Below are positions 1 to 64,000 of a stretch of 64,000 bases of DNA, in pieces. The notes below the pieces were generated by a model that ran no database searches, was not told the DNA's origin, and was given only the letters and a program-made list of their open reading frames with translations. The DNA is from Haliclystus octoradiatus (lineage: Eukaryota; Cnidaria; Staurozoa; Stauromedusae; Haliclystidae): the NCBI GenBank assembly GCA_916610825.1, contig OU744451.1, positions 11,906,864 to 11,970,863 of the forward strand, given 5' to 3'. Positions within the stretch are counted from its first letter, which is position 1; each line of letters opens with the position of its first letter. A program made the translations under genes and the position numbers.

Positions 1-277
1 ATGTTAAGGCAAATCATACACATTATTAGTTGTAACTCAAGCTTCGGAGATAAATTGAACAAAGCATATCATTTAACATAAAATCATAGAATGTGATCTT
101 GATCTGCTGATTGGTTGTTGTTGATGTTTGTGTCAGGCAACGCAAAATTATGAAGTTACGGTCATTATTTTGAGCTTTTCAGTGTCAAAATAAACAGGTT
201 ATCTATTTTATGAAACAAATAGAAGACCGTTGTCTGTGTTAAGTACTCTGATAAGAACACTTAGGGTGCTATGAGAC
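1..277. other. PARP4 intron, nothing recognised
   Basis: AT-rich sequence with no coding match on either strand. The last 8 bases (270-277, TATGAGAC) are the left target duplication of the adjoining MITE. Confidence 0.6.
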
Positions 278-1160
278 CATTGTTGTAAATACTCGTTACT
301 AAAGTAACGCGTTACTCGTTACTCGTTACTTTTGGAGTAATTTTAGGAGTAATTAGTTACTTTTTTGAGAAAAGTAATAAGTAATCTAATTGATTACTTT
401 TTGAAGTAACGAGTATTATTTGAGAAAAAGTAATTGACGTTACTTTTCAAATTACTTTTATGATTACAAAATATTTGCTTTGTTGTCTTGTGATAATTTT
501 CAAAGGCGTTGCTGTCACTAAGTTCCGCTTTTTATTGTTCATTCTGCGATGCAATCTCACATTATTTGCAACTTTCACGAGAGCTATTCAAACCAGGTGA
601 ATTGTGTGATATATGACCAATAAACCCTATCCCATAACCTATTCTTCTCTGATCTGACATTGTTCTGTTGATCAATAGATTCAAAATAGTTTTTCACTTT
701 TTATTTGAGTGAGTTTCGAATATTGAAAAGATGATGTAAAATTTATGGCTATATTAATAGATTGATCCGACAAGAATAAACCATTTTAATAAATCAAATG
801 AAACCATTTATTTGGCAACCTTATTAAAAAGTTTTCAACGTCAATTTATCTTCTGCTGCAGTCACCAGTATTAAATTAATATTATTGAATCGATCGTTCC
901 TCTTCGTAAAAAACAAGATGGCCGCCATAATTGTCAAAACGAGACATGTCATTATCGAGAGGGAGGCAATATCTTTTGTTTCACAAGTTAAAGTAATCAT
1001 GAAGTAATTAGTAATTAATTACTTTTTTTGGGAAAGTAATTAGTAATTGTAATCAATTACTTTTTAGGCTGAAGTAATTAGTCATGTAATTAGTTACTTT
1101 TGAGGAAAAGTAATTTGTAATGTAATTTATTACTTTTCAAAAGTAATTCTCACATCACTG
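278..1160. mobile_element. hAT-like MITE with 8-bp TSD
   Basis: The 883-bp element is flanked by perfect 8-bp direct repeats TATGAGAC (270-277 and 1161-1168). Its ends, CATTGTTGTAAATACT and (inverted) CAGTGATGTGAGAATT, are imperfect terminal inverted repeats of the CAGTG type seen in hAT transposons. The first and last 150 bp consist of many short GTTACTTTT / AAAAGTAAC inverted motifs. No transposase is encoded. Confidence 0.78.
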
Positions 1161-1351
1161 TATGAGACATTGAATAGGCCAACATTACTCGCCTGGCAGC
1201 TTGTAACTTTCAAGCCTCTTTATCTATATGTTAAGCACAGATATGATGATGATCTCTGATTCTAAGAATTACAGAGTTAATAATATGATTTATACAAACC
1301 ATTTACGTAAAATTTACTCTGTCATTATCAGCACATTATTACATATTTTAC

Positions 1352-1442
1352 CTGTTCCAAATACAAAAACATTGAATTTGTAATTCTTTGGCAGGCGAGT
1401 TATAGATAACATTAAAAGCTTCTTTGCATCTGGTACAACATC
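1352..1442 (-). CDS. PARP4: PARP4 exon p: vWA helix and second strand
   Basis: It encodes [20 protein letters not shown] then [10 protein letters not shown] plus one base. It fits the vWA helix 1 and strand 2 (compare NIIQFGTG). Donor GTAAAA. No further exon was found down to base 1, so the gene runs off the left edge. Confidence 0.9.
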
Positions 1443-4400
1443 CTACAAAAAAATAATCATTGCAAATGAAGTTCATTCAAAATCAAGAGTGATTTAATTA
1501 ATTTGATCATAGTTTGAGTAATGTTTGGTAATTTTTACATCAACCTGTCTTATTGTTTTAAGCATTTTTAACAAATACCTATGACAAAGCTTATATAGTT
1601 GATTTGTTGATGTCACCGATTAACAAGTAGGAATTTTTCCAAAGGGGAAACAAGTACGCTAGCTTTTGTCATATACAAGTCTATACAATTTACAAAAAGC
1701 AGCATAAAATAACTTGGTTTTGTAATGTTTTGCATGATATCATTGCAGCATGGCTAACAACAACTGCATTATCAGACTAATTCATGTTTTCCAAAAGATT
1801 TATAAGTAGAAATTCAGGTTTAAACAAAGGAATTATGTCTGCTGGACCTTGCCCTTATAAGTGATTGTATAACTATAATGAGCAGCACTGTATATTAAAT
1901 GTTAGTTGTAAGATTTTTATCGTAACTTGTTGCATTAAGCACTTTGCAAAGTTTATTTCGTAAACGGATCAGTACTTTTTGAGAAATAAGCATTTGAGAA
2001 CTTCAAATCTTGAAAAACCGAGAATGAAAGCTAAATGACGTCATATTGTAAAAATTTTGATCACGACAAATGAGCGCAATAAGATCACCACAACTATCGA
2101 GCATTCGTTTGTAAGAACGAAATATTCGAAAATTGTGTTGCTGTTATGGACGAATGCTCGACGTTTCTCAAAAAGTTATTCATTTATCAGAAAAACTTGA
2201 CAAAGTAACCGAGCCACTTAGTACAAAAAGTCAAGGTAAAAAGTTCATTTTCCAATTTTTTTTCATGAGTAGATAGACCCTATTGCTGGAAATTTACCTT
2301 CATAGAATTGGATAAATCCAACAAAAATATGATTTCAGTATTGAGATTTTGTTTTGCTTCAAATTCAGGAAAGAACGTCAACATACATGCCTAGAAAAGA
2401 GCATACAGAATAATCATGAATGCAGAAGAGGATGTCAGTGTGTGTTTATTACACGTTGTTTTGTCAAGGACATTTAAAAGTAGTATTGTAAGGTGATGTT
2501 TTATGTTCTGAATTATCTTATTAGCCCATGTCAGCCGTGCTAAGCTACCTACTACTCACGTGACTGTCCTTGTCATTGGGATGTTCTTCCACCCACATTC
2601 GTGGAACATGGATTTCAGCTAAACCAATTAATAAGTGAAAAGAGTCTGTCAATTCATCACCATCATTCAATTGCACAACTGCTTTGGTGTCTGTTTTCTA
2701 AAATGATAGAAACAGCTATTATAGTAGACACAATCTCTGTTGGAAACATTTCCGAATTAATTCAATCATTCAGTTACATAGAAAAGAGCCTTCCATGCTA
2801 TGTACTACCTGTGCTGCCAGGTTAATTTGAATACCATAAGTAAAAAATAATAAATGTCTAGTAAAGGCCATAAAATGTTTACAGTTGAGAATTCTAATGA
2901 TATACAACTCAAATATCTTGCTTGATTCAAAAGCGGAAGAAAACTGGATACACATCCAGAGTAGGTATAGCTTTATTTGTAAACAAATACTACAACATAT
3001 ATAATTTCGACTTCATTATACTACTACTAGCAATTAGTGTAGGTCCAGTACTGGACCTTGTGTGATAAAACTTTCAGATTACTAAGTAGCAAAAATGATT
3101 ACACAATTGACGTGAATATATTACGTTTAATCTACTAAAATGTCTATCACTGTATAATGCGGAGAGTGAACTTTGGAGGACAGCATGAGACACAATACAC
3201 ATTGAAGCAATGTACAATTAATCAAGACATGATAATGAGCCAACTTCATATATACGGTCTAATCGCATAGTATGAGGTCTACTTTATTCATACAAAGATT
3301 ATATCCTCCATATATGAGGTCTAGCTTCATATATATGGTCTACTTCATAAATGTAAAGTCTATATAAGGTCTATTCGGAGGTCTATTCTATTCACTAATT
3401 GAAGTAGACCTTATCTATGAGGTTAGACCTTATATATCCGAATAGATGTTATATAGGAAGTTTCAGACCTTGTCTATGAAGTTAGACCTTATGTATATGA
3501 ATAGAGCTTAGATATGAATGGAATAGACCTTAATATATTTTTTGACTTGACCTTACATATGAAGTTACACATTATTGTCCAGTATGGCGGGCATACATTA
3601 GACACATTAGCTGCATTAAATTACTGAATGCATAATATATTACTGATTACATAGAGGATCGCAAGTCACAGCATAATCATGTACACATAATAGTCATCGT
3701 TTTTAAACCAGTGGAACTACCAATAACAAGGCTATTGCATATTGTAAATGTATTATGTATGTATGTCTTGTCAATAATGCCTATATATGTAAAAAGCAAT
3801 ATAACATGATATAACAGACTATGATATGAAATTCAATTGTAAAATGTAATTATAATCCGACACTGACAGTTTATATTTCGATATAGTGAGACACTAAATC
3901 ATGATGAAGCAAGTTTGTTCCATAACAAAAGAGAGGTTACAATGTTCGGGGGGCTGGGGAATAAACGACTGAGTAAAACATACTTGGTGTGACGTAACAA
4001 TAGATTGCCGAGCAGAACGGATTACCATGTTGATCTACACACGTCTGTGCAGAACAACTGCTGTGATGTAACAACAGATCGCCGAGCAGAATGAATTGCC
4101 ATGTTGAGCTGCATGCGTCTGTGCAGAACAACATGATAACTCATCTGAGAATAATGCATGTGCTGTGAATAATGAATTGCCGTGTAGAATAAGCGGATGT
4201 TTAGTAACAATACGTGATAATACATAACACAGTGCATCGACGCATTTTTGACCCCTTTGCCGCTTCATAGCGCAGGGCTCAAAAATTTAGGAGCTTTAAA
4301 GAAAATTTTAAAATGACGTCGGCATTCGAAAAAAAATCAAGATTTGATGAGACTATCGAAGAGTAAACAGAGAATTTGAAGTTATTAATCCGGGTTAATC

Positions 4401-7400
4401 AAAACATTGTACAAAAGTGTATATATAATTTATAATTGAATGTAAATATGTGAACAGTTTGGTTTACGAGAGGGCAGGTTTTGATTTTCAGATTCTATTT
4501 CCATAATTAACGAAAGAGTTTTTAAACGTTATTATAATCCAGATTTCATTATGTTGTTCAGCAATAAGAACAATACGCAGTATTTTGCTACAGTTTAGAA
4601 ATATAAAATAGTGTGTCTTGTTCTAATTATTCCTCAGTAACATTTAATGAAGTTTAATAAAATGATATATAATTCAACAAATTTTAAATTGAATTGAAAG
4701 TAAAGCGTATGATTTGTGATCAATAATAATTACAATATTTGTAGCGTTCAAAAATAGCTTTCAACTTTAAAAACACAAAAACATAACTACAGTCAAACTC
4801 GTCATAGCGACCACTCCTATTAAGCGGGCACTCTTTGTAAGGGACCACGCTTCGGGCCGCCGTCGAATAAAACAATCGAAAAGTGTTGTTTTAAGCGACC
4901 GCCCAAACATTGCTTTCAGAATTGTTTACATTTTTGTCGTTTCTACGAATAATTAACATCGTTGTTTATCCGTTTGACGCCACTGTGTAAATACCGCAAC
5001 ACATTTCTATTCAGCATAACTTGTTTTGTCTGCTCAAGTGTTTGATCGATTATTAAAAGGGTTAATAATTTGTAATTCATTGCAGTTCTGTAAACTTGTT
5101 CTCCTGCTCAGCATTCCTGTTTACATATGCTAAATCCTGATCAATATGAATCGTAAATGTTTAACACTCGAAGAACATGGGAAGGGAACAGCGAAGGGAA
5201 ACATCGCTAGATCAATAGCAGATTTCATGAAATGTGGAAAGACACAAATTCAAAACATCTTGAAGAAAAAAGACGTCATTCAGAAAGATTTGGAAAACAA
5301 CAAGCCGCTTAGCTTGAAGAGAAAGCGTGCTATTACAGGCAATGAAGAAATCAACGATATTTGCCACAAATGGTTTACGGACGCCATTCGCCGACGTTTG
5401 CCAGTGTCTGGGCCTATGTTGCAACAGAAAGCACTCTCTATCGCTGAGGAGACCGGTCGGCATGAGTTCAAAGCTAGCAATGGCTGGTTAAGATCATTTC
5501 TGAATGGTAGCAATATTGTATTTAAAAAAATGTCAGGAGAACGTGGCGATGTAGACATAAAAACTGTTGATGAATGGAAGGCCCGTCTTCCCGTCTTACT
5601 TGAAGGTTATTCAGCCAATGACATTTTTAACATGGATGAACCTGGTTTACAGTTTAAAGATACCAGCACTAACACATTTATAACTAAAGGAGAAGATTGT
5701 GCTGGTGGAAAAAAAATGTAAAGCTAGAGTTACGGTAGCTCTATGCTGTAGTTTAACGGGAGAGAAGTTGAAGCCACTGTTAACTGGCAAATCTAAAAAG
5801 CAGCGTTGTTTTAAAAACGTAAAAATTGATCAATTGCCTGTGACATACGCAAATAATAAAAAATCCTGGATGAACGGAGATCTCTTCCGAAGTTGGCTAA
5901 ATACTGTTAACAATTAGATGAAATCCAAAAAGAGAAAGATATTGCTTGTTTTGGATAATGCGCCATGTCACGGACACATTTTTACAAAGAAATTGTCAAA
6001 TGTTAAAGTTGCCGCTACCTCAGAATACAACATGTTACACTCAGCCACTTGATCAAGGGATTATCCAAGCAATGAAACTGAAGTTTAGGAAGCTGCAGCT
6101 GAGCCATGTAATCAGGAAAATGGACACAAACAATGAATTGCCAGCTTCAAAAATATTAGGTTCGATTGATATGTTGAATGTTGTTACATGGGTTGCAGAA
6201 TCGTGGAACCAAGTTAATGAATCAACCATCCGTAAGTGTTTCATTAAATCTGGCTTTCCAGGAGAAACTGTTGAGTTATCCGATTCAAATCAACAGGAGA
6301 CAACTGATAATACCTACCAAAGCCTTGCTCAATGTTTATTTGGATGTACCTTCGACGAACTGGTTGAGATTGATAGCAGCCTTGCAACAAACGACGATGC
6401 AGAAATTGATTTGGATTTACCGGTTAGTGACGTTATACTCGCAACAAATGAAAACTATGAAGACTCAAGCGATGATGATGAAGCAGAAGATGTACAACAT
6501 GTCCCTTCAATCGACCAAGCATTACAAGGTTTAGACATTTAAAACAATATTTAATAGCTACAGGTGACAATGATTTAATCAACTCAGTATTAAAACTTGA
6601 ACTCGCGATGGACAAATATAATAATTATTTTTAAAAAACCAACAAGGGAAAATAACTGACTATTTTAATTAATATCGATATAATTAATAATGCAACTTGT
6701 TGATGTTTTGATAATTCAATATCTACACAGTACTGTATTTTTATTGTCATTAATTGTAAAATGTTGTTTTTTGATAGCTCAATATATTGTTCTTTTTGAT
6801 TTTTAATAATTTGCGTGGTTCTAGCGTTGTGTGAATTTTCTATTGTTTCCGGCTCTTGTTCTATTTTTCTACTGTTCTTATTCAGCGACCACTCCTTGTA
6901 AGCGACCATATTCGGGAGGTCCCTTGAGTGGTCGCTTACGAGGAGTTTGACTGTAATTCAATAGTTAATGCAATTTGGATATGAGTGTAACAAACCTTGT
7001 GTTACAAAAATAGAAAGTGAAAAAGGTTGCATATATTAATCGATCATAGCGAACAATATTTATTAAAATATAGCTTACCATTTTCTAAATAAGATCCAAA
7101 TAATAATTACGAGTGGTATAATCTCCAACAACATCTATATACATTCAACTATATTGCAACCATACTTCATCGAAGGAGAATATAAACCGGATAAGAATAA
7201 AATGTAAATTGTCTTTTATTCGAAATCATTCAGACGAAGATAGATTTCATGTCGCGATCAAATGCATGGTAAAGTAGATTCATTTTCTATATAAGTAAAT
7301 CCTTTCCATCATACATCAAAACATGAGCATTTAAATATTACCATCGGCTATGGTATTTATATATCTTTGAAGTTGCACTAAACAAATCTACTCTATAAAT

Positions 7401-10400
7401 TATCGCGTCTGTTTGAAGAAATTCTGAATAAATATGCATATCACACATCCGGCAAAATGAGTTGCTTTCGTTTTGTTATCAAAACAACTAATTTACTCAT
7501 AATCGTATTTTCTTTCATTCTAAATCTGTAAGGTTTTATAAATAGCACCACGAAATATTGACAGCAAGATGCAACATAATATCAATATCGAATTATATTA
7601 TTATAGCGATTTATTATAGAATTTTATTTCATTTTAAAAGAATGTCGATGCTCCCATTCTTGAAAATTTGATAACAAGAAGCACTATGAGGCTCATTTTT
7701 CACATCTTTTTTTACTTATAAAATTCTGTTTTCAACGAACTCTTGGTATTTTGATAGACTGCCATGAGAATCACAGGCCTACTTGCTGAGATTGTTAAGA
7801 TCAAAAATATGTAGGCACATATATACTATCATATGATAATATTATCAGATATTATGTAAATATTGCAATGAAGATTTGTGAATCCGAACCGAACGCGATC
7901 CGATCGTATCGGATTTGAAGTGCTTTTTTATGGGTAATTTCAGATTTCAAAATTTGACAGAGTACTTGTAATTTCTAATCAACAATGTGTTCTTGCTTCC
8001 TTTCAGCACATATAATAAAGTTTTTCTATGTGGATATAGCTACGTTAAATGCATAAAATTGACCGGCGGCCTCTATACATTTCAATCAACTCAATTGATG
8101 TGAAATGAATTAACTTTTTATGAAGTAAATGATTAAGATGTCTTAAGTAATTGTAAATCGTTTCAATGCGTATTGTGTCTCATGTCCTCCTCCAAAGTTC
8201 ACTCTCCGAAATACAGTGATACTCAGCTTGGTCAATTGATTATTTATTTTTGCTATTTAGTTATCTGAAAGTTTTATCCCACAATGTCCAGTTACTGGAC
8301 CTAAACTACTTGCTTGTATTGGTATAATGCTGCATCTTGTTGTCAATTTTTCTAGGTGTACTATTAATACAACTTTACAGATGTAGAATGAAAGACAAAA
8401 CCATTATGAATAAATTAGTTGTTTTGATAGAAAACCAAATCAACTCATTCTGCTGTCAGATTCGTGATATGCATACTTATTCAGAATTTCTTGAAGGGGA
8501 CGCGATGCTTTATAGAATGGAAAATGTTTCAAATAATGCAGCTTCAAAGATATATATATATAAATACCATAACTGATGGTAATATTTAAATACTCAGGTT
8601 GTGGTGTATGATGAAAAGGATTTACTTATATAGAATATGAATCTACTTTACTATGAATCCGATCGCGATATGAAATCTATTTTAGTCGGGATTATTTCGA
8701 ATAAAAGACAATTTATATTTTATACTGATAGGGTTTATACTCTCCTTCGATGAAATATGGCTGTTAACTTGTTATTCAGATTGGTGTATTAGCTCAGAGA
8801 ACCTGTGATTACTTATATAAATGTTTTTAGGAGATTATTCTGTCCGTAATTATTATTTGGATCTCATTTGGAAAATGGTAAGTTATATTTTAATAAATAA
8901 CAGATGTCTACAATATGATTGACTATCATTATATGCAAACTTTTTTGCTGTTTATCATTGTAACTCAAGGTTTGTTATACTTCTCTAAATGTTTTTTGAA
9001 TTCATCTTATTTTTTCATAATTGAATGAAGTTGAAAGATATTTTTGAACGCTAGAAATATTACAATTATTATTTATCACAAATTATACAGTCAATTCAAT
9101 TTAATTTTGTTGAATTAGATATACTTGAATTTAACTTCATTAAATGTTGATCAACGATAAGAACAAGAAACAATATGTTTTGGTTTGAAACTGAAGCAAA
9201 CATTGTGTCTTGTTCTTTATAGCAAATTAACATAACGAAATTTTAATTTTAATAATGTTTATATTAATCCTGAACTCCCTAATTCTAAATTCTTTGTAGA
9301 CGCTTTGATAATCTCTTCGCCCTTTGAATTTTTTCAGAATTAGTGCAACGCAGACGTCATTTTAAAATTTTCTTGCCAGTCCATTTATTTTTATGCCTCG
9401 CGATATATTGTCGATTGCAACACCAAACGATGCTTTGATTTAGAAACAGAATGTTTTATCAATGTTCCCACAAATTATGTAATGAAGTAACCCTTTTAAA
9501 AGAAGTGAAATGCTTGTATTTAAATTTTAAGAAAAGTAATGAACAGCATTTTGTTTCATTAATAAATGAAGGATCTAAAGTCTGTTTAATTTTCATAGCG
9601 TTTGTGCCCCTCTCTAGATTGCTCAGATATCACCACCACTTGAAATAGGTCTATGTTCCATTGATTTCAAAACACATTTTGTTTGGCCTAGTTATACTAG
9701 TAATTCAATGCAATTCAGTATCTTACGGATTTTATTATCAAGTCAGACTCGAGATAATAATAATGCCAAGTTGTAATATTATAATCATATCTGAAGACTG
9801 TTTTGATATTTGTTTTTATATATACCGTTAGAAACTCTATTTAGACATGAATCAGAGACATCAACCACACAGTGAGATAGATTTAACGCAATCAATTAAT
9901 ACAACTATACTCGTTCAACTACAAACATGGACTAATAATTGACATGTGGCTTAATCTAATTTGCATAATTCATGCACCAATTATTTTGCATCCATAATAT
10001 AAACACTAATTATTCCCACTGACGAGTTATTTTGTCCGTCAACTTGTGATATAATTGAAGTGTTCAGCATTCAAGTACTGATCAATCAGTAATGCACATT
10101 GATTGTTGTGCTTTCGTCAATGAAATTGCGCCATTGTTGTCCTCGTATATGACTGTAGCCTCTTCTTGCTTTAAGTTTAGATACTGTAGCAATGCTCTAA
10201 ACCGCGTCAATTCTCGTGTTACCTCACTGAACGCCACATATTCCGCTTCAGTGGTTGATAGTGTCACTGTCGCCTGCTTTTTGCTGAGCCAACACACAGG
10301 TCCTCCGCATAACATTGGAATGAATCCAGTGCAGGATTTCCTGTTTGACTCGTCTCCTGCCCAATCTGCGTCAACATATGCGCTCAGATTTAGACTCCTG

Positions 10401-13400
10401 TCTTCGGCCTTGAACTTGATGCCGTAGTCAATTGTCCCTTTGATGTACTTCAGCAGTCGCTTCAGTGCACTCCAGTGCTGAGTACCAGGGTTCGAACAAT
10501 ATTGACTTAGCTGACTGAGCGTGCTTTCCAAATCTGGTATTGTTCGGCATACACATAGTTGATACTTCCAACGATGGCTTGGTCCTTTTTGCTATTCCTT
10601 TGATTATTCTTCATCGTTCTCCGTTAGTTTCTCCTTGAGCTCTTGCGGACCTCCAATTGGGTAGCATTCACTCATTCCACAATTTTCAATGAGCTCTTTC
10701 AGGTATTTCTTCTGATTCAGAAATAGCAATCTTTGACTTCAATCTCTCTCTATTTGCAGTCCCAATACGTAGCTTGCCTCTGCAAGGTCTTTCATCTCAA
10801 ATTTCCTTTTCAGCCTTTCTTTCTCTGCTTTAATGATGTCAATGTCTTTTGAAACGAGCAAGATGTCATCAACAGATAGGACAATGATGAGAAATGAACT
10901 TCCCACTCTTTTGGTGCAAATGCAGTTATCTGCTTTGCATTGCTTGTAGCCTGCATCTTTGAAGAATGTGTCGATAGTTGAAAACCAACATCGTGAAGCT
11001 TGTTTTAAGCCATACAGGCTCCGTTTCAGTTTGCATACTAGTTGCTCTTTCTCTGGCTCTGCATAGCCCTCTGGTTGTTCCAGTAAATCTTTACTGACAC
11101 TTCTCCGTTTAGAAATACTGTTTGCACATCCATTTGATGTATTTCCAAACCAAGCTGGTTGGCAACGGCCAGATTGATCTGATTGAATTGAATTTCGCTA
11201 CGGGAGTGAACGTTTCTTCAAAATCGACCCCTTCAGCTTGACCATACCCTTTTGCCACTAGTCGTGCCTTTTATCTTTCCACCTCGCATGCAGCATTTCT
11301 TTTTGTCTTAAATATCCACTTGGAACCAATCACCCGTACCTTTTTTTTAGGAGGTAGCTCAGACAATTCCCACGTCTCATTTTTCAGAAGCGATTCAAAT
11401 TCGGTGTCCAAGGCATTTTTCCATTCCTTCTTCTTGTCTGAATTCATGGCTTCTTTGATCGATTCGGGCTCTGAATGGTCAACCATGCTCGTGCTGAGTG
11501 CATGATTGTTTTTCCACCATTCACCAGTAATGGTTGGCCCATAACGGTCCGGCGCAACTATTGATCTTCTCAACTGTCCTTGGCTGTCTTGATCAGCTGT
11601 TTGATCATCGGCTTCTTGGATGTTTTCTGCTGGCTGGATATCTGCTTCTTCATCATGGTCGGCAGCATCTTCACTTGACTCATTTTCGTCTGGGGTATTC
11701 GGTAAATCAATTTCTTCACCCCTACTCTCTTGCAAATGATGTTATTTTGCGTCAACATCGGCCAAATTTTTCCTCGTCAACATCTCTCGACACATAAAGC
11801 CTATTGCTCTTTGGCTCCCACAAACGATAACACTTTTGCATGCTGTAGCCAATGAATATACACTTGATAGACTATTCTGAAGAATAGCTGCAGTCACAAC
11901 AGTTTCTCCCCAAAATGAGTATGGGAGTTTCGCAGCATGAATTGCAACCCTTGCAGACTCAACTATAGACCTGTTTGCCCTCACCGCAACCCCATTCTGC
12001 TCTGGTGTGTAATCGTTGCTTCGTTGCCTTTGAATACCATTCGTCTTTCGTCACAACGCTTCAAACTCTTTGGCCGTATATTCCTTGCCATTTTCAGTGC
12101 TAACTGTCATGATATGTCTTCCTGTGAGATTCTCAAGCATGGCCTTGTATTCACGAAACTTGCTACTTGCTTGGCTTTTCTCTCTCATCAAATGAACTGA
12201 CACGTGTCTTGATTTGTCATCGATGAATGTGATGAAGTATCGGTGATTGCCATGAGAACGGGTTTGCATGGGACCACAGACGTCACTATGAATAATCTCT
12301 CCAACCTTGTTTTCTCTTTTGGCCTGATTCTTTGGAAATGGCTTCCTGGCTTGTTTCCCCATTGTGCATCTTTCGCAAACACCTTCTGTTGCTCCTCTCG
12401 CCATCTCCATTCAATCTACGAGATTCTTTTCAAGTAGCATTTTCACACTTTCTTTGTTCAAATGTCCCAAATGCATGTGCCATTGGTCCAAACTTGCCAC
12501 CTTTGATGCAGCATTGCACTCTTCATTGTCCTCAAATTTCTGTACTTCTCCGCTCAACCGATACAGTTTCATTCTTAGTTGACATACTCCTGATCCTACT
12601 TTGTCACCGTTCTTGTCTTTGATGAAGCATTTCTGACCTTCAAATTTTACTTCAAAACCTCTAGCCGTGATCGGTTTTACTGACATCAGATTCTTCGCCA
12701 GATCCGGTACATGTAATACCTCAGCAAATTCCCTGCCTCCAAACTCCCATCTGACATTGCCAATTCCAATACCTTGAATCAATCTGTCATCTCCCAATTT
12801 AATTTCTCGTGGCTAATTCAATCGTCAATAAGCACTGAAGTGTGATCTATTGAAACACAGGTGAAAGAAAGCACCCGAATCGACAAACCAATCGCCATCC
12901 TCAGACTCTGTGCCATTTTCCTCATCAAGGAATAGAAATTCACTTTGGTTACTAGATGCGTTTGCCTCTTGCTGTTTGTTTGACCTGCTGCCTGCTTTCT
13001 TCCACCTCCCTTTGCAATCCCTCGCAAAATGTCCCGTTTTTCCACATGAAAAGCATACAGCCTTCTTGCAGTCACGTCCGGTATGACCTTTCCCTTTGCA
13101 CTTGAAGCATGACCGTGTTTCTGTTTGACAATTTCCAATGTGAACACCCACATTTGCTGTTCCGCGTTGGTGATTTCCAGACCACCCGCCTTTCTCTTTT
13201 GTTCTTCATGCAATAGCCTTGCAACAACAAACTCTATGGTGAGAAAGTCAGCTCTTGGTTCTAATGCAACAATCAAATTTTCAAAAGAGCCGGAAAGACT
13301 ACACATTAACGTCGCCATTTGATCATCTTCTGTCACAGCAGCGCCAACCGATTCCAATTGCTCGACAAGCCCTCTCATGATATTAATGTGGTCTACTATT

Positions 13401-16400
13401 TTTGCATCTTCAGATATAACATTCGAGATATATTTCTTTCTCAAGAACAATTTATTCGCAAGTGACTTCACCTGATAATGGGACTCCAGGCTTTTCCACG
13501 CTTCACTCGCATCGTTGCTTGACTTTACCAATGCCAACGCTGTGTCTCCAAGAGACAGACATATCGTTGCAAACACTTTTCTCGTTCGCTTTCTGTATTT
13601 GTCTTTTGCTTCATCTCCAGCGGGTACTTTTTCCTCTCCATTCACAATGTCCCATAAACCCTTGTCTTCAAGAACCATCCGCAGCTTGAGCTTCCACAAG
13701 CGGAAATTTTCTCCCTCGAACTTTTCGATCCTCGACAACACGCTGTATTCTGCCATTTTTCTTTTAAATCCACAAGTGTCAGCCACTACAAATCTGGGCC
13801 CATAACCTGTTAGAAACTCTATTTAGACATGAATCAGACACATCAACCACACAGTGAGATAGAGTTAATGCAATTAATTAATACAATTATACTCGTTCAA
13901 CTACAAACACGGACTAATCATAAACACGTGGCTTAATCTAATTTGCATAATTCAATGCACTAATTATTTTGCATCCATAATGTAAACATTAATTATTCCA
14001 ATATATACTAATAATTAGAATCAGTGTGTGTATCCATGTTCAAAACATGATTGCATTCAACAGGTTCGATCCCCATGCGAGGCAATCTATATATAATTAT
14101 TTTTTCTTTGCTCCCAAAATCAAACTGCGCCTCAATGACAATATAACCAAACTAAATCCAAACTAAATTGAAGATGTAGCACAGCAGTATTTATTATTAA
14201 TGGAAAATTTCAGAACGATTTGACTGTTTTAGTTTATTTCCAGTAAATCATTCTGCTTGCTTGCCAAGGCCGCCGAATGAATGGGCAAACCAAAACAATT
14301 TGAAATGACCATGAAAAGTCGTATTTTCTTTCACCAGCTATGTTTGATCAGAAATTAGGAATATTATTCAATGTCTGGATTACATAACAAAAATTTGGGA
14401 TAAATATTAACAGAATCAATTTTTATAAAATAAGCAATAACAATAATAGAATTTGATCAAGGGTCAAGGCAATCGCAGCTTTATCCTTGTCCTTATTTTA
14501 ATTATCATAAAACTGATTGACTTATTTAATTTTTTTTGTTCAAATTTCTTTCTCGCAACTTAAATTCAAAACGAAACGTTTTCCTTCTGGAGGATTCAAT
14601 TTACCTTCGATTTTATCTACCCGCTAGATTATCAACCTATGAAATTTTTTAAATCTCTAAATTTGTTAATACAATGATATCAAATAAAGTATCAAGGAAG
14701 GTTTTCATAATAATATTAATATTTCAAAATAATTAATAATATTTCAAAATGACACCAGAATATTGTAATATTCATATAACAAATACGTTACTGTACATGG
14801 TTATCTCGACACAAACGGATTATCTATATTATTTTGCCAGTAAGACATACATAAGTCGCGGACAGACCAAGATATATACAAATATCAAAATATCATAATA
14901 ATTTATTTACCGACAGACAATATTGTTAGTATAAGAAGATTACATTGTTGTTTAATGATGCAATGATCAGTTGAACATAGCATCCGCTGAGTGGTGTTAA
15001 TAACTACTTTTAGTAACTGTAAAAGTGGATGGAAACATTCAAGCTCTTTAGTCACAGTCTGAAAGGATTTTCTTCACGACAAATGTAATTCGCATAAGAA
15101 GTCATTTGCTAGCTATCTTCAAAAAAGGCAGAAAGCACCAATTCTGAGCAATCTTTCTATTGACTATTTCTTTGAATAGATGTAGCTATTGTAGTACTAA
15201 ACCACTCCGTTTCTCTCAGCGCAGATCAAGTAGCAATGAGAGTGGTAATGAGAAATATTGAAACTCTCAGCTGATTTGATCAACAGCGCTATTAGTTCTA
15301 ACGGTTCTAATACCCTTGCTATGAGATCCAAAACTCCACAGGTAAGGTAATAATAACTTGGACTAAAGGCATGGACACATTTATATCTACCCAGTTCGAT
15401 GAAATAACAAAAATAGCTAAAGAAAACTTCAATCTTGATGGGTAGAAGCCAGCAGTAGTTTCACAATTAATAAATCATCTGATGAAATATGAGAATCGGA
15501 ATTACAAAGCGCCATTTTGAATTTGCAAACATGCTCGAATTGTGCAAGAGAGGTTTCTGAATTATTTCGTTGTCATGACCTCTGTTGTCATGACTGCAAA
15601 CAAGCAATTCATCTTGATTGCTTTGTTCAGGACAATGGGGGTACCTATTACAATTGAACAATTGAGTTTGTTTGTGAAATTTCCTGCTGTAAAAACAATA
15701 TGTAAGATGTGCAACGAAAAACATAAGAAGTTTAACGAAAATGCGATCATTAAAAGTATGAATACCACACAGTCTGCCACAGAAGTCATTTCACAAAAAC
15801 TAGATCAACTGATGAAATTGACGATGAAAACACAATCTGAAATTGCAAATAAAAATATTATTGAACAATCAAACACAAAAAGCTATGCAGATGTAATAAA
15901 AATACAAATACAGCAAAAGCTACATGAAAAGGCGGTGAGAAATATCACTGAACAAGAAAAGCGAAAGCTTAATGTAATATTCTGTGGACTCGAACCTGAT
16001 CATGAATTTGACAGTGATCAACATTTGATTCAAGAAATTGCTGAAAATACCCTTGGCATCGAAATAGAAGTAGAGTCCTGCAAATGATTAAGAAATGAGA
16101 CTGGCAGTAGCAGACCCCGACCCCTACTTGTAAAACTGAAAAATTTTAACGACAAAATAAAATTGCTAAAAAATTTTAAATACTTGAAGGATACATGCCT
16201 TTATAATGTTTATGTATCTCCAGATTATACGATAGATGAGCAAAAGCTAATGAGTAAACTGCGATCTGAATGTAGAATCAGAAATGATGACATACAAATC
16301 CCAACAGATTGCTGGGTAATAAGAGATTTTTCTATGGTTCAAATAAAATCATAAAAGTGAATCTCTACTCAAGATTGACTGGAGAAAATTGATCAACATA

Positions 16401-19400
16401 CATCAACATCACTATCATCCAAAAGTTTAAACCTCACATCAATCCATGTACAGTGCCTAACCAATGAACGATTAACAGAATTGCACACATACTTAATTGA
16501 AAATAAAGTTGATATCATCCTGTTACAAGAAACATGACTACAACCCGAATCCATAGATTATGTAATACCTGGATATAACATATTAAGAAATGACAGAGAT
16601 GGTATACATGGTGGAACTGCGATTTACTACAGAAATAATTTAAATATAACAGTCGATGAATCAATGACAAAGCAATCATCTGGTATGGACTACGAACAAT
16701 TAACAGTGAAAATAAAAACATCTAATAGCCACACCTTGTACATTGTCAATTGTCACAATCCTAGAAATAGCAACTACATGCAAGCATTAAATCATTTAAG
16801 AACAATTTTGCAAAATTGACAGAGAAGAGTTACAACTATATTATTGCTGGCGATTTTAACATCGATTATTACAAAAATTCATTATCCAAAACTCTTTTAT
16901 TAGATATAATATTGCAATTTGATTTACATTCACACAATAAAGACCCAACAAGAGTAACTAAATTGACAGAAACTTGTATTGACTATTTATAATCATCACC
17001 ATCAATTAGTAACCATGTTGGTCCATGCATTCCAATGCCATTATGCAAGTTAGATCATCTCGGATTAGTTACAATTATATCTTTAAGTGAAATTGATAAA
17101 ACTAAAACCGCAATAAAAACCATTAGATCATACAAGGACGTTGAAAAACTTGCCTTTGTGAAGATCTCATGAACGTAGACTTAAACAATTTTTATTCTGC
17201 TATAGACAATAAAAATATAGACAAAGCAGACGAGTTGCTACAAAACATTTTGCATCAAACATTAAACAAACATGCGCCTTTGAAGAAGATTTCATTACAT
17301 CCAAATTATGCACCTTGGGTAAATATTGAATTACAAACTGATTTGAAACAAAGAAATAAATTGAGGTATATTGCAATGAAATCTAAGCTAACACAAGACT
17401 AGAAAAAATATAAAGATATGAGAAATCAAACTAACTATAAATTAAGGTAAGCAAAGATAGACTATAATAGACATAAATTTTCAGAATGCGGTAGCAATGT
17501 GAGTGAAATATGGAATCAAATAAAAAGACTGACAAGAAAGCAGAAATATCAGTGTACTGCAACAACAGATCAAGAATTAATCAACATTAATGACTTTTTC
17601 AGTAACGTCGGATCAAACATCAAGAAAACAACTCTACTACACCTGTTCCACAACTCATACTCACCTACACACTAAAATCTGTTGATATGTTGCCCAATTG
17701 GAAGGCACCTGGTAACGATGGACTAAATGGGTATGTTATCAAAGCAGCTCTGCCTGCCATTGCTAAACCACTGACAAGTCTAGTAAATTTATCTCTCAAT
17801 CTCTCTATCTTTCCATCAGCTTTTAAATATACCATTATATCTCCAATCCCTAAATCATATTCTGCAACAACACCAGATCAACATCGCCCTTTGGCTCTTC
17901 TTTCATTGCTATCAAAAATTTTAGAGAGAGTAGTCTACCTTCAGCTCTACCCACACATCTTGCCCCTGCTTACTAAATATCAACATGGATTTCAGCTTGG
18001 TCGTTCTACCATCTCTGCATTGTTAAACATAACAGAAAAGATTTTCAATACAATGGAACAACGTGAACTATCTCTACTGATTTTATTAGATCTATCAAAA
18101 GCTTTTGATAGTCTACAGCATAATATACTATTGAATAAACTTAAACTTTTTGGACTATCTGCTAATGCCCTATCTTGGATAAATTCTTATCCCACCAACA
18201 GAATTCAAGTAGTAAAGGTTAACGAAAAAGTATCCGATGAAATAATACTAAACTGTGGAGTACCGCAGGGCTCCATACTGGGTCCTCTTCTGTTTCTTGT
18301 TTATGTGAATGATCTACCAACAGCTATATCGCATGGTACTGTTTGTCAATTTGCGGATGATACGCAAATACTATACAACTACAACCTTAAAAGCTATTAC
18401 TCAAAAACAATTGTTCAGGACAAAATCTCAGAAGATCTTTTATCAATTTCATCTTGGTTTAAGTCCAATTCACTACTATTGAATACTAAAAAGACGTAAA
18501 ATATGGCAATTGGACATAAAAACATCAAAAATACAGAATTACCACTTTTATCAATAGACAATCAACCGTTAACATACGTTTCAAGTGCTAGAAACCTTGG
18601 AGTCATTCTTGATGATGAAATGAATTTTAAGAGACACATTGCCCAAATTATAAAAACAGCAACATTCAGGTTGAGAGCTATCTCCAAACAACGTAAATAT
18701 CTTCTAGTTGTCCTATTTAAAACCGTTGTTGATTCAAAAATATTATTGCCATGCATGTATGCACTAGAAGTGTGGTCGTCGTGCACAAATACACAAACCC
18801 AACGTATCCAAGTTGGAGTTCAAAATTAGGCCGCAAAATTAGTTGTTCGTAAACGTAAATCCGATAAAATGAACAATTTGTTACAAGAACTTGAGTGGTT
18901 TAATATAGAAGATCTAGCTGAATTGCGCACAGCATGCACAGCCCATCAGTCCAGCAATTTTGTTCAAACAATCAAATGCACCATACAACACACGTACAAA
19001 TCTATATACACTTCCTCGTGTTTACACTGACCGCGGTAAAAGAACGTTTTTCTTCCGTGGGGCTTCACTCCTCAATAAATATAGTCAAATAGAAAATTGT
19101 AGCAAAGTAAAATGCAAATTAGAACTTAAAAATAGACTAAATTATAAAGAGAACATACAATTTTGCATTATGAAAATCAATCAGACATCAAGAATCAACA
19201 ACCTTAAAATGAATCATACTTATAAACTGTAAAAAATCTTAATTAGCCTAGAAATCCCTGTGTCAAGTTGTTTATATGTCTTTAAATATACTAATATTTA
19301 TCTATCTATGAAATGAAATGAAATCTATCTTAGATGTGACTTTAATAAGACTTTTTAGATTGGCGGTTCTTATGTAAAATACGTAAGATATCTCCTGGTT

Positions 19401-22400
19401 GATGAAAGAGACTCAGATGCTCTTCAACCTGAGGTAGATAATTATCACAATGAGCAAAGTTTATCAAAAACTCTAGTGGTTGTAGATATAAACAATATTG
19501 CCTGGATTTGAGCTTTATTCACGAAACAACAAACTCAAAAATGCTATTATTTTATGGAAGAAATATTGATAGATGCTGTGATCAAATTGCGCTCATCAGA
19601 AATGAGAGCGTAGCGCCAATAATCGAGCCATTGCGTATTTGCGCCTTTGTGGGCGCGTCAAAATCACACAAATCACGCAAAAATACTAACACTTTGATGC
19701 AAAATATACTATTTATAATAAATAAGCATTATCAATCATCCCAACCCAGCCACAACCAATTCTGTTAACTTGACATGAAAGAAACATAGAAATGGTGCAA
19801 GATTTTAGTTAGCTTCTAAGAAATTCCCCTCCAAGCTTGTCAAATATCGTCAATTTTTAAACTCATCAACAAGGGTTTGTATGGCCAAGTAAAATATCAC
19901 GTGTTGAATCGCGAGCAAAATATCAAGATGATGTTGAGTATAGTGAAAGGAAGTCATCAACCAAGTTAGTTCCTTGTAGGGAAACCTATGATTGGCCGGT
20001 TTTTATATATTTTTAGATATAAATGTGAGTAAAATTCCCCTCCGAGGCATTTTCCTACAGTGAACTGGCATTATCCTTCGTGCTCGCCATTGTTATAGCC
20101 ATGTCATCACAGCATTTCAAACATCTCCGCGATGCAAGAAATGATATTCACACTCAGTGTTTGTTTGTTGTTGTTTTTGAGATTACTGTTTCCATGTTCA
20201 ATATCATATTTATACATATTTATATAAAATATCAAATTTACAGAATTTATACTTTTCAGTATAGAGACTTAATATGAAATATTTTAATAAAAAGCCGTTT
20301 TGATATTTTACATAAAATCTACCCGTCCATGCTTTTGTAAATAGTTTAAATTAAATTCTGTATAGCATGCTATGGACTATGTTTATGTCAAATAATAAAT
20401 CATTTGAATAATTTATAACTGTATATCAAAGCTTTCAAGCTGACATATCAAACTGAGAACGAAAAATAAGCTGAGTAATTGCCTATTTCTTCGACAATTG
20501 ACACACCACACTGAATTACACTTTTAAAGTAAACAGTCAATAACATGTAATCACTCAGAATAAACCCAACACGAGTGTATAATTATGTTAAAGGATGATT
20601 TCTTTTGAATTGCGATAATTTTCTAACTCTTTCAAATAATCTATAGCATGCATATAAATTTAAACAAATATTTCCTCCTTCTTGTTAATAACAACAACAG
20701 ATGGCGCCATTTTGTATTACCAACATGTGAGAGATTTAGAGCAACAGCATGTGTTATTTTTCAAGACATGCGCAATGTAAAGTGGCCCCATTATAGGCAC
20801 TACGGAAGTCCCTTGACATTCATTTAAGTTTTAATTGTCACTCTTAAAGCACTCATTTCTCACTTTCCAAAGGCACATATCCTCAAACATATCATTAATT
20901 CATAAAAAAAACTTTAAATGCTTTTGCCTATACAGCAGTTGTAGTCACAGTCGTAAATCCTGGGGGAGTAGAGGTGTGCTATCCCCAATATATATTTTTA
21001 GCAAAAATTTCAAAAATTGTGCAATTTTGTATGTACCGTATCAGAAACACTGAAGCTGTAAGGTACTGTTGGAGTAATTATTACCTTTATTTTGATGCTA
21101 TGTGATGGAGATTTCAATGTCTTTATTTTGAATGGCATCTCAACAGCAACTTGTAATGAAAATGGTCTACAAGATATATAAACAAAATAATTCTCAATTT
21201 GATATCCAACATAATTATATGATATATTGCTTATCTCATCACACTTTCAATTGGAGAATGACCAAGGCCAAGATCAGTAATCTGAATGACCAAGGCCAAG
21301 ATCAGTAATCTGAATGACCAAGGCCAAGATCAGTAATCTGAATGATGACAAAAAATGTACCTGCTTGATCAATGACATGTGATAGCTCACCTGTTCAAGT
21401 TGCGGATGCTGACTTCTTTGACATCAGACTAAAGTGAACAAAGCATCAAGTATTTATATCATCAATATAAATTTTAAAGATTATCATACTACTGATACTA
21501 AACAGATGGAGAGAGAACTTTATGAACAATCCATAGACCTCATGCTCAATATTTCAGAAGTTCCCGTACATAAAAACTATTCTCAATAAAGTCACAAGAA
21601 TGATACATTTAAATTAAATTGAGTCAACCTTTTTTTGTTTACTTAAAATCACACCTTTGTGAAATAATTCCTATTTCATGAAAGTGACTTGTCAATCATA
21701 TTTATTTATTATTAGTTATTTATTGGCATTGTGCCCAGATGACTTCATTTCAGGTAATATCTGATAAGCAAATGGACAACACTGTATGAGAAAAGTCGGC
21801 ATCCCGGGATCTCCGATATCTGAGCTAAATTGATCAGAAGTTTGTAGTTTTTGTAAAACGAATTTAGTAGGATTTCTATATACTTTCTGACATTCTGATT
21901 ACAAAAAGATTCTGATGATGTAAATTGGATATTACACAGTCTATAGGGTTATCAATTTCAAGACTTTGGAATTTGGAATCAACAATGCTAGGGTAACTCT
22001 GTATGTAAGTGTGTTACAAGGGTGGTTTATGAGTAAAAGTCAAAGAGTTTATGTCACTGTTTCTTTGACCCTGTGGGTAAACATAGAATTGCATGTTATC
22101 TTTAATATCGATATTATTTCGTTGGTTCAGAACTAGTATTTTATCATCTACAATACAGTACCTGTGTTTCTTTAGATAGTGCTGTATCTTGTTGCCATGG
22201 TGCTAATGATCCTGGCATTGTAAAACTAATTTCCCCATCTTCAACATTCAATTCAACAACATAAGTTATCTTGATAAGGACCTTTGATTTTGGGGGTAAA
22301 TTGCCAACACTGACTGTAAATACATCCTGTAAATAAATTAATGAACACATTCACAAACAACAGCATACTTATTCAACAACACAGAAATAGCATAGATGAA

Positions 22401-25400
22401 ATAGCAGATGGCATTTAATATTGTTAGTGGGAGCTAATTGTAAGATAGTAGCACAGTTGTTTTTGGGGAACCTACCAACATATCAACCGCTATTTTTCAG
22501 ACATCGGCACAAAAGTTAAAAATAGCCTGAAAATGGGAATCCTGATAATTTCTTCATTAAACTCATCCAATTGATGAGCTTGGTGTAGGTGCTTGGTTGG
22601 TGGGGATGATATATATTGCTTTGCTTAAAAGGGGAAATGCTGGAGTTTTTAAAAATGCAAAATTAGTCTGAAATCCACCAAGTGTCTGAAAATCCTCTAG
22701 CCTGATATTGCATTGATAATGTGTAGAGGATACATTCACATTATGACTGAAAGGTTGGTACACATTGTATTTGTATTCAAATTTACTGTATGAGGAATGT
22801 CAGGGAGTTATATGTTTTGGCAGCATTGAAAGTTGATATTGAGTGCTCTTTAACACTTCCTGGATGTCTCATGACATTCCTGACTCCTGAGTGTAGTACC
22901 CTAAATATGAATACAGACACAGAAAACATGGAAAATGTAGGCAGATTGTTTGAATTTCAAATAAGCGATTTAAACTTCAATTTCAATTCAACGTTTTAAC
23001 TTATAATACCCTTGTAATAGATTTTTAGTCTTCCTTGAATTAGAGACATCTTTTCCTGAAATTATTTCTTGAATAATAGATGTTATAATTTTCTATCCTT
23101 CGTTGTGAAAGGGGCCACTGACAAACAATTTATCATTAAATATCGAAGCAGAACCTTTTAAACTACAATTTCCAGACACATGCATCAACCAATCAGATCA
23201 CAGGAGTCTTACGCCATATTTTATAAAATGTTTAAAGTATGATTCAATAGAATTATAATTCATACTGGTTTCTCTTCATCCATTAGATATGCTCCATGGC
23301 CTTGGCTTATTGCTTCCTTGTATTCTTTATGTGCTTGTTCTTTTTCTTTCACCTCACCAATGATATGCTTGCCATTAATAAATGCCTCAAATCCACACAC
23401 TGAAAACAACAAAGGTATAATTGATCCACAAAAAATTAAAAATGCAGCTAGTATATGTAAACAAACTATTTTAAAATAGCAGGGATATAAGAAGAAGAAA
23501 AAGAAGAAGAAACTGGTGGTATTCTGGTATAATAAAAAGATGTACAGAGCATCTTACCAACAGCCAGATCATCCAACGGAAACACATACTTTGCTTCTAT
23601 GGCAACAGAACTTTCATTAAAGTATTCTTGTAAAACAACCACCTATTATGTGAAATACAAAATTAGATGTATAAATTTCAGGCAATTAGAAATAGCGAGA
23701 ATAATTCATGAGATATGATTTAGAATACAAGAAAATAAAATCACATCTCCAAGCGCTCATGAATTATTATGTTTATTATATAACAAAATTACCATAAATA
23801 TTGTGAAGTTACTTCGGCAGATGCCGAATACTAGTATAATCATCAATGTGTGCAGTTTCAAATGTAATTTCTTTAAATTGTTTATAATATAGAAATTTGA
23901 ATAATCAAATAAAAATTAGCTTTGAATTTTATTCTATATTTAACAACAATTTCAACAACAAAGCCAATACGTATTTAGAAAGTATATCTATTGCGAATAC
24001 ACCAAGGAATAAGTTTGAAACATTTTGAATTTTAATAGAAATAATAAAAGAAAATTGTTGTCACGGCAACAAACGGAGTTCACTGATTGGTTAACAAGTG
24101 TTATTTCCATGTTTAAAAATATGATGTTAAACCAATGATTGACAATAGCTGGCATCTAAGTGCTTGGTTGATTGGAGTTAATATATTGATTATGCTAGCT
24201 GATAAGACTGGGATGAGCTGCTTCACCACAGAATGAATTACTATACAATTGTTATAAAGGGCTGGGAGAGGGGGGTAACAAAGACAACAATTACACAATA
24301 CGTGAAATTGCTAAAACAGTGCACAATTGTACATATCACACCTCTACCCACTATACAAATATACAAAACTTCCATACATAGTCAACAATTTCTAGCAGAG
24401 AATACTTTGCATACAAAATTCCTCCCCAAGGCTAACACAAATATTAAATCATACGCTACATCTCAAATAAAATTATTTACCTCATTATGTTAGTGGCAGC
24501 ATTGACTGTCTGACTAATAAAGAAGTTCATACAGTCCATAATCAAAGTATTGCTTCGAATGATGGGTATGTCTTCAGTGGCATAATTTATGTATGTAACA
24601 TGGGATCTTTATTTGAACTTTGCCGCTTTCCTCCCATGGTTATGTTGACATATCAAAGGAAATGCAATCTTATCTTGAACGTATCTCAAATTTACTCATA
24701 TCACCTTAAGGTAGAAAAATAATTTCATTGTGATCAAGTCAGGCTTACCTCAGCTGCCAAGTCAATTAGTTTTGCCTTGACATGAACACCTTTTAATGGA
24801 ACAGCTGTATCTTGTTTTGACTGGAGGCCAGGTATAACCTTATTCAATGGATTTGAAACCATGGCAACATCTGTCAGATCAATCTCTACCAATGAAGAAA
24901 AAAATCTGATATATGACATGAATAGCAATCATGCTCAATGATGGAAAAAGTATTCAATAGAATCGATTTGTCACTTTATCCAACATAATTATTATTATAC
25001 AGAAATAATAATTATTATTAAATTAATATATAGAAATAAAATGAAAGACTAGACGTTGTCTCCGTTAATCAGAGTTTCGGCTTTTTGAAAAGTGTTTGTT
25101 AATCAATGTTAAAAATTTTGTAGCCACACTAGTTTTGACATTGATACTGTGAGAGGGGTTAAACCAAATAATATTGCCTCTCATTTCTTGTCTGTTACTG
25201 GGCTCTTGTGTGTTTATAGCTATCGGAATTTGTTAGATTATATTTTGTGGATGATTTGACTTGGGATGAAATGTAAACAATAATTTATAAAAACAAAAGG
25301 TCAGAGCTGATATCCAAATGCAGGCACAAAAATAAGTTTTACCTCAAGAACAATAAGGATATGAAAACATAATAGATTAACAACAGAATAAACTTGAATA

Positions 25401-28400
25401 AGCAGACTGAATAGCGTTCTTACGTGAAACTCAGAGTAACGGATCAAACTTGTAATCTTTGAGTCAACCTTTGAAATGCACAAAATGATGTGTATTATGT
25501 GTTATTTGAGTCTGCCAGACTAGTTAAATCCTTAATACAGAAGAACGTTCAAGCTTATACACACGTTATGATTACTGACATAGTTGAGTTAATTGAAAAA
25601 TGAAATACATTACCAGAATCCTCATCACCATCAGTAAAGATGCCTTCATCTTCAGAGACAACAATTTCATTGGGTAATTTCACAGTATCTTTGAGGGTAG
25701 AAAACTCAACCAGATATCTAAAATACGAAAATATATTAGAATGGTAGTAGATCATTGCTGAATATCAGTTGTAATACAATTCTTCATAGTAATATGTACT
25801 GTAAAACTCAAGAGATTTTCGAATGCCATGCTAGTGATTTATTGGCTAACTCCCGTCCTTGGATCGCGCCAGCCAAAACAACTTGGACATCATGAGAGAA
25901 AAAACACCCAAAATATCTAAATAATTGTAAATAAAAATACAGCATCGTTGATGATGTATATTTCAGAATATTATAATCCAAGGCATTCTTCTTCTTTGCG
26001 TCATTTTGTTTGATTATAGTGGCTAGACAAAAAAGACTACGAAAGGTTGCAAAACAGCAGAAATGAGAAACGAGACAAATCAAAATTATAGAGTTCCAAA
26101 GAATTGAAAGTGGTTCGAAATTATAACTCTGGATCTGTGATTCGAAGAAAAAAGACAAAATATGACGAAGGCGTGAAGATTTATAGGAAAAACTGATCTA
26201 ATCAGTCAAATATTTCATGTTAAATTTGTTTAAGAATAGTAAAATATGTTTTATTTCAAAAAGGGTTACTGCACAGCAGCCTTGTGTTTGGGTTCTCTAA
26301 CACCAACACTTGAGATGTTGGGAGACAATCAAAAGCTGAAAACCACTCGCCCTCCAGGATCTTTGTTTTATTGATGCTTGCATTTTGGCATCAAAGAAAC
26401 TAAACACAGCTGCCGTGCAGTAGCCGTTACAATTACTTTGCGCAATCGATATATGATTACAATTACAGCTACTGTGCTCCAAAAAGGCGAAACTGAACCA
26501 TCTGAAATATAATATCGCAAAGCAATATCACAGGAGAAAAATTTAACTATGCTGGTGTTACAAAACTCATGTTACAAAAATCATGTTGCTAGAAAACCAT
26601 ACTTTTACAAAGCTATTAATTGTTTTAATTTGAATTGGTGTCATTTTAGGAGCCATTTGTGAGTATTGTTTGTGTGGAGCCGGAAATTATTACCTAATTC
26701 GAAAGAGTAACAAATTATTTTTCCAGCTAATCAAAACAAAGGATGAATCCGTACCAAAATCATGTAACGATTATTGAAAAAATTACAAAATCAGGAAAGT
26801 AATTGGTTACTGTCAAATCACTGAAAAAGTAATTTATCACAGTAATAAATTACTTTAGCAATGATCACTCACAGCCCTGCTTATTATATAGAATAAGTTT
26901 GGAGTTCATACCTGAGTCTCTGTTGCCCTTGATTATAGACAACAAACTCATCATCCTAAAAACGAAAATAATTTGAATGATCTTTACCAACTGTGTCTCT
27001 GAGTGATTTAAGCAATACCATTGTTTCGAATTAAAGGTGTTTCGAATTATACCCAACCTGATCCGATCTGATCGGATTTCGGATCGAAACCTTCCAGAAA
27101 TCCAATCCAACGCACACCTTTATTTGGAACAGTAATTTTTATCAATTAGATGAGAAACAAATGTCATTAGGGTGTAGAAAATATAATCTACTACCAGCAG
27201 CAATGCGTTGCTGGGTTAATTCAAGTAGAACTTTTAATAGGTGCAAAAATGAAGGTGAAAATAAAAACTATTATAACTAAGTTTGTTGTAGTAAAATGAA
27301 AATTTACTGAGGTTAAACACTATCTTTGAATCCCGCTGCAGCTCTCCTGTTAAATAGGGTCCTTGTAGACAACCAAATTGCCTTAGTGTTGAATTGAGCA
27401 CATGTAACAGCATGACCCTGTCAGTTCCTTCTTCCTAGGACCCAAGATTAAGCTAGTTATCAGTGCGGCTTAGGGCTATACTTTTTTTTTTTGCTTCAAC
27501 GCACCGCTGAATGGTTTAGGAAAGTCAATGAGGGTTTATGCTTATTAAATGGCTTGTTTGATCTGAGACTGCATGTATGCCTATGATCTGTTATGTCAAA
27601 GCCATTCATCTAAACAAATGATGTCAAGCTTGTATATGAACACAATTGTAATGTTGTTGCTATTGTATTTGTTGACGTGGTTGATTTATGTACTGCTGAT
27701 ATTTTATGTTCATTGTTTACTTTCCCCTCCCTACCCACCCCTTTTTGGTTGACAAAGGTAAGTATAACTAGGAATTCCACTGACTTAGCAGTGTGACTGG
27801 AGCTTGGTTGGTGGTGTCAGGTCTGCTATTGCTCAACTAGCAATTGTATTTTGCTGCCAACCTCCCATCAACCAAGCACCTAGGCCAAATTATTGTGATG
27901 TTAAGTATTCGAGATAAAGGGTTTAACTGTGTTTTTGAAATGTAACATCTGATGAAATTTGATATAGAAAGTGAAAGCCATAAATTAATCCAGTCTTTTA
28001 TGATATATAATTCAAATATCTTCCTTGAAACGTTACCGAGAAAGCAGCTGAGAAACTGCTCCTATGAAAACAGTTCATGAGCGTTAAATGGTTCAATCTT
28101 CATAGACACTTCATGAAAACGTCCATGAAAAATCAGACGTTTAACATTCACGAACTAGTTGCAGGGATGACATGCCCAGGATTTCACATTTATATGTATT
28201 GATATGTCTATATTTAACAAGTGTAACATCTGAATGCAAATGTCTGTTTGTGTTTCAGTGTTCGCTGTTTTCTCAGTCCGATTCCAAGAAAGATATTGAG
28301 TTATATATCATTAGAATTGTTGTATTCAAATTCGTCCAGGGTTTGGACAGGCTTTGGTTATTTATTTCACATTCTCTCTTGCATAACAAAAACAATAGCG

Positions 28401-31400
28401 CTTCAACTGTATTCATTTTAGGGCTTTCATTTTGATATCTTATTTCATCAGGTGTCGAATTCCAAGAAAACATCAACTTTGTTAACAAATTTACCATGGT
28501 TTGCCTCTGTTATTTAAATCAGCCCAGCAATGCAGGTGACTTAGTGCTAGTATAAGTCCCAAGCAAGAACTTATGGGTATTAAATTGAAGACTGATTAAT
28601 CCTACACAGGTTGTTGCATTTCCTACCATAAACACAGAACGTAGACCAGGCATGCTTTTTACTCCATGAGTGCTTTCATAGCCATCAGGTGCAGCTATCA
28701 ATTTCTCATGAACCTCCATGTATTTCTGAAGACAAACACATTGCAGTATAAAACTTTACAATTTCTAACAAGGTTTCGCAGTAGAAAAAACAACACCAGA
28801 TGTATAAGTCTAGATGAACAATAATCATAACTGATTTTAGTTATTTACCTTTGAGTTTCCGAGGGCAACATCATTGATTAACATTATTCGAGATCCTTTT
28901 GTTGTTGATGGCTTTGCATACTCTATGCTCCGGCTAAAAAATAAAGTTAACTTAAAAAATAAATATGATTTGTCTGTAAAATTGGTTGTAAACACATCAA
29001 GCACCTTATAAAGAGTTCATGAACGAGTTCCTAAAAATTGGGCCAATTTAACATCCATAAAATGTTTCCACAGTCAATCTGACCATTCATAAGTAAATTT
29101 ATTGCATGCGTAATGAGATTTACACACTAAAATAAGGTGATGTAAAAATCATATTTTACCCCTTTCGACAGTGAAAAAGCAGCGTATGCGGGATCTGATT
29201 GGACGTACAATGCGTTTTCACTAGTGAAAATACGCCGTATGGAGATTTACGAGTTCCCCCTCGCTGCAATATGCTAAGAAAACAAAAATGTCTAAATTGC
29301 ATCAAGATGTGTATAGCAGTTAGCAGCTTTGACAGCTTAGTCGAAGGAGAATATTACCACAACCCCAAAAATGGAAAGATGACAAAGATATCTAACTCCT
29401 TCAATTATTTTCATTACTTAAATGCTTATTCAGTCTATCTATCATTAATGATGGAATCACAACTTCTTCTTCTCAAAGTTAATCGAATTAATTTTTATTT
29501 AATTTTCCCGAAGACCAGAATCCAGGGTAGACGTTCTACAGAAGTTTAATATTCAAATTAAATTATATGTGAATGAATAAAATGTGTACAAACGAAATAC
29601 AAAATAATGAAAGCAATGAAGTTTTCTTTTTTATGTAGTACCCAATGAGGTTACAACATTAGTAATAATTGTTAATAGAAAGCAGGATTTATATCACACT
29701 TGACAACTGCAAGAAATCAGCTTGAAACAAATTACAGCAAAACTTTGTAGATACGATTGAGACAACAGTGTCACTGCAGAGGTAATCATCTAGGTTGTCA
29801 ATTTTTTTGAAAATCGATTTAATAAAATTGTCATCTCAATTCATAATCTTCAATTATTATAGAATCAAAGTTATCTTTGAGACGTGATAAATCTCTGTAC
29901 AGTGTACAAATTAAATAAACAAATTAAGAGCCTCGCTTGTTTGTTTGACATTCTCTCGCAACTCGTACATAAGAACCATACATGCTCATCAAACATGAAG
30001 TAATCCCTTTGATGCTGAAGATGCATGGCATTGTTAAATGTTTTGTAGAGGCTGTAGTAAATATATCGAAGAATTTTTTAACAACAAGGTCAATAATTAA
30101 AAAAGGTCTGGATCTGTTGGCTATTGTAGGGTTGTGCTTTTCAGGTAATTGTCATACACAGATACATTTGTTATGTTTGTTCCCAAGGAAATGTTTACTC
30201 ACTCGATTGTGCAACAGTTTGGTAAACAGCAAGCGAATAATTAAAATAATCTACACAAATTTCGAGAAAAGTAACATAAAGTCTGCACGTCCAACAGATA
30301 ATTTGTAACTAACACCAGCACAACAATCCAGAAACCGCATTGTACATATTTCTGAGCATTACCTCTTACGTAAATAAAATGTTCATAGTATAAAAAGATG
30401 GATCAATTATTGATTAACTCATGATTGATAAATTATTGGGTATTTAGTCACTTGATATTACAGTACATAAATGTAACTGTTTTCACACTAAATCACAGTT
30501 TTACCTTGGTGAACCAGCAAAGTAGATCCCAGCACCAAGCATTCCAGCATCACTTCTTGCACCACCAAAATCATCCACAACAATTTTAGGCAGTAATAGA
30601 CCTCTATAAACAAAGACAGAATACAATCAAAGCATCAACATATATTGTAAAACTCAATAGGCTAACTCCCGTGTTTGGATCACGGAAGCCAAAACAACGT
30701 GGACATCATGAGAGAAAAAACATCCAAAATTTCTGAATAGTTGCAAATAAAAAAGTTGCTTTATTAACATCGATGATGATATATACTTCAGAGTACAGTA
30801 TTATAATTCAAGGCATTCTTCTTCTTTGCGTCATTTGTTTGGTTATGGTGGCTATTCCGAGACAAAATGCCCTACAAAACCGGCAAAAGCTTGCGACACA
30901 GCAGAAATGAGAAACAAGACAGATCAGGATCATAGCGTTCGAAAGAATCAAAAGTGTTTCGAAAGTAGAACTCTGGATCTGTGATTCAAAAAAGGCAAAA
31001 TATGACGAAGACGTGAAAATTTATAGGAGAAAATTGATCTAATCAGTCAAATCTTTTATGTTAACTTCTTTTAAAAAGAGTAAAAATATGTTTCAAGTAT
31101 CCCTTTAACACTTGTCGTGCTGAACCCGAGTATACTCGGGATAGCAACGTGGGCTTTCCATAGAGCTTAAAAACAATGAAAAAGGAAGTCTTCAAGCAGA
31201 AACCTTTGTTCAATTAAACCAATCGAATATCAGCTATGCAGGGAATCTTCTTTCATTTGAATCCAACGTGATCTTACGATTTTAAATCAGTTTGAAAGTT
31301 CAAAAGCAAAACAAAATGGCGAAGTGTTGACACGCGGTCGCCTTGGCGCTAAGAAAGGCAATAAAATGAGCTATTATCACTTCGAAAACACGATAAAACT

Positions 31401-34400
31401 GAAGCAATACATTTATATGGCCATCAACTATTATTATTTCTGTCTTGTATGTGGTTTTCTGGTTAATGAAGGTTATTCGGAGACAGAGAAGTTTGTGTTG
31501 TGTTTTGCAATTTTTTTCGGATTTTTTTAAATTCGTTATACTGAAAGTTTTGTCCAAATTAATATAAATCAAGCATGTTATATATGTTTATATTCGATTC
31601 CTGTTCTAATTAATTGTATTGGGAGTTTGCTTAAATCATTATTGGAAATAAAATGTAGTCTTGCTATTTTAAATTAATTTTTTTAGAATTGAAAATTTCG
31701 ACATTCATGGCGTACGGGCGTGGGTTTACAGACATAGTTGCTCTCTTTTCATCTTGTTTCAAGGTTAAATTGCTCTTGAGACCAAATAAATCAAAAGTTT
31801 AAATAAATCAAAAGTTTAAATAAAGTATGATATGTTAAAACTTATTTTGTTTGATTGATGTTAAAATAATTTGAATTCAAGACTGTTTTTCATAATCATT
31901 TTCATTTCCATCATTGTGTTTTTCTTTTGAAAACTGCGCAGTCTTTGATTATAAAATTTCGAACAAAAAGTACACAACATGAAATATATGTTTCGAAATA
32001 ATAATTTCCCAAAACTTTGTTATGTAAAAACGAATATTTCTTGAGATAAATGAACTTGAAAGTTGATTACTTGATATTGTGAGCGCATGCAAAAACAGGG
32101 CGGCCTGTGGTGAAAGGATATTAAAAAATCGTCGGCATCATAAGTGTTAATACCAATTTGTCACAACTATTATTGTATATACAATTATACATCCCTTATG
32201 TTTACTCAAGCAGTTTATACTTTGATAAAAGTTTGATTAATAAGATGAACCCTCAAACAAACATTGTTACCAATTACAGAGCTTGTCAGAAAATTTAGTA
32301 AGACAATACAGCTTTAGAATTGTCCGTTGTTATGACCAACTGAATTGCTTGAATTGCTTTGTGATAATCTAATATTGGGTAAATATGGGAAGGCCTTAGG
32401 ATTTGCAGAGAATGTCCAATAGAGTGGCCTCATTGGGAAGAATGTCATGTGTGGGTGCTAAATGATGCCAATATTCAAGGAAAGAAATTATTGACTTCAT
32501 TCTTCTTGTAATCTCTAGCTACGTTACTTATGCCGCGATTAGAGAAATAGTCAAGATGTTAACCTTATTCCTTTCCCATCCAGGCCCTATTTATTTTATA
32601 TTGATATTTCTAATGCAGTTATTTTACTTTTAGTGTATTATTCTGTAAATTTCGACTAATTATCAGTGTGAATAGTGCTTGAGGTGGCAAAAGGATCGCA
32701 GCTGGTCTAACACAAATCTTAATTATTTTGCTCCAAATGCCAAAACGCATCAATATGAGTTCTGTTGTTTCATTTTTTGTAGTGAAGAAAATATAGCACA
32801 TGAGTTGGATTAGTTACAATGCTATAAAGTAAATACTGAATACCTTGAGAGTATTCCAACAAAATTCTTGACCTACAACAACAATTCAACAGTAAGAATT
32901 AAAAATAGTCAATGTACAGATCATTGTTAATTTCAACAGTTTGGATTGACAATAAAGCAACACACCTGAACAACTGTAACAGAATGATAAACAATGGCTT
33001 AAAAGCTTCAATTACAAAGCATTCAAGGCTGATAATTTGTAAATTTTTGAGGTCCATTCGTGTAAAATTATAAATTAAGTTTCATTTTGTATTGTTTTAT
33101 TTTTAAGTAGTAATTTCCGTATTAGAAGGAATAAATAATTTTTAGACAATTAAAATATCCTGTAAATCAATTAAATAAATTTTTAACCCGTTTTGATTTT
33201 TGATTGACGATAATGAAATCCCAATTATTTTACCTTTCAAAGACCAACAATCGGCAGACTGCGTTAAGCAGGAGCTACTTAGTTTAAACAGCAAGATAAA
33301 TTTTTGACCCGTTTTTACAAACAGCAAGATAATCGATGAACTGAGGACAACTGAAACCATCTATTGTTACATCGAAAAGGCTATCATTACCTTTCTTTGT
33401 CCATGCTGCTCCTTTGCTAAATAAGACTGACTGCAATGACTTGCCAGTGCATTATGATTCTAATATCCTTATCCGATATCGGTGTGAAATTTTTGGCGTA
33501 ATCGATTGCTTTTTTCAATAGAGTTTAGAGTTTAGAGTTTCAATTGGAGGGTTACAGCTCCATTTTTATACCAGAACTATGATTCTTTCGACCCATAAGT
33601 TATAAACACATTGAACATTTGCATCAAACGAATTTATTGATACTACAGTATTCACTTTTAATAAAGCACTCTGAATCATAACAAAATATATTCCCTTAAT
33701 CCACAAACAATACAGAGTTGGAATATTATAGGAAGGACAGCATTTGATTCCATTCCGAGAGGAGACAGACCTCAGTTGACTGTCCAGAACTGTCCTTTTA
33801 TCGAAGTCAAACTAGTTGATGTTGGATTCTAAACCAAGCTGATGAAAAGAGCAACATTCTCTATTAAAATTGTCCATTTTTTAAGCTTCGGTGAGAAACC
33901 ACGAGGCAATAATCCTGCTAAAATCCAACTTTTTGTTAGATAAAATTCATATCTTCAGTAAATATCTTTAGTTAATACATTGATCTTCTGTGAGGATAAG
34001 TCGCGCGTCACTACAAGTAACAAGACTCGGGCCATTAAAATTATGGAACATTAAAATTAAATATAAATCATGAATATTATTGCCAAATCCTGGAGGGTCA
34101 GCTGGGGTTAACTGGAGAACAATGGTGTGATCTGCTTGTTTCTTGTGCTTCTGATTATCATCGTGAATGTATACATTTTGATGAAATTAAATTTGAGGAG
34201 ATAAAATTAGAACATGATAAGTTTTCTTTTGATTATTTTATGCCTTTACTAATAGCTAAGTATTAATTGCTGGATGTATGAAAATGTATGTAATAAATAC
34301 TGTACCATTATATTTTATTATAAGTTGGCATTACTATAGCTTGACTTCAAAATGTCATCATTCATCATCTGTATCTCCTTTAATTAATGTACCTTGAAAA

Positions 34401-37400
34401 TTTGTTAAAAGACAGCAAACAGACCAAATTTGCTGTACAGATCCTGCAAGGCTTAAAGGTAGCGATGAGTCAAAAATGTGATATTCTTTCAAGCGGCAAA
34501 TTGCTCGTTCAGCATGAACACGTAAGTTAGCAATCTTTTCGTTTTCAATTACTTCCTCTGCCGTAAATTGATTTTTTTTTCTAAAAAGTTTGGTATGTCT
34601 ATGGTAAATTCTCTAGCCCGAGGAGCATATCAGCAATTTTGAACCCTATGTCAACCATTACCCCGTCACCAGGCTCAAGTAAATCCAGAATTCCTGATAT
34701 TCTTGTTATATTAATATCTGAAATGCTTCCAGAACATAAGTTGCTAACAAAAGTAACCATTCCAGAAGGGGCAATACCAACTAGCCCTTTAAATGTAGTA
34801 GTTCCCTTGTAATGAGAGAAAAGTTGCGAATTCAGCACCAGACTTGAAGGCAATTGCACTTTAAGCTTTGTACAATCTAAAATTACCCTTGCTGTTGGTG
34901 ACATTGCGAGGAATGATTCAGGCATGTATTCTTTGACCTGCAATCTAGAAGGCCAAAGCTGCTGAGACCCAAGTACACAATACAAGAAATTAGCCCACGT
35001 TATGGTGTTTCGACTTACAGTTGAATGATGTACATTGAGCTTATCTGCTAGCTCCTGGTTTAGTGACCCGAGTCTTACTTTATGGAGAAACATAAAAAGC
35101 TGGTCAATGTGCAGCAACTTCATATTACACGTTGATCCATTGACATACTTCGTAGAGTATCGTACCTTTTCTTTTTTGACCACGTAATCATATTTGAAAT
35201 ATGCCGAAGCATAGCAGTATAAAATTACAAAAATAAGTCATAGCTAGTGAAGCCTGTATCAAATCTCATTAACTCTGGGCAATTTGATAATCTAGTTAAA
35301 CCAAAACGTTCAATGTTCAGCTTCCTGATCTCTTCCTCCAGACTTAGAGTTCTATTTTCAGCTGCCTCCAGCATTTGTTCAAGAATTTGTGTTGGTGCAT
35401 CCTCTTCCATTGGTAAATCATCAATGTCTAATGAACTACAAAAATAAACATCAACATGTAAGTAGGTTATTAACAGATCAGTTCAAACACATTCAAACAA
35501 ATTTAAAATTGTAAGCCACAAATACTTCGATCAATGACAGAGATATTTGATAATGAAATAGCAATAATCAGAAAAAGGTCTTAGGTCTAAGGTTAAATAA
35601 ACAAACGTCTTGCAACTTCTAGTTGAAAACTTTTGCTGATAAATACTAAAATATTATTTGAAGCATTTACCTCGATAACTGTTGCTGTTCGGACATCGAT
35701 CTATCAGTCGGTGGTCTTATTGGGACTCTTATTTCTGACCATAAAACTGTGAAGGGCACACTCCATGTTTCAATTTTTAATTCCATTTTGCGTCCATTTG
35801 TAATCAGTTTGCAAAAAATGTTCAGAGCAAACATGGACATTTTTCGTGACCTTCGAGGAAATATATATAAAATATAGAATTCAGGCTATTCTATCTTTCA
35901 AACATGTCTGTGAAAGCGAATTTATATCTCAATACCCTAGTTCTCTGAATACAAACAGTATCGGTCGGATTTGAGCAGTCAGTTGTGAGTTCTTACCTTG
36001 AAATTGGGGCCTTCATCTCTCCTGATTGCCTGAATCCAAGCCTTTTTGGTGTCTTCATTTCCAAGGAATCTATGATAGGAAATATCAGTGCGACTTGATG
36101 CCGTTTCCATGTCTTTATCACACCAATTGTTGGAACATTTCGGAACACAACAGTGCGCCATCGCAGTAAAATTTGAAAGAGAATTATTTTGCTTCTTCCA
36201 GTGACTACCTCTCTTTCACGCAGCCTCCGCAAAGCGTGCAAAGCGCCTATAGCTACATAGAAAAACTTTATTTTATGTGCTGAAAGGAAGCCAGAACACA
36301 TTAATTATTACAAATTAGAAATACTCAGTCAAATTTCGAAATCTGAAATTATCCATAAAAAATCACTTCAAATCCGATCCGATCCTAAGACCTAAGATAT
36401 CAACCCGAATCTGACCCGATACAATGGGATCGCATTCGGTTCAGATTCCCAAATCTTTATTGCAATATATATGTATATATGTATGTCTCAATTACGCATG
36501 CGCAATTTTGAGCACTATCGACTCGGGATGTGTCTATACTATTTGCATTATGCATTGCCCACTACTTCGGTAGTTTGAGCACTCTGGTATGGCACAGATG
36601 TTTCTTTCATGTGATGAATTTTTTCACCACATTTATAACTCATCTTGACATAGGTGTATACTGAAGTCAGTTACTTGTTTGCTCACTGAGCAGTACTGAT
36701 GAAGGCTAATGGCCAGAAACATGTACTTGTCTGCTGCTATATATGTCTCAATTGCGCATGCGCAATTTTGAGCACTATCAACTCGGGATGTGTCTATATT
36801 ATTTGCATTATGCATTGCCCACTACTTCGGTAGTTTGAGCACTCTGGTATGGCACAGATGTTTTTTTCATGTGATGAATTTTTTCATCACATTTCTAACT
36901 CATCTTGACTTAGGTGTATACTGAAGTCAGTTCCTTGTTCGCTCACTGAGCAGTACTGGTGAAGGCTAATGGCCAGAAACATGTACTTGTCTGCTGCTAT
37001 GTATGTCTCAATTGCGCATGCGCAATTTTGAGCACTATCGACTCTACTATTTGCATTATGCATTGCCCATTACTTCGGTAGTTTGAGCACTCTCGTATGG
37101 CACAGATGCTTTTTCATGTGATGAATTTTTTCACCACATTTCTAACTCATCTTGACTTAGGTGTATACTGAAGTCAGTTCCTTGTTCGCTCACTGAGCAG
37201 TACTGATGAAGGCTATGTCTGCTGCTATGTATGTCTCAATTGCGCATGCGCAATTTTGAGCACTATCGACTCTACTATTTGCATTATGCATTGCCCATTA
37301 CTTCGGCAGTTTGAGCACTCTCGTATGGCACAGATGCTTTTTCATGTGATGAATTTTTTCACCACATTTATAACTCATCTTGACTTAGGTGTATACTGAA

Positions 37401-40400
37401 GTCAGTTCCTTGTTTGCTCACTGAGCAGTACTGATGAAGGCCAATGGCCAGAAACATTTACTTGTCTGCTGCTATGTATATCTCAATTGCACATGCGCAA
37501 TTTTGAGCACTATCGACTCGGGATGTGTCTATACTATTTGCATTATGCATTGCCCACTACTTCGGTAGTTTGAGCACTCTGGTATGGCACAGATGCTTTT
37601 TCATGTGATGAATTTTTTCACCACATTTATAACTCATCTTGACTTAGGTGTATACTGAAGTCAGTTCCGTTTTCGCTCACTGAGCAGTACTGATGAAGGC
37701 TAATGGCCAGAAACATGTACTTGTCTGCTGCTATGTATGTCTCAATTGCGCATGCGCAATTTTGAGCACTATCGACTCGGGATGTGTCTATATTATTTGC
37801 ATTATGCATTGCCCACTACTTCGGTAGTTTGAGCACTCTGGTATGGCACAGATGTTTTTTTCATGTGATGAATTTTTTCACCACATTTCTAACTCATTTT
37901 GACTTAGGTGTATATTGAAGTCAGTTCCTTGTTCGCTCACTGAGCAGTACTGGTGAAGGCTAATGGCCAGAAACATGTACTTGTCTGCTGCTATGTATGT
38001 CTCAATTGCGCATGCGCAATTTTGAGCACTATCGACTCTACTATTTGCATTATGCATTGCCCATTACTTCGGCAGTTTGAGCACTCTCGTATGGCACAGA
38101 TGCTTTTTCATGTGATGAATTTTTTCACCACATTTATAACTCATTTTGACTTAGGTGTATACTGAAGTCAGTTCCGTGTTCGCTCACTGAGCAGTACTGA
38201 TGAAGGCTAATGGCCAGAAACATGTACTTGTCTGCTGCTATGTATGTCTCAATTGCGCATGCGCAATTTTGAGCACTATCGACTCTACTATTTGCATTAT
38301 GCATTGCCCATTACTTCGGTAGTTTGAGCACTCTGGTATGGCACAGATGTTTTTTTCATGTGATGAATTTTTTCATCACATTTCTAACTCATCTTGACTT
38401 AGGTGTATACTGAAGTCAGTTCCTTGTTCGCTCACTGAGCAGTACTGGTGAAGGCTAATGGCCAGAAACATGTACTTGTCTGCTGCTATGTATGTCTCAA
38501 TTGCGCATGCGCAATTTTGAGCACTATCGACTCTACTATTTGCATTATGCATTGCCCATTACTTCGGTAGTTTGAGCACTCTGGTATGGCACAGATGTTT
38601 TTTTCATGTGATGAACTTTTTCACCACATTTATAACTCATCTTGACTTAGGTGTATACTGAAGTCAGTTCCTTGTTCGCTCACTGAGCAGTACTGATGAA
38701 GGCTAATGGCCAGAAACATGTACTTGTCTGCTGCTATGTATGTCTCAATTGCGCATGCGCAATTTTGAGCAATATCGACTCGGGATGTGTCTATACTATT
38801 TGCATTATGCATTGCCCACTACTTCGGTAGCTTGAGCACTCTGGTATGGCACAGATGTTTTTTCATGTGATGAAGTTTTTCAACACATTTATAACTCATC
38901 TTGACTTAGGTGTATACTGAAGTCAGTTCCTTGTTCGCTCACTGAGCAGTACTGATGAAGGCTAATGGCCAGAAACATGTACTTGTCTGCTGCTATGTAT
39001 GTCTCAATTGCGCATGCGCAATTTTGAGCACTATCGACTCGGGATGTGTCTATACTATTTGCATTATGCATTGCCCACTACTTCGGTAGTTTGAGCACTC
39101 TGGTATGGCATATATGTTTTTTTCATGTGATGAATTTTTTCACCACATTTATAACTCATCTTGACTTAGGTGTATATTGAAGTCAGTTCCTTGTTTGCTC
39201 ACTGAGCAGTACTGATGAAGGCTAATGGCCAGAAACATGTACTTGTCTGCTGCTATGTATGTCTCAATTGCGCATGCGCAATTTTGAGCACTATCGACTC
39301 GGGATGTGTCTATACTATTTGCATTATGCATTGCCCACTACTTCGGTAGTTTGAGCACCCTGGTATGGCACAGATGTTTTTTCATGTGATGAATTTTTTC
39401 ACCACATTTATAACTCATCTTGACTTAGGTGTATACTGAAGTCAGTTCCTTGTTCGCTCACTGAGCAGTACTGATGAAGGCTAATGGCCAGAAACAGGTA
39501 CTTGTCTGCTGCTATTATATATATATATATAATCTGAAAATATTATGATATGATAGTATATGAGCCTATATATTTTTGATCTTAGCAATCTCAGCAAGTA
39601 AGCCTGTGATTTTCATGGCAGTCTATCAACATACTAAAAGAGTTAGTTGAAAATAGAATGTGAAAAATGAGCCTCAAGGTGCTTCTTGTTGTCAAATTTT
39701 CCAGAATAAGAGCATCAACATTCTATTAAAATGAAATAAAATTCTATAATAAATCACTATAGTAATTAGACATTGATATTGCGTTACATCTTATTGTCAA
39801 TATTTCTAGGCGCTATTTATAAACCTTACAGATGCCGAATGAAAGAAAAGACGATTATGAATAAATTAGTTGTTTTGATAGAAAAACGAAAACAACTCAT
39901 TTTGCCAGATTCGTATTACATACGAATATGCATATATTATATTATATTATTTTATATGTATTTATATCATATGGATATTTATTCAGAATTTCTTGAAAAG
40001 AAGACAATGATTTATAGAGTGGAAATGTTCAGTGCAGCTTTATTGATATATAAATATCATAGCCGATGGTAATATTTAAATGCTCATGTTATGATGTATG
40101 ATGGAAAGGATTTACTTATATAGAAAATGAATCTACTTTACCATGCATTTGATTGCAATATTAAATGATTTCTCTTTGTCAGAATTATTTCGGATAAAAG
40201 ACAATATATATTTTACAAGCCTTTGGCTTGCTGCCTGCGCACGGGGCAAGTCAGCCTTCGGCTTCCTCAAAGAGGTCGCTTCGCTACCGTTAGTAGCTTG
40301 CAGTAAATCTTGTCAAAGAGAATGTCAATGAAACAAAATAGTCATGAGAAAGAATTAAAAATGCAGAACAGCACTGATAATTAATTTCAGTTTTGATAAT

Positions 40401-43400
40401 TAATCCTTACGTACATGTAAAGCATAATGAAAAGGAGATAATTGATACTCTATTGTATTACATATTTCAAATCAAATAAATATGGGTTATCTATAAGTAA
40501 ATTTTATGTTGACTACATAATTCAAATGAATGAAATATGGATTGTATGTTAGGTAAGCAGTTAATGAACTTGTTTTCACAATGAAAGGCATTGGTATGTA
40601 AATATTATTGCTGTATCCATTGAGTGAATCTCAGCATGAGTCATTGAGTGGTAATAACAACAGGTGATTCTGAAATTTGATACAGTAAATTACATAAATG
40701 AGAGACTCAAACTCTAATATTTTATTAACTTTAGCCAGCTTCTCACAGAGAGGACACATGTCTATAATGGTTACCATTCACCTACCTCATATAATAATGA
40801 TTAAAGTAAACAATGTGTGGTCACAGTGGACGTTGTCAATGTATGGCACATTATAAATGTACATTTCGATAAAACGATAGAAGGCAGCTAAATTACAACT
40901 CCAATTTTTATTTGTACAAATTCCAACTGCTTGACGACTGAAAAGTACCACACTAATACTCTGAATTTGTTTATTTGTTATGGGTCAAATCTCTGTGTGT
41001 GCAGTGTGGATAGCAGAACAGAACTGCTGATATAAAACGGTGACACAGTAAATCCTTTCTTCCAACGAAGATCAGTTCATAATAAATCAAGCTATTGGCG
41101 ATACAGTGACAAAGTAATCTCTTCTGCCAACGATGACTTGATAACAAAGTAGGATATTAGGGATTATGATACTTAAAAGAAAACTAAAAGTAACAATTTC
41201 CATCAGAGTCATGTAAACCCTCATGCAGTAGGTAAAACCCACGGTAAAAGTGACTTCGACAGACTTTACATGAAGCATTTAAACATTTAAGTTGTAAAAG
41301 ACTTACCGAGAATTGTGTCTTCTGTTTGTGATGTAAAATGGAGTATTGTTGGACCTCTTCTCCTTCTAGGCATATTAGAATACTTTTGCAAAATATGAAA
41401 CACTTTACAAAATATTGGCAGCCATTAAAATAAAACGTGCTCCAAAATTTGTGAATTTGCTAGGCATGACGGGATACACCAAGGAAAACAGTTTATTTTC
41501 ACATAACTTCCGTTGAAATTTCACGATTTTGGAAATTTAAACGCAATTTATGAGCAATTTATAGCATTTTAAACTGTAAAAACAAAACGTTGGATAGTCA
41601 AAGGCCTATAGATAGCCCAGAAGCGTATAAGAAGTTTGGAAAGTGCTCTGCGGAAAAGGAGTTCAACAATAATGAAACAATGGTGATTTGATCACTGACA
41701 CGGTTTGCGTATTATTATTATTAATTCTTATCGGGTTTGCATTCTCCTTCAATAAAATATGGTTGTTAACTTATTATTGATTGTTGTATTAACTCAGAGA
41801 ACCCGTAATTATGTATTTAAATGCTGTTCGGAGATTATGCCGCTCGTATAGTTTTATCTGGATTTCATTTGGAAAATGGTAAGCTGTATTTTAATAAACA
41901 ATGTTTGCTATGAAAGATAATTATATGCAATCTTTTTCGCTTTTTATTTTTGTAATACAGGGTTTGTTACACTCATTCAAACTGTATTAACTATTGAAAA
42001 ATGTTGTTGGATTATGTTTTTGTGTTTCTAAAGTTGAATGCCATTTTTGAACGTTGGAAATATTATAATTATTATTTATCACAAATCAATACGCTCAATT
42101 CAATTTAATTTTGTTGAATTGCATATTCCTGAATTCAACTTTATTAAATGTTGATCAACGATTAAGAACAAGATACCACTATTAACATACAGTAGTAACA
42201 TACTGTGTCTTATTCTTATAGCAAATCAGCAAAATGAAATTTTAAATTTAATCGATGTTTACAACCCTTTGTTAATTATAGAAGCAAAATCTGAAAATAA
42301 GAGCCTGCCCGCTCATAACCAAATGATGCATATTTTTATATTAAATAATAAATTATAAAACTAATTTTGTGCAATGCCTTGATTAATTCTGAACTCTGTA
42401 ATTTTAGACTGTAGACTAATAATCTGTTCGAACTTTGAATATTTTTTCGAATTAGTCGAAAGCATAAGTCATTTTGAAATTTCTTGTAAGTTCATTTGTT
42501 TTTATGTCCCGCGATAGATTGTTGATTTCAAAACAGATTGATTAATCAGTGTTCGCGCAAATTATATACTAAAATAGCCTTTTTAAAAGTGAAATGTTTA
42601 TAATTCGAATTTAAGAAAAGTAATAGACGGCATTTGGTTCAATAATAAATAAGGACCTAAAGCCTGATTAATTTTTATATAGCGTTTGTGCCACACTCTG
42701 TAGATTGCTGATATCACCACAACATGAATATATCTACGTTTCTTTGAAAACTGATTTAGTTTTAGTTTCACTTGTTCAAACCATTTCTACGCAGCTTTTA
42801 AATTCAAAGCAAAATATTTTTGTTCTGGAGATTTCAATTTGAACCCGCTAGATTATCAACCTTTGAAATTTTTCAAATCTCTAAATTTTTCAATACAATG
42901 GTATCAAATAAAATATCAGATGTAGTACATTATTCTAAAACAACGTCACAGACCCATACTTTTCATACAACAAATTTGTTACTGTACATGGTCATCTCGA
43001 CACAAAGGTTTGCATAATTTCCCGACAACGGATTATCTGTATTACTTTGCCAGTAAGACTTACATAAGTCGCGGCCAGACACAGACATATCGAAATATAG
43101 AAATATAGAAATATAGAAATATAGATTATATAAACAGACAGTATTATTAGTTTAAGAAGATTGTTAATTTTAATATAAATGTAGAAAAATTGTTTGTATT
43201 TTAACTTGAAAATGGCAGAGGTTTTATCTGACTGAAACGTTCTTCCAAATAAAATTAATAAATTGTTGCTATTGACTTTTTCTTTGAAAAAAGTACTGCA
43301 GCAATTTGGGACCGTTAAATAGTTTCGTGTGAATGACTTTTCAACACACGTTTACATTAGTCCAGCAGTATAAATACAAGAACGAAAAGACTGGCAAGAT

Positions 43401-43911
43401 AGCCATACAACTCAAAAGACAGCTTTTCACCTTTGATTGATTTAGTTAATAAAGAATATTTGATACATGTTGTAGACTCATTAATGAATATGTTGACCCC
43501 CACATTTCGTATAACAAACCTGCGCAGGGTTATTGCAATATGCGACAATTTGTACATCCTAAAGTTGTATTGCTACATTACCTTTCGCTATTAGCAACAA
43601 TACATTTGAAAATATAATAGATGATGGAGGAATGCAAGGCATTGTCAGCAAAGTATTTGATTTCATGACATCCATTAACAGCATATCGTATCATGTGCTT
43701 GACAAGGGAGCAATGGCTCGCACAATGTTCCTACATATTCACAAAATTATAGTATTTATTACGTCAACATAACATAACTAAATGTATTAATACCTGAGAA
43801 GCATGGAAGAGCATCTTTCTATTCGGAATTTTCTCCATGAAGGACTCCCTTTCAACAAAACGTTCAACAGTGAAAACATTGATGATGCTCATCATTTTAT
43901 CCATGTCAACA
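1352..43911 (-). CDS. PARP4: PARP4 (vault PARP) gene, partial, 16 exons recognised
   Basis: Joined in order, 16 minus-strand exons (43794-43911, 32844-32872, 30505-30603, 28849-28933, 28627-28725, 26912-26955, 25614-25717, 24749-24885, 23558-23642, 23266-23399, 22162-22326, 21391-21428, 21085-21166, 2560-2697, 2298-2390, 1352-1442) give one open frame of about 510 codons with AG/GT borders and matching phases throughout. The order ART domain, VIT domain, vWA domain is that of PARP4, the ADP-ribosyltransferase of cytoplasmic vault particles. Catalytic His (LFHASQ), Tyr (GAGIYFAG) and Glu (DDEFVVY) are present, as is the vWA MIDAS motif DLSNS. Exons are conserved and free of stops, so the gene is probably functional. 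The 5' part (BRCT, regulatory domain) and the 3' part were not found in the window. Introns reach about 18 kb and carry most of the transposons listed here. Confidence 0.93.
1443..2297. other. PARP4 intron; one short inverted repeat
   Basis: No coding match. A 12-bp inverted repeat TCGAGCATTCGT / ACGAATGCTCGA lies at about 2097-2161. Confidence 0.5.
2298..2390 (-). CDS. PARP4: PARP4 exon o: vWA MIDAS strand
   Basis: Thirty-one codons: [20 protein letters not shown] then [16 protein letters not shown] is the DxSxS metal-binding motif of a von Willebrand A domain. Acceptor TTTCTAG, donor GTAAAT. Confidence 0.92.
2560..2697 (-). CDS. PARP4: PARP4 exon n: pre-vWA
   Basis: Forty-six codons: [46 protein letters not shown]. 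The PRMWVE-x-HP block is diagnostic of PARP4. Acceptor ATTTTAG, donor GTGAGT. Confidence 0.95.
3015..3215 (+). repeat. Rep-A, 5' fragment (copy E)
   Basis: It matches the start of Rep-A copies at 8328 (inverted) and 62427: ATTATA, then an 18-bp palindrome AGGTCCAGTACTGGACCT, then GATAAAACTTTCAGAT and GAGAGTGAACTTTGGAGGA. It diverges after about 3215. With the inverted copy ending at 8328 it makes about 200-bp inverted repeats around 5.3 kb. Confidence 0.7.
3235..3560. repeat. AGGTCTA / TAGACCT inverted motif cluster
   Basis: About six AGGTCTA-type motifs spaced roughly 20-30 bp apart are followed by a similar number in the opposite sense (TAGACCTTAT), so the stretch can fold on itself. Spacers are ATAT-rich. 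It is not coding. Confidence 0.6.
3988..4133. repeat. 74-bp tandem duplication
   Basis: Two head-to-tail units (3988-4061, 4062-4133) share GTAACAAYAGATYGCCGAGC and CGTCTGTGCAGAACAAC. Parts of a third decayed unit follow at about 4154. The minus-strand ORFs here are translations of the repeat. Confidence 0.6.
4262..4787 (-). repeat. Rep-A copy A, distal part
   Basis: The reverse complement matches copy B (about 9000-9420) and copy C (about 42000-42500), with shared stretches such as AATGTTGATCAACGATAAG-type and TTTTGAACGCT motifs. It is split from its proximal part by the Tigger insertion. Confidence 0.75.
4790..6953 (+). mobile_element. pogo/Tigger-like DNA transposon
   Basis: The 2164-bp element is flanked by TA duplications (4788-4789, 6954-6955). 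Terminal inverted repeats are CAGTCAAACTCGTCATAGCG and CAGTCAAACTCCTCGTAAGC (inverted), both running into CGACCACTC. It carries a single transposase gene, now broken, and sits inside Rep-A copy A. Confidence 0.92.
5146..6542 (+). pseudogene. Tigger transposase (DDE_1), frameshifted
   Basis: The order is that of a pogo-family transposase. An N-terminal psq-type helix-turn-helix starts at [29 protein letters not shown] follows (around [20 protein letters not shown]). Then comes the DDE catalytic core with NMDEPGLQF (first Asp), LVLDNAPCH (second) and PLDQGI (third). A highly acidic C-terminal tail ends at 6542. Two frameshifts (near 5700 and near 6000-6030) and a stop at 5915-5917 break it. All three catalytic acids are still readable, so inactivation is fairly recent. 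Confidence 0.92.
6956..8328 (-). repeat. Rep-A copy A, proximal part
   Basis: Read on the minus strand from 8328, it starts like copies E and D and continues colinear with copies C and D. Where C carries the satellite and D a tRNA-like insert (TTCATTGCAATATTTACATAAT, about 7845-7875) this copy is uninterrupted. No ORF is conserved among copies. Confidence 0.8.
8330..9640 (+). repeat. Rep-A copy B, starting mid-element
   Basis: It is colinear with copy C from 39785 onward and with copy D from 63580. It begins exactly where copy A ends, as if copy A had inserted into it. Homology resumes beyond the copia insertion, at about 14540-15200 (compare 42780-43320). Confidence 0.75.
9826..10018 (-). 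repeat. copia 3' LTR
   Basis: A 193-bp repeat. On the plus strand it runs from CGTTAGAAACTCTATTTAGA to TTATTCCCA and aligns end to end with 13808-14000. The terminal TG/CA is mutated at one end. Confidence 0.9.
10082..10531 (-). pseudogene. copia RNase H, 3' truncated
   Basis: A 149-codon frame with [40 protein letters not shown] and [10 protein letters not shown]. It ends at a stop after SMCITD, only about 60 bp before the 3' LTR. About 60-70 C-terminal codons normal for copia are missing. Confidence 0.9.
10532..11735 (-). pseudogene. copia reverse transcriptase
   Basis: It begins with the acidic linker and [20 protein letters not shown], with [10 protein letters not shown]. Fragments in shifting frames include [16 protein letters not shown] and [13 protein letters not shown]. 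The YVDD box reads SVDD (Tyr to Ser), which would harm activity. Confidence 0.88.
11742..12797 (-). pseudogene. copia GAG-pre-integrase and integrase
   Basis: The [18 protein letters not shown] zinc-binding segment (12411-12797) is followed by the rve core (about 12051-12410). The core has IHSDVCGP (first Asp), then STENGKEYT where a DNGGE-type motif is normal, so the second catalytic Asp reads as Glu. TPEQNGVA (third, Glu) and [17 protein letters not shown] follow in another frame. The frame breaks at about 12050 and near 11900. Confidence 0.9.
12818..13786 (-). pseudogene. copia gag
   Basis: The N-terminus is a UBN2/DUF4219-type capsid ([20 protein letters not shown] and [10 protein letters not shown]). 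Near 13150 the correct frame shifts to one with two CCHC zinc knuckles ([14 protein letters not shown] and [14 protein letters not shown]). That frame continues to an aspartic protease start, WFVDSGA, at about 12860. At least one frameshift separates capsid from nucleocapsid. Confidence 0.9.
13794..13807 (-). promoter_or_regulatory. copia primer-binding site, initiator tRNA-Met anticodon arm
   Basis: Directly after the 5' LTR the minus strand reads GGTTATGGGCCCAG, complementary to the anticodon arm of initiator tRNA-Met (CTGGGCCCATAACC). Drosophila copia uses the same unusual half-tRNA primer. Confidence 0.85.
13808..14000 (-). repeat. copia 5' LTR
   Basis: A 193-bp repeat, TGTTAGAAACTCTATTTAGA to AATTATTCCA on the plus strand. 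It is immediately followed (minus sense) by the primer-binding site. Confidence 0.9.
14020..14092 (+). repeat. tRNA-like (SINE head?) fragment
   Basis: A B-box-like GGTTCGATCCC and an anticodon-like hairpin CATG-TTCAAAA-CATG are present. The T stem does not pair, so this is not a functional tRNA gene. Confidence 0.3.
14540..15200 (+). repeat. Rep-A copy B, distal part
   Basis: It matches copy C at about 42780-43320: CCCGCTAGATTATCAACCT, GTTACTGTACATGGT, ATCTCGACACAAA, GGATTATCT and CATAAGTCGCGG occur in the same order. Confidence 0.7.
15525..16354 (+). pseudogene. LINE ORF1
   Basis: A Cys/His-rich start ([20 protein letters not shown] then [12 protein letters not shown]) resembles a PHD-type finger. 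It is followed in another frame by a helical segment ([20 protein letters not shown]), SYADVIK, and an RRM-like end ([22 protein letters not shown] at 16163-16354). Frames change near 15650 and 16090. Confidence 0.7.
16400..17165 (+). pseudogene. LINE endonuclease (EEP), degenerate
   Basis: Readable pieces across frames: [17 protein letters not shown] (about 16590), [14 protein letters not shown] (about 16840) and [16 protein letters not shown]. These are the apurinic-type endonuclease motifs of non-LTR elements. A His-containing SDH motif is not intact. Confidence 0.8.
17169..18829 (+). pseudogene. LINE reverse transcriptase
   Basis: The linker has [19 protein letters not shown]. The RT fingers/palm has [60 protein letters not shown] and the catalytic FADDTQIL. 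A stop at 18497-18499 separates it from the thumb ([20 protein letters not shown]). Further C-terminal sequence follows at 18960-19232. Confidence 0.93.
19330..21080. other. PARP4 intron, no recognisable element
   Basis: AT-rich. Short ORFs here match nothing I recognise and lack splice context. Confidence 0.5.
21085..21166 (-). CDS. PARP4: PARP4 exon m
   Basis: It encodes [20 protein letters not shown] then SHSIKIK, aligning with the stretch between VIT and vWA in PARP4 (FSL-x4-EMP). Acceptor TTGTAG, donor GTAATA. The next intron is 18.4 kb. Confidence 0.88.
21256..21343. repeat. 28-bp minisatellite, three units
   Basis: Three perfect or near-perfect head-to-tail copies of a 28-bp unit containing GACCAAGGCCAAGATCAGTA lie just downstream (in gene sense) of the 38-nt PARP4 microexon. 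Confidence 0.85.
21391..21428 (-). CDS. PARP4: PARP4 exon l: 38-nt microexon
   Basis: It encodes [12 protein letters not shown] plus two bases of Arg. It bridges SKETQ and [11 protein letters not shown] and restores the phase between the neighbours, which do not splice in frame without it. Acceptor TTTAG, donor GTGAGC. A 28-bp x3 minisatellite lies 48 bp past its donor. Confidence 0.82.
22162..22326 (-). CDS. PARP4: PARP4 exon k: VIT domain end
   Basis: Fifty-five codons: [62 protein letters not shown] and the APWQQD pair are PARP4-specific VIT features. Phase 0 at both ends. Confidence 0.96.
23266..23399 (-). CDS. PARP4: PARP4 exon j: VIT domain
   Basis: It encodes [40 protein letters not shown] and EEKP. 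This is the most conserved VIT block and nearly matches vertebrate PARP4. Confidence 0.96.
23558..23642 (-). CDS. PARP4: PARP4 exon i: VIT domain
   Basis: It encodes [20 protein letters not shown] then FPLDDLAV. The Y-x-FPLDD motif is the VIT hallmark. Confidence 0.94.
24749..24885 (-). CDS. PARP4: PARP4 exon h: start of VIT domain
   Basis: Forty-five codons ending [14 protein letters not shown], the first strands of the VIT (vault protein inter-alpha-trypsin) domain. Acceptor TTGGTAG, donor GTAAGC. Confidence 0.92.
25614..25717 (-). CDS. PARP4: PARP4 exon g: end of ART domain and acidic linker
   Basis: It encodes [20 protein letters not shown] and then [14 protein letters not shown]. The first part is the last ART strand; the acidic tail is the linker to the VIT domain. 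Confidence 0.9.
25800..26255. repeat. ~450-bp dispersed repeat, copy 1
   Basis: It aligns colinearly with 30648-31100 at roughly 80% by eye: TGTAAAACTCAA, GGCTAACTCCCGT, GACATCATGAGAGAAAAAAC, GCATTCTTCTTCTTTGCGTC, AACTCTGGATCTGTGATTC and AAATATGACGAAG in the same order. No coding potential. Confidence 0.8.
26760..26879. repeat. MITE-end fragment
   Basis: It contains GTAATTGGTTAC and AAAGTAATTTATCAC and ends CAGCCCTG. It resembles one end of the hAT-like MITE type at 278-1160. No partner end or target duplication was found. Confidence 0.4.
26912..26955 (-). CDS. PARP4: PARP4 exon f: catalytic Glu
   Basis: A 44-nt exon encoding [14 protein letters not shown]. The Glu before FVVY is the third triad residue, so this copy has the full H-Y-E set. 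Acceptor TTTTTAG, donor GTATGA. Confidence 0.92.
27774..27888. repeat. Small MITE-like element, copy 1
   Basis: About 115 bp with imperfect inverted ends (TGACTGGAGCTTGGTTGG ... CAACCAAGCACCTAGGCCA). It shares both ends, but not the middle, with 54498-54610. Confidence 0.55.
28627..28725 (-). CDS. PARP4: PARP4 exon e: ART core
   Basis: Thirty-three codons, [20 protein letters not shown] and then [13 protein letters not shown]. The PxGYxSxHGV signature is typical of PARP1-4 type catalytic domains. Phase 0 at both ends; donor GTAGGA. Confidence 0.93.
28849..28933 (-). CDS. PARP4: PARP4 exon d: ART core
   Basis: It encodes [20 protein letters not shown] and then DVALGNSK, the central strand of the ART fold (compare xLLICDVALGK in relatives). 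Acceptor TTTTTTAG, donor GTAAAT. Confidence 0.93.
30505..30603 (-). CDS. PARP4: PARP4 exon c: catalytic Tyr
   Basis: It encodes [20 protein letters not shown] followed by [12 protein letters not shown]. The Tyr in GIYFA is the second triad residue. The exon enters with one base and leaves with two, matching its neighbours. Confidence 0.93.
30648..31100. repeat. ~450-bp dispersed repeat, copy 2
   Basis: Same repeat and same orientation as 25800-26255. Both lie within PARP4 introns. Confidence 0.8.
31109..32146. mobile_element. piggyBac-like non-autonomous element
   Basis: Flanked by TTAA (31105-31108 and 32147-32150). The ends CACTTGTCGTGCTGAAC and (inverted) CACTTATGATGCCGACG match at 11 of the first 15 bases. 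Just inside the left end is a 16-bp palindrome CCCGAGTATACTCGGG. No transposase is encoded in the 1038 bp. Confidence 0.6.
32151..34350. other. PARP4 intron around microexon b, otherwise unassigned
   Basis: Apart from the 29-nt exon at 32844-32872 I see no gene, RNA or transposon signature. Confidence 0.5.
32844..32872 (-). CDS. PARP4: PARP4 exon b: 29-nt microexon
   Basis: The microexon encodes VKNFVGILS plus two bases of an Arg codon, joining LFHASQ to GLLLPK exactly as PARP family members do ([18 protein letters not shown]). Acceptor TTGTAG and donor GTATTC fit. The intron before it is 10.9 kb and holds the hammerhead satellite. Confidence 0.88.
34358..35213 (-). pseudogene. ISL2EU-type transposase, frameshifted
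   Basis: A helix-turn-helix region ([20 protein letters not shown]) precedes the catalytic core: [20 protein letters not shown] (first Asp), [40 protein letters not shown] and [13 protein letters not shown] (second Asp). The third acid lies in [19 protein letters not shown], reached only after shifting frame near 34600-34570. The C-terminus ends [10 protein letters not shown] and DTDDE. It is recently disabled by about three frameshifts including one at 35225. Confidence 0.88.
35214..35435 (-). pseudogene. ISL2EU transposase, N-terminal coiled-coil exon
   Basis: It encodes [40 protein letters not shown] and [11 protein letters not shown], the stretch that precedes the transposase HTH in this family (typically TGF-x-S). 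Acceptor TTTTGTAG lies at 35436. A one-base shift at about 35228 is needed to join it to the next part. Confidence 0.7.
35997..36161 (-). CDS. THAP domain exon of the transposon
   Basis: Fifty-five codons starting [20 protein letters not shown] and continuing [20 protein letters not shown]. The C-x4-C start and the FP/FLGN-x6-W spacing are those of a C2CH THAP DNA-binding domain. Donor GTAAGA follows; the second half of the domain (CSxHF) should be on a following exon that I could not place. Confidence 0.8.
36250..36478 (+). repeat. Rep-A copy C, first part
   Basis: It begins at TAGCTACATAGAAAAACTTT and matches copy D (62690-62905) and copy A (inverted, 8040-7860) up to CTTTATTGCAATATATA, where the satellite starts. 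Confidence 0.8.
36689..36738 (+). ncRNA. Hammerhead ribozyme, unit 1, core intact
   Basis: Stem I AGCAGTA / TGCTGCT (7 bp, one G-U), CTGATGA, stem II GGCT-AAT-GGCC flanked by A-A, GAA, stem III ACA-TGTACT-TGT, cleavage after GTC (36731). Type I topology. The A-A pair at 10.1/11.1 departs from the usual G-C. Confidence 0.75.
36949..36998 (+). ncRNA. Hammerhead ribozyme, unit 2, core mutated
   Basis: Same fold, but the core reads CTGGTGA: invariant A6 is G, so it is probably inactive. Confidence 0.6.
37196..37226 (+). ncRNA. Hammerhead remnant, unit 3
   Basis: AGCAGTACTGATGAAGGCTA runs straight into TGTCTGCTGCT. Most of stem II, GAAA and stem III are deleted. Confidence 0.6.
37424..37473 (+). 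ncRNA. Hammerhead ribozyme, unit 4, core intact
   Basis: All core bases are present. Stem II is fully Watson-Crick (GGCC-AAT-GGCC), the best-paired copy in the array. The stem III loop reads TTTACT. Confidence 0.75.
37683..37732 (+). ncRNA. Hammerhead ribozyme, unit 5, core intact
   Basis: Identical to unit 1 over the 50 nt, with CTGATGA, GAAAC and GTC. Confidence 0.75.
37943..37992 (+). ncRNA. Hammerhead ribozyme, unit 6, core mutated
   Basis: CTGGTGA core as in units 2 and 8. Confidence 0.6.
38190..38239 (+). ncRNA. Hammerhead ribozyme, unit 7, core intact
   Basis: Identical to unit 1 over the 50 nt. Confidence 0.75.
38438..38487 (+). ncRNA. Hammerhead ribozyme, unit 8, core mutated
   Basis: CTGGTGA core. 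It shares this change with units 2 and 6, which suggests amplification of a dead variant together with active ones. Confidence 0.6.
38686..38735 (+). ncRNA. Hammerhead ribozyme, unit 9, core intact
   Basis: Identical to unit 1 over the 50 nt. Confidence 0.75.
38945..38994 (+). ncRNA. Hammerhead ribozyme, unit 10, core intact
   Basis: Identical to unit 1 over the 50 nt. Confidence 0.75.
39205..39254 (+). ncRNA. Hammerhead ribozyme, unit 11, core intact
   Basis: Identical to unit 1 over the 50 nt. Confidence 0.75.
39464..39513 (+). ncRNA. Hammerhead ribozyme, unit 12, core intact, last in array
   Basis: Core intact; the stem III loop reads GGTACT. The array stops just after its stem I (TGCTGCTAT), then a TATATA run and Rep-A resume. 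Confidence 0.75.
39516..40215 (+). repeat. Rep-A copy C, second part
   Basis: It resumes at TATATAATCTGAAAATATTA, matching copy D at 63302 and copy A inverted at about 7850. It runs to AAAGACAATATATATTTTAC, where a 1.5-kb insert interrupts it. Confidence 0.85.
40216..40315. other. GC-rich block with short palindromes
   Basis: About 100 bp at roughly 55% GC in AT-rich surroundings. Short hairpin words occur: GCCTTTGGC, GCCTTCGGC, TCGCTTCGCTA. It lies at the left junction of the 40216-41715 insert in Rep-A copy C. The style recalls green-algal organelle repeats, but I cannot assign an origin. Confidence 0.4.
41307..41373 (-). CDS. Orphan 5' exon candidate
   Basis: ATG followed by 22 codons, [20 protein letters not shown] then IL, with a consensus donor GTAAGT. 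The upstream minus strand has an ETS-like CGGAAGT (about 41507-41513). It lies in the insert inside Rep-A copy C. Its phase fits no PARP4 exon, and no downstream partner was found. It may be a first exon of a nested gene or a captured promoter-exon fragment. Confidence 0.25.
41716..43320 (+). repeat. Rep-A copy C, distal part
   Basis: It continues the Rep-A colinearity (TTCTTATCGGGTTTGCATTCTCC, then matches to 8720-9640 and 14540-15200). It holds four copies of AAATATAG at about 43096-43127. Confidence 0.8.
43794..43911 (-). CDS. PARP4: PARP4 exon a: start of ART catalytic domain
   Basis: This 118-nt exon begins at phase 2 (one base completes a codon) and ends in phase 0. It encodes [20 protein letters not shown] and continues to RKMLFHASQ, whose His is the first residue of the H-Y-E triad. 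Acceptor TTTTTAG and donor GTATTA flank it. No earlier exon was found up to 64 kb. Confidence 0.88.
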
Positions 43912-44189
43912 CTAAAAATAAATGAAAATGCATCAATTTAAAACAAAAGGAATCTTAAACTAACTAATATTTGATAGTATCAAAATAGTGTAACCATTAT
44001 TGATGTTCAACAGAAAAACCAATTGGTAACAACATTGTTCATTTGATCAATGTAGATGTTTCAATCACAACTAAATGACAATTTTCAAGAAAACTAAAAA
44101 CTGTTATACAAGTATTGTACTTATATTTATAACAATATGAAAACAATTAGCAATTAATTATGTTTAAAAAAACCTGACTCAGTTCTCCT

Positions 44190-45180
44190 TAAATGGATTC
44201 CTCTTTATTAGATATACTTGGATGCACACTGTACCGCAAAGATCGAAATGATGGTAGAAAAGGTGGTGGCATTGCCATCTATATCCCTTTGAATATCGAA
44301 GTCAAAGTAAGAGACGATTTGAACATTTTATAAAGTGAGATTTCTGAACTGTTGTGGATAGAAATCATTTCCAAGTCCGCAAAACCACGCATGATTGGCA
44401 TATGTTATCACCCACTGGATGCTGACATTAATATCTTTGCTGATTGCATCCTAACCGCTACATCCTCCAGCATAGAAACATTGATTTGTAGAGACTTTAA
44501 TATTAACTTGAACGGTCGTACTGATAAAACGAAAGCTACATTTTTATTAAATGATATGAATCCCAAACAACTAACAAAGGATCCTACTAGATTGGCATTT
44601 AATAGCAAGACTAACAAAAGCAGTCAAACATTAACTGATAATATTTATGTAAATGAAAAAACAGTTTCAACAAAGTGGCGTAATTCCTTCTTGCTTGAGT
44701 GATCATGACTTATACAATATGCCGTCATTATCGAGAAACATCAAGTTGGGTTAAATATCGCAGCTACAGAAAGCTTATCCCTGTGAAGCGAGTTCATGAT
44801 TTATTTTTCTGTGTTCATTTCATGAGAAGAATCTTTCACAGAAGTAGACCTGAACAGTTCCACAAAGATTCATCAAAGGGTAGTCACCCTATGTCGGTGA
44901 CGTAGATACTTGCCTGTAATCATTCACAAATACTTGTATAACTATCCTTAACAAGCATGGGCCAACACATTCAAGACGCTCCAGAAAAATGACTGCACCA
45001 TCGATAAATGGCGACATAATTGAAGCAATTCAAGACAGAGATTACAAATATAAAAAAATTAGAAAAAGTCAATCAAGCATGGATCACAATAACTTTAGAA
45101 AATCTAGAAACCATGTAAAGAAATTTGTTAGATATGCAAATCTAAATCAAAATCACTCAAAATTGATAAATTAATTATCG
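44190..45180 (+). pseudogene. LINE endonuclease remnant
   Basis: A decayed endonuclease region: GCTLYRKDRNDGRKGGGIAI (about 44222), ICYHPLDADINIFADCILTA, FNINLNGRTDK and DPTRLAFNSKT, then linker fragments (IQDRDYKYKKIRKSQSS, 45010-45174). RT is absent. Confidence 0.7.
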
Positions 45181-45344
45181 ATAAAAAGGAAACTGCAAAC
45201 AAATTTAATTTTCATTTTATTAAGAAATGTACACCAATTGATGGTCTGCTTGGGGTTAAATGGAATTTTACCGAGGTTAAACCATCATCTTTAAATTGCG
45301 TATATTGTGAGCTATTACTTTGTAGGTTAGAGGAAGGGGCCTGG

Positions 45345-45536
45345 TAGCTTTGTGATAAACAATTGTTAGCCAAACTAAGTCAAAAAGATTTGATGGCACA
45401 AGATGCAGTCTATCATGCAGAATGTCTGACATCACTATACAACTGCTGCAGAGAAAGAAAAACAAATTATGAAGAGGAGCAGGATGCTGTGAACCATGAG
45501 TTTGTGTTGGCAGAGCTTGCTAAGAATGTTGTGTAA
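45345..45536 (+). pseudogene. Fragment of an invertebrate TE-associated protein
   Basis: The frame reads KLSQKDLMAQDAVYHAECLT, SLYNCCRERKT and NHEFVLAELAKNVV, then a stop. DAxYHxxCLxxLYN is a motif of large uncharacterised repeat-borne proteins in cnidarians, molluscs and fishes. Function unknown; upstream is broken by a stop. Confidence 0.45.
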
Positions 45537-46026
45537 CTAATATTTATATTTTATTATGATATTGATTAACTTCTTGCTTGCCTTACTTGTATATGTAGAT
45601 TTGCTAGTGCAGCATTGTAATGATTGCAAATGTGCTAATATGTCGCGTAAATTAGATATCACACTGTTAATTTGTCCTGTAAACTTTGTGTGTAGAATTA
45701 TAGTGTCAGTTATAGAGAGAGAGAAATGAGTAAGATATAGATTTGTAGATATTTGTTGGCTACATTATATACTCTGCCGCCTGGAATAGCCACTGATTGA
45801 ATTCTGAAATATACAGTAATCTCAATCAAATTAGACAGAAGTTCTCATGTTTGTCATTATTCTGAACAAGATTCAATCCCTGGCATCAATCAGTGAAGAT
45901 TGAAGATACGATTGTACAGCGCCTAAGAATAAACAGTTTAAAGAAATTGTAAAGATGGCGATGAACAACCCTCAACAACTCAAACAGAAATAAAGAAGTA
46001 GTGCGAAAGGCAGGGTAACAAGTTGT

Positions 46027-46395
46027 ATGAAAAGGTTACAAACCTTGGTAAAAGATTATTTTGAAGACATACAAGAAATTATAGAAAGTCTTCAACAACT
46101 CCAAGACCACTACGATAAAGACGAATTAGCCCATGAAGAATACGTTCTTGAAATAGAAATAGATGACAACGAAGACATACTTGAAGACGGAAGCCACTGT
46201 AATAGAAGTGATGACAAATATAGCCGGGAACAAACAGAAACATCCCCAACAACAACAACTGATCAAGACAAGGCAGAAATGATAATCAATAGAAATATAG
46301 AAGTAAAGGTTCAAGAAGCACAATTACAGAGAAAAATTCAAAAAGAAGAAAACAAAGTGATAATGAATTATAGAAACATGAAAAAGACAATCTGA
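46027..46395 (+). pseudogene. BEL/Pao-like gag N-terminus remnant
   Basis: A 122-codon acidic, helical frame: MKRLQTLVKDYFEDIQEIIE and SLQQLQDHYDKDELAHEEYV, then an acidic stretch. It resembles the coiled N-terminus of BEL/Pao gag, preceded by RSSAKGRVTS in the same frame after a stop. A purine-rich tail to about 46620 has no clear coding sense. Confidence 0.4.
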
Positions 46396-47209
46396 AAAAA
46401 GAAAGAAGTGAAAACGAAGGTAAAACTGAAAAAGATGATAACAATGATGACATCAACAAAATGAAAAGGATGATGATAGCTGTAAAAGCAGTAAAAAAGA
46501 TGATGAAAACAACTGAGCCGATTGATATTAATAATAGCAACAATAATAATAAATTTCACAATTACAATAATAAATCTTACTTAAACAACAAAAAATAAAT
46601 AAATAAACAGAAAAAGAATTGTGATAATAGGTACTATGCTATACAAACTCTAATAAATAATCTGAATTAACTGTATTTATTTTTAATTTTAATTGTATGT
46701 AAATGGAAGCTGTCTATTACCTAAGTCCCCTTTTATTTGCCTGTCAGATTTATTTGAGATCAATACATGCAGGTGGATACAGAAAATGCTGAAAAAACCT
46801 CAAATACAGTAATCTGACAAAGCGTTATTGATGGGCTGCTAGTGAAGATCTGGAAAAAGGAGATGACTGCTTTAAAAGGACTGAATATTGGCTGGTTGAC
46901 AGCTTATTGCTGATTGAATATTGCGGCAATGAAAAGTTCTATAAGCCATTCACACAGTCTTTATAGAAGGGCTAAAAGAGTTTGACCTTTTATACCTGCA
47001 GATACAACAGTAAATGTGCCTAAAATGTTAATTTTATGTTAGTTAGAATCAAGCCAGTCGCAAGATGACGCACCTTTTCAGGTGGTTACTATGGCAATTA
47101 ATTATGAACTCAATATCAAACATCATATAGTTGATTAATTACTAGCTAGGACAAAAAAATTGCAATTAATGTCCTTCTGCTAATTTGTGGTACGTGACAT
47201 CGTAAGTTA

Positions 47210-48571
47210 TCACTTTTAAAGATAATTCCCCCATGGGGAGTGGTATCCAGAGATTGTACGATCATACAAGCTTGTATGCGCATGTGCAGGTTTCAGGTAT
47301 CATATGGTCAAGGGGTGTTTCCTGATTATTTGCATTCTCACCTCTGAAAGCTAAGAAAGTGCAAACTATCATCAGCAATTCGCAAATATTCAGTCAATAT
47401 GCCTCGCAACTCGAGAAACTCACAAGATGCAAGGATGGTGGGATCAGAAAATTTAAACTCAACTCAACATCAGTCGGTGGTGGCACTGTCAGCTGGAGAT
47501 CACCAATCGCTAATTGACGCATTTGTACTTGCAGTAATTGCAGCAATTTCAGGCCCGACAGATAATGCTGCCTCACACAACGAAACCAATGTATCAGGTC
47601 AGTCACCTCAAGACAGACAAGGTATGTGGCCTTTGCCTTCATTTGTTCCGACATTCTCACTAGCCAATGACATGGTATCTGACTCTGTCCAATCAACGGC
47701 GGCAGGAGTGCCATCGATTGTAACAGCACCATCATCCATACCATCGTATGTATATGTAGCTACGTTGCCGGTGGTAAATCAACCTTTTGTTGTTGGCCCA
47801 GGTTGTCCACCCGTATCAATAAAAATTGGCACACAAGTAGTGAATGGCACATTTGTAGAGCTGGAAGAATTATTATCTTGGAGTGCATTAGATGGCTCAC
47901 AGAAGCAACACATGGCTATGGATGGCAAGGTGGTGTGCGCGTTGAAGACACGTAGCCAACATCGAAAAATTGAGGACATCGCTACATGGATGGAGGCATT
48001 AAGTGTGTTGGTAATGATAATGACCAACTACTTCCCGCACCGTTGGAAGGACTTATCCCTCTACAAGCTGCTTGTTATTCGTATGCATGGACAATTTTGT
48101 GGCCATGCATGGCTTATCTATGATTGGGCATTCCGTGAGCAGGCTGCTGCCACCCAATTGAACGACTGGTTGACTTTAAACAGTCAACTCTACAGTTTTT
48201 ATGCGGCAGGCGGTAGTCCTCGCAATTCTCTTGAAACTTTGAGCTACCATTCCGAAAAAGCGAAAGTATTACCAACAGAGTTCCCGACCTGCCAAAATTG
48301 GAATAAAGGGAGTTGCCAAGCATGTTATCCTAATTGTCGCTACAATCAACATTGTGCTTTATGTACCGGTCCTCATCCAGTCATGGATTGTCCGTCCCCT
48401 AAGGAAACAAAACCCATCGACCGCAAACGAACCAATGATGACAAGACAAATGTCTTCCTACCCTTTGGCTTACTACTCTTTTCCGTAGGTTGCGCCTCTT
48501 GCGCGTCAGCCGTTCTTTACTGCACGCTCCGTAATTGTATATATTTTACGGTTACTCAACATCTTAATTAA
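47210..48571 (+). mobile_element. DIRS-like element, 5' part
   Basis: A 190-bp leader (CACTTTTAAAG, then CCCCCATGGGGAGTGGTATC) precedes a gag-like ORF. The same leader is repeated at 54226. No reverse transcriptase or tyrosine recombinase follows, so the element is truncated at its 3' side. Confidence 0.55.
47399..48571 (+). CDS. gag-like protein of DIRS-type retrotransposon
   Basis: A 390-codon open frame. The N-terminal third is low-complexity (Ser/Thr/Gln/Pro). A helical domain follows (IEDIATWMEALSVLVMIMTN, LYKLLVIRMHGQFCGHAWLI, YDWAFREQAAA). Then comes a Cys/His zinc module (CQNWNKGSCQACYPNCRYNQ, HCALCTGPHPVMDCP). This combination occurs in gag-like proteins of tyrosine-recombinase retroelements of aquatic invertebrates. 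The last 45 residues (from about 48435) are hydrophobic and probably read-through beyond the natural breakpoint. The start at 47399 follows TCAATATG; there is no upstream in-frame ATG after the leader. Confidence 0.6.
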   Translation: MPRNSRNSQDARMVGSENLNSTQHQSVVALSAGDHQSLIDAFVLAVIAAISGPTDNAASHNETNVSGQSPQDRQGMWPLPSFVPTFSLANDMVSDSVQSTAAGVPSIVTAPSSIPSYVYVATLPVVNQPFVVGPGCPPVSIKIGTQVVNGTFVELEELLSWSALDGSQKQHMAMDGKVVCALKTRSQHRKIEDIATWMEALSVLVMIMTNYFPHRWKDLSLYKLLVIRMHGQFCGHAWLIYDWAFREQAAATQLNDWLTLNSQLYSFYAAGGSPRNSLETLSYHSEKAKVLPTEFPTCQNWNKGSCQACYPNCRYNQHCALCTGPHPVMDCPSPKETKPIDRKRTNDDKTNVFLPFGLLLFSVGCASCASAVLYCTLRNCIYFTVTQHLN

Positions 48572-48744
48572 TTTTTCAATAGCTTTTATAGGCAAGTTTT
48601 TTACTTTTATATTACATTTTAACCGTTTACGAATTTTATTAATTTTGAAGTAAGTATTTCAACAATTTTAAGTATTTCTATTACTACATAATATTAGGAG
48701 GTTTTAAAAACAAAGAAAATTGATGGTTTTTAACTACTTAATCG

Positions 48745-49587
48745 ATGGAGAGATTGGTATATTCATGGGAACAATTACTATCTATATGTATCCCCCTACA
48801 AGTATCTATCAATACAGAGAATAGTATCGATTCACATGGGAATTTAGTAGATATGAATTATAGAAGGAGAGGTAAAAGGAGAAAGAGAGGAAAAAGAGCG
48901 GGATTTCATGTAAAATGCCGTGAACATTTCAAGCGTAACATGATAGAAAGTCTTCCTCTAATTAGAACAATGCGCACTCTTAACAAAATTGTTACACAAA
49001 GTCTATTATCAATGTACAATGCAAAAAACTCTATAATCCTTAGCCACTGGAACATCAATAGTGCTAGGCACAAAAGTGAAGCGTTTATTCCATTCCTTCA
49101 AATGCAACTGATTGACCTACTTTGTCTCTTGGAATCTAAATTAAGCCCTAGCGATTCTTCAGTTACACCCTCTGGTTTTCTTGTTGGCTATAAAACTTAT
49201 AGGCGCGACAGAAACAAACATTGTGGTGGCCTTTAAATACCTTTGTTCGAGAACAATTAAAGCCCGGCAGAAGTCATGCTTTCAAAACATCACAATCTGA
49301 AATCATCGCTTTAAGAAATAACAGTGAAAGCATGCAAGTTTGGAATCATTTTAGCGTACCAACCACCGTCGCAAAATATCTCTGAATTTTTGATTGATCT
49401 ATCCAACACTGCAAATGCAATGAAGATGGCGGGTTCAGATATAGTAATCATGGGGGATTTGAATTTTAACCTTTTTGACCCAAAATCAGCTGGACTCCCT
49501 TTGATCAACTTTATGAACGATCACAATTTAGAAAACCTCGTTATGGATGTAACACACCCAATTTCTGGCAGCTTATTGGATGTGTAG
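48745..49587 (+). pseudogene. LINE endonuclease, first copy
   Basis: 48745-49236 encodes a basic stretch (YRRRGKRRKRGKRAGFHVKC) and an endonuclease start (SILSHWNINSARHKSEAFIP-type and DLLCLLESKL). 49324-49587 continues in another frame with ILAYQPPSQNISEFLIDLSN and VIMGDLNFNLFDPKSAG. About 60 codons between them are missing or shifted. Confidence 0.75.
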
Positions 49588-49939
49588 CATATCCATAACT
49601 TGCCTCACTTTAGTTATGCCTCCCGTTCATGTAAGTCCAATATTTGATGTTATTATTCCTGTTTTAATCAGTTTCCTGACAGTCCTCTTGAGTAAGAAAA
49701 ACATTTAACACGAACTACACAGTCTCGTCATTTTGTTTATTATTACCGTATTAGTATATTACCACAACCCCACAATTGGTCCGTAGACATTTAACCAGTC
49801 ATTATACCTAATTGGAGAACTCAATTTTATTATTTCATCGTATTATTCCATTCATTTATCAATTACCTCACATCTATTATCCATATTACACAATTTATTT
49901 GGCATTACATTATTTACACATCATCTCATTATTCACACA

Positions 49940-52575
49940 CACCAAATCCTGATCGGTCTGACATCTGTCTCCTTGGCAATTTTAATATAGATTATCTAAA
50001 TACTACATCGAGTTCTTACCGAAAAATGGAACATTTTGCTATGGCATTTGGCCTCTCTCAACTTATAAAGTGTGCTACCAGAATTACAGAATCTTCTCGT
50101 ACATCAATTGATTTGATTTATGTAAATAATATAAACAATCTGACGTAATTCATATGGGATTAGTGATCATTCACTTGTATTCTACGTAATAAAATCTGGC
50201 ATTCCAAAATCTACACCTAAAACAATAGAATATCGGTCATTTAAGAAATACAACAAAGATATGTTCATAGAAGATGTAAGTAACATCCAATGGAATCGTA
50301 TTGATGGCGCTAATAATGTTGATGACGCAGTATCACTATGGAACGAACTGTTTTCCACTGTTGCAGATATCCACGCACCTATTAAACGCAAGCGAATTAA
50401 AGGAAATCCGTGTCCTTGGATGACCTTGGAATTATCGAATCTTATTGAGACCCGTAACTACCACCATAGAAAAGCTGTTCATTCGAATTCCAGTTATCAT
50501 TGGCAAACTTTTAAGAAACTTAAAAATCTAGTAAACAATAAGGTCAAATCATCAAAGTCTGCTTATTTCACAAATTTGATTGAAAATTCAAAAGGTAATT
50601 CTGTTGATATGTGGAAATCATTGAAAAATATTTTCCCACAAAAATCGACTGGTAATGGTTCTGGACCCACCAGCTTACTTCAAGATGGTATTCTTTTATC
50701 AAAACCACAAGATATCGCTAATTGCTTGAGCAATTTCTTTACAACAATTGGTCAGAAGCTTGCTGTTAAATTTAAATCCAATGAATTACCAGTTGCAATT
50801 AATTTAAATTCTCCGTTGCCGGCATTTTCAATAGAATATGTCGAAGAAAGCTATATTCGAAAGCAATTGAACAAACTTAAAACCCACAAAGCAGTTGGTC
50901 TCGATAAAATCAGTACAAGGTTATTGAAAGATTCATCGATTATTATTGCTCCTATTATTACAAAATTAATTAATTTATCTATTTCTGAAGCAGAGTTCCC
51001 TTCTTTATGGAAATGTGCCAAAGTCGTTGCGCTGTTCAAATCTGGAAACAAATTGGATTCTACAAATTATAGACCGATATCAGTACTGCCAGCAATTAGT
51101 AAAATTCTTGAAAGAGCTGTCCACGATCAATTGTACAATTTCCTAAAATCGAATAATCTAATTACTCCCAAACAATTTGGCTTTAGACCAAATTTATCAA
51201 CTACAATAGCGTTATCCAAATTTACAGACAATGTGTTAAATAACATGGAAAATGGTAAAGTTACAGGTGCAATTTTTGTAGACTTGGCTAAAGCATTTGA
51301 TACAGTCGATCATACTATTCTACATCGTAAGCTTCAAGGACTTGGACTATCAAATCATTGTCTCCAATGGTTCAAATCGTATTTGACTCATCTCTCTCAA
51401 GTTACAAAAGTTGGTCAGTGCTCATCATCTACATCACCTATTACAGTTGGTGTTCCACAAGGTTCAATATTAGGACCATTATTATTCTTAATATACATCA
51501 ATGACATTCCTAACTGTCTCAAACACACTGATATTACATTGTTTGCAGATGATACTGTCATATTTTGTCAAGACAGTACATCTGATGGATTAAAACAAAA
51601 ATTAAACAATGACTTATCCCAAATCTTGCAATGGTTTAGGAATAATAAATTGACAGTAAATACTACTAAATCCAAGTTAATGATTATGGGTAGCCCTCGT
51701 AAACTTTCATCATACTCTAACATTGAATTGACAATCTACGGCAAAATAATTGACAATGTTGATCATTTCAAATATTTAGGGGTAATGTTAAATAATAATC
51801 TAACTTGGAAAGATCATATACGGAACATCAAATCAAAAGTCTGTCATAAAATTGCAATATTAAGGCGGATTAATCAATATTTACCATATTTTGCAAGGAT
51901 TATTTTTTATAATACAATGATAAAGCCTCATTTTGATTATGCTAGTATCGTGTGGGGAGATAAAGGCAACGCTGTACTTATGGATTCCCTACAAACATTA
52001 CAAAATAAAGCTGCGAAAGTCATACTACAAAAAGATAAATTTTCATCTCCCTCAGACGCTCTGAAAGAACTGAAATGGTCCACGTTATGTGTGAAACGCA
52101 GTTATGATAGACGTTTATTAGCTTATAAATGCATAAATAAATTAATTGACACTGATTTTAACTTTACTGACGGTGCAGCGGTACATACCCATAATACTAG
52201 GTATAGAAAGGATTTAAGAAAACCATCATCAAAATCCAAATGGGGTACATATTTGACACATTTTACGTTCGCTGAAGAATGGAACAGCATAGAAAAAAAC
52301 ATTAGACAATTATCGTCATTTACCATTTTTAAAAATACCCTAAAACGTTCAATGTTCTTATAAACTAATTCAATTAAAATGTTAGTAGAAGATTTTATGT
52401 TCTTATCTTATAGTTAAATATTTATTTCATGTTGTTCTCTATATTTTTAATTTATTATGTTACTTAATTTTACTTATTTTCATTGTTAATTCTATTTCGA
52501 GGAACCTCCTGAAAATCATCGAAGATGAGTGAGGCTTTTCCTCTTTAAATATTAAATATATATATATATAAAGTC
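49940..52575 (+). mobile_element. CR1/Jockey-like LINE with intact RT ORF
   Basis: A second endonuclease end (ICLLGNFNIDYLNTT, RITESSRTSIDLIYVNN, about 49965-50150) runs with one break into the 700-codon RT ORF. The 3' end has CGAGGAACCTCC and GTGAGGCTTTTCC, then an AT-rich tail ending in (TA)n at 52557-52572. Confidence 0.85.
50261..52363 (+). CDS. LINE reverse transcriptase ORF, 700 codons
   Basis: An uninterrupted frame with the endonuclease-RT linker (PCPWMTLELSNLIETRNYHH). RT follows: [66 protein letters not shown] and catalytic LFADDTVIF. The thumb has VDHFKYLGVMLNNNLTWKDH; the C-terminal region ends at TLKRSMFL. All RT catalytic residues are present. The endonuclease upstream is broken, so the copy is not autonomous as it stands. 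Confidence 0.95.
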   Translation: MFIEDVSNIQWNRIDGANNVDDAVSLWNELFSTVADIHAPIKRKRIKGNPCPWMTLELSNLIETRNYHHRKAVHSNSSYHWQTFKKLKNLVNNKVKSSKSAYFTNLIENSKGNSVDMWKSLKNIFPQKSTGNGSGPTSLLQDGILLSKPQDIANCLSNFFTTIGQKLAVKFKSNELPVAINLNSPLPAFSIEYVEESYIRKQLNKLKTHKAVGLDKISTRLLKDSSIIIAPIITKLINLSISEAEFPSLWKCAKVVALFKSGNKLDSTNYRPISVLPAISKILERAVHDQLYNFLKSNNLITPKQFGFRPNLSTTIALSKFTDNVLNNMENGKVTGAIFVDLAKAFDTVDHTILHRKLQGLGLSNHCLQWFKSYLTHLSQVTKVGQCSSSTSPITVGVPQGSILGPLLFLIYINDIPNCLKHTDITLFADDTVIFCQDSTSDGLKQKLNNDLSQILQWFRNNKLTVNTTKSKLMIMGSPRKLSSYSNIELTIYGKIIDNVDHFKYLGVMLNNNLTWKDHIRNIKSKVCHKIAILRRINQYLPYFARIIFYNTMIKPHFDYASIVWGDKGNAVLMDSLQTLQNKAAKVILQKDKFSSPSDALKELKWSTLCVKRSYDRRLLAYKCINKLIDTDFNFTDGAAVHTHNTRYRKDLRKPSSKSKWGTYLTHFTFAEEWNSIEKNIRQLSSFTIFKNTLKRSMFL

Positions 52576-52656
52576 AAAGTATATTCAAAGACATCACATA
52601 TTCAAGTTTCAAGGTATATTAATCTCTATCTCTACATTTAATCATTCTGAATAATC

Positions 52657-53580
52657 ATGTATCGCAACAATGATTCACCTTCAACTTCAGGCACTCAAAA
52701 CCCACCCGGCACTCCCGGTGGACCTAATGAGACACAACGACCACTTTTACCTGACCGTTTGAATGCATCTTCTATTACTATCAAACCACCGCCATTTTAC
52801 AATAATAATCCTCAAGCTTGGTTTAATCAAATAGAGAGCCAATTTACGATTTGTGGCATCAATTCAAGCGTCACAAAATACCATCATGTTGTCTCTGTCC
52901 TTCCTGAAGATATTGCTACCCTTACTTTGAATTCTGCCGCTACCGCGGATACGTGCAATTATGAACTTTTGAAAACAACTATCCTTTCATTGTTAGAAAA
53001 ATCAAAACAAAGCCGCGTAAGCGAAATATTAGATACGCAAGACCTTGGCGGAGACACACCAACAATATTTCTGAGACGATTAATTAGCCGTTTGTCTCAA
53101 TGTGAAGTACCTGCCTCAGAAACAATTTTAAAGTCAAAACTTTTACAATGTCTTCCAATAGAATTACGCGCCACGCTCAGCGCTTTCCAGGATGAGCCTG
53201 CTGAAAATCTTGCAAAGATCGCGGACCACATGTTGGCCATTAATATATCTGGCACCGCTGCAGCTGTACGCAGCACACCACCAACCACATATAATAGTAA
53301 TCAATACAAAAATACACCTAATTACTCTACTACATATCAACCACGACAAAATTATCAAGCAGCCACACCCTCCTATCATAATGCTATTCCCCGTGGAGTA
53401 CAACCATTTTTCACGAAAATCAGCAACACAAAGTTTGTCGAGCACATTTATATTACGGACGTCTTGCTCGCTCATGCCGGCATTGGTGCCAATTTCCCAG
53501 TGATGCTCCTGTTCTACCTTCCCGTGCCAATACTCCCTCTCAATCTCGATCCGCTTCATCCGAAAGGCCAGGGAAACTAG
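52657..53580 (+). pseudogene. gypsy gag
   Basis: The frame begins MYRNNDSPSTSGTQNPPGTP. IKPPPFYNNNPQAWFNQIES and QFTICGINSSVTKYHHVVSV are typical of the capsid in an invertebrate gypsy lineage, followed by LEKSKQSRVSEIL, LRRLISRL and LPIELRATLSAF. Near 53400 the true frame shifts: an adjacent frame gives CRAHLYYGRLARSCRHWCQF, a short zinc motif. The last 60 codons of this frame are therefore probably not natural. Confidence 0.85.
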
Positions 53581-53589
53581 ATCATGTTG

Positions 53590-54160
53590 CTAATACCGCC
53601 GCGGTTAGTAACGAAGTATCAAGTATTGCGGCACACAAACGATATTTTATTGAAGGACGTTTCTCATCACATCGCTATAACTTTTTATTAGATTCTGGTT
53701 CTACTATCTCCATTATACCTTGTAATCATTTATCACCATCTGAATTTCAACCATGTAATATTAATCTAACTTCTGCTAATGGTAAATCTATCAATGTTTA
53801 TGGACAATATCGTACCTCTATCTCGTTCAAGTCATTACGTCCTTCATATTCATGGACTTTTATTGTTGCTGACGTTACATATCCGATTATTGTTTGTGAT
53901 TTTTTATCAACAAATAAACTTATTTTAGATTTTAGTCGTAATTCCATTATTGATCCTCTTACTAATTTTACTGTTCCCTTGACAACCGCTACTGTATCAT
54001 CCGATTCATCTATTATATCAAATATTAACATTCCAGAAAATTTTCCTCAATCTATTCAAACATTAATTAATGAACATTCTGACATATTTGCTTCTGTTGA
54101 TGGTAGTGTTTTCAGATTTAAACTCAGTGAAACACAGCACTGTTCATCGTATTGACACTG
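53590..54160 (+). pseudogene. gypsy protease and RT start
   Basis: RYFIEGRFSSHRYNFLLDSG with STISIIP is the aspartic protease active site (DSG). It is followed by IIVCDFLSTNKLILDFSRNS. After a shift near 54110 VHRIDTGLSQPTHRRPRPLS marks the start of RT. It then breaks off. Confidence 0.85.
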
Positions 54161-54225
54161 GCTTATCGCAACCAACACACCGTCGTCCTCGTCCTCTCTC
54201 TGGTAACAAACTCTCTGGTATTCAC

Positions 54226-54455
54226 TTTTAAAGTTGACTCCCCCATGGGGAATGGTATCTAGAGATCATACGATCATACAAGCTTGTATGTGCATGTGCA
54301 GATTTCAGGTATCGTATGGTTAAGGGGTGTTTCCTGATCATTCGCATTGTCACCTATCTATCACCTGTCACAAACTATCATCCGCAATTCGCAAATATTC
54401 TAACTCTAGAAATTCACAAGATGCAAGGATGGTGGGATCAGAAAATTTAATATCC
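54226..54455 (+). repeat. DIRS-like leader, second copy
   Basis: It aligns with 47210-47455 from CACTTTTAAAG through CCCCCATGGGGA, AAGCTTGTATG, AAGGGGTGTTTCCTGAT and TCACAAGATGCAAGGATGGT. It stops after GGGATCAGAAAATTTAA, i.e. about 20 codons into the gag ORF. Confidence 0.85.
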
Positions 54456-54497
54456 CACCCACCCTCCTCTTGATAACACTATATAAGGTATAATCTA

Positions 54498-54610
54498 TTT
54501 CCACTGTTAATCAGTGTGACTGGCACTTGGTTGGGGAAGGATAGGGTTCTCAAAGTGAGTGCGCACACCACCGAGCAAATGACTCCCACCAACCAAGCAC
54601 CTAGGCCAAG
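54498..54610. repeat. Small MITE-like element, copy 2
   Basis: It shares CAGTGTGACTGG, CTTGGTTGG and CAACCAAGCACCTAGGCCAA with 27774-27888; the interior differs. Confidence 0.55.
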
Positions 54611-54639
54611 TAAGTATAATTCATCTACTGGTGATGAGT

Positions 54640-55378
54640 TTAACAAAACAGAAAGCCATTAAACTAGATAAAAAGAGAGGTCACAAAGACATCTATCAGA
54701 TGCTTTCAGAAGCCAAAGCCAAAGGATGCGAGGAGGAGAGCTTTGTCCTCCAACTTAAAAATATTAACCACACGGGACATGCGTCATGATAAAATGGCAA
54801 AAACTAGAATTTCTCGTGACTCATTCTATAACTTGCATGTAGCACATCATCTCAAAATGAGTAAAACTAATCAATTTTGTGAAAGAAAAAGAAGAATATT
54901 TTTATGCATCAGCATCATCAATTTTATTTCGAAATTAATTATTTGTGGATTACCCTCATGATTACCCTTTAATTCCGATTGCTTTCCTTGTATATAACAG
55001 AAAACATCATGTTGCTCACGAAGAATTTATAAGCTGTGTGATCGAGAGAGAAATAAAGAAAAAATTATGCAATATCATCACAGATTGTGAGTTCAATTTC
55101 AATAAAGTTCTACCATCCAACATGAAGCAATACTTTTGCTGGATTCATTTGAAAAAGGACTTAATGGCATGGATGAAAAAGCCATCTGGCGTTTTTCAAG
55201 AGTTGATTACAAATGTGCCAATGATCTCCTAGAATCACTATTAAACTGTGATAGTCAACAGGATTTTAATCAGATGTGTCAAAAGGGATTGCAGGGGGTA
55301 ACATTAAAAACCAAATCAACGTTGAAAGACTATTTTCTTGTACATGGATATCAATATCATATCAAAGTACACATGTAG
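54640..55378 (+). pseudogene. MULE-like transposase remnant
   Basis: Pieces in different frames: AIKLDKKRGHKDIYQMLSEA, DYPLIPIAFLVYNRKHHVAH with EEFISCVIE, then NIITDCEFNFNKVLPSNMKQ and YFCWIHLKKDLMAWMKK. The PIAFLxHxRK / TDxExxF / CWxHLxxDL pattern fits the catalytic region of MULE-type transposases. Assignment is by pattern only. Confidence 0.4.
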
Positions 55379-55399
55379 GTTACATTAATGACGCTTCAT

Positions 55400-56725
55400 T
55401 TGTTAGTAATTAAATTTACAACATTCACAACAAAAGATACTTTATTTTATGCTGATCAAAGAACACTGACAGCTACGAAAAGATGAGATGATGAAAACAT
55501 TCTTCATTGGAAAAAGCATTTATGTGTTATACGATATAGAACACGATATAATGCTCAAGCCATAGGAAACCAGTGTTATATGCATAAAGCGAATAATAAT
55601 AAATCTGTCCTATTGTGATGCCGGCACATGAAAGCCATTCTGAAACACTTCAGTGATCACGAAGAGTTATCTGTTGATGCTTCTTGCTACTGTCTTACAT
55701 GGGGTTTATAGATATTACTACAAAGAGCTGGAAAAGGTTCTGTGTCAACGGTGTTAACATGCATGGTAATTTTAATCAGCTATGAAAAAAGAGCTATTAG
55801 CTTATTCGGTTTGTGACTAAATGATAAATGCAAAAAATACAATAATAATAATCAAAACGTTTCTGATAATCCTTCCAATTTCCAAGATTGTCTAGCCCTT
55901 GTTATATGATATGAAACTGAGTCTCGCATAATCTAATACCTTTTTGAAGACTATAGTAATAGAAAATGGCGGTATACATTTACAACAATATTAATATGAA
56001 GTAATATATCTACAGAGAACAATATAGCGGTCAGCCATCCGCAATCACTGCGGATTCTCCACATAAAATATGGGCAATAGTAATGCCAGATCAAGTTTGA
56101 AAAATTATATTGTTCTCTGGGTATGTATACCTGGACAGTTAGTATACTTTCTGTGGAGTACCCTTATTTGCAAAGAAATTTGATATTATACTACCTAAAA
56201 TGTATATTGCTCAGACGCTAATCTGATTATCATGGCATTCATTTGTTCTGATCAGTTGAATATTCTCAAAATGCTGTATGATCAATAATCACGGTCCCAA
56301 TTAAGAAAGTTACCTCGCTGAACCCCCATATATAAATAATTCAATGCTCTCATCATGTCTTTGGGTAAGATAATCAAAGAAGCTGTATCTCAATTTCAGT
56401 GCATGATACCTCGGCGTATTTAATTCTTCAGCAATTGGAAGTGATGATAGATTGATAGCTACTTCTTTTTCTAGTTAAAAGAATGATATCTATTCATAAG
56501 AAAGGAGAAAGGAAACGCTAATGCTGAGTTTTTCGGGTGTTGTTGGCCCAGAAGCAATTGTTGATGTGGTTCGAGATTCCCATGTTAATGTTGAGCAAGA
56601 CGACTCTGCGTATCTGAAGTTATTTTTAAATCTGAAATAAGTAAACTTTGGTCCATTTTTAAAACATTACATTACCCCTATTCTCTTTTAAATGATATTT
56701 TAAATTAGTTTGATTTTAACCAACC
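55400..56725. other. Unassigned AT-rich region with a short palindromic element
   Basis: No coding match. At 56014-56121 the ends CAGAGAACAATATA and its inverse enclose 108 bp with an internal hairpin ATCCGCA / TGCGGAT. No target duplication is visible. Confidence 0.45.
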
Positions 56726-56729
56726 ACAG

Positions 56730-57420
56730 GTAAGTAATGTAAATATAAATAGTGTAAATAGTTTAGATATAAATGTAAATAATTCAAAAGCCGATTCATA
56801 TATTAGTTTACCTTTTGAAGACCAAAAGGCAAGTGATTTTATTAATTTAGAGATGCACCGTTTAAGTGATAAAGTTGATTTTAAATTTCAACCTGTTTTT
56901 AAAAGCTTGCGGCATTCACAGATGAATTTCGACATCATAAAGAAAAACCTGAGCTCCTTACTAAGCATTGCGTCGTTTACCATTATAAGTGTGATCTGTG
57001 TGAAGCAGATTATGTCGGCTTTAGCTTGCCGACACTTACACGAACGTGCAATGGAGCACAAATTTAAGTCAAGCTCAATTGGACAGCATTATTCTGAAGT
57101 ACACAACATCAATGCTATATTCGAACTTTTGATAAAAAACTTCAACATCTTCATGTTATTCATTAGAAATATCTCGTCGTCCCTGAACACTCAGAAAGAT
57201 TCAGTTAAATCAACATTATTCTAGAAATTTTAGAATAAAAAATTGGCAAATTTTATTTGTTGATATCCATTCCATTATTGTAGAATTTTGTAATCAATGC
57301 ATCAGTAATTTTTATGTAGTATATATATACCTCTATATTTTCAATAAATTTAAGACTTGAGAATGGGGCCTAATGACCCCGAAACGTTTTTAAATAAAAA
57401 TAAGAACATCTATGCTATGA
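56730..57420 (+). mobile_element. Penelope-like element, 3' end
   Basis: The C-terminal GIY-YIG endonuclease is followed by about 200 bp of 3' UTR. That includes GGGGCCTAATGACCCCGAAA (57366-57385), a stem-loop plus GAAA that recalls the hammerhead sequences of Penelope-like elements. The RT part is missing. Confidence 0.75.
56775..57224 (+). pseudogene. Penelope-like GIY-YIG endonuclease
   Basis: SYISLPFEDQKASDFINLEM and LSDKVDFKFQPVFKS are followed, after a shift, by KPELLTKHCVVYHYKCDLCE with ADYVGF (the zinc finger and YVG part). After a second shift come CRHLHERAMEHK, SSIGQHYSEVHN and the end SSLNTQKDSVKSTLF. This is the EN domain layout of Penelope elements; at least two frameshifts are present. 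Confidence 0.85.
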
Positions 57421-57876
57421 TATTTATTGTTAAGCCAAGCTAATCAAAATACTTACATAAACATATACATAAACATACACATTATCATTCACTATTATTA
57501 TTATTATCATTATTATTCACTATGACAGAGGGAATTTTGTAGCAGTTAATAAACCTATAACATACGATGTATACAGAAATATGACTGAATATCTTTCGTA
57601 GCATATTGTTTCACAAAGCTTTCTTGACAATGGTGATTCCCTGGCTCATTGTTATGTTATCTTGATGCTAGTTAATTCATTGGTAAATTTATCAAATTTT
57701 TAAGTGGATGATGCTCTTCTTGATGGACATATTTCTAATTTAACCAAAGATTCTGACTATCTGGTGAAATATTCTGGGGTAAGAATTTGTCGGGCGCTAA
57801 TTAGACATACTTTGGAATGCGTGCTAGTATTTTCTGAGCTATAGTTAATTGATTTTTTTGTTGTTGAAACTTTACA

Positions 57877-58260
57877 GGCAAAATGGAAGGGAAGCATCAC
57901 CAGCCAAAGTCAAAATATACATTGTTTTTGTCGGTCACTGCTCCCGGATGGTTCTAAAGGAAAGCTCATTGGTTGCGACAATATGATTTGCTGTTCCAAA
58001 TGTAAAAATGGCTTCACTACAACTGCGCTTTTGCATCCAAAATTGCAATCTCAAAGAAGTCAGCTTCTGGAACTGCTGGTTGTACCGCATTCCAATTAAT
58101 CTAGAAAGGGGTGGATTTAGCCACATAAATACATGTACTGTCGACATAATGTTGATTGCATTCATGTTACATTCATTCCAGAATCCGTTATTTCTTCAGA
58201 AATTTGGAAGAAGTCACTACTGAGAAAGCACTACTTATATCTGCTGAAAATTTATTAACG
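57877..58260 (+). pseudogene. Zinc-finger (PHD-like) transposon fragment
   Basis: After an acceptor-like TTTACAG, a frame reads NIHCFCRSLLPDGSKGKLIG and CDNMICCSKCKNGF, resembling the CxC-x-GCDN PHD-like finger at the end of YqaJ-type transposon proteins. A second frame nearby reads HVTFIPESVISSEIWKKSL. Weak assignment. Confidence 0.3.
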
Positions 58261-58599
58261 ATGTCATCAAAGCTTAATATTTTTTGTCCCTCATGATGAA
58301 CAAGAACTTGTGCTCACAGGTGACTATCGGTTATGTTTTCAATATATTTTTGATGTATTAATTTTTTTGAAGGTATGGCGAAAGTTGCCTGTATGTTTTC
58401 TGATTTGTTGCAATATATATATAGTCTGAAGTTAAAATTTGTTTGCTCATCCCCATTTCAGGTATAAGTATAGATGCTATTTACATTTGCCATCTACAAT
58501 ATTTTTCTAATGTCAAGATAATACCAAAGGAACTTCTTATAATAACAGACACACAAAGCTGCATGTTGACTTTCTCCTTATCGCAGAACAAAAACAGTA

Positions 58600-60430
58600 G
58601 ATTTTGAAATGCTAAATAGAGGCATAGCAAGAATACAATAGGACAAATTGACCGAAGTTATAAACAATCATGCACCTCTAAGGAACAGATTTCTTTACGG
58701 CAACAGACCACCCTGGATGACTAATAAAATTGAACAGGAAATTAGAATTAAAGACATCCCTCTTTGTGAAAAAAAGAAAATAAATGTCATTCGAACAAAA
58801 TTCAAATACAATCAATAACGCTTGACTACTTGCAAACTTTGAGAAAAAAATCAGAAGACTGGATTCAAGCAATTTCATATGTTCCACTTGGTCTTCATTG
58901 CAAAATGATCAAATATCCATAGCAATCTGCATGCGTCTTGGTGTAGATATCTGTCAACGACATCCATGTCAACACTATGAAATACAATTTCAAAGCACGG
59001 TCATCATGGCTTTTGGTGTAAATTGTCCGCTGGTTGATGGCTGAGTCACAATGAATGCAATAATATATTTCAAAAGGACCTATCATCTGCAAAATTCCTT
59101 GGACAAATGCCATATCTATTCATGGTTTGTATTCTAGAGATGACACAGGTGCTATACAACCCACGCCTAAAATAATCAAGGCGTGCTATCGCACATTATC
59201 AGATGATTGTTGTCATGACAACATGCGTCATGATTATCAGTTGTCATGGCAACACAAATATATTCTTTTCAACATCACATTTGCTGGTAAATCCTAACTT
59301 GATGGAATGGAGCATGTCTCTCTGTTCAATAATTGTTCAGCAAGTTGGATTAGAATCAAATAATAGAAAAATTGGAGTTCATTGAATAATAAATAATAAC
59401 AAAATAAAACAGGATATTGAAATTAGATTAAAATATGTCATCAAATCATCAATAAGCTTAATGATAAAAAAATCAAAATCAATGTCCAGGCGTGCATGGA
59501 GGCATGCGTGTGCGATCGCACGCCTTATAATACAATCCATGTATCTATTACGGTTACTATTAACAAACCAGATAGTATGTACGAAATTTTCAATTTATCA
59601 TAAGTTTCAACTTGGTTTAATTTAGTTGAATAAAGTATGTTTAATTTTTGATAGAATATTTTCAAATTAAACACAAAAAAATAAATTACAATACCATAAA
59701 AAAAAATCATATTCAAGGATCAAATCACTATTGAATTGAGAAACCGTTTAAGACCCAAATAAATTTTGATTCAAAAATAAAAAGGAAAGTCATGCAAACC
59801 TTTTTAGTATCACACTCAACATCAAACATTTCAAAGTTCCATCAATAGTTACAAAAATTAACCGGTATACAAAAATTCAAATCAGTATTAATATACAGTG
59901 CAATATAACAGAACCAATTAAATTATCTCATAACAATAAATGAAATACCATCAGAATGTAAAGTTCCAATTAATAAAATAAATTATCGTCCAATTACTAC
60001 ATTGACTCATATCTCAAAAACATTTGAAAAGGTATGAACAAATCAGCTTTAATGTCACCTTAAGTCAATCTTCCCTCAAGATATGTTCGGATTAAATATA
60101 GGACACTCAACGGAAGACACTCTAAAATAATTAATTCAAGACTTCATTACTCAACTGATAACCATAAAAAGACTGTGATTGATTTCACTTGATATATCGA
60201 AAGCTTTTGATATGGTTAATTACAATTTATTATTAAAGAAATTAGAAAAGCTTGGTCTCTCCGAACCAAGCAATATGTTTTTAAAGAATTAATTGTACGG
60301 CAGAAAACAATCAGTAAAAATTGGAAATGATATATCAAAATCAACATCTGTTTGCAGGGGGGTTTCACAGGGATCAATTCTAGGTCCTATCCTATTCAGC
60401 ATTTATGTTGCTGACTTATCATGACTCAAC
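58600..60430 (+). pseudogene. LINE RT remnant, interrupted
   Basis: The linker part (KLTEVINNHAPLRNRFLYGN, RPPWMTNKIEQEIRIKD, about 58640-58770) and RT part (INYRPITTLTHISKTFEKV, LDISKAFDMVNYNLLLKKLE, GVSQGSILGPILFSIYVADL, about 59975-60420) belong to one LINE type. They are separated by about 1 kb that includes the MITE at 59178-59526. The catalytic box is lost. Confidence 0.7.
59178..59526. mobile_element. 349-bp MITE
   Basis: Ends AAGGCGTGCTATCGCACA and (inverted) AAGGCGTGCGATCGCACA match at 17 of 18 bases. Flanks ATAATC / ATAATA suggest a short target duplication. Superfamily unclear. Confidence 0.6.
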
Positions 60431-60480
60431 ATTTCATCTTCTTTGGTTAGATATACCTGTAGCCTATTATTCATCAAAGT

Positions 60481-61217
60481 CTACTGAAGATGAAATGCAT
60501 ACACCATCAAGCGCCGAATGTCTAGAAAATACCCTGAAGTCAAGCTAGGGGCAACTGCATTTGTAGATGATAGCGCAAATGTATCAGACAATCCACAGTC
60601 AGCACAACAACAATGCAAGCGCTTCGAAGAAGCATCTGCTAGAGTTGGTCTAAAAATCAACGAGAGAAAATCGAAGGTTATGCACAAAGGTGAACAGATA
60701 ACAAAACAAATCATGGCAGCATCTGGTACTACTCTTAGTACAGTCACAGATTTCACGCATCTAGGTTGCAGTTTCAGAATTGCACAAACGCCTATCCAAA
60801 GCGCAGACAACTTGCTTGGATAATAGCAACAAGAAAACTATCTACAATTTGGGAGAGTGACGCAAACGATTCAATAAAAGCGTAATTTCTCAAATTCATC
60901 GTAGAAAGCGTTTTAATATGTGCAGAAGCATGGACACTAGCCACGCTGGCCACCGAGCACTACCTCACTACTGCCTTGGAATACACCATCCAAATATTAT
61001 AAAAAACAAAAACCTATATAAAATAACAAATATGTCAAAAGTAATAACAACTATTGCTGCAAGAAGAGAAAAGTTAATTGGCCATGCCCTAAGCCAACCC
61101 ACCATACATCTGGCACTTGTATTGAACAATATACCAACTGAGCCATATACAATGGGTGGTGCACTAATAAAAACATTTGTTGGACAATTAAGGGGACTGC
61201 ATACCCGTAAAATATAA
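60481..61217 (+). pseudogene. LINE RT C-terminal remnant, second lineage
   Basis: KLGATAFVDDSANVSDNPQS (catalytic FVDD), RVGLKINERKSKVMHKGEQI and FTHLGCSF are RT palm/thumb motifs. LGIHHPNIIKNKNLYKITNM and TIAARREKLIGHALSQPT follow. It differs from the CR1-like copies and looks closer to L1/RTE-type thumbs. Confidence 0.65.
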
Positions 61218-61516
61218 AAATAAAAATATTTTGCTAAAAAATTTTTTCAATGGATTGCTAAATTTATCTATGAAAAACAGTATTGCAGTCATTATTTTAC
61301 GAATTATGAGATATAAATGTATCAAATAGGCAATTACAATCACCTAACTATTGTGATTCTGCTTGTTTTCTTAAAAAAAATGCTGTTTTTCTACTATTTT
61401 GTTGGCCATTTGACAGATTATACTGTTGTCAGTGCCTGCCTGCCCATTTTTTTTTTAATAAATTTTACGTAATTCAGCCTCCTTTGAAATCTGTTTCTCT
61501 TGGCCGTTATCATGCC

Positions 61517-62199
61517 CAGAGCCATCTATTTACAAGAGTTGGGACACGCTTTCATGTGCCGCTATCGTCTCCTATTGGACAGATGCCATTCACGTGATTT
61601 TTTGGACGCCATTTTCGTACTTTCGGCACCAGGGTTCTTGTTCTTTTGGCGCCAGGTTTCCTGTTTTAAGCGAAGCGCGCGGAAAAATACAACTTTTATC
61701 AGTGAAAACAAACATAGGCTATTAAATTATTAATTGTTGTGTTAATAGGCACAACAGTAATCGAAAAAAAAGTATTGTTTACTATTCCAACTGGGGACAA
61801 GAATTAGAAAAAGTTGTCTTTGACTGCAAAGAATAAGCGTAAGAGCGTAAGAGATACTCTTTTAACTCTACAAACTCCTTGTCCATTTAGCAATTCCAAT
61901 AGCATTGATCTGATTTACTCTTGAGCAATATGCTGATGAGATCAATAACATAGTATACATTGAAGTAAATTTGTATTCTAATTTTGAGAGTCCAGCAAAT
62001 AAATATGGAGAAAGACAACTCATAAATGGTTATATTACTCTTACTAAACAATCGCAAACCATTTCACAGAGTTCCAAAATGGCTGAAAAAAACACAACAT
62101 TCTCTTGCACATGCGCACTGCTGTTGAAAACGTGCTCGGGTCCAGGCCAAAAAACATAAATGGCATCAGTGTCCCAACTCTTGTAAATAGATGGCTCTG
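61517..62199. mobile_element. hAT-like MITE, 31-bp TIRs
   Basis: Perfect 31-bp terminal inverted repeats start CAGAGCCATCTATTTACAAG. They are flanked by ATCATGCC (61509-61516) and ATCATGCT (62200-62207), an 8-bp target duplication with one mismatch. There is no transposase in 683 bp; the ORFs inside are incidental. Confidence 0.8.
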
Positions 62200-62426
62200 A
62201 TCATGCTACTCGGTCGTGAATTCTGTTGTCTTCTATCAAATAACATATGTCATGAAATTAGGTTCATCTTGTAGTATATGAATAGTAAAGAAATAATTGA
62301 AATAAGGGATTTGTAATGCATACCTTAAATTGATTAAATAAGCTGTCTGAGTAATGCTCATATTAAATACGCGTGAAACTACGTTAGTAATTGAGAATGT
62401 GTATTCTTTGAGTTGAGTCAATCGCC

Positions 62427-62905
62427 ATTATAATATTACTAGCAATGAGTGTAGTCCATAATGGACCTTCTATGATAAAACTTTCAGATCACTTATAATT
62501 AAACAATTGACTAAGCTGACTATCGCTGTATAATACGGAGAATGAACTCTGGAGGAGAACATGAGACACAATACGCATTGAAACGATGTAGCATTAATCA
62601 ATACATCTTAATCATTCCTTTAATAAAAGTTTAATTTATTTCACATCAATTGAGTCGATTGAAATGTATAATTTAACGTAGCTTTGTCTACATAGAAAAA
62701 CTTTATTTTATGTGTTGAAAGGAAGCCAGAACACATTAATTATTATAAATTACAAATACTCAGTCAAATTTCGAAATCTGAAACTATCCATAAAAAATCA
62801 CTTCAAATCCGATCCGATCCGAAGACCTAAAATATTAACCCGAATCTGACCCGACACGATTGGATTGCGTTCGGTTCGAATTCATAAATCTTTATTGCAA
62901 TATAT
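62427..62905 (+). repeat. Rep-A copy D, first part
   Basis: It starts at ATTATAATATTACTAGCAAT and is colinear with copy A (inverted) and copy C to CTTTATTGCAATATATA. Confidence 0.85.
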
Positions 62906-63119
62906 ACAACACTAATGTGGTGTTCACAAAATAACGCCGTCAAGGTGTGGCCGGTCAAACTCGTGGCATTGCATGCAATATATTCAATATTAAATTGATT
63001 TAGCTTCGACAAGACACATGGTCCACTAATTTCTGTTATTAACATGATCAAACGATATCTTTTGTTAATTAACAATGATTTACTGATTCATATTAAAAAA
63101 AAATCAGAAAAATCGTTGA

Positions 63120-63212
63120 TAAAAACTGCCGAATGGCGGATTTGAACTTACGACCCTGATATTGTAATACCAGAGCATTAACCAATGAGCCAACCCCTTA
63201 CTTACTGTCGTA
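63120..63212 (-). repeat. tRNA-derived SINE-like sequence
   Basis: The minus strand reads GGTTGGCTCATTGGTTAATG (A-box-like D arm), an anticodon-like hairpin CTGGT...ATCAG around TTAC, and AGTTCAAATCC (B box), then a T run. Acceptor stem and T stem do not pair, so it is not a functional tRNA. It lies in the insert (about 62906-63300) within Rep-A copy D. Confidence 0.5.
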
Positions 63213-63299
63213 TGCGCTTTGACTGTACTAATCAACAAACCTGCTGCTTCGACAACGTATTACTGAACAAGGCGACAGCGCGTGTATTGATTTCAAACT

Positions 63300-64000
63300 A
63301 TATATATAATCTGAAAATATTATGATATGATAGTATATGAGCCTATATATCTTTGATCTTTGCAATCTCAGCAAGTAGGCCTGTGATTTTCATGGCAGTC
63401 TATCAAAATACTAAGAGTTCGTTGAAAATAAAATTTTAAAAGTAAACAAAAGATGTGAAATGTTGACCTCATAGTGCTTCTTGTTATCAAATTTTCCAGA
63501 CTAATAGCATCAACATTCTTTTAAAAGGAAATAAAATTCTACAATAAATCGCTATACTAATTCGATATTGATATTATGTTACATCTTGTTGTCAATATTT
63601 CTACGCGCTATTTATAATACATTACAGATGTCGAATGAAAGAAAAGATGATTATGAATAAATTAATTATTCTGATAGAAAAACGAAAACAACTCATTTTG
63701 CCAGATTCGTGATATGCATATTTATTCAGAATTTATTGAAACGGACGCGAGGGTTTATAGAGTGGAAATGTTTAGTGCAGCTTCAAAGATATAAAATACC
63801 ACAGCCGATGGTAATATTTAAATGCTCATGTTATGATGTCTGACGAAAAGGATAATTTACTATGTAGAAAATGAATCTACTTTACCATGCATTTGATCAC
63901 GATATGAAATGATCATTTTTGTCAGAATTATTTCGAATAAAAGACAATCTTTATTTTATTCTTATCGGGCGTACATTCTCCTTCGATAAAATATGGTTGT
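63300..64000 (+). repeat. Rep-A copy D, second part
   Basis: It resumes at TATATATAATCTGAAAATAT, as copy C does at 39524, and continues off the window end. Confidence 0.85.

Follow-up and report, generated by a model that had tools for sequence, protein, structure and literature searches.

What is the tandem array that lies near the middle of the 64,000-nucleotide stretch of Haliclystus octoradiatus contig OU744451.1 analysed here (the window), and by what route did it arrive there? The original prediction, made from the letters alone, was of a retrozyme-like satellite of 12 units of about 250 bp carrying type I hammerhead ribozymes. The mitochondrial genes, too, point to a cnidarian as the probable host. 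The repeat itself is borne out. TRF returned a single array at 36478-39515 on the plus strand (period 260, 12.0 copies, 93% matches), an overlapping second row at 37273-39515 being the same array, and unit cuts gave 12 units of 228-261 bp (in order 261, 260, 228, 247, 259, 260, 247, 248, 248, 259, 260 and 259 bp). The GC content of the consensus unit is 41%, below 50% as in animal non-LTR retrozymes. The array sits inside a (TA)n-like stretch, with target DNA rich in (TA)/(TGTA) at 36467..36477 on its 5' side and a (TA)n target at 39515..39532 on its 3' side. Its first letters at 36478 are TATGTATG, corresponding to unit position 259, a start of the priming-site class described below, and its 3' terminus, to 39515, reads ...TGCTGCTA.

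The hammerhead was sought with a type I descriptor composed after the motif had been seen (CTGANGA, a 4-bp stem II with at most one mismatch, GAA, A15.1-U16.1 plus a 3-bp stem III, H17, and a 6-bp stem I with at most one mismatch). In the whole window it matched eight times on the plus strand, always within the array, and not once on the minus strand. The matches are the complete motifs of U1 (36688..36739), U4 (37423..37474), U5 (37682..37733), U7 (38189..38240), U9 (38685..38736), U10 (38944..38995), U11 (39204..39255) and U12 (39463..39514), the last of these having the loop III variant CAGGTAC and TGCTGCTA as its final 8 nt. When A6G was permitted, the plus-strand matches rose to 11 through the CTGGTGA copies of U2 (36948..36999), U6 (37942..37993) and U8 (38437..38488), while U3 retains a remnant (37195..37227) from which the centre of the hammerhead is deleted. 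The predicted tally of eight complete copies, three mutated at A6 and one lost by deletion was thus exact. With 8 of 12 units matching, compared with none of 20000 shuffles of the last unit, the motif is far above chance; 4.9 Mb of dinucleotide-shuffled flank (40 shuffles, both strands) held one match. The predicted cut of U1 falls between C36731 and T36732. One of the 7 base pairs of stem I (AGCAGTA/TGCTGCT) is a U-G wobble, and the invariant core residues are kept in the consensuses of both the young and the old subfamily. The A-A mismatch beside the core, at 10.1/11.1 in the base of stem II, had been ascribed to most copies and is in fact found in all 11 full-length ones. The covariance search went against the prediction: the Rfam hammerhead models had no match at threshold in the window, the array or the unit-11 end. 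No Rfam family reached its gathering threshold in the 64-kb window, no hammerhead appeared at E<=10 on the 3.2-kb array, and the best score, over 111 bases around the end of unit 11, was 12.4 bits (E 3.9) for Hammerhead_3, which is of the wrong type and has a gathering threshold of 48.5.

Two features of the motif bear on how it might cleave. Stem III of the young form has 3 bp and is near-palindromic (ACAUGUACUUGU), and in the older consensus, built from 16 copies (the old ones of 20 chosen by the unit part outside the ribozyme), it is a perfect palindrome of 4 bp with a GUAC loop; the stem III duplex is calculated at -15.2 kcal/mol for the older consensus vs -7.6 for the young. The base of stem II (10.1/11.1) is unpaired in either subfamily, being A-A in the young and C-A in the old. 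The folding calculations tell against the ribozyme: for its own 72-nt segment the minimum-energy fold is -16.1 vs -11.2 kcal/mol for the hammerhead, both calculated without tertiary contacts, and a circle of the young unit is no more structured than its shuffles (z -0.6), compared with z -4.7 for the old one. Among the newt and axolotl ribozymes, HHR_Amex1 has a weak stem III with a palindromic loop, and HHR_Amex2, whose stem II begins with a U-U mismatch, is slow to cleave in monomeric form (PMC7229834). These amphibian retrozymes with dimeric hammerheads are alike in both respects, although their units measure 330-350 bp rather than 260, the mismatch here is A-A or C-A, and stem III here has 3 bp, or 4 bp with the GUAC loop. 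The weak point made up of the A-A mismatch and the near-palindromic stem III suggests that cleavage in the present family may depend on dimers, as in amphibians and Penelope-like elements (PLEs).

Short arrays of the same unit, of about 260 bp, lie dispersed over nine contigs (C1, C2, C4-C8, C10 and C11), with unit matches of at least 126 over about 40 loci (40 of 1090 candidates were scored). A pattern joining the array 3' end to AT-only DNA has 484 matches in the 262-Mb genome, and the reversed-pattern control has 0. We measured 100 arrays, comprising 40 selected by similarity and 60 added ones chosen for AT flanks. Their lengths run from 0.07 to 11.7 units, to be compared with the tandem repeats of 150-450 bp, from a monomer or dimer to tens of units, by which animal retrozymes are recognised. 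As 95 of the 100 have at most four units and resemble retro-insertions, the predicted term satellite is the weaker word. In 19 of 21 multi-unit rows, units diverge less within their array than the mean between arrays, although the all-pair means are close (1.5% within vs 1.9% between); a large share of the within-array pairs comes from the window array. The eight full units of L033 differ by 0.1%, and L015, L016, L025 and L042 show 0% internal divergence, in each case vs 1-2% to other arrays. The window array is an exception (3.2% within vs 2.7% between arrays), and such heterogeneity means that it carries no single-circle signature. Its units look reshuffled locally.

The identity of the family rests on this dispersal and on the insertion junctions, beyond any resemblance of the motif. 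In 39 of the 40 similarity-selected arrays (the exception is L036) the 3' end is common and lies at unit position 258-260, 8 nt beyond the predicted cleavage site. These ends are usually within (TA)n, (TTA)n or (TAA)n, and in 31 of the 40 all 12 nucleotides of the 3' flank are A/T. At the cut itself, 3' ends with AT flanks show no excess genome-wide (1 match, control 1); the old copy L092 ends exactly at GTC, which was treated as chance since that count equals the control. One clear target-site duplication, of 12 bp (ATAACAGCTATA), came to light at L035 outside any systematic survey, and at most sites duplications are unreadable because the sites lie in microsatellites. Animal non-LTR retrozymes lack LTRs, a PBS and a PPT, and LTR-like flanks were not noticed in the inspected junctions. 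Were the element a SINE that a LINE copies by way of a common 3' tail, the microsatellite being a tail from slippage of the reverse transcriptase, the LINE-like 5' truncation and duplication would fit, and a LINE in the same window (50144-52363) does end in short (TA)n, beyond which lies unrelated target DNA. However, microsatellite flanks both sides of most arrays and can be (TTA)n or (TAA)n, and by eye there is no 3' tail in common with that LINE beyond TA. The consensus unit has no B box and one loose match to an A box, and ARAGORN found 0 tRNA genes in 36000-40000. Tandem units are also unusual among SINEs. We consider this origin unlikely and rejected it for want of a B box and of a tRNA relation; nor is the LINE with its (TA)n tail supported as a partner, since all six loci whose 3' end was inspected, out of 12 fetched, have short (TA)n and then unrelated DNA.

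The 5' starts of the 100 arrays are scattered, with two peaks. Eight fall at unit positions 252-253, the predicted cut (uniform-null P 1.2e-6), six of them exactly at 253 (P 2.8e-6), and nine form a peak at the priming site; the 83 starts outside both peaks show no departure from uniform (KS P 0.12). Genome-wide, 20 AT-flanked starts lie at the cut vs 7 at a matched control position, and these seven control matches, together with the priming-site peak, indicate that the 5' ends are not perfectly uniform. The peak at the predicted cut is indirect evidence that the RNA is cleaved there, and the cut foreseen at 36732 has support of this indirect kind. An ordinary satellite that owed its spread to unequal exchange and to transposition at the DNA level, for instance inside palindromic MITEs, with the motif a coincidence or a relic, would sit well with the missing Rfam match and the local reshuffling in the window array. 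Two checked loci do hold copies in (TA)n inside palindromes (L040, with 53-nt arms 98% complementary, and L044, with 58-nt arms 91% complementary). Yet exchange and DNA transposition do not predict the marks of retrotransposition, namely a fixed 3' end with scattered 5' truncation and a duplication, nor the mark of cleavage, a 5'-end excess at a cut predicted a priori, and we regard this origin as very improbable.

In our judgment a young animal (non-LTR) retrozyme very likely inserted here, through TA-microsatellite-primed copying of ribozyme-processed RNA. The make-up of the junctions speaks for target-primed reverse transcription, into AT microsatellites, of an RNA that is ribozyme-processed and probably circular, and the retrozyme-like character originally proposed is strengthened by the DNA-based evidence as a whole: the motif, the fixed 3' end, the scatter of 5' ends with their peak at the cut, the AT-microsatellite targets, one target-site duplication, and usually low within-array divergence. 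By this route tandem genomic units would be transcribed, the type I hammerhead would cut the RNA at GUC/UGCUGCUA, probably in dimeric form with the near-palindromic stem III as the contact, and the monomers would be ligated into circles. The endonuclease and reverse transcriptase of another retroelement would then nick a TA-rich microsatellite, and the nicked strand would pair with UAUGUAU of the RNA, just beyond the cleavage site, so that first-strand cDNA would begin at one fixed place (...CTGCTA). The cDNA would lap its template a non-integer number of times and could end in three ways: at a random stop, by run-off at a ribozyme-cut 5' end, or by a stop at, or pairing with, the TA-rich priming site.

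In favour of this account, arrays that start at the cut usually consist of whole laps plus about 8 nt (268, 268, 269, 524, 530, 789 and 1054; one of 830). A linear multimeric transcript of the same retrozyme, partly cut by the ribozyme, could serve instead, multi-unit arrays then being copies of genomic arrays. Arrays that start at a cut and end 8 nt past the next one need one site cut and the next intact, the window array is heterogeneous with apparently reshuffled units, and priming-site starts could arise from TA microhomology alone. The near-identical units of L033, L015, L016, L025 and L042, on the other hand, are better explained by repeated copying of a single unit, and we hold the linear template to be a real possibility, though one we do not favour. 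Arrays of integer unit number were considered as proof of circles and are weakened in that role, since they could also arise from TA microhomology at TATGTATG, and duplicated loci seem to be present among the 21 matches. That the family preserves a genome-scale record of a hammerhead-processed, probably circular, RNA, with copying begun 8 nt past the ligated junction, lapping, and three kinds of end, we judge about evenly balanced. If it does, ribozyme cleavage in vivo could be read from array 5' ends, and this in any genome. The family comprises several hundred insertions, a good number of which have diverged little, so that its junctions can be counted. They supply a fixed point of priming, a preferred target, a record of polymerisation and what is probably the footprint left by the ribozyme's cut, and through such counts the questions of circle or multimer and of the helper enzyme become testable.

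The kind of element is already reported in cnidarians, and the family is an animal non-LTR retrozyme. Retrozymes are known from corals, anemones and jellyfish, and in those of cnidarians every tandem unit measures about 220-350 bp and bears a single type I hammerhead (Cervera & de la Pena 2020, PMC7229834). The hammerheads of coral and mussel retrozymes were shown to cleave in vitro (PMC7229834). The cnidarian elements have low GC, target-site duplications of more than 4 bp when present, and PLEs in the same genomes (PMC7229834). The present family is alike in its tandem units of about 260 bp, type I hammerhead, low GC, 12-bp duplication and co-present PLEs, and adds the junctions: a 3' end 8 nt past the cut, AT targets and the 5' peak. 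The words "truncat", "insertion site" and "microsatellite" are absent from the main text of PMC7229834 (supplements aside), and junction anatomy is absent from the portions of that paper and of PMC7761336 on which we draw; we do not claim that it is unpublished. Plant LTR retrozymes share a non-coding, ribozyme-bearing unit with the family and differ in their type III hammerheads, LTRs and 4-bp duplications (PMC7229834, PMC7761336).

For the return of animal retrozymes to the genome, target priming is put forward as a hypothesis, in which a reverse transcriptase borrowed from elsewhere copies a circRNA that has been properly primed (PMC7229834), and mobilisation by PLEs has been proposed (PMC7229834, PMC7761336). 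PLE hammerheads sit in the terminal repeats of protein-coding elements (PMC7761336) and have the type I core in common with the family. The genome holds 16 GIY-YIG matches and one open frame of 792 aa with RVT_1 and GIY-YIG that has the hammerhead-like CTGAAGA...GCGAAACG on both sides. The 3' limits of 14 PLE loci, however, rough BLAST limits of which some are within coding sequence, lie outside (TA)n, (TTA)n or (TAA)n, unlike the ends of the family. PLEs were accordingly set aside as the obvious helper, and mobilisation specifically by them is a tentative proposal that we lean against.

We also considered whether conservation within the unit is highest in the hammerhead. An initial set of old copies (L065-L076) suggested so, but these had been picked by the motif; the 16 chosen by the other unit part show it no better conserved, and the idea was rejected. 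Among these copies the hammerhead is slightly more diverged (87/816 vs 249/3294). Between the old and young consensuses 3 of 52 hammerhead positions differ (N7, 10.1 and 15.4), none of them in the invariant core, vs 15 of 204 positions in the remainder (plus 7 gap columns).

The array at 36478–39515 of the window (plus strand) is a single tandem array, for which TRF returned a 260-bp unit in 12.0 copies, in agreement with the 12 units of the original prediction; when split at TGCTGCTA, the units (U1–U12) measured 228–261 bp. A type I hammerhead descriptor, composed once the motif was already known, matched 8 of the 12 units on the plus strand, the number predicted to hold the complete motif, and 11 of the 12 when A6G (CTGGTGA instead of CTGATGA) was permitted. 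U3 has lost the motif, and the three A6 mutants and one lost copy of the prediction were thus recovered. The minus strand gave no descriptor match. The descriptor matched once in 4.9 Mb of shuffled sequence and never in 20000 unit shuffles. The A–A mismatch at the base of stem II (10.1/11.1), anticipated in most copies, is indeed present, and it is found in all 11 of the 11 full-length motif copies of the window array, so that "most" was too low. The hammerhead of the window array was not recognized in the covariance check with Rfam; the hammerhead claim therefore rests on the descriptor, the family comparison and the junction evidence.

The window occupies 11906864-11970863 of contig C7 in an assembly of 261.9 Mb and 33 contigs. 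The unit is dispersed through this assembly, with at least 126 matches across about 40 loci, 40 of 1090 candidates having been scored. The 17-nt 3′ end has 587 exact occurrences in the genome, and a pattern with stem II and loop III left free occurs 552 times. The 3′-end pattern beside 10 A/T bases gave 484 matches (at most 2 mismatches), versus none for the reversed pattern. Divergence among the units of an array was lower than the between-array mean in 19 of the 21 rows holding at least two full units, as in L033, whose 8 full units differ by 0.1%, compared to 1.4% to other arrays; the L022 row of this comparison is a mixture of two adjacent arrays. The exceptions were L036 (equal) and the window array (3.2% versus 2.7%). 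Over all pairs, the mean was 1.5% within arrays, where the window array supplied many of the 137 pairs, and 1.9% between arrays. The window array is more diverged, and its units look reshuffled; U2, U6 and U8 are mutually similar, and U3, U4 and U7 likewise.

The 3′ ends of the arrays are nearly uniform. Unit position 258–260 was the 3′ end in 40 of 43 array rows. Of the other three, L009p runs into the edge of its locus, the upstream L022 row ends at position 34, and L036 ends at position 77. For measurement 40 arrays were kept, with L009p and the short L044p dropped and the two L022 rows merged; the array of L009p was measured later as L125. In 39 of these 40 arrays the 3′ end is ...CTGCTA at unit position 258–260, L036 being the exception. 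The arrays are usually flanked by (TA)n, (TTA)n or (TAA)n, mostly on both sides, and 31 of the 40 have 12 A/T bases of 12 in the 3′ flank, whereas about 1% would be expected at 67% AT by our own arithmetic. AT-flanked 3′ ends at the predicted cut (after GTC, between unit positions 252 and 253) showed no excess (1 match, control 1). One old copy (L092, C4:19358900-19359400) has its 3′ end exactly at this GTC, beside non-AT DNA; it is possibly the insertion of a cut linear monomer and possibly a chance occurrence.

For the 5′ ends we added 60 arrays from the first 100 listed 3′-end-pattern places, all AT-flanked by selection, and located the start of each of the 100 arrays in a local alignment with the tandem consensus (the length of L133 is a lower bound, as its 5′ part alone was covered). 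The starts are scattered across the unit, with two peaks. Eight of the 100 flank the predicted cut (6 at position 253 and 2 at 252; 3/40 and 5/60 by sample), and nine, including the window array, fall at 258–1, the TA-like priming site (binomial P of 1.2e-6 and 1.4e-4, respectively, under a uniform null). Outside both peaks the highest two-base window held 4 starts, and the remaining 83 starts were compatible with a uniform spread (KS P 0.12). Genome-wide, AT-flanked starts numbered 20 at the cut, 21 at the priming site and 7 at a matched control position, so the excess at the cut is about threefold over that one control.

Because the shared 3′ end is 8 nt past the cut, copying started on a template that was continuous across that site, either a circle or an uncut multimer. 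On inspection, the UAUGUAU at this end could anneal, with a single G–T wobble, to a (TA)n strand that has been nicked. Run-off at a 5′ end made by the predicted ribozyme would produce the 5′ peak at the cut; the peak position has no more than one base in common with (TA)n, and hence microhomology does not explain it. On reading the flanks, we noticed that the insert at L035 is flanked by an exact 12-bp duplication, ATAACAGCTATA. Taken together, the junction features are those expected of target-primed reverse transcription with ribozyme-cleaved RNA as the template. The homogeneous arrays favour a circular template, while a multimer may still have served, in view of the window array and of the TA microhomology in arrays with an integer number of units. 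The retrozyme-like character originally proposed is borne out: the window array is, as judged from motif, family and junctions, an animal non-LTR retrozyme. Retrozymes have already been reported in cnidarians, jellyfish included (PMC7229834). They are known in the host phylum, and the added value here is the junction anatomy, which makes the proposed insertion mechanism countable.

The ribozyme was compared with that of an older subfamily, namely 16 copies with <92% identity to the young (window-type) unit among 20 fetched of 69 matches to the unit sequence without its ribozyme. The older hammerhead consensus, CTGACGA-CGGC-TAATG-GCCA-GAAACAAGTACTTGTC, differs from the young one at N7, 10.1 and 15.4 only. 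Elsewhere in the unit, 15/204 positions and 7 gap columns separate the two consensuses, so the hammerhead shows no clear extra conservation. In the old consensus, stem III forms a perfect 12-nt palindrome with a duplex energy of −15.2 kcal/mol; in the young one, two U–U mismatches interrupt it (−7.6 kcal/mol). Such a stem III is similar to that of the dimeric hammerheads described for amphibians (PMC7229834). Folded as a circle, the old consensus is strongly structured (z −4.7) and the young is not (z −0.6). The minimum-energy fold of the 72-nt segment that holds the hammerhead differs from the hammerhead fold.

Candidate helper elements include Penelope-like elements (PLEs), present in the genome with 16 GIY-YIG matches. 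One (L064:1-4327, C2:28183500-28187826) has an open 792-aa frame with RVT_1 and GIY-YIG, tandem and inverted partial copies, and a hammerhead-like CTGAAGA...GCGAAACG at 1646 and 4254, either side of the frame. None of the rough PLE limits at 14 loci lay in AT microsatellites. The window holds a PLE relic (56709–57224) that aligns to a GIY-YIG locus (L055) at 70% over 164 columns; Pfam found no domain in its frame, and a hammerhead-like stretch ending CCCCGAAACG follows at about 57300–57400. The window also holds a LINE (50144–52571) whose open frame of 739 aa contains RVT_1 and whose 3′ tail is (TA)n; counting this copy, the genome has 19 near-full-length matches to the LINE 3′ end at ≥98%. 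As a retrozyme partner this (TA)n-tailed LINE was not a match.

At the two loci checked (L044:283-340/442-499 and L040:669-721/1449-1501) a retrozyme copy in (TA)n occupies the middle of a near-perfect palindrome with arms 91–98% complementary, as though it had entered the TA-rich middle of a palindromic MITE. On visual comparison, several array loci share the flank motifs GTAGTCTTTGACTC and ATTATCTAATAGC. Four plus-strand copies of a hammerhead variant, GGTTAATGGCC, lie 43–53 kb apart (C2:3692736, 3745632, 3792964 and 3836194), which suggests a large tandem duplication. Elsewhere in the window are Tc5/pogo-type transposase pieces (HTH_Tnp_Tc5, DDE_1; 5134–6542), a DDE_Tnp_4 transposase piece (34599–35237) that lies about 1.2 kb upstream of the retrozyme array and 3.2 copies of a 28-bp unit with 0 mismatches (21256–21345). 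The mitochondrial genes indicate that the host is most likely a medusozoan cnidarian. On the mitochondrial contig, cox1 uses TGA for Trp at 9 codons and has AGA at conserved Arg positions, as in the code of cnidarians and sponges; it lies on the strand opposite cox2 and two frames assigned by eye to atp8 and atp6, which is a medusozoan gene order.
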